Virus record (IMG/VR): IMGVR_UViG_3300009001_000075
Span: 1-26,827 of that record
DNA from: a virus
Strand: one strand, 5' to 3'
DNA length: 26,827 nt
Under the pieces are notes generated by a model. The model was not told where the DNA came from. It did no database searches and saw only the letters and a list, made by a program, of their open reading frames with translations. Shown one piece after another: positions 1 to 26,827 of the stretch. Position 1 is the stretch's first letter; each line of letters begins with the position of its first letter. The translations under genes were made by a program, and so were the position numbers.

Positions 1-3000
1 CATCTACTCGTGCATCAATTCCCACTGCGGGTTCAATCAACTCCACCGGTTTGGTGATGTGACGTGATGCACCAGTACAACCATAAGGTGACGTTTCTGG
101 AATATCTGCCAAAACATCTGGTGTCACTGCCGGATCGTCAATGGCATATCCGACCGTGATCATTGACGTTCTTTGCAAATCAATGATTGGTGAAACGTAA
201 TCATTACCAGATTTCAGATCTACCTTAATCACCAGAGATTTCTCTCCTGCACCTAGTTGTGCAGTTTCGACTGCTGTCGGGAAGATTCCACGAGGTGATG
301 TAAAGTCAATGTTTTGAGCAGGTGTAATTCTCTGATATCGAGAGTCTTTTACATAAGCAGTTTGACTTCCACTTGCTGATTGTGCAGTGGTAAACTTCGC
401 AGATGTATCAACCGATGTCGAACGAGGAATCGCATGTTCTAACTGTAGGTTTGCAACATGGAATACCAGATTTTCGTCTGCTCGGACACCATTACCTGAA
501 GAGTTGCCACCCCGACCTGTTGCAGTTGCACTCGCACCTGAAATGGTAAATCCATATCGATTAGCGGATGCAGCAGTAATAGTGTGTGTTGCATTTAACT
601 GTGCAGCAGTAATACCATTAACGTCTGTTGCACCTTCAAGAGTCACTGTATCACCGGTCTTCAATCCATGATTGTCTTGTTTGATAACAACAATACCCGT
701 AGATTCTGTCGTGTAGATATAGTCGTAATCAAGTTCTTTCTTAGGAAGTGCAGCATTCTGCAAAACAACACTACCATTTGTGTTATTAAACTTCGCACGA
801 ACCAGACGATACATGAGATCCTGATCCTTTGACTCTTGCCATGTCGTACCATTCTGTGGTAAGAACAGAGAGCCTGGGATTGGTTGTGTAGTTACTGTTC
901 GACCAGTAGAACCCAAGACCGGTTGTTGTGTCTTCGCACTGAAGATTTCGTATTGAGTCGACGCAGACTTGACAACAATTGCATAGTGCCAGTTTGGTTG
1001 CAAGAAGATTGGTTCCTCAAATTCGAATGTCGTGGGTCGTCCCTGAACAGTAGACAACACTGGATCAGTACCGATTGCATCTACCTGACTTGGATTCAGG
1101 AATACCTGAGAGTCTGGAACGATGATGTCTTCGGATGGTTTTCCATCAACAACTGGACGAACTTCAATCGACACAGGCAAATTACCAGTGTCTTTTGTTC
1201 GGAAATATAACTGAATCTTAGTCAGTGTCAGTCCAAATGGATTATCGACATAGAATGTCTGAGCAAGTGGGTTCTCTAAAGTGTTCTGAGGAGCAACCGT
1301 ACTTGATGCCTGTTGATTCTTATTGACCGTAATGTAATCAGAAAGAACCGACGACATTGAGTTTGTTGATGAGATAACACTTAGATCTGCACCAGTTAAG
1401 GGTGTAGTCGAACCACTCCACAATCCAGATTTCTGTGGATCAATTAGATTGATATTACCAGAAGCGATGTTATCCAATCGTTCCTTGATTTCTTTCGCAG
1501 TATATGTACGCGCTCTTTTGCTGAGATAAGAATAAGGAACCGTACTGGAGTGATGTCGTAATCCTCTCCAACGAAGGAAATGTAAAGCAAAACCTAAGTT
1601 CGAATAGTAGTTGAAACACTTACTACCTGCTTCTTCCCAATCTGGAGTGTCGATATCCAAAAGCATAAACTCACGAACACCTGCACGGAATCGAGGACGA
1701 ACTGTAAATCCGTTGACAGTCTTACCCTGTTGTAGATACTTCAGTCGTCGACGAATTTCTGGTAATCCATATCGAGAACTTGGAATAAAGAACGAACCGG
1801 TAATCTCACCGTTTGCATCTGATACAAGTTCAGATGGCGTATCGGGATGTTGTGTCTGATTACCATAACGGTTACCGATCTCATCGTCACGTTCTGACCA
1901 ACGAACAAACGCCTCTTCTTTCACCCAATCACTAACATCAATACCATCGAAGAAGGGTGTAAACTTAGTGTTAGGTTTGAGACCAGTTGCCTTGAAGTAG
2001 ATCTTTCGACTTCTCATCCAAGGGACAAGAGCATAATCAACGTAACGATTACCGAATCGTGCACGAAGTGTGTTAGATGCAACCACACGAGTTACGTGTT
2101 TTACTCCACCAGTAAAACGTTGTGCATTTGAATAACTGCTATAATATTTGTCACTCTTATCATTATAGTTTGCACCCGATCTGGCGTATGCGTCTCCACA
2201 GTACTGTGTGTCATTTTGTTGATCGTCGGAAGAACGTCCCTGCCAGTTCCACTGCCAGTTATTCCAAAGTTGTGCCTGTTTGTCAGACAACTTGTCACGT
2301 CCTTTGATTGCACGATTTGCGGCAGTATAACTTTCTTTCCATTCATCCGAAGATGGAGAAAGTTTGAGTGTACCAATGTTTTGTGTCGATCCGAACGGAT
2401 TCACTTGTACAGATGTAGAAGCAAGATCTTGATATGCCCATTCTTCTTCATCATAAGTCAAGTAGACCTGATCACCCTTTCGAATAACGCCAGTTGATGT
2501 ATCGGAATCAAACTTGAGTTTGATGTTTCCTTCAACCGCACAAGGACGAATGATACCTGACTCTGGATCAATAGAAGCACAATGATCTGGGTTCTCTGTG
2601 TCAGTTCTACTATGGTCAGTTGCATCATCGACCACAGTACCAACTTCAACACGTTCGTTGCCTGCACTATCATACGACGGAGACAATCGTTGTTGAAGTT
2701 CTAGAATCGAGAGTCGAGTATACTCTTCGAGTCGATCTACCTTCGCTTCCAGTTCTGCAATATCTTTCATGGTGTAGTGTGGATGATCAATCTGAGTAAA
2801 CGATAGATCGTTTTCGTTGATCGTATTTGGATTCATCTGAATCTTGTACAACTCCAACGCATTGTCTGGAGTTGGCTTGAACTGGGGTGTTTGTGACTGT
2901 TGACCCATCAACAACTGAACTTCACCGTCTTGAGTAACCAACAGTTTGTCATTACGTGGCAGATAGTATTCTATATCCGCAGTAATGTCGTCACCCACAC

Positions 3001-5158
3001 GAGGTAATTCGTTGAGATATGTACTACTGAATGTACCACCATCGTTGTCATCATTTTCTAGTTTGGTCGAACGGAAGTCAACGAAATTGAATAGATTGAC
3101 TTCATCACCATTTGCGGTAACGTGTGTTGGAATCTGTGCATATGACAGACCATTGTAAGAAGATGCAGCAAAGAAATCACCTGTAGCACCATGTGAAAGA
3201 CGTGAGTACTTCACATAGATCTGATTTGGTGCGCTATCATTTGTGTCAAGAATGAGTCTGCCTCGTGTATAGAAATTATCACGTTGACCGTCATCTAGTG
3301 TGAAAGCGTTTATCATGTTAATACCAGAGGCATCTGTATTACGTACAGAATCAACATCAAAAATATCAACATGATCTTGAGGGAATTTGTAATATTTGGT
3401 ACCATCACTCTCAACCAGATTAAGAGTGTTTGTGATATTCTCTACAAGAGTCTTAGATCTCAGAGTTGCTGTTTTCTGAACATAGTAAAGAACTTTAAGT
3501 GTCTGACCATTGTAGGCAGTGTCGACATCGATGTCTCCCCCAGTTCCAGTAAACGATACAAAGGAGATTCCGGGCAATGAAACAATCCAATCTTCACGAT
3601 CAACAAATGTTTCTCCTGCACCCAATTCTGCATCAATGTTTACGGTACCTGAACTAACTGAACCCGCATTGACAAATCGTTGTTCTCTCAGAACAATATC
3701 AGTTCCAATTGATGCAACACGAGGACGTGTAGTGGGGAACAACAATGAGTTGCCTTGAGTTTCATAGAGTTTTGCTTTGGTTTCACTTGAATTGATACGA
3801 AGTGAATAATAATCAGTCGATGTACCGATCGATCTAACTTGTGAAATATCCTGTCCGGCATCAACCTTTACGTCTGTTACAAATACTTTGTGAGTTGCAC
3901 CATCCAACAATCCAGCATTGCCTGTGATCTTTTCTACTGCACGAATACGAGCGGTACCGATTCGTGTACCGGATTCGGGATCGGTTCCGACTGTTCCTAG
4001 AGTTACTTCTCCAAGGTCTAGAATAGAAGTGCCCTGACCAGAATCAACAAGGAAATAGTTTCCATAATTAATAGGAACAACATCGTTTACCTGAGTATCT
4101 GTTGATTGAGGTTTTGGAACAGATAACTTGAGAGGTGATGGATTTTCAACTCGATAACCACCGACATAGGCAGTACCAGCAGATACTACCAAATCAAGTT
4201 TATCTGCGTCATCTGGATCATCTTGATAATTGATGATAAATGGATCAACAACATAATCACCCGACTCTTCACTTGTTCGAGTCGCCAAAAGATTGTTGAT
4301 CTTGTTGTATGCGTCGTCCTCGTCTACCTTTTCAACAATAGTAGAGTTTTCGATATTTGAAAGGAATAAGAACGTATCGTCTGAAGTAGTGTCCGCCTTG
4401 TCAACCAAAGTCAGTGTGATTCGATATCGATCTGCGCCTGGCGAAGCGGTATTAGTTACACCCCCAGTATTGTCGTACAATGAAGTATCGTCATTGACAG
4501 TTACAACTTCTTGAACAACCTTAAATCCGACTGCACCGGTGAATGATTGATCATAAGGGTTGAGGATCAATGACTGACGGGATGCGTTTACAAAACGACC
4601 AAGGACAAAGAAGTCTCCGGTTTCTACATCTATTTTTACGCCCCGTCCCGAAGCATTTACATTTTCGGTTGTCAGTTCATAACCACCACCCGATTGATCT
4701 AGAAGAGTGACATCATCACCAAATCTGGCGGGAGTGCTCGCAATGACCTGATCACCCGCATCGATGTATTGAACATAAAGAGTATCACGAGTAAAACCAA
4801 TCGTAGTATTTTTTGGTCGGACTTCAAGAACACGTGCTTCAATTAGAGTGTTCGGGTCACGGAATACTGTACCAACAGGTATATCCTCAAATCCCCCACC
4901 TGCATTTGTGGATGCAATCTTAACATATTCATAAGATGAATTGATTGACATACCGCCCGATGAAACAGCTGCACCCTCCTTAAAGATGTTACGACCAAGT
5001 CGTCCCAACTCTTTATAGATGAGTGTCTGAAGTTGTGTCAGTTCACGTGCTTGTAGTGCACGTCCACTGTTGAACAGGATTTGATGAAAATGCTTATCCT
5101 GATCAAAATCATCATCGTATGTACCCTGTAAGGTTGCGGATGTGAATGTAGTTGCCAT
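1..5158 (-). CDS. DUF4815-type large virion structural protein (C-terminus beyond window)
   Basis: Open for 1719 codons from the ATG at 5158-5156 with no stop before base 1, so the C-terminus is missing. The N-terminus reads MATTFTSATLQGTYDDDFDQ, then FNSGRALQARELTQLQTL and a GRLGRNIFKEG segment. This 'ALQARELTQLQ...fG..iFKEG' pattern is the hallmark I know from DUF4815 proteins of T4-like marine phages, encoded just after gp8. The body is rich in Thr, Asp, Gly and Val, as in beta-structured virion proteins. A heptad-like helix (AELEAKVDRLEEYTRLSILE) is encoded near 2690-2765. The gene starts 3 bases after the gp8 stop, with AAGGG as ribosome site inside the end of gp8. It is probably a baseplate-periphery or tail-fibre-attachment component, perhaps replacing T4 gp9/gp10; that role is inferred from position. 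Confidence 0.85.
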   Translation of the reverse strand, partial: MATTFTSATLQGTYDDDFDQDKHFHQILFNSGRALQARELTQLQTLIYKELGRLGRNIFKEGAAVSSGGMSINSSYEYVKIASTNAGGGFEDIPVGTVFRDPNTLIEARVLEVRPKNTTIGFTRDTLYVQYIDAGDQVIASTPARFGDDVTLLDQSGGGYELTTENVNASGRGVKIDVETGDFFVLGRFVNASRQSLILNPYDQSFTGAVGFKVVQEVVTVNDDTSLYDNTGGVTNTASPGADRYRITLTLVDKADTTSDDTFLFLSNIENSTIVEKVDEDDAYNKINNLLATRTSEESGDYVVDPFIINYQDDPDDADKLDLVVSAGTAYVGGYRVENPSPLKLSVPKPQSTDTQVNDVVPINYGNYFLVDSGQGTSILDLGEVTLGTVGTDPESGTRIGTARIRAVEKITGNAGLLDGATHKVFVTDVKVDAGQDISQVRSIGTSTDYYSLRINSSETKAKLYETQGNSLLFPTTRPRVASIGTDIVLREQRFVNAGSVSSGTVNIDAELGAGETFVDREDWIVSLPGISFVSFTGTGGDIDVDTAYNGQTLKVLYYVQKTATLRSKTLVENITNTLNLVESDGTKYYKFPQDHVDIFDVDSVRNTDASGINMINAFTLDDGQRDNFYTRGRLILDTNDSAPNQIYVKYSRLSHGATGDFFAASSYNGLSYAQIPTHVTANGDEVNLFNFVDFRSTKLENDDNDGGTFSSTYLNELPRVGDDITADIEYYLPRNDKLLVTQDGEVQLLMGQQSQTPQFKPTPDNALELYKIQMNPNTINENDLSFTQIDHPHYTMKDIAELEAKVDRLEEYTRLSILELQQRLSPSYDSAGNERVEVGTVVDDATDHSRTDTENPDHCASIDPESGIIRPCAVEGNIKLKFDSDTSTGVIRKGDQVYLTYDEEEWAYQDLASTSVQVNPFGSTQNIGTLKLSPSSDEWKESYTAANRAIKGRDKLSDKQAQLWNNWQWNWQGRSSDDQQNDTQYCGDAYARSGANYNDKSDKYYSSYSNAQRFTGGVKHVTRVVASNTLRARFGNRYVDYALVPWMRSRKIYFKATGLKPNTKFTPFFDGIDVSDWVKEEAFVRWSERDDEIGNRYGNQTQHPDTPSELVSDANGEITGSFFIPSSRYGLPEIRRRLKYLQQGKTVNGFTVRPRFRAGVREFMLLDIDTPDWEEAGSKCFNYYSNLGFALHFLRWRGLRHHSSTVPYSYLSKRARTYTAKEIKERLDNIASGNINLIDPQKSGLWSGSTTPLTGADLSVISSTNSMSSVLSDYITVNKNQQASSTVAPQNTLENPLAQTFYVDNPFGLTLTKIQLYFRTKDTGNLPVSIEVRPVVDGKPSEDIIVPDSQVFLNPSQVDAIGTDPVLSTVQGRPTTFEFEEPIFLQPNWHYAIVVKSASTQYEIFSAKTQQPVLGSTGRTVTTQPIPGSLFLPQNGTTWQESKDQDLMYRLVRAKFNNTNGSVVLQNAALPKKELDYDYIYTTESTGIVVIKQDNHGLKTGDTVTLEGATDVNGITAAQLNATHTITAASANRYGFTISGASATATGRGGNSSGNGVRADENLVFHVANLQLEHAIPRSTSVDTSAKFTTAQSASGSQTAYVKDSRYQRITPAQNIDFTSPRGIFPTAVETAQLGAGEKSLVIKVDLKSGNDYVSPIIDLQRTSMITVGYAIDDPAVTPDVLADIPETSPYGCTGASRHITKPVELIEPAVGIDARVD

Positions 5159-5161
5159 ATT

Positions 5162-6520
5162 TTACCCTTCTTGTCCTAGATCAATGACAATTTTAATGTC
5201 TTCTGTTTGAGTTGAGGTACGGTCAATTGCGGTTTCAAGGTTATTTATGTACAGTACATCACCCGAATATCGGTCAATTTCTGGATTCTTGAGTCCATTA
5301 GAACCGATCACAGCCTGTGTTCCAGTAGTACCTGTTAGAGTTTGTCCTACTCCAAATGTTTTAAATCCAGTAGTGTGGTTTTGCACATAGTATAATCTTT
5401 CAGGCGACGTGACTCTATCGTGCCAATAAACCTTTGCTTGATTACCGTCACCATTTTCGAAAATTTCATCCGCAATAAATGTTCCGGTTGCGGAAACGAC
5501 TTCGAAATAATTCATTGCATTTCCAGCGTTTGCTATAAAATCTGAGTCAGTACCAAATTTGGTGGGATTGCGTAACAACATGACCTGTTTAAAATCATTG
5601 ACCGGATCTGCAAGAGGTATTGTTCCATTTTCATTATTCTGTATCTCAGTGTTGACCATAAACTGAGAAGAACGTAAACTACGAACGGGGTCTGCATTGA
5701 TACCTTCTTTTGGCCCAAAAACCGCACGAAGAACGCCTCCACCATCACCGGTCAATGTGACATTTGCATAGTCATATCCAGAACCGTGTGATATATTTTT
5801 AAACCCATCCGAATCAACGGTGACATTTACAATCTTTCCTTCATCAATTTCACACGAAAAAGATGCTCCAGTACCATTACCTACGACAGTAATCCTTGGA
5901 GCAAATGTGTAACCTGTTCCACCCGAATCGATTGCGAGACTTAATATTTCGCCGGCAGTTGCCCCACTCTGTAAATTAAACTGTTCAGAAATTTCTGCGA
6001 TGGACGATGTTGTTGTTCGAACTTTTGATACCGGCAAATAAGTATTTGTTTTGAAACTGTTAATTGCAAGACCGGTCAGTTTATAAAGGTATCTCCAAAG
6101 GTATCCGTCTGAAGTATAAAATGTATTTTGCTTGGCGTTAAATGCAACAGCAATCGCGCCTGTGGGTTCTTGCGTAGAAGGTTGTACGACACCTTCATCA
6201 TTCTTTTTGGATTCGATACAAACAAACACTTCATTTAAACTATTCACCACATAGAATAACGTTTGGTCGGGGTCATTATCGTCATATGCATTATATGTCT
6301 GACCAGAAGACCATGTTGTGTTTGGAACAACAAACGACTTGTTACTAATAACCTTGACAAAGTTCATTTCATTTCTTGCCTGATTTTGTCCAAACAAACC
6401 TGCCGATGATGAGTCAGCACCAGACAATGCAAGATAATAGTTTGCAACACCTTCAATATCCTGTCGATAAAGGTCAAGAAAAAGTGACTTAGTATCGGTT
6501 GTTATGAAACTATTTGACAT
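5162..6520 (-). CDS. 8: Baseplate wedge subunit gp8
   Basis: 452 residues, longer than T4 gp8 (about 334). In T4, gp8 dimerises and joins gp6, gp7 and gp10 in each baseplate wedge. Recognition rests on the N-terminal 'LFLDLYRQDIEGVANYYLAL' segment, the central DGYLWRYLYKLTG (T4 has DGYVWEYLFEIPP) and the C-terminal RYSGDVLYINNLETAIDRT followed by QTEDIKIVIDL (T4 has RHSGEMIYMENRPPI...QTEEINILFTF). The middle holds an insertion with Gly-rich beta repeats (SLAIDSGGTGYTFAPRITVV and a second copy VTVDSDGFKNISHGSGYDYA), which probably explains the extra length. It has its own late promoter at the end of gp6 and is followed by the DUF4815 gene. Confidence 0.9.
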   Translation of the reverse strand: MSNSFITTDTKSLFLDLYRQDIEGVANYYLALSGADSSSAGLFGQNQARNEMNFVKVISNKSFVVPNTTWSSGQTYNAYDDNDPDQTLFYVVNSLNEVFVCIESKKNDEGVVQPSTQEPTGAIAVAFNAKQNTFYTSDGYLWRYLYKLTGLAINSFKTNTYLPVSKVRTTTSSIAEISEQFNLQSGATAGEILSLAIDSGGTGYTFAPRITVVGNGTGASFSCEIDEGKIVNVTVDSDGFKNISHGSGYDYANVTLTGDGGGVLRAVFGPKEGINADPVRSLRSSQFMVNTEIQNNENGTIPLADPVNDFKQVMLLRNPTKFGTDSDFIANAGNAMNYFEVVSATGTFIADEIFENGDGNQAKVYWHDRVTSPERLYYVQNHTTGFKTFGVGQTLTGTTGTQAVIGSNGLKNPEIDRYSGDVLYINNLETAIDRTSTQTEDIKIVIDLGQEG

Positions 6521-6546
6521 GAATTAGTTACTCTCTTTTGTTATCC

Positions 6547-6554
6547 TATTTATA
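6547..6554 (-). promoter_or_regulatory. T4-type late promoter for gp8
   Basis: Perfect TATAAATA octamer on the minus strand, 27 bases upstream of the gp8 ATG. It overlaps the TAA stop codon of gp6 (6552-6550). In T4 such octamers centred at -10 are read by RNA polymerase carrying gp55, with gp33 and the sliding clamp. A start near 6541 would give a leader of about 20 bases containing AGAGAG ahead of gp8. Confidence 0.8.
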
Positions 6555-8352
6555 GTGATGCACTCAATACAGCATTAGCACTAGATTCTTCTGCATCGTA
6601 ACGAAGAATATTATTTCGTAGAGGTGTAATCGTAGATTGGTTTGCGGGCAATGCTGTAATTTTCACATAGTCTCCACCCAATAAACTAATAGTGAAGTTT
6701 TCTAAATTTAATACACCAGTAGTCGGATCATAAGATCCAATGTTATCCACTGCCAATTGACCGGTTGATACATTGTAGACTTCGAGAATCGTACTATTCA
6801 ATCGATTTCGAAGATAACAAATGTCACCCTTGTATCTAAAGTTATCACTCTCAATGATATAAAGTTTATCATCTGCAGCCGCCAGTGACGTTGGATATGT
6901 GACTGTATAGTTACCTGATCCAACTACAGGCACAAATCGGCTCTGCATTTTGATTGTTGCTCGTGATGACAGAACCGAAGGATCTACGTCATCTATTTCT
7001 GTTAAGAGATTAGATCTTCGGAACGACTGATCGAAGTCCCCTAAATTGGTGTTAAAGAATGACTGAACAGATGTCGATACTCTGTTTTCTATGACAGATT
7101 GTGTCACGGAAGTTAAGTTGGGATTAAACTGAAAGAATACCTGTGCTTCGATATATGTCTCGATAGGATCAATAAAATCAACATCGAACGATATGACCGC
7201 AAGATCCTTAAACAAGTCTCTAATATTATCCTTTGTGTCCTGAATGACTGAGGGATCTGTTGTATTGAAAACTAATGACATGTATACAATGCCATAACGA
7301 GGGGGAATGTTATCTTGACCACCCCATGTCTTTACGTCACTGACATTGTTTCCAAACTCTCTTAATACCAGTGCAGAGTAATCTTCTGCTGTCACTGCTC
7401 TATTTTGTGCGGCATACTGATAAGGCGCATTCTTTCGAATAGACTCTATTCCCTCTTTGAGTGCACCGCCAGAGGATAACGTCGTTGTTGTGATATTTAA
7501 AGACTTACCATTTACCTGTGTGTTCGTAGTAAATGTACGTGCACCATTTGCATCTGGGCCAGCAACCACATCATATAATACTTCTATTCTTTGTCCAGAT
7601 TCTGGTGATAAACCTAAGCGTGATCCATTACTGAATGTTACTTCATAGAATCCATTTGGTGTCTCTTTAACTACAAATATTTTTGATGTAGCACTGATAT
7701 TAGTGGTTGTGTTAAGATTAGTGTAAGCATCATATGCAGTAGACGTTACGCTATTATACACTCTTACTTCAACCGTGTCAAGATCTATTTTCGTTTCTGG
7801 TATGACATACGAGTCATTTTCACTAGCAGGGCCAGCAATGAATGTTTTGGTTCGAGCAGATCCCTCATAAACAGGTACGTTCGTATCATTGTTGAGTGCA
7901 AAATAGTATAGACCATTTCCATCGTCTTTTGCAATCAAAACGTCTCTGGTCTTGAATGTATAGGTCTTACTGTCTACAGTGGCGTTGAATGATGTTCCCT
8001 TCGGCAAAGTGACTGAGCCGGGTCGAGCGGTTTCACCAGTTGATGAATAATCAAGATACATGCGAAGAACCGCCTTCGATGCAATCCGTGAACCCACAGT
8101 ATAACCCAATGAACTTGCAAGTCCAACCATAGATGAACGAAGTTGAGCAGTTGAAAGATAGGATTCGTTCAGAGCAAAGTTCGCAAGAAGTGCATTGTAG
8201 TGAGTATTATATGCTAACACATCCAACAGATTAGACATTCCTGACGCTTCGAAGTTGTAGTCCGAAAACTCTTCCTTCTGTGCCAGAAATAGTTTTAGAC
8301 TGTTTTTAATCTGATTAAAGTCTAAATCCGTTGATTTGATAGTAGTTGCCAT
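6550..8352 (-). CDS. 6: Baseplate wedge subunit gp6 (baseplate J-like)
   Basis: 600 residues (T4 gp6 about 660). gp6 dimers form the inner ring that ties the wedges together around the hub. The N-terminus has the family layout: a short helix, then FSDYNFEASGMSNLLDVLAY, NTHYNALLANFALNESYLST and SSMVGLASSLGYTVGSRIAS. Downstream come NGFYEVTFSNGSRLGLSPESGQRIEV and the baseplate J-like core with RAVTAEDYSALVLREFGNNV, close to the 'Rav..eDYe.l....p.v..v' signature. The start at 8352 has GAGG 7 bases upstream and lies 12 bases after the gp25 stop. The stop codon overlaps the gp8 late promoter. Confidence 0.93.
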   Translation of the reverse strand: MATTIKSTDLDFNQIKNSLKLFLAQKEEFSDYNFEASGMSNLLDVLAYNTHYNALLANFALNESYLSTAQLRSSMVGLASSLGYTVGSRIASKAVLRMYLDYSSTGETARPGSVTLPKGTSFNATVDSKTYTFKTRDVLIAKDDGNGLYYFALNNDTNVPVYEGSARTKTFIAGPASENDSYVIPETKIDLDTVEVRVYNSVTSTAYDAYTNLNTTTNISATSKIFVVKETPNGFYEVTFSNGSRLGLSPESGQRIEVLYDVVAGPDANGARTFTTNTQVNGKSLNITTTTLSSGGALKEGIESIRKNAPYQYAAQNRAVTAEDYSALVLREFGNNVSDVKTWGGQDNIPPRYGIVYMSLVFNTTDPSVIQDTKDNIRDLFKDLAVISFDVDFIDPIETYIEAQVFFQFNPNLTSVTQSVIENRVSTSVQSFFNTNLGDFDQSFRRSNLLTEIDDVDPSVLSSRATIKMQSRFVPVVGSGNYTVTYPTSLAAADDKLYIIESDNFRYKGDICYLRNRLNSTILEVYNVSTGQLAVDNIGSYDPTTGVLNLENFTISLLGGDYVKITALPANQSTITPLRNNILRYDAEESSANAVLSASL

Positions 8353-8364
8353 TTCTTATCCTCT

Positions 8365-9030
8365 TTATGATTGGTTTACTACCAATACAATTTCGTCTTG
8401 TGTCAAGAGTTGGTTTTCGTCTGGTACAGTCAATATAGCACCGTCAACGATTGCAAGACCATCAATTCTCAGAAGTAGATTATCTAGGGTAAGTAATCTT
8501 TCTCTTTCTTCTGATAATATAATGTTTTCTGGTTCAACCGGTGGTGTTACCGGCGGCACCGCAGTAACCGCCGCAGCGGTGTCTGCAATTTTAACTCGTA
8601 ACGTATCTGATATCTGTGAGTTTACAATTCGAAACTCTAATACAACAGACACAGAATTATAATCGGGTGTTGCGACTACCTTTAAATCCAAAATCTTTGC
8701 TCTTGGTTCGTAGGTTTCAATCGCATCAACAACACGATCTGCAATCTCATCACCAGTAGATGGATCTGCTAACTCAAACAACAGATCATTCAGATCACCC
8801 CCAAAGTTTGGATCGTAGGGTTTCTCAAAACGATTTGTCAACAACAAATTCTTTACTGCCTGTTTCACTGACGCAGCATCGGTCTTGCGTAGAATATCAC
8901 CATCCCCTTCAGAATAAAGGGGCGCAATTCTCGCATCTAAACTTAGGTCAATGTCGGAGTACAGTCGAGTACGTGTTACACGTCTACTCTGACTCAGATT
9001 GCCGTCGTCTCTGGAAAAAACCTTTGCCAT
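8365..9030 (-). CDS. 25: Baseplate wedge subunit gp25 with C-terminal extension
   Basis: GPW/gp25 family, the protein at which sheath assembly begins and which contacts gp6 and gp53. The diagnostic core is NRFEKPYDPNFGGDLNDLLF at about residues 67-86, then DRVVDAIETYEPRAKI; compare the 'tr.GER...P.fG..l..llFe....' motif of the family. I place the start at the ATG at 9030, because AAGG sits 8 bases upstream. A TTG immediately before it would add one residue. T4 gp25 is 132 residues and this one is about 221. The excess lies after a Pro-rich linker (VPPVTPPVEP, about residues 159-168) and forms a Leu/Ile-rich tail of about 55 residues. Confidence 0.93.
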   Translation of the reverse strand: MAKVFSRDDGNLSQSRRVTRTRLYSDIDLSLDARIAPLYSEGDGDILRKTDAASVKQAVKNLLLTNRFEKPYDPNFGGDLNDLLFELADPSTGDEIADRVVDAIETYEPRAKILDLKVVATPDYNSVSVVLEFRIVNSQISDTLRVKIADTAAAVTAVPPVTPPVEPENIILSEERERLLTLDNLLLRIDGLAIVDGAILTVPDENQLLTQDEIVLVVNQS

Positions 9031-9049
9031 CAATGAAACCTTTTCTTTT

Positions 9050-9057
9050 TATTTATA
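9050..9057 (-). promoter_or_regulatory. T4-type late promoter for gp25
   Basis: Perfect TATAAATA octamer on the minus strand in the 27-base gap between the 204-residue gene and gp25. It directly follows that gene's TGA stop. Initiation about 6 bases downstream (near 9044) would leave a leader of only about 14 bases, just enough for the AAAAGG ribosome site. Confidence 0.8.
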
Positions 9058-9672
9058 TCAATCCGGTAGGATCTCTAACAACTCATTTTTTGCCTGTAGC
9101 GTACCATTGTAAGTTGTTTTCAAACCATAATTGAATTGCACATCAAATGATTCAGGAACCTCTGGCATGGTCAATAGAATTGATGCAACAAGATCACCAC
9201 TAGGATCAAATGTGTCGTATGCAAGTTCCAACTCGTTGTAGTCGATGTAATCTTTCCAGTATACTGCGAGTTCGTATGTTTTACTTGGATCACTTTTGCC
9301 ATTACGATCGATTAATTGATAACCAATACCACGTCCAAATCGACGTTCTGCATTGAAACCACCAGCAGTCTCCTTGATGTCACGAGGCAAATCGTAGAAT
9401 GGTTCGTAGATGCCATCCGACACAATCAGTCGGTGTTGTTCAAATTCTTGACTAGTCAACACTGTATTCATTGCCTTTGCGTGTAACACCAGATTACGTG
9501 CAACCTGTAGTCGGTCTACAGGCCCACCAAACGATTCATTATAGAGTTTCTTAAACTGAGTTCGACTTCCAATACCACCCAGAAATTTGGCACACGTAAT
9601 TCCACTCGCTAACTTAGTCGCAGAGGTAATTTCACCAGAAGGTTTGTACTGAGGATCAATTAATATCTTCAT
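9058..9672 (-). CDS. Conserved-position unknown protein between tail spike and gp25
   Basis: 204 residues. I do not recognise this protein with confidence. It overlaps the spike gene by 4 bases (ATGA) and is co-transcribed with hub and spike genes, so a virion or tail-assembly role is likely. The N-terminus MKILIDPQYKPSGEITSATK is followed by a helical segment (RLQVARNLVLHAKAMNTVLTS) and a mixed segment with ETAGGFNAERRFGRGIGYQL and TYELAVYWKDYIDYNELELA. The order helix, 'IVSDG', 'GG', 'GxGxxL' and an acidic strand loosely recalls M15-type DD-carboxypeptidases, but the zinc ligands of the SxHxxGxAxD motif are absent. It has no signal peptide or membrane segment. The stop abuts the gp25 late promoter. 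Confidence 0.6.
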   Translation of the reverse strand: MKILIDPQYKPSGEITSATKLASGITCAKFLGGIGSRTQFKKLYNESFGGPVDRLQVARNLVLHAKAMNTVLTSQEFEQHRLIVSDGIYEPFYDLPRDIKETAGGFNAERRFGRGIGYQLIDRNGKSDPSKTYELAVYWKDYIDYNELELAYDTFDPSGDLVASILLTMPEVPESFDVQFNYGLKTTYNGTLQAKNELLEILPD

Positions 9673-11132
9673 GTTCTATTCACCTTGAATCGTTTACTGC
9701 GATTGTCAGCAGGGTTGTTGCCAATCAGTTCTGTACCAAATCTTAATGTTCCTTTTTTCGCGGCACTTCTACCGATATTAGTGGGTAGATTAGATTTGAA
9801 CGTCGAGTTCAGTTTACCTTCACTTACAAGATAACTCGTAAACTCTCCGTTGTTGAGATGTGCCGGATCTCTTAACTTAGACCGAATTTCATGAATAGAT
9901 GGATCATGACTGAATAGATCTTTGTATTCATCGGATCGACGAATCTTGTCTTCAAGTTCAGGATCAACACCCACTTGTCGTATACCATACTTTGATGTTG
10001 ATAACAAGAGTTCTGTAATATCTGCCGTAGGTAATGGTGCAGCAGGTTCAAGTGGATTGTAAGGCATAATACCTTCTTCGGGTATTGCGGGTGGAAGTGT
10101 GACGGGTTTAGGCGCTGAAGCGGCTTTGAGTGCTTTTGCAGCACCTTCTGCAAACTTTGCCTCTGTCGCTTTCATTGCATAGTCTGCATGAATTGCTTCG
10201 GTCGCACGCCCCACAAACACACCATAGAATGTGGATAGATTTGTATTCTCGCCCGGCTTACCACCATACGTGTTACCATAGTAATCGTGGTTGGGGCCAC
10301 CAAATGTACCCTTTTGTCCAATCGCAGAAAGAGATCTTGCCGCGAGATTGGTTGTTGATGCAGCTGACACCCACTCATTAACCGCAGTAGTAATCAAATC
10401 TTGACCGGTCAAAATTTCAGTGGATGCTTCGGTGAGCATATTGTTGTTGCCTTTGGTAACGACATAACGATCACCCAACACAGTGTCGGTACTCAGACCG
10501 ATAGTCTGACAACCTCGTGTTCCGCGTATCACATAGTTTTGATCCATGTTTACTGTCTTGGTATGTCTTCCTTTGATATCTTCGACTTTATCGCCCGCGA
10601 CATTAAGGTTATAGTTACCGCCAACAGAAACATTGAAATCACCGTCGACACGTAGATCAACATTACCTTTGTAAACAAGATCACCTTCTCCCTCCACGAT
10701 TACCTTTGAATCGCCACCAACAACTTCTACTCGTTGTCTGCGGGTTGATATGAGAACAGAACCATCCGCACGGAGTTCAATCCCTGCACCTGTTCGATGT
10801 TTGATAAGAACTCGTTCACCGCCAGGCGTATCATCCATCTCAAACGAGTGTCCCGATGGTGTTTCTTGTATCTGATTAAACGGAAAGATAGACGGTTCTT
10901 GATCTGGTAGTTCTAGATCAACTCCAACATCACCACCACCGATAGAAAGACGATTGACCTTTTCACCGGTCGCTGCCTTGTTTATCGAGGTGTCATAGAA
11001 GTATTCGCGTTTTGGAAACTGACCTGTTGGATCAGCAAACCCTTCTTTCGGTATACCTTCAGTGACTTCTTTTCCTAGTCCCGACTTGTCCGATTTTATT
11101 CGCGTTCTATATTCGTCTGAAAAATTTGTCAT
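9669..11132 (-). CDS. Tail spike protein, gp5 C-terminal beta-helix type
   Basis: 487 residues. Residues about 90-120 carry the phage/VgrG spike signature ETPSGHSFEMDDTPGGERVL followed by IKHRTGAGIELRADGSVLIS. Residues about 130-230 are short beta repeats with the period and V-x-G/N-x-D pattern of the T4 gp5 needle, for example GNVDLRVDGDFNVSVGGNYN followed by LNVAGDKVED. These should trimerise into a beta-helical needle. After the helix come a Gly/Asn-rich stretch, an Ala-rich helix (about 310-340), a Pro-rich linker and a charged tail of about 110 residues. It overlaps both neighbours by 4 bases. In T4 this module is the C-terminal third of gp5; here it is a separate gene, two genes downstream of the OB-fold gene. 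Confidence 0.8.
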   Translation of the reverse strand: MTNFSDEYRTRIKSDKSGLGKEVTEGIPKEGFADPTGQFPKREYFYDTSINKAATGEKVNRLSIGGGDVGVDLELPDQEPSIFPFNQIQETPSGHSFEMDDTPGGERVLIKHRTGAGIELRADGSVLISTRRQRVEVVGGDSKVIVEGEGDLVYKGNVDLRVDGDFNVSVGGNYNLNVAGDKVEDIKGRHTKTVNMDQNYVIRGTRGCQTIGLSTDTVLGDRYVVTKGNNNMLTEASTEILTGQDLITTAVNEWVSAASTTNLAARSLSAIGQKGTFGGPNHDYYGNTYGGKPGENTNLSTFYGVFVGRATEAIHADYAMKATEAKFAEGAAKALKAASAPKPVTLPPAIPEEGIMPYNPLEPAAPLPTADITELLLSTSKYGIRQVGVDPELEDKIRRSDEYKDLFSHDPSIHEIRSKLRDPAHLNNGEFTSYLVSEGKLNSTFKSNLPTNIGRSAAKKGTLRFGTELIGNNPADNRSKRFKVNRT

Positions 11133-13030
11133 GAGTTAATCTCATCCACGGTCAGTGGCCCTTGTGTCAGTGGGTCGCTAAACTTAGAATCCTTATCAAA
11201 GTTTGCCTTTACGTATGCACGAACATCAAAGCCGGGGTCAATAGTTAATGCGTCAATGTCTTGATGTCCTACGACTTGACCACCCGCAAAAACGTTATAA
11301 AAAGATCGACATATGTGATCGAATGTGTTAAACTGTGAACGTGTCAAAGATTGTACTGAGGTAAAGTCCAATAGATTCGGTGTTTCACTAGGCGCATTAA
11401 TACCACCAACAAACACCACCGCAATACTTCTTTCGTTGTGATTGTTTGTGACGGCATGTTCTCCCTGAATGTTTACAGGACGCCCACGTTGCAATGAACC
11501 ATCACGTCGAATCACATAATGATATCCAATACCTGCCAATCCGTTTGCTAGATGAATTGCATTTATCTCTTCACTACCAATGTTTTTGTTTGTGGGAGTT
11601 TCTGTCCAGTGAACAACTATTTCGGTAACATCTCGTACAATATTTTTAAATTCTGCCTGTAACTCTTCAACTGAAGATATGTAGGGGAACACTGGGTCAC
11701 CAAAACCATTCTTCCATTCCTTTGCAAACGAACCTATGACATAGGGTTCATCGAACACTGTGTCGGTAATTTCAGGTGATGTCGCACGAGTGATAGTGGT
11801 GTCCAGTGTCTTGAGGAAAGCACGAATCTCTGCAGCGCTCTTACCTGTCGATTGAAACAATAACTCAACCGCCTGTGAAAATTCTTGTGAATTGCCCTGC
11901 GACAAATTGATCACGCGATTGATATCCGCACTAGATAATCTTGGTGCAAATTCCTTGACTTGTTTACGAATCTCTGTTAAACTTTCAACACTTAACTGTT
12001 GTACAATACCTGTAGTTCCATCTCCGGCAACTCTTGACTGTACCAAAGAATTCCTTTCCTCTTGAGTCGCACGATATTGGTCACGAAGAGATTTTTGTTT
12101 CTGTGCACTTTGAATTACTTGTTTGCCTTCTTTTCCACCCGATAATTGTGAGAAGTCATTTGCACCTGCGACAAGATTCACTTTTGTTTCGAGATCCTTT
12201 GTTACCAATGATTGCAAGTCCGCAAGGGGTTTTGTCTTTGCATTCGCAATCATCGCATTGAATTCAGCAGTGTTGCCAGGCGATGTTGGAGTGATTGTTG
12301 CGATTGATCCTGAAACAACTTCACCAAAGTTTGGTTGTGTAGAGTCCGCTTCGATTTGTGAAGTGTCGATATACTTCACTCCTCTATTCACATCTGCAAG
12401 TGCACCGGTCGCTTCAAGTTTATCAGTTACACTTGTGACTGAGGCAGTGGCAAGAGAGTTAATCGACTCACTGGTAAACGCACCAATTTTACCTTCAATC
12501 CTTGCACCTGCCTTGAGAAGACCGTCCGGTGATGCGTCCAACACCTGTTTCTGTAGATCACCTCCACCCACATCGAGTCCAGTAATCTGTTTCAAAACAC
12601 CTGAAATTGTGTCTGCACCACCCGTAGGTTCAAGTGAAGAAGTATCTGGTACCTGAATGGTCAGACCATTGCCGAGATCGAGTTCTTTAAATGTAATTGC
12701 AATTTTAGATGTTGTTGGTGTAGTGATCGAACCAATAAGATTATCAACTACATTAGACGTAAGGTTTTCAATACTTTTGGATGCACTATTAAGCAATCCT
12801 TCGGTAGTAGTATTATTCAACAATCCCTGCGCTTTGTCAAACTTCTGTGTCAGAGATTGTATTCCACCATTGATCTCTCCAGCGATTGCACCCGCTTGTG
12901 TTTCGAGAGAGTTCTTGGTCGCATCAACTGCATTTCGTGCCTGCGACTCAATAACATCCTTACCCGCAAGATTTCGATTGTTCTTTAACGTCTGATTTAG
13001 TTTATCCTTTGCGCTAGAATAATCACTCAT
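11129..13030 (-). CDS. Tail-associated N-acetylmuramoyl-L-alanine amidase with long N-terminal virion region
   Basis: 633 residues. The C-terminal part, about residues 465-612, is an Amidase_2/PGRP-type zinc amidase that would cleave the lactoyl-Ala bond of peptidoglycan. Visible residues are H474 in IVVHWTE, Y503/Y505 in GIGYHYVIRRDG, H525 in GEHAV, NERSIAVVFVGG, H589 in VVGHQD and D598 in TIDPG. H474, H589 and D598 match the His/His/Asp zinc ligands of AmpD-like enzymes. Residues 1-460 are low-complexity and helical, rich in Ser, Thr, Gln and Asn, with no match I know; they probably anchor the enzyme to the hub. The gene lies between the OB-fold and spike genes with 4-base overlaps on both sides. 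A role in local wall digestion during infection is therefore more likely than host lysis. Confidence 0.85.
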   Translation of the reverse strand: MSDYSSAKDKLNQTLKNNRNLAGKDVIESQARNAVDATKNSLETQAGAIAGEINGGIQSLTQKFDKAQGLLNNTTTEGLLNSASKSIENLTSNVVDNLIGSITTPTTSKIAITFKELDLGNGLTIQVPDTSSLEPTGGADTISGVLKQITGLDVGGGDLQKQVLDASPDGLLKAGARIEGKIGAFTSESINSLATASVTSVTDKLEATGALADVNRGVKYIDTSQIEADSTQPNFGEVVSGSIATITPTSPGNTAEFNAMIANAKTKPLADLQSLVTKDLETKVNLVAGANDFSQLSGGKEGKQVIQSAQKQKSLRDQYRATQEERNSLVQSRVAGDGTTGIVQQLSVESLTEIRKQVKEFAPRLSSADINRVINLSQGNSQEFSQAVELLFQSTGKSAAEIRAFLKTLDTTITRATSPEITDTVFDEPYVIGSFAKEWKNGFGDPVFPYISSVEELQAEFKNIVRDVTEIVVHWTETPTNKNIGSEEINAIHLANGLAGIGYHYVIRRDGSLQRGRPVNIQGEHAVTNNHNERSIAVVFVGGINAPSETPNLLDFTSVQSLTRSQFNTFDHICRSFYNVFAGGQVVGHQDIDALTIDPGFDVRAYVKANFDKDSKFSDPLTQGPLTVDEINS

Positions 13031-13872
13031 ACGAACACCTCATCATATGCGAGTTGTGCAAGATTCTCTGTGTTATTTGTTGTGAAAAGATAATACTCAT
13101 TAACTACCGCACTTGCTGATTTAATATCGGTGGTATTTAGAAGTCTTCTGTTCGCTGCACCAAAACGATTTCTCAATTCAAATAATACGTACTGCAACTG
13201 AATAGAGTACAGACGCCAGTCAGAAGACGGTTGAAAGTTCTGTGAGAATGACAGCAAACCATTGAACCGACTACCGGTTGATGTATATCTGTCCCAACCT
13301 GCGATTCCGGAGATAAGATCGTCTCCATAAGTCTGAAACTTTGATCTGCCTTGTAATGCACCTGTAATGGCGGCAGAATGTATTAGATTGTATCCGTTGT
13401 CCAGAAAGAACTTCATAGACTGTTGACGGCGTAACTGAACCGATGTAGATTGCAGTTGGTCGTTCAACAAGATTTCGGTCACAGAATTTTGCAATCGTGT
13501 GGTGGTTTCAGTGAGACCAATGCGTCCCCGTTGAATAGATGATGGAAACTCCACACGAGGCAACGAACCCATCACAAGAGGTATCTGAGATGATGCACCG
13601 TCAAGGAATACTCCGAAGACAAACGATCCAGCAAGAAGTTGTGGTATGCGACCATACCCACTCACTCCTCCCTCAGTTGAGGGTATTAAAACCTGCGCCC
13701 ACGGAAGATCTTTTTCTGGTATGTCTTCCGTTTGTGGACTATGAACACCATTAATACGCACCTTGACACGTCCTTCAAGACCAGCAGGTGGTTGTGCATT
13801 AATGACGGTACCAAAGAACCATCGATAGTCGTCACCATAGAATTCTTTTTGTATTGGTCTTAAAACGTTCAT
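13027..13872 (-). CDS. 5: Baseplate hub gp5-type protein: OB fold plus lysozyme-like domain
   Basis: 281 residues. Residues 12-107 form the gp5/VgrG OB-fold: WFFGTVINAQPPAGLEGRVK, then LPWAQVLIPSTEGGVSGYGR and GSFVFGVFLDGASSQIPLVM, ending GSLP. This domain sits on the gp27 trimer. Residues about 149-281 resemble the phage tail lysozyme family (Phage_lysozyme2): KFFLDNGYNLIHSAAITGAL, then GDDLISGIAGWDR and SIQLQYVLFELR. The family consensus 'GNLxxES', which carries the catalytic Glu, reads GALQGRS here, with Arg at 176, so enzymatic activity is doubtful. T4 gp5 also has an OB-lysozyme order but continues into the beta-helix needle; here that needle is encoded separately. Overlaps gp27 and the amidase gene by 4 bases each. 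Confidence 0.85.
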   Translation of the reverse strand: MNVLRPIQKEFYGDDYRWFFGTVINAQPPAGLEGRVKVRINGVHSPQTEDIPEKDLPWAQVLIPSTEGGVSGYGRIPQLLAGSFVFGVFLDGASSQIPLVMGSLPRVEFPSSIQRGRIGLTETTTRLQNSVTEILLNDQLQSTSVQLRRQQSMKFFLDNGYNLIHSAAITGALQGRSKFQTYGDDLISGIAGWDRYTSTGSRFNGLLSFSQNFQPSSDWRLYSIQLQYVLFELRNRFGAANRRLLNTTDIKSASAVVNEYYLFTTNNTENLAQLAYDEVFV

Positions 13873-15224
13873 AGTACAAAGTCGCTCGGTATGTCGCCTA
13901 GTTTAACCATTCGGCAAGTCACTGTATGTGAGTCATCGATCATTCGATGTGATATGTTCGTAAGAAGATAATCCCCAGACTTTCTTGAATCAATGTTCGT
14001 TTCGGGCGATGAAAAGTTCTGTTGACTGTTAGGGTTCAAGAAAAGAACACGCATCTTTCGACTGACCGATATCTTTTTTTCTAAAAACAAAGCACCATCC
14101 ATCTCTATGTCGATGGTATTTTTCTTCAGTATTTGACGAATGATCTTGTTCTTAATCTTGAGTCGAGATTCAAATAATGTATTGCCATCTATCTGAGGCG
14201 TTTCGTCGTGATAACTTTTATACTGATTATATGTCTTAGATGATGTTATCTGGTGAATGTACAACGAATTATACTCATCAGAAGGTATCCCATCGATATA
14301 TAACGAGGGATCAAATATTGACTGTGTGGTATTTTTGTCAATCAATCCATTGGTATAAAAATCGTCTAGTATGTCACGTACTGTGATATGATTGCCAAAG
14401 ACCTGACCTGTTCCCGCGTCTATGTTTGCATAGTATGAACCGATCGCACCCTCTTCATAGAGTGCCAAAGAATCCTCTCCGTCAAGTTCTTTGAAATTAG
14501 AAATCTGTGTATATGTTTTCCTGATATCCTGTTCATCATCACCACTACTAGATGCATCGTCATATCGTAACGGCAATTTCTCGTTGACTACACTCTCTTG
14601 CATTAGTTTATCAAGTCCTGACATATACAGTGCGTTACTGTACAAATCCCCGTGAACATAAATTGGCGATCCTGTTTTGGTAGTCATCCGTGTGCCTATC
14701 CACTGCATCGCCTCAAGTGGACTGAGGTAGGGTACAATTACCTTTCTCTCTCCCTGAGCACTTGTGTCGAAATAGGAAGTCTTAACGATGGTCTTGCCTA
14801 AGTCTCTGTCAGCAATGTCGATGACCATGTCCTCAAGTGTCTGAGAATATGATCGACTAATCGACTTAATAGAATTGACGTAAACATGTTCCTCTACCAG
14901 ATCGATCGATAGAATTTCACTTCGTTCGTTGTTCTTTATGGAGTCGTTTATTTTCGAAAAGAAAAACGTCTTATTGATGATTCCTTCACCTTCTGTTCCA
15001 GAACCAATACTGAGAACAATTCGTTCTGTGCCCTGAATAGATAGATCGTTTCGAAAACCAAAGTCATCGACCATAACAAGTCGTCCATCCACATAAGGTT
15101 TGGACAGACTCTCATAGAATACTAACTCAATAATATTCTTACTGATATCAACCACGCTCGTCCTTTCACTATTGCTTGATAGGATTACTTCAGCGCTAAG
15201 TATTCTGTAACTTGATACACTCAT
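13869..15224 (-). CDS. 27: Baseplate hub subunit gp27
   Basis: 451 residues (T4 gp27 391). gp27 forms the trimeric hub ring that continues the tail tube and carries gp5. Support: the N-terminal tube-like domain with IIELVFYESLSKPYVDGRLV and MVDDFGFRNDL, then TFFFSKINDSIKNNERSEIL and SIDLVEEHVYVNSIKSISRS, as in T4 'I..[34 protein letters not shown]'. Next comes the gp27 'VPYLSPLEAMQWIGTRM' segment (T4 [22 protein letters not shown]). The C-terminus GDYLLTNISHRMIDDSHTVT corresponds to T4 FYVDEVIHELSNNNSVTNLY. It lies directly upstream of the gp5 OB gene and overlaps it by 4 bases, as expected for hub partners. Confidence 0.85.
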   Translation of the reverse strand: MSVSSYRILSAEVILSSNSERTSVVDISKNIIELVFYESLSKPYVDGRLVMVDDFGFRNDLSIQGTERIVLSIGSGTEGEGIINKTFFFSKINDSIKNNERSEILSIDLVEEHVYVNSIKSISRSYSQTLEDMVIDIADRDLGKTIVKTSYFDTSAQGERKVIVPYLSPLEAMQWIGTRMTTKTGSPIYVHGDLYSNALYMSGLDKLMQESVVNEKLPLRYDDASSSGDDEQDIRKTYTQISNFKELDGEDSLALYEEGAIGSYYANIDAGTGQVFGNHITVRDILDDFYTNGLIDKNTTQSIFDPSLYIDGIPSDEYNSLYIHQITSSKTYNQYKSYHDETPQIDGNTLFESRLKIKNKIIRQILKKNTIDIEMDGALFLEKKISVSRKMRVLFLNPNSQQNFSSPETNIDSRKSGDYLLTNISHRMIDDSHTVTCRMVKLGDIPSDFVL

Positions 15225-15226
15225 TA

Positions 15227-15970
15227 TTAGGTCAATAACCTTTTAAGTTCACCAACCAACTGACCCACGAGTTCTTTCTTTAGGACGACAATTCTCTTTG
15301 ATTCGTCATTTTGGTCGATCAGATAGTCTAGGTTTGTTTTGAGTGTGGCACCAGACAAATCATCAAAGTATTTGTCTAACCACTGATCAGAGTCGTTTTC
15401 GTAGTGATGTGTTCCTTCATATTCATACACAGTGTTGGATAGTGATGCACCAATAGTCTGTGGATCGGTTGTTGGTGTTTGGTACGCCAAGGTAACGGAA
15501 CCGGTCAGATCACTATCTGACGCGATTGTTATTTCACCCACATCTAGATTTTTTCGAATCACTGTTCCTGACTTTCCACTAACAAGAACAGATGTTCCGG
15601 CCGGATAGATGTCAGAAAACTCTGCGGCAGAATCCGCAGTTGACAACAAAAGTTTACATGTGTAGTTCTTGAATAGATCATTTTGTGCACGATCATACAC
15701 TTGTTGAAGTGTCATAGGCCAACCAGTTTCACGGAGACGTTCATTCATAAGGAAAAAGGTAAATTCATACTCGCTTTTTCCGTACAAGAGATATGACAAT
15801 GTGTCGGGTCTCTCTCCGTCTTTTATTTCATACTCGATATATGCACCAGCATCATCCCGATAGAGATCAATAAGATCTGTGTATTTGTTCAATTCCTGAA
15901 AGACTGTCGGAGAAGTCTCGTCACCGAAAAAATATGCGATTTTAGGAAATTTGTTGAAGTAATTAGACAT
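15227..15970 (-). CDS. 53: Baseplate wedge subunit gp53
   Basis: 247 residues (T4 gp53 196). gp53 clamps the wedge arms to the hub. The N-terminal 100 residues carry the family pattern: YFNKFPKIAYFFGDETSPTV, then YTDLIDLYRDDAGAYIEYEI, DGERPDTLSYLLYGKSEYEF and FFLMNERLRETGWPMT. The 'D.e.Pd.lSy.lYG...y.W.ifl.N....gwP' logic is gp53. The central segment (about 120-165) is a small beta domain. The C-terminus includes HHYENDSDQWLDKYF and an ESKRIVVLKKELVGQLVGEL end, equivalent to the conserved 'NE.kR.I.vl' of the family. The start overlaps the gp48 stop by 1 base (TAATG). Confidence 0.92.
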   Translation of the reverse strand: MSNYFNKFPKIAYFFGDETSPTVFQELNKYTDLIDLYRDDAGAYIEYEIKDGERPDTLSYLLYGKSEYEFTFFLMNERLRETGWPMTLQQVYDRAQNDLFKNYTCKLLLSTADSAAEFSDIYPAGTSVLVSGKSGTVIRKNLDVGEITIASDSDLTGSVTLAYQTPTTDPQTIGASLSNTVYEYEGTHHYENDSDQWLDKYFDDLSGATLKTNLDYLIDQNDESKRIVVLKKELVGQLVGELKRLLT

Positions 15971-17103
15971 TAGTATCCCTTCCTAATCTTGCCTTTATCG
16001 AGAGCGGTGATCTCTCTGAATCGTAACGAAATATCCACTTCCATAAAGTCTTCGCCATCATATAGACCCACCGACGTGGAATTGAAATTGGTCACAACTG
16101 ATTCAAGGTAACACCGTTGAATTCTTGGGGCAGGTTCACCGTTTTTCCCATTTCGTATATCGATCTGAAATACATTAGGAAACTCGTAGGCCAATGGAGC
16201 GTCTCCTACCAGAATCGCTTCGGGATAGACTTCTTCTCGAAAGAATCTAACAATCTGTTTTATCTGTTGGTTTTCAGCGCGATTCCTTGCAATCATTTTA
16301 AAAGAAAATTCAAAGTTTCTAAGGTTGACCTTTTCAAACTGTGTTCTTTCGTTCGGTGCAGCAGATACTCTGTTTGCCGCTTTTGCAGCAGCACCTGCTT
16401 GATCTGCAAGAGACGTACCTCCAACACCACCAGCAAGAAAACCTGCACCCGTACTTCCCACCAACTTACCTAGTCCTGCACCCGCAAGAGCACTAGCTGC
16501 AAGCGTTCCACTTTTTGCTGCTATCTGAGACCCCAATGCTTTTGCCGCACCACCAATTCGTCCATTGTCCAGTGATGCGTTACCCAATTCACCCGCAGTC
16601 GCAATCAATCCAAGTTCAGCAACGTTGTATGATACTCCATCGGTAAATGATAGATTCTTTTGTAAAGGTAATGTGACCGAACCCTGAAACACTCCCTTGT
16701 CGGTTCGCTTGTATGATTGTACATATTCTGCCAATCCCTTTGCCGCATTTTGCACGTCTTCAACGAATGATGTGTACTCTTTCTGTTCCTCTTCTTTTTC
16801 GCCTTGTTTTGCCAAGTTACGGTCATCTGTGCTACGCACTTCCGTAAGATCGAAGAAAGGTTCAATGTAATATGAAGAAAATGAAATTCTAGCAGGAGCA
16901 GTTTCTAATCCCGACAATGGGTATTGAAACTTTCGAGTTGCTCTGGACTTAGGTGCCTTTGTAGTTTCAGGAACGGCGTTTTCTTCGGGTTCCACTTTTC
17001 GTTGTGCAATCACCTCTTCTTCAGGTGTCGTTGCAGTGTTTGTGTTACCTCGCAGACGTTGTGCTTCCCGTCTCGCTTTTCGTTCTTCCAGTGGTAGTGC
17101 CAT
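15970..17103 (-). CDS. 48: Baseplate tail-tube cap gp48
   Basis: 377 residues (T4 gp48 364). gp48 sits on the hub with gp54 and starts tail-tube polymerisation. The basic N-terminus (ERKARREAQRLRG) and an acidic/Thr-rich linker (about 20-55) precede FQYPLSGLETAPARISFSSY. Then come FQGSVTLPLQKNLSFTDGVS, an Ala/Gly-rich hydrophobic segment (about 180-245), and the tube-fold C-terminal part with LRNFEFSFKMIARNRAENQQ and FPNVFQIDIRNGKNGEP. The ending FMEVDISLRFREITALDKGK, then IRKGY, matches the T4 gp48 end 'FTLEITMREIITLNRASLYTG'. gp54 is the closest alternative. It is the first gene of the leftward late operon, 35 bases downstream of a TATAAATA promoter. Confidence 0.82.
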   Translation of the reverse strand: MALPLEERKARREAQRLRGNTNTATTPEEEVIAQRKVEPEENAVPETTKAPKSRATRKFQYPLSGLETAPARISFSSYYIEPFFDLTEVRSTDDRNLAKQGEKEEEQKEYTSFVEDVQNAAKGLAEYVQSYKRTDKGVFQGSVTLPLQKNLSFTDGVSYNVAELGLIATAGELGNASLDNGRIGGAAKALGSQIAAKSGTLAASALAGAGLGKLVGSTGAGFLAGGVGGTSLADQAGAAAKAANRVSAAPNERTQFEKVNLRNFEFSFKMIARNRAENQQIKQIVRFFREEVYPEAILVGDAPLAYEFPNVFQIDIRNGKNGEPAPRIQRCYLESVVTNFNSTSVGLYDGEDFMEVDISLRFREITALDKGKIRKGY

Positions 17104-17111
17104 AGTTCGAC

Positions 17112-17119
17112 TCTAAATA
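17112..17119 (+). promoter_or_regulatory. Late-promoter variant (TCTAAATA) for gp4 operon
   Basis: TCTAAATA on the plus strand matches the T4 late octamer at 7 of 8 positions. Initiation near 17125 would place the AGGGA ribosome site (17145-17149) and the GTG at 17154 in a short leader. It would start downstream of the ATG at 17121 or overlap it, arguing against that ATG. It is the only promoter-like site seen ahead of the plus-strand cluster. Confidence 0.5.
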
Positions 17120-17137
17120 AATGAATTATTGTAAGGG

Positions 17138-17145
17138 TATTTATA
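17138..17145 (-). promoter_or_regulatory. T4-type late promoter for the gp48-gp53-gp27-gp5 operon
   Basis: Perfect TATAAATA octamer on the minus strand, 35 bases upstream of the gp48 ATG. Predicted initiation is near 17132. The following six genes down to the 204-residue gene overlap or nearly touch one another, so this may be the only late promoter for 17103-9058. Confidence 0.8.
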
Positions 17146-17153
17146 GGGAAACT

Positions 17154-17648
17154 GTGGCATATAAAGGCAAATTCACACCCAAGAATAAACACAAATATGA
17201 AGGTGATCCCACGAATATTATTTATCGTTCTATGTGGGAACGTCATTGTTTTCGATGGTGTGACGAAAATCCTAATGTGAAAAAGTGGAGCAGTGAGGAA
17301 GTTGTCATCCCCTATCTGTATGAGGTTGATCGCAAGTATCATCGGTACTTCATGGATCTCAAGATTGTTTTTGAAAACAAAACTGTGTTGGTTGAGATCA
17401 AACCAGAGGCACAGACAAAACCACCCACCGGTGGAAGACGCACCAAACGATACATCTCTGAGGGTTATACCTACGTCAAGAACATGAATAAGTGGGAAGC
17501 GGCTAATGAGTACGCCAAGGATCGTGGATGGGAGTTTCAGATCTGGACAGAAAAGACGGAACCGTTGAAGTCAATGATTGGTGCAACATTGAAACCAATG
17601 AAGAAACTCAAACCCCTGCCAAAATATAAGAGAAAAAAGACTAAATAG
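17154..17648 (+). CDS. 4: Head completion protein gp4 (TnsA-like nuclease fold)
   Basis: About 164 residues from the GTG at 17154 (T4 gp4 about 150). gp4 acts after DNA packaging to finish heads so tails can join. The conserved start is (V/M)AYKGKFTPKNKHKYEGDPTN followed by IIYRSMWERHCFRWCDENPN, then FMDLKIV, VLVEIKPEAQTKPP, YVKNMNKWEAANEYAKDRGW and a basic end. Numbered from the GTG, E29 (WERH), D68 (FMDL), E81 and K83 (EIK) fit the PD-(D/E)xK/TnsA N-terminal active site, so a nuclease function looks possible. An ATG at 17121 would add 11 residues (MNYCKGIYRET) that do not resemble the family. The GTG has AGGGA just upstream and fits the family start, so I prefer it. Confidence 0.88.
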   Translation: MAYKGKFTPKNKHKYEGDPTNIIYRSMWERHCFRWCDENPNVKKWSSEEVVIPYLYEVDRKYHRYFMDLKIVFENKTVLVEIKPEAQTKPPTGGRRTKRYISEGYTYVKNMNKWEAANEYAKDRGWEFQIWTEKTEPLKSMIGATLKPMKKLKPLPKYKRKKTK

Positions 17649-17652
17649 ATTC

Positions 17653-17799
17653 ATGAAACATTTAAGGGAAATCAATGAGTCGTACTTCCAACATATGCGT
17701 TTTGCATGGAGTGTCGCTTTCGTGTTAATTGTTCACGGATTGTTGCCTATGGTTTGGGAAACTAAAGCATCAGAAATGATGGAGAATCGTAGTGAGTAA
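17653..17799 (+). CDS. Small membrane protein, DUF6356-like
   Basis: 48 residues from the ATG at 17653 to the TAA at 17797-17799. The sequence begins MKHLREINESYFQHMRFAWS, continues VAFVLIVHGLLPMVWETKAS and ends EMMENRSE. One hydrophobic segment (about residues 17-34) predicts a single membrane span. The pattern 'MKHL.e....Y..H...A......L..HG..P..we..aS' is what I know as DUF6356, small proteins of unknown function in marine phages and bacteria. It lies 4 bases after the gp4 stop and overlaps the next gene by 8 bases (GTGAGTAA). No strong ribosome site is visible, so translation is probably coupled to gp4. A role in membrane association or host-envelope effects is speculative. Confidence 0.75.
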   Translation: MKHLREINESYFQHMRFAWSVAFVLIVHGLLPMVWETKASEMMENRSE

Positions 17800-18376
17800 T
17801 TTATTTCAGAAAGTAGAATTCGAGGCATTCCGTGCGGGGATTACACCACGCACACGGGAGTCACGTGCATGGTTTAGAAAACGTGTACAGAACATAAAGG
17901 TCAATCGACGAGAGTTGATGGATGCGGATATGATCGAGAAGAGAGCGAGATCTGCCGTGGGTTCGATGTATATGTTTTTCTACGACGCAAAACATCGTGA
18001 CACCCTTCCCTATTGGGATGCGTTTCCGTTGGTCATCGCAGTTGGGCCTGCACCCAAGGGGTTTTATGGTTTGAATCTACACTATCTACCAATCCCTCTT
18101 CGTGCAAAGTTTCTTGATGCATTGATGGACATAACAAATAACAAGAGATATGACGAAACAACCTCATTTGGCGTATCATACGATTATCTGAAGTCTGCAA
18201 GTAAAATGAAATACTTCAAACCCTGTTTCAAACATTATCTTACGTCTCAGGTGGAAGGACAACTGTCATATATTCCACCACCTGAGTGGGAGATTGCAAC
18301 ATTCTTACCCGCTGCACAATGGCAGAAGGGTGGACAGTCACAAGCATATAGAGATGCAAGGAAAATGATTTCATGA
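17792..18376 (+). CDS. Conserved T4-like protein, possibly DNA end protector gp2
   Basis: 194 residues from a GTG at 17792 with GGAG upstream. The N-terminus is basic (RTRESRAWFRKRVQNIKVNR). The centre reads GSMYMFFYDAKHRDTLPYWD, AFPLVIAVGPAPKGFYGLNL and HYLPIPLRAKFLDALMDITN, followed by FKPCFKHYLTSQVEGQ and PPEWEIATFLPAAQWQKGG. I recall this 'MY.F.YD.K....LP.yD.FPLV......GF.GLNLHYLP' family from T4-like marine phages but cannot fix its name from sequence alone. In T4, gene 2, whose product protects packaged DNA ends from RecBCD, neighbours gene 4, and here the gene is two genes after gp4; that supports gp2. Another virion component is possible. Overlaps the next gene by 4 bases. Confidence 0.7.
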   Translation: MSNLFQKVEFEAFRAGITPRTRESRAWFRKRVQNIKVNRRELMDADMIEKRARSAVGSMYMFFYDAKHRDTLPYWDAFPLVIAVGPAPKGFYGLNLHYLPIPLRAKFLDALMDITNNKRYDETTSFGVSYDYLKSASKMKYFKPCFKHYLTSQVEGQLSYIPPPEWEIATFLPAAQWQKGGQSQAYRDARKMIS

Positions 18377-19119
18377 AAATCCCAACGATTGATGATTTCA
18401 AATCTAAGATAGGAGAAGGTGGTGGATATGCAAATCCAAGTCTCTTCTATGTGAGTCTACCTGTGTTAGGTGCAAGTACCGGCCAGAAGACCGCAGTTGA
18501 ATTTTTTGTAAAGAGTATTAGTCTACCCTCACGATCCATGATAACCGTTGATCGTGAACTAGGCACTGACATAATGAAAGTGCCATATGGATATCAAAAC
18601 GACGACATCACTATGACCTTTCTTGTGATGAACGATCACTTGACTCGACATTACATCGAAACATGGCAACAGGCGATGGTTCGAGATGTCAGTCCTAATC
18701 TTGAGAACAATTATCGTGTATCATATCCGGACGAATATCTGAGAGACATTCGAATATTTCAATTGGACAAGGGGTCTACAATACCTCTGGCAAGAAGAGA
18801 TGCAAGAGTCAATACCGACATTATAAATATCAACCTTGGCGCAACAGTCAGTATAAGCAACAGTGCCGCTGTTAGATATACTTGGCACATTATGGATGCA
18901 TTTCCGATTGCATTTCAACAAGAGACGTTGTCGAATGATGCGAGTGGAACAATCAGTGAGATAACTGCTACGTTTAGTTATCGAAAGTGGAAGGGTTCTC
19001 AGATACCTTCAAGTCGTTCTACAAACATCGATGTGAGTGTTGGACAAACCGAAGACATACAACAGCAGATTGGCGGAAAAATACTGAATTCAATATTGAA
19101 ACGCGGAAGAAGAATTTAA
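18373..19119 (+). CDS. 54: Tail-tube-fold protein, probable baseplate tube initiator gp54
   Basis: 248 residues. The sequence has the tube/gp54 arrangement: SLFYVSLPVL near the start, VEFFVKSISLPSRSMITVDR, then MKVPYGYQNDDITMTFLVMN (T4 gp54 has NIRITGRELDPLVISFRMDS). After that come HYIETWQQAMVRDVSPN, a beta-rich segment, and YTWHIMDAFPIAFQQETLSN with SEITATFSYRKWK (T4 has VMFTGCIPISVSAPELSYDG...TTFDVTFAYR). gp54 joins gp48 on the hub to nucleate the tube. A gp19-type tube paralogue is the main alternative; a second tube gene was not seen in this window. The last 35 residues are basic and Ile-rich. It overlaps the upstream gene by 4 bases and precedes gp26 by 15. Confidence 0.65.
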   Translation: MKIPTIDDFKSKIGEGGGYANPSLFYVSLPVLGASTGQKTAVEFFVKSISLPSRSMITVDRELGTDIMKVPYGYQNDDITMTFLVMNDHLTRHYIETWQQAMVRDVSPNLENNYRVSYPDEYLRDIRIFQLDKGSTIPLARRDARVNTDIININLGATVSISNSAAVRYTWHIMDAFPIAFQQETLSNDASGTISEITATFSYRKWKGSQIPSSRSTNIDVSVGQTEDIQQQIGGKILNSILKRGRRI

Positions 19120-19134
19120 ACATGGAGATAGATC

Positions 19135-19824
19135 ATGGCATTACCTAAACTAAACGATACACCAAAGTACACATTGACTGTACCTTCTACTGGACAGGAA
19201 TTAAAATATCGTCCCTATCTGGTCAAAGAAGAAAAGGTGTTATTGATGGCATCTGCGTCAGAAGATACGAGACAAATCATGGACGCCGTTCATGATACGA
19301 TTGTTGCCTGTGTCGAGGGTGTTGATGTAAGTAAACTGACTACATTTGACTTAGAGTATATTTTTATTCAGTTGAGATGCAAATCGACGGGCGAGAATAG
19401 TCAGATAAACGTTCGATGTCCATCATGCGATGAAAGAAATCTTGTGAATGTACCTTTGCATAAGATCGAATGCACAAAGTCAAATCAAGATCCTATGATT
19501 CGTATATCAGATAATATTGTTGTGGAAATGAAATACCCTAGTTACCATGACGTTCCTGCTGACATGCAATCTAATGAGATGGGTTTTGGTTTCCTTGCAG
19601 CATCAATCAAGTCGGTAATCAGTGGTGACGAAAAGATTAACGTAGAAGACGAACCATACGAAAGTGTGATCGCATTCCTTGAGTCAATGACTCAGGAACA
19701 GTTTTTATTAGTAACCTCGTTTTTCGAGGATGCACCAACGGTCAAGTATGATTTGGACATGACCTGCACAGAATGTGAAGCAATGAACGTCATTGAAATT
19801 AAGGGGATGAATAGTTTTTTTTAA
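19135..19824 (+). CDS. 26: Baseplate hub/assembly protein gp26 (T4_baseplate family)
   Basis: 229 residues (T4 gp26 208). The N-terminus MALPKLNDTPKYTLTVPSTG, then KYRPYLVKEEKVLLMASASE, is highly characteristic of the gp26 family in T4-like phages, as are FDLEYIFIQLRCKSTGE and the MKYPSYHDVPAD segment. Two CxxC pairs, C95/C98 (RCPSCDE) and C211/C214 (TCTECEA), could bind one zinc ion and bring the two ends of the domain together. GGAGAT lies 6 bases before the ATG. The reading frame ends in Phe-Phe-stop inside a run of eight T; a -1 slip there would add the gp51-like frame. In T4, gp26 and gp51 act in hub assembly. Confidence 0.85.
   Translation: MALPKLNDTPKYTLTVPSTGQELKYRPYLVKEEKVLLMASASEDTRQIMDAVHDTIVACVEGVDVSKLTTFDLEYIFIQLRCKSTGENSQINVRCPSCDERNLVNVPLHKIECTKSNQDPMIRISDNIVVEMKYPSYHDVPADMQSNEMGFGFLAASIKSVISGDEKINVEDEPYESVIAFLESMTQEQFLLVTSFFEDAPTVKYDLDMTCTECEAMNVIEIKGMNSFF
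19815..19821 (+). other. Candidate -1 ribosomal frameshift heptamer T TTT TTT
   Basis: In the gp26 frame the end reads AGT TTT TTT TAA, so T TTT TTT satisfies X XXY YYZ exactly and sits directly before the stop codon. A one-base backward slip opens a frame with 67 more codons, closed at 20022-20024. This -1 frame is closed upstream by TAG at 19812, so the two frames overlap only around the T run. P2 uses the similar T TTT TTG for its E/E' tail chaperones. Polymerase slippage on the T run could give the same product. No strong downstream stimulatory stem is obvious. Confidence 0.55.
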
Positions 19825-20024
19825 TATGCCTCGCGCATGAAGAACTGTCGAACCATTATAAGGTCAATTTCTTGTTGCAGAGGCACCATAATTACACACT
19901 GACAGAGTTGGATAATATGATGCCTTGGGAAAGGGAAGTTCATACGATTCTCTTGATTCAGGCATTGGAAGAAGAAAAACAAGCACGAGAGAAGGCAAAA
20001 AATGGCAACAATTACTCTGGATGA
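19815..20024 (+). CDS. 51: gp51-like hub assembly frame, probably expressed by -1 frameshift from gp26
   Basis: An open frame of 69 codons lies in the -1 frame relative to gp26. After the slip site it encodes LICLAHEELSNHYKVNFLLQ, RHHNYTLTELDNMMPWEREV and HTILLIQALEEEKQAREKAK, ending NGNNYSG. The 'Y.l.eLdnM.PWEReiy..lL...leeEk' pattern matches my memory of the short gp51-type proteins beside gp26 in marine T4-like phages. No ATG occurs in the first 34 codons. Independent options are a TTG at 19872, with AAGG about 9 bases upstream, or the ATG pair at 19917, which lacks a good ribosome site. The frame overlaps the tape-measure-like gene by 23 bases. That it is real is fairly likely; the expression mode is inferred. 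Confidence 0.6.
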   Translation, partial: FFLICLAHEELSNHYKVNFLLQRHHNYTLTELDNMMPWEREVHTILLIQALEEEKQAREKAKNGNNYSG

Positions 20025-21939
20025 TGTAGTCGTAGAACAGATGAAAACCAACGAGACGTTGGGAGCTCTTATCGACAAGACAAAGGTCATGATCGAACTG
20101 CAAGAAGCAGGAGTAACTGGTCTTGACATTCTGATCGATAAATTCGACGACATGTTGAATTTTATGAAGGCGGAAGCGTTCGAGGCAGGTCGTCGATATC
20201 GAGAGGGACTCAGAGAAAGAAGTGCGCCCCCACCCTTTGTTGGCCCTCCCGCGCCAGGATCTCCTCCCCCAACAGGTGATCCACAAACCTACGATTTTGG
20301 TAATGCGGGAATCACCACTCTTGCCATTGGTGCGGGTGTTTTTGCCAAAAACGTTCTCGAAGGGTTTGTTGGTGCAGTAAGAGACAGTATTCGAAACTTC
20401 AATGCGAGTTTTACTGCACGTTATGAACGTATGGTTCAAAGATTCAATGCATCTAATAAAAAGTTTATGAAATCATTTGGTAGAGGTCTTGAGAATTTAA
20501 GAAATGGGTTCACTCGTGTAACCACAGGCATTTCTACCGGTATATCTAACTTTGGTGCCACTATTTCAAATTGGTATAACAACTTTGCAAATAAATTCCT
20601 ACGAGGTGGAAACATGACCACCTTGTCTCAAAACCTGAGTAAAATGTTTGAACCTGTGCGACGATTTGGAGAGAGAATCGCAAACACACCTTTCTTTAAA
20701 GCATTAGGTGCATTTGGTCGTATCCTTGGTAAGATACTTTATCCGGTCGGTTTGATTTTTTCTGTATTCACTGGAGCAAAAGACGAAATCGAAAAAGAGG
20801 GTGAAGAGTTTGGAATATTAGGTAAGACCGCACTTGGATTTATTGGTGCAGCAAAGGGTCTGTTAGGTTTTGTTTTATGGCCATTTGAATTCATCAAGGA
20901 CGTGTTGTCCTTCATCTCAGAGAAACTTGGATTCGAAGGATTCGCAAAGTTCTTAGATTCCTTTGATATCATGAAAGATGGTGTGGATCTTGTATTTGGA
21001 TCACTTAACGATCTAGGCACATGGATTGGTGGTAAGATATTTGGTATCGTTGACTTTTTCTCTAATCTTAAATTACCAGAGTTGCCATCATTCTCAGGAA
21101 TCAAAGAGAAATTCGCAAACCTGTTCTCTGAAATAGGTATTCCCCGTATAGAATTTGAAATTCCTGTTATTGGAAAAAAGGTGGGGTTTGGGCCTTTCTA
21201 TCCATTCAAAGATGATGGTGGAGATGCGCCTGCTGTTCCATCGACATCACCTGCTGCGCCACAAGAGTCATCACAAGATAGTTTTAAAATGGGTTCTGTA
21301 GATAGACCTTCGAGGTTAAGAGGAAGGGAGATTGGGGGTTCCGGTGAGACATCACTTTCTGATAAAGAAGTTGCTGAATTGCAAACCAAGAAAAAACTCA
21401 CTGCACGTGCACTTAAAGATTTTGAGAGTGATTCCTCCAATGCATTTGAAACGTATGTAGATGATGATGATCCCTTTGGTGAAGTAAAAAGACGGTATAC
21501 TAATCCTGAAGTTCAAACACAGTACGAATCATTGCAACGAGATAGTCGTCTTGCTGAGTCTGACTATGGTAAAGCAAAGTCTGACAAGACAAGAGCATTA
21601 GGATCAGGAAATATTGGTAAGATAAAATTCTTACAGAGCAAAGGTGTGTTGCCACCAAATTTTGAAAGAACGTTTGGTGTTGGTGAAATCGATAGAATGG
21701 TAGATGACTATTATTCTGCAAAAGCAGATGTTATTAAACCACCAGTGGATGAAACGACTGAAGTTGTTCAGAAAGAAACAATGGAAAATGTAGCGAGTTC
21801 ACAGGCTGCCCCAAATGTAGTTATTCAGGACAACTCTGTGAACTCTAGTAATCAGAATAGTAACACGGTTGTACCACCACCGCCCATGTCATCACCAACT
21901 AATGACAATAGAACACGGGCGAGTGCGTACAGTGGTTAA
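20002..21939 (+). CDS. 29: Probable tail tape-measure protein (gp29-like)
   Basis: 645 residues (T4 gp29 590). Residues 1-66 are helical and charged, 75-93 form a Pro-rich linker, and 99-125 are hydrophobic. Residues 126-200 are helical with regularly spaced Phe and Asn. Two hydrophobic segments at about 232-257 and 273-306 could insert into the host membrane; T4 gp29 also has hydrophobic stretches. The last 240 residues are polar, ending in an Asn/Pro-rich tail (NSSNQNSNTVVPPPP) like those of other T4-like tape measures. At about 1.5 angstrom per residue, its length predicts a tail near 97 nm, close to T4. AGAAGG precedes the ATG, which lies inside the gp51-like frame, as expected after a chaperone cassette. 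Identity is inferred from composition, length and context, not strong motifs. The stop shares bases with the gp32 stop. Confidence 0.65.
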   Translation: MATITLDDVVVEQMKTNETLGALIDKTKVMIELQEAGVTGLDILIDKFDDMLNFMKAEAFEAGRRYREGLRERSAPPPFVGPPAPGSPPPTGDPQTYDFGNAGITTLAIGAGVFAKNVLEGFVGAVRDSIRNFNASFTARYERMVQRFNASNKKFMKSFGRGLENLRNGFTRVTTGISTGISNFGATISNWYNNFANKFLRGGNMTTLSQNLSKMFEPVRRFGERIANTPFFKALGAFGRILGKILYPVGLIFSVFTGAKDEIEKEGEEFGILGKTALGFIGAAKGLLGFVLWPFEFIKDVLSFISEKLGFEGFAKFLDSFDIMKDGVDLVFGSLNDLGTWIGGKIFGIVDFFSNLKLPELPSFSGIKEKFANLFSEIGIPRIEFEIPVIGKKVGFGPFYPFKDDGGDAPAVPSTSPAAPQESSQDSFKMGSVDRPSRLRGREIGGSGETSLSDKEVAELQTKKKLTARALKDFESDSSNAFETYVDDDDPFGEVKRRYTNPEVQTQYESLQRDSRLAESDYGKAKSDKTRALGSGNIGKIKFLQSKGVLPPNFERTFGVGEIDRMVDDYYSAKADVIKPPVDETTEVVQKETMENVASSQAAPNVVIQDNSVNSSNQNSNTVVPPPPMSSPTNDNRTRASAYSG

Positions 21940-22832
21940 TCTTCTGCGGCGAGTTTGGAGAAGAATGACATTGTATCTTCGTCGTCGTCTGCCACACTGG
22001 ATCGAGGTTCTGGAGCAGGTTGGGTACGCATTGGCGCTGCCTCACGCACACTTTCCAATTCCACTTGTTCACGAGAAGACAACTGGTTGCCATTCCGTTC
22101 ACCAAGAACCATCTGAAGACGCGCCTTCAACTCCTCATAAGTCTTGTAATTCGCAGGATCAGTAAACTCATTCAAGTCATACAGACCATTGTAAATTGTT
22201 TCGAGTTGATCATCATCGCCACCAAGAAGAGGTGATGGTGATGCAAACTCTGACTTATCATAGTTGCGATATCCCTCAACGTTTCGGATCTTCAACTTGA
22301 ATGAAGCACCTTCCCAGAAGTCGAACGGGTCGACCGGAGTTTCGTCTTGGAACTGTGGTTGCATCATATCCATCAACTTATCGAAGATCTTCTTACCGAA
22401 TGTGTATAAGAATACCTTGCCTTCGTTCTCAGGATTAGATGGGTCTGACTCAACATAGATGTTGGTCACATAGTGAAGTCGACGCTTACGTTCACGTACC
22501 AGAGCACGCATTTCGTCTGACTCAGTCGCCCACAACTCGCTGTTCATTTCTGAAACAGGATCTTGTTGACCGATAGATGTCAGTGACTTCTCGATGTACC
22601 ATTGACCCGTTGGGCCTTTGAAACCGTGATCCCAGTAACGAACGAACGGGACTTCACCAGCACGTGCGGGTAGGAATCGAATGACAGCATAACCATTCCC
22701 TGCCTTGTCCACCGTGGGTTTCCACTGGCGTTCATCGACATAGGATGACTTATCTGTTTTGGTTTCGGGGTTTGCTGCTGCAACCAAGTCAGCGATAGAA
22801 TTACGGTTGCGTTTTAGATCTGCAAAAGACAT
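21936..22832 (-). CDS. 32: Single-stranded DNA-binding protein gp32, cysteine-free
   Basis: 298 residues (T4 gp32 301). gp32 coats single-stranded DNA in replication, recombination and repair. The basic N-terminal cooperativity segment contains KRNRNSIADL. The core has NGYAVIRFLPARAGEVPFVR, HYVTNIYVESDPSNPENEGK and VFLYTFGKKIFDKLMDMM, then FWEGASFKLKIRNVEGYRNY. The acidic tail ends ADDDEDTMSFFSKLAAED, the surface that recruits replication partners in T4. T4 has a zinc site made by one His and three Cys; here the expected CPVC position reads DPVS (91-94) and the protein has no Cys at all. GAGG lies 8 bases upstream of the ATG. A 72-base leader with a possible pseudoknot precedes it. It is the last gene of the leftward operon. 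Confidence 0.95.
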   Translation of the reverse strand: MSFADLKRNRNSIADLVAAANPETKTDKSSYVDERQWKPTVDKAGNGYAVIRFLPARAGEVPFVRYWDHGFKGPTGQWYIEKSLTSIGQQDPVSEMNSELWATESDEMRALVRERKRRLHYVTNIYVESDPSNPENEGKVFLYTFGKKIFDKLMDMMQPQFQDETPVDPFDFWEGASFKLKIRNVEGYRNYDKSEFASPSPLLGGDDDQLETIYNGLYDLNEFTDPANYKTYEELKARLQMVLGERNGNQLSSREQVELESVREAAPMRTQPAPEPRSSVADDDEDTMSFFSKLAAED

Positions 22833-22845
22833 ATGAGTTTCCTCT

Positions 22846-22885
22846 GTATAGTTTCTAGTTTGTTAGTCGTCACTGTATACGTGAC
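22846..22885 (-). promoter_or_regulatory. Candidate gp32 autoregulatory RNA element (hairpin/pseudoknot)
   Basis: In the gp32 leader the RNA strand reads GUCAC (22885-22881), loop GUAUACA, then GUGAC (22873-22869), a 5-bp stem. An A-rich 18-base linker follows, then UAUAC (22850-22846), which can pair with GUAUA of the loop. It lies directly before AGAGGA, the gp32 ribosome site. T4 gene 32 mRNA has an upstream pseudoknot that nucleates gp32 binding and represses its own translation, so a similar role is plausible. The DNA motif GTCACTGTATACGTGAC could instead be a protein operator or chance. Confidence 0.4.
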
Positions 22886-22904
22886 AATGTATATAGTACC
22901 AAAA

Positions 22905-23273
22905 CTATTCGGACTTTTCAAGCGGTTTCCAAACAGAATCGGCAGTATAAACATAAGACCCTAAGAACTCTTGCCCTTCCCATCGTTCAGGTTCAATGAG
23001 ACTTAGGATAATTTTACCTACACTAGTGCGGTAAAGATGGTAAGTCACTCCAACACGGGGAACAAAGTTGTACTCCGCATTGTAGAGTGCCTCGTTAAGT
23101 TTTGATAACTCCACTAGGTTCTGATACTCTTGGTTCAGTAGTTCTAGTTTGTTCTCGAAATAATTACGTGCGAGCGACCCTCGTTCCGACTGAAATAATT
23201 TTGTGTCAGGCAGTTCGATAGGTGGTGCGGCATTGTTATCGCCGTAGGTGAGTAACGCACGTCTTTTAGTCAA
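22905..23273 (-). CDS. DUF2452-like protein
   Basis: 122 residues of unknown function. The second half, NEALYNAEYNFVPRVGVTYH, then LYRTSVGKIILSLIEPERW and FLGSYVYTADSVWKPL, matches the DUF2452 pattern I know from phages and eukaryotes ('.A...F....G..Y.LY......LSLIsP.eW......fvg...l..D..W'). The first half has PPIELPDTKLFQ and a helix. No ATG exists near the start. The frame begins at TTG (23273), overlapping the gp33 stop by 8 bases with no good ribosome site, so it is probably translated by coupling to gp33. Its place between gp33 and gp32 suggests a replication or late-transcription link, but no role is known. Confidence 0.8.
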   Translation of the reverse strand: MTKRRALLTYGDNNAAPPIELPDTKLFQSERGSLARNYFENKLELLNQEYQNLVELSKLNEALYNAEYNFVPRVGVTYHLYRTSVGKIILSLIEPERWEGQEFLGSYVYTADSVWKPLEKSE

Positions 23274-23520
23274 TGGGTAAAACCGAATCTGCGCCTTGAA
23301 GGTATCGAAGTCGTGTTGCTTCTGCTTCGAGTTTGTCTTTAATCACTGGACTAATATACTTCTTTGCATCTTCGGGCTCGAGTTTATACTTCTCACACAA
23401 ATAAATGATTGCGTCTAGATAGTTCAGCGAGAGATCACGAACGGTTATCTCAACCAATCCCTGAAACTTCTTCTTGGTCATCACCAAGTTCTGCAATTCA
23501 TTGTCGTCATTTATTTCCAT
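23266..23520 (-). CDS. 33: Late transcription co-activator gp33
   Basis: 84 residues (T4 gp33 112). gp33 bridges host RNA polymerase and the sliding clamp to activate late promoters. The diagnostic part is SLNYLDAIIYLCEKYKLEPE, then DAKKYISPVIKDKLEAEATR and LRYLQGADSVLPID. 'Y.DAI...cEk..le.e.a...i...ik.KiE.EA..l..l......lP' is the gp33 pattern. The missing length is in the acidic N-terminus. The C-terminal hydrophobic end is where a clamp-binding motif would lie. The ATG overlaps the upstream gene by 10 bases (ATGGAAATAA). The TATAAATA promoters in the structural region are its expected targets. Confidence 0.85.
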   Translation of the reverse strand: MEINDDNELQNLVMTKKKFQGLVEITVRDLSLNYLDAIIYLCEKYKLEPEDAKKYISPVIKDKLEAEATRLRYLQGADSVLPID

Positions 23521-24176
23521 ATTATACCTAAATCAGGGTAATAGACACCCTTTGTTCGTTTTGCAAGGCCTTCATGATCGTATGATAGTGCGACACAAAT
23601 CGGCACAGACTTGTATTCACGATTCAGACCATAGTGTGTGTCCAACCAAACACCGGTTTTGAGATAGGTCTGCATGTTAGACACATACTGTTTAGATGTT
23701 GGATCGGAACTATTTTTCCATGCTGAGATCCAAGTCTTGACATTATCAACACTCAGTTTGTGATCTGGTTCGAGTTCTGAAACCGATGGATGTATCGTGG
23801 GTTCATAAAACATTTTCTCCCGCAGTTCATCTCTTCGATCAATCAGATCTTGTATCTGATCAACCAGACTGTTTCGTACTGCATCAGGCATATATCCTAA
23901 ACGAATATACTTCCACCCATGTTTGGCAAAACTGTTCAGGTAAGTGTCTGGTAAGACGTTGATCTCTGCTAGACTATACCCCATCTCAATACTAATAAAT
24001 TTCTTGAGTGAATGTAGTCTCTCACGATCTGTAAGTTCACCATGCACATATGCATCACACTCTTGCCATGCGACTAAGCGTTCTTCTTCGGTTTTCGCCT
24101 TGCACAACTTATCCCACTTGGGTTCGGGGATCAGTGTTTTCTTTTTCTTTGGTGTAGGTCTCTTAATTCTCGCCAC
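23511..24176 (-). CDS. Unknown helical protein upstream of gp33
   Basis: 221 residues; I do not recognise the family. The start is GTG at 24176 with AGGAAG 6 bases upstream, overlapping the dehydrogenase gene by 14 bases. The N-terminus is very basic (RIKRPTPKKKKTLIPEPK), suggesting nucleic-acid contact. The remainder is predicted helical with DKLCKAKTEEERLVAWQECD, a segment PDAVRNSLVDQIQDLIDRRD, and a conserved-looking end with KTWISAWKNS, GVWLDTHYGLNREYKSVPIC and GVYYPDLGIIWK. In T4 the helicase loader gp59 (217 residues, all helical) lies between genes 33 and 32. Size and neighbourhood fit gp59, but I see no sequence similarity to it, and here the gene is on the other side of gp33. No function is assigned. 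Confidence 0.7.
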   Translation of the reverse strand: MARIKRPTPKKKKTLIPEPKWDKLCKAKTEEERLVAWQECDAYVHGELTDRERLHSLKKFISIEMGYSLAEINVLPDTYLNSFAKHGWKYIRLGYMPDAVRNSLVDQIQDLIDRRDELREKMFYEPTIHPSVSELEPDHKLSVDNVKTWISAWKNSSDPTSKQYVSNMQTYLKTGVWLDTHYGLNREYKSVPICVALSYDHEGLAKRTKGVYYPDLGIIWK

Positions 24177-24933
24177 GGAACTTCCTATTTGCTCTAATCA
24201 TTGATTCGAGAAAGTCGGTATCTGTAGATCTACATGAAATATTGAGTAACGCCATGGTGTCCTTGGGTAGACAATGTCCACCATATCCGAACTTGCCATC
24301 AGGGCCTGGAACCTGAGAGTGACTCGTTCCAATACGTGGGTCAATGGTAATCGCATCAACCATTGCATCAAAGTCTTTGTATCCCAGATCGTTGTAGATC
24401 TTATACATCTGATTCCAGAACGTTACCTTCATTGCGAGAAAAGTGTTCTCGACATACTTACCAAATGCCGCTTGATCTCTCGAACAAAACTTAACCTCTT
24501 CGAGGCAAGGTAACACGGGTTTGAACAATTCATGCCAGAATCGCATCGAACCACCACCATAGATCGCAAACTTTTGAAAACGAAACTCATCGGTAGGATT
24601 CCGATTGGCGTTCGAACTCGCGAGAAACTCTGGTGATACTGTGATGTCAAGATCATCATAGTCTTCAAGGAATGTGGGTATCACCGCACTCTTGATCAGA
24701 TACTTGGTGTTACCGTACTTCTCGAACACATCAGCAACGTTGGATGTGTCGCAGACACCGTTTTTACTCATTGGTGTCGCGACACAGACAACCACACCAT
24801 CAACGGTGTCATCCGCAGGATACTCATATCCCTTATACGGATCGTCGATTACAATGTCGACACCAGAGTGTTCATTTAAGACATTGGCGACTGCTTGACC
24901 AACAGGCCCATATCCAGCAATTACAATCTTCAA
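24163..24933 (-). CDS. Nucleotide-sugar (UDP-glucose/GDP-mannose type) dehydrogenase, short form
   Basis: 256 residues; family members are usually 390-450. They oxidise the sugar C6 alcohol to a carboxylate with two NAD+. Domain 1 has the NAD-binding GYGPVGQAV (G7, G9, G12) and CVATP. The linker region has SPEFLASS. The central helical domain has FGKYVENTFLAMKVTFWNQM with K159 and N163. The catalytic Cys motif is FGYGGHCLPKDTMALL, with C221, K224 and D225 all present. The protein ends about 30 residues later, so the C-terminal UDP-sugar-binding domain is missing. The start is TTG at 24933, overlapping the upstream TGA (TTGA), with GGGAG 6 bases before it. The substrate cannot be read; a role in surface or DNA sugar modification is speculative. 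Confidence 0.85.
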   Translation of the reverse strand: MKIVIAGYGPVGQAVANVLNEHSGVDIVIDDPYKGYEYPADDTVDGVVVCVATPMSKNGVCDTSNVADVFEKYGNTKYLIKSAVIPTFLEDYDDLDITVSPEFLASSNANRNPTDEFRFQKFAIYGGGSMRFWHELFKPVLPCLEEVKFCSRDQAAFGKYVENTFLAMKVTFWNQMYKIYNDLGYKDFDAMVDAITIDPRIGTSHSQVPGPDGKFGYGGHCLPKDTMALLNISCRSTDTDFLESMIRANRKFRGEN

Positions 24934-25178
24934 TCTAAACTCCCATCTTCATATTGACCACACCAATTACACGCCTTTCCGGTTTCTACTGCAATCCTTG
25001 TTCGATCCTTTTCACAGAAGTGTTCCCACAGTTGTGAGGGTTCGAATGGTCTTTCTATAGGATTATCTGACTCGTATGCCAGATCTTTCTTTTCTTTATT
25101 AAATATACGATCCCAATTGTTCTCGAAAACTTTTCTTTCGACACCAAAGGGTCTTGGTTTATCACCCTTGCCCGTCAT
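24930..25178 (-). CDS. Small conserved-type protein with C-terminal CxxC
   Basis: About 82 residues from the ATG at 25178. Upstream in-frame codons continue to 25277 but lie inside the preceding gene, and the ATG at 25178 overlaps that gene's stop by 17 bases, as usual here. The sequence begins MTGKGDKPRPFGVERKVFEN, continues NWDRIFNKEKKDLAYES, then PSQLWEHFCEKDRTRIAVET and ends GKACNWCGQYEDGSLD. The CNWC pair could be half a zinc site or redox-active; another Cys (HFCEK) lies about 17 residues earlier. The 'NWDRIF' start recalls small proteins of T4-like cyanophages, but no function is known to me. Confidence 0.7.
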   Translation of the reverse strand: MTGKGDKPRPFGVERKVFENNWDRIFNKEKKDLAYESDNPIERPFEPSQLWEHFCEKDRTRIAVETGKACNWCGQYEDGSLD

Positions 25179-25782
25179 TTTCTTCAATCTCCCAAAAAAG
25201 TTTACGTTTGTTATAAGGTTTGCCTTCTTCAAAGCAAACCCACCAATCTGGTTTGTCACGTCGTGTCCACTTGGCAAACTGACGTTTATCTTCCCAGTAG
25301 AACTGACGATATGACGTTAGTGAATCACCCTCAACAATGCAATGGGGATACTGTGCCATAGCAGGGGTTGGTTGAGTAAATGGTTTTTCAGTGTCCGCAT
25401 TCGCCGGAGGCAACAAGAGAGTGTACTCCAGTTTATGTTGCGTCAAGTGTTTTTTACCGTAACGGTATGTATACTCTTCGCAGAGACATGCCCATAACTG
25501 ATACAACCATTCATAGTTTGCAGCAGACTCGCGCACCCACTTTGCAGATGGGTGATTGACATGACACGCCTTGTAGAGTTCGGTGTTCATGACTGAGTCT
25601 GGATGCATGTATCGAGCAATGCGGCGTCCATTAGTCGTTCGACCTTCCCACACATGTCCATCAAGAACACGGTGAGCAGTCGACAATAATTGTGCATACT
25701 CGATAGACATTTTGACAACGTGTTTGTCCACGTGCTGTTTAGCGCAAGTTTGTGGATCGTCGTCGACATAGAATATATTCAT
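25162..25782 (-). CDS. Conserved phage hypothetical protein rich in His and Trp
   Basis: 206 residues. The N-terminus reads MNIFYVDDDPQTCAKQHVDK then HVVKMSIEYAQLLSTAHRVL. The middle has CHVNHPSAKWVRESAANYEW and LYQLWACLCEEYTYRYGKKH. The end has SYRQFYWEDKRQFAKWTRRD and KPDWW. I recall this 'MNIF.lD.DP..aA....DKHVVKM..E.AQlL.TAh' family as widespread in phages and some bacteria, without a proven function. The many conserved His, Asp and Cys residues (DKHVVK, HVNHPS) suggest a metal-dependent or nucleotide-related enzyme, but that is inference. The ATG overlaps the 49-residue gene's stop by 4 bases. It sits in an operon with dCMP deaminase. Confidence 0.8.
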   Translation of the reverse strand: MNIFYVDDDPQTCAKQHVDKHVVKMSIEYAQLLSTAHRVLDGHVWEGRTTNGRRIARYMHPDSVMNTELYKACHVNHPSAKWVRESAANYEWLYQLWACLCEEYTYRYGKKHLTQHKLEYTLLLPPANADTEKPFTQPTPAMAQYPHCIVEGDSLTSYRQFYWEDKRQFAKWTRRDKPDWWVCFEEGKPYNKRKLFWEIEENDGQG

Positions 25783-25928
25783 AACGATTGAATTTTGTCT
25801 AGTAAGACTTCTCCCTTTCGATCAATTTTAGTACAAACATCATAAGTAAAGGTAAGGATACCATAAAAAATATCCCAGATCAAGGCCACTGGTATCGCGA
25901 GGGATAACAGAAGGTACTTCTTATTCAT
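25779..25928 (-). CDS. Small single-span membrane protein
   Basis: 49 residues: MNKKYLLLSLAIPVALIWDI then FYGILTFTYDVCTKIDRKGE and VLLDKIQSL. Two Lys precede a hydrophobic segment (about residues 5-27), so it is either a membrane anchor with its N-terminus inside or an uncleaved signal. No signal-peptidase site is evident. The ATG overlaps the deaminase stop by 8 bases (ATGAATAA) and the stop overlaps the next ATG by 4 (ATGA). Being locked between two genes in this way supports it as a real gene. No family recognised. Confidence 0.7.
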   Translation of the reverse strand: MNKKYLLLSLAIPVALIWDIFYGILTFTYDVCTKIDRKGEVLLDKIQSL

Positions 25929-26394
25929 CTAACTTCTCCAGTTTAATACCACATTCGATTAAAAATTGTTTACCACTTCCTTTCGAGGCAACGTATTCTT
26001 CATCATAGTATACCTCTTTTACACCTGACTGATATATTAACTTTGCACACTCGATGCATGGTACATGGGTAACAAACATCGATGAATCCTCACCCGATTC
26101 GGTTGATCGTGCGAGTTTGGTGATTGCATTTGCCTCTGCGTGTAGGACTTCGGGTTTGGTGTGCCATTCACCATAGACATCCAAGTCTTCACCTGCCACA
26201 TGAAATGTCACACCTTCATAGGGTTTCCACTCTTCGCAGTTGTTATCCCATCCAGAAGGGGTGCCATTGTAGCCTACAGAGATGATGCGATCATCCTTGA
26301 CGACAACCGCACCAACTCGTTTCTTTCTTGCCGTGGACAATTGAGCGGTGTCTCGTGCAATGCCCATGTAAAAACCTTTATACTTGTCTTTCAT
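25921..26394 (-). CDS. cd: Deoxycytidylate (dCMP) deaminase
   Basis: 157 residues (T4 Cd 193). Converts dCMP to dUMP to feed dTMP synthesis during phage DNA replication. The zinc/catalytic motif HAEANAI has H85 and the proton-shuttling E87. The second motif, VPCIECAKLI, gives C113 and C116. The N-terminal part has ARDTAQLSTARKKRVGAVVV and SVGYNGTPSGWDNNCEE, the usual substrate-binding GYNGtP.g segment. C-terminal YYDEEYVASKGSGKQFLIEC is typical. T4 Cd has a second structural zinc site in an inserted region; the shorter insert here (about 51-80, C53, H65, H78) may or may not retain it. The ATG overlaps the upstream stop by 4 bases (ATGA). Confidence 0.93.
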   Translation of the reverse strand: MKDKYKGFYMGIARDTAQLSTARKKRVGAVVVKDDRIISVGYNGTPSGWDNNCEEWKPYEGVTFHVAGEDLDVYGEWHTKPEVLHAEANAITKLARSTESGEDSSMFVTHVPCIECAKLIYQSGVKEVYYDEEYVASKGSGKQFLIECGIKLEKLDE

Positions 26395-26585
26395 AATTTT
26401 GGAACATACTCCTCAAACAAACGATCAACTTCGGATGAATACCCCATACTTCGAAGAGCATCCGCAGTGCTATATATCTCAGCACGTTGAGTACGACCTC
26501 TTTCCCAAATACGATGATCATCCGAATAATCATAAAACCAATCGTGTGATTTCATGAGTTCCTCAAGACGTTGTATAGTTTCCAT
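26391..26585 (-). CDS. Small hypothetical protein in dCMP deaminase operon
   Basis: 64 residues from the ATG at 26585: METIQRLEELMKSHDWFYDY, then SDDHRIWERGRTQRAEIYST and ADALRSMGYSSEVDRLFEEY, ending VPKL. Three in-frame codons lie upstream, but this ATG overlaps the preceding stop by one base (TGATG), the usual coupling here. It is acidic and probably helical. The 'LMKSHDWfYdySDDh.vW.rG..q...I' pattern looks like small conserved phage proteins, but no function is known to me. Its stop overlaps the dCMP deaminase ATG. Confidence 0.65.
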   Translation of the reverse strand: METIQRLEELMKSHDWFYDYSDDHRIWERGRTQRAEIYSTADALRSMGYSSEVDRLFEEYVPKL

Positions 26586-26827
26586 CACGCACACTCCAAT
26601 AAAGATTCGTATTCGTCATCGATACCGTGCATCTCCATCTCTTTCGCGAGACGCCAGTCGATGACAACAGGTTCCGCAAACTCTTCAAGAGTCGGGGGGA
26701 ACATACCCTCTTCCGCGTTCTGAACCCAACGACGGATACCAACCACCTTACAACAGTAGTCAAGAATCTGTTGTTCCATCAACAAGTCGCCACCAATAGA
26801 GACGTGAACATTGATGGGTGCTTCCCA
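26585..26827 (-). CDS. C-terminal 80 residues of an unknown protein (N-terminus beyond window)
   Basis: The frame is open from the right edge (26827) to TGA at 26587-26585. The visible part reads WEAPINVHVSIGGDLLMEQQ, ILDYCCKVVGIRRWVQNAEE, GMFPPTLEEFAEPVVIDWRL and AKEMEMHGIDDEYESLLECA. An in-frame ATG (GACTTGTTGATG) occurs at about 26779, but the open frame upstream makes a start outside the window equally possible. Acidic, soluble, three Cys. Family not recognised. Its stop overlaps the start of the next gene by one base. Confidence 0.55.
   Translation of the reverse strand, partial: WEAPINVHVSIGGDLLMEQQILDYCCKVVGIRRWVQNAEEGMFPPTLEEFAEPVVIDWRLAKEMEMHGIDDEYESLLECA

Follow-up and report, generated by a model that had tools for sequence, protein, structure and literature searches.

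A conserved −1 frameshift signal very likely joins gp26 to a gp51-like frame, giving two forms of a putative tail assembly chaperone, in an uncultured marine T4-like virus

Does the gp26 gene of this virus simply end at its stop codon, or is it also read on, by a slip of one base on a run of T, into the gp51-like frame that lies behind it? The source record is 26.8 kb of viral DNA in which T4-like structural genes are present. The window is the whole stretch that was analysed, 26,827 nucleotides in length. The sequence-only reading had proposed the tail assembly chaperone layout for this locus, and the comparative evidence strongly supports the joining of gp26 to the gp51-like frame at −1. The gene order is tail tube, chaperone, frameshifted chaperone and (probable) tape measure, made up of the following features.

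18373–19119, + strand: upstream tail tube gene, gp19-like (PHROG 45 tail tube, E=5e-32).
19135–19824, + strand: gp26-like gene, TAC-N, short tail assembly chaperone of 229 aa (PF12322, E=1e-56; PHROG 150, E=5e-60; AlphaFold pLDDT 89).
19815–19821, + strand: slippery heptamer T TTT TTT, in phase, at the 3' end of gp26.
19822–19824, + strand: gp26 stop codon TAA, which a −1 shift would bypass.
19821–20024, + strand: −1 frame, TAC-C, gp51-like C-terminal domain, 67 codons (PHROG 634, E=1e-21).
20002–21939, + strand: probable tape-measure protein, 645 aa (weak matches to PHROG tape-measure families, E=1e-4 and 1e-3; position; length).

The 3' end of the gp26 gene (19810–19824, + strand) reads AAT AGT TTT TTT TAA. 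Eight T form the run (19815–19822), the last of which is the first base of the gp26 stop. Read at −1 from 19815, the codons are TTT TTT TTA ATA TGC; translation of the −1 frame begins LICLAHEELSNHYKVNF and is terminated by TGA at 20022–20024. The codon of this frame immediately 5' of the heptamer is TAG (19812–19814), and no start can therefore lie further upstream. Neither ATG, GTG nor TTG was found by a start-codon scan of the first 12 codons. The earliest candidate starts, TTG 19872 (codon 18) and ATG 19917 (codon 33), both fall within the conserved TAC-C domain. The frame overlaps the next gene by 23 nt. All of this agrees with the sequence-only reading, according to which gp26 ends AGT TTT TTT TAA and is followed by a 67-codon −1 continuation that has no early ATG and ends inside the start of the next gene. 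A miscall of the T8 run had been named there as a possible objection. The same T8 is present in a contig from a different metagenome (L002), whose gp26 is 100% identical to that of the window, and in relatives at 69% and 59% identity (L003–L005), and is not a one-off error.

The −1 frame product is assigned by PHROG 634 to the 'baseplate hub assembly catalyst' (gp51), and its domain profile aligns to T4 gp51 207–243 (E=9e-5). The structure model of TAC-C consists of helices (pLDDT 84). The gp26 model matches gp26-type hub chaperones in BFVD. Sequence and fold searches of the PDB gave no significant match; the highest probability among the best 50 matches of the gp26 model to PDB folds belongs to HK97 chaperone 2ob9 and is not significant (E=1.7, prob 0.35). 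No tail assembly chaperone family was found by Pfam scans of the TAC-C alignment, and comparing the TAC-C model with the folds of viral structures was uninformative. The likely products of the locus are a short chaperone of 229 aa (TAC-N) and a frameshifted form of 296 aa (TAC-NC).

Two further observations concern the structural genes elsewhere in the window. A gp5-like hub/tail lysozyme (9669–13872, − strand) is seemingly split over three consecutive genes, namely an N-terminal part (13027–13872), a protein of 633 aa that carries an amidase at its C-terminus (11129–13030) and a hub-lysozyme-like part (9669–11132), all on the − strand. The left edge cuts off a protein of 1719 aa or more (2–5158, − strand), which adjoins baseplate wedge genes and matches solely PHROGs of unknown function (358, 877 and others).

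The junction recurs in relatives. A first survey covered 80 IMG/VR relatives of the window gp26, nearly all of which have the same junction. With S-PM2 and Stenotrophomonas gp26 relatives added, and one sequence kept per 90% identity cluster, the survey comprises 81 relatives (<90% identity); an in-phase T TTT TTN followed by a gp51-like frame at −1 is present in 78. Position 7 of the heptamer is C in 46 of these, T in 31 and G in one. Among the three exceptions, L066 carries T TTT TTC about 10 codons before the gp26 stop, and Rhizobium RHph_I1_18 carries T TTT TTA further upstream. Dickeya phiDP23.1, a distant relative, has no canonical heptamer; an overlapping TAATG start is found instead. 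In a wider set, which adds database phages of Ochrobactrum, Aeromonas, Vibrio, Acidovorax, Citrobacter and Rhizobium, every member carries T TTT TTN in 39 of the 40 clusters formed at 60% identity and in 25 of the 26 formed at 50%. A scan of viral contigs with Vibrio D486 gp26 as the query gave no match. No relative surveyed has, in the −1 frame, an ATG that coincides with or precedes the heptamer. In some, an ATG is found shortly 3' of the heptamer; it is not conserved, whereas the heptamer is. Alignment of related junctions had been proposed as a check, and its outcome is that the slippery site is kept and an ATG start is not. What is found is an X XXY YYZ heptamer, in phase and conserved, with a coding frame at −1. 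In one relative (L074, 3196–3290) the −1 frame is broken after 30 residues and gp51 similarity resumes in another frame, probably through an indel error in that contig.

Constraint is seen on the heptamer and on the frame behind it. T stands at the wobble position of the first Phe codon and at that of the preceding codon in 78 of 78 sequences, counts that are descriptive and not probabilities because these sequences were picked for the heptamer and share ancestry. The remaining Phe codons of gp26 are TTT in 69% of cases, and T is the last base of 75% of two-fold codons. Of all alignment columns holding 40 or more such codons, the two heptamer wobble sites alone reach 100%. Other Phe-Phe pairs in gp26 form a T TTT TTY slippery heptamer in 3 of 41 cases. 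Judged by these comparisons, recurrence of the heptamer and invariance of its wobble bases appear far more frequent than chance would give. The −1 frame evolves as protein and is under purifying selection, with substitution rates of 0.30/0.18/0.53 at codon positions 1/2/3. This includes codons 4–17, which lie 5' of the first possible starts: 0.25/0.17/0.49 among relatives sharing the stop arrangement of the window.

Elements resembling frameshift stimulators lie on both sides of the heptamer.

19801–19806, + strand: Shine-Dalgarno-like AAGGGG, 8 nt 5' of the heptamer (sequence; anti-SD energy across 78 relatives).
19827–19885, + strand: possible stem-loop, basal stem TGCCTC (19827–19832) with GAGGCA (19880–19885), −18.7 kcal/mol, z=−2.5.

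Anti-SD pairing was computed with the 3' end of E. coli 16S rRNA. Mean energy across the 78 relatives has its minimum, −6.2 kcal/mol, at offset −16, on a background of about 0; values of −4 or lower occur in 85% of relatives vs 3–18% at control positions. The site is thus present and conserved in position, and is probably a frameshift stimulator. Part of the signal may reflect a conserved glycine encoded there. The stem-loop is suggestive only in this lineage, since the stem is broken in two close relatives (L006 and L010). The consensus fold of the closest relatives of the window gives no support for a conserved hairpin. Folding downstream of the heptamer across relatives has a mean z of −2.05, against −0.37 in the control stretches (Wilcoxon p=2e-9). 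Structure is clear in the cyanophage groups; long hairpins follow immediately 3' of the gp26 stop in cyanophages of the S-PM2 type. Few base pairs are preserved by changes on both sides of a stem: one in one subgroup, two in another and none in a further subgroup. In the cyanophage relatives L102, L108, L110 and L112, hairpins of ~14–17 bp begin at the gp26 stop or immediately behind it, within the gp51-like frame.

In all probability, one chaperone gene is here read two ways through a −1 slip on T TTT TTT, to give TAC-N and TAC-NC. The majority of ribosomes would end at the gp26 TAA and release TAC-N. A fraction would be held by base pairing between 16S rRNA and the upstream Shine-Dalgarno-like site, to which many relatives would add a hairpin just 3' of the heptamer. 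Two Phe-tRNAs would then shift back by one base on the heptamer, and continued reading at −1 would add the gp51-like helical domain. By analogy with lambda G/GT, TAC-N and TAC-NC would bind and guide the tape-measure protein encoded by the next gene. The programmed −1 frameshift signal appears real and well conserved and is very likely functional. Slippage, its efficiency and the chaperone function are presumed; the conserved junction, −1 coding, the Shine-Dalgarno-like site and the homology of each part to T4 gp26/gp51 are read directly from the sequences.

Separate translation of the gp51-like protein, begun at an internal start or by reinitiation once ribosomes have terminated at the gp26 stop, would make the T run incidental. 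Database annotations do assign gp51 a start of its own, an ATG 15 nt after the heptamer start is frequent in cyanophages, and stop-start overlaps (TAATG/TGATG) occur in some distant groups. The ATG varies among relatives, however, and the heptamer does not; a start at TTG 19872 or ATG 19917 would lose conserved residues, codons 4–17 are already under protein-level selection, and the Shine-Dalgarno-like site stands at the distance from the heptamer expected of a frameshift stimulator. Separate translation is accordingly regarded as improbable.

Long T runs can give transcriptional slippage, and the T8 run is long. RNA polymerase slipping on it would yield mixed mRNAs with no ribosomal shift, but in 46 of 78 relatives the run is interrupted (T TTT TTC) with the junction unchanged, and the Shine-Dalgarno-like site and hairpins implicate the ribosome, which leaves slippage of the polymerase very improbable. 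It is scarcely credible that gp26 and gp51 are truly a single continuous frame broken by a sequencing or assembly error. Homopolymer runs are prone to such errors, and L074 holds one likely indel within its −1 frame; the same frame relation is nevertheless present in independent contigs and in isolates such as S-PM2, P-SSM2 and Aeh1.

Tail assembly chaperones of T4-like phages have been identified before (Vladimirov, Gautam and Davidson, Virology 2022, 566:9-15, doi 10.1016/j.virol.2021.11.003), and the title of that paper refers to a mechanism other than frameshifting. As the paper is restated in PMC10885494, some T4-like phages have a short gene together with a longer, fused one; in PMC12846349 it is cited for the T-rich −1 signals that T4-like phages carry in their TAC-N genes. 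The statement of the sequence-only reading that the layout is not established for T4-type gp26/gp51 was consequently wrong. The chaperone arrangement has been known since 2022, and the uncultured marine lineage studied here adds another case.

Consequences for annotation follow. Cyanophage gp51 was described as lacking the first ~200 residues, and Aeh1 as the sole phage missing gp51 (Sullivan et al. 2010, PMC3037559). The cyanophage proteins seem short by ~200 residues because the missing part corresponds to gp26. In Aeh1 (L180, AY266303.2) an unannotated gp51-like frame is present at −1 (1201–1359) after GAT TTT TTC GAC TGA, so that the published absence of gp51 appears to be a gap in the annotation. 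Aeromonas AS-szw (L174) and Vibrio VmeM-32 (L173) likewise have an unannotated −1 gp51-like frame after T TTT TTC/T at the gp26 end. Annotated gp51 starts in S-PM2 (L082, 2691–2864) and C48C1 (L084, 3783–3887) are guesses that omit the front of the −1 frame; in C48C1 the annotated gp51 is reduced to about 34 aa. In the records of many cyanophages and Aeromonas phages, the gp51-like frame carries a guessed start, is cut short or was overlooked; its annotation ought to link it to gp26 through a −1 shift. A well conserved signal is available for direct testing.

In T4, gp26 and gp51 are both PF12322 proteins and align to each other (E=2e-6). PHROG 150 matches the whole length of T4 gp51 and PHROG 634 its end; because gp51 combines a gp26-like domain with a TAC-C domain, it is the genetic equivalent of the frameshift fusion. 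The window shares with these T4-like chaperones PF12322, PHROG 150 and 634, and the pairing of a short form with a form that bears a C-terminal domain. It differs in that the short and long forms of T4 are separate genes, 26 and 51, on opposite strands, whereas the window has a single −1 junction. T4 gene 26 ends GAG TTC TTT GAG TTA CTA TAA; it lacks a heptamer, and no TAC-C frame follows. The abstract of the 2022 study reportedly describes frameshifting as a conserved feature of several T4-like groups and names genes 26 and 51 as the ones used by T4. The idea of the sequence-only reading that T4-like tails use the same chaperone principle thus holds, T4 having the short form and the fused form as two genes, but T4 itself is without a frameshift here. 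Frameshifting of gp26/gp51 is somewhat favoured as ancestral to the whole T4-like assemblage, its signal having persisted across very great divergence; in T4, duplication would then have set the short form and the fused form as separate genes and left the frameshift redundant.

A comparable locus of Vandenendeviridae and Andersonviridae (phage Adele, PMC12846349) has a conserved T-rich −1 motif that ends TAC-N and precedes the tape-measure gene; it differs in its motif, GTTTTT, and in belonging to other phage families. No sequence similarity to lambda G or T was detected: the window proteins reach an hhalign probability of about 0.1% against them, a weak test with a single sequence on the lambda side. 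The window gp26 has CxxC zinc-ribbon-like pairs, unlike lambda G/GT. The lambda order, tail tube (V), G, T and tape measure (H), is like that of the window with its probable tape-measure gene, and the locus supports the published view that T4-like tails and lambda share the principle of a chaperone in two forms.
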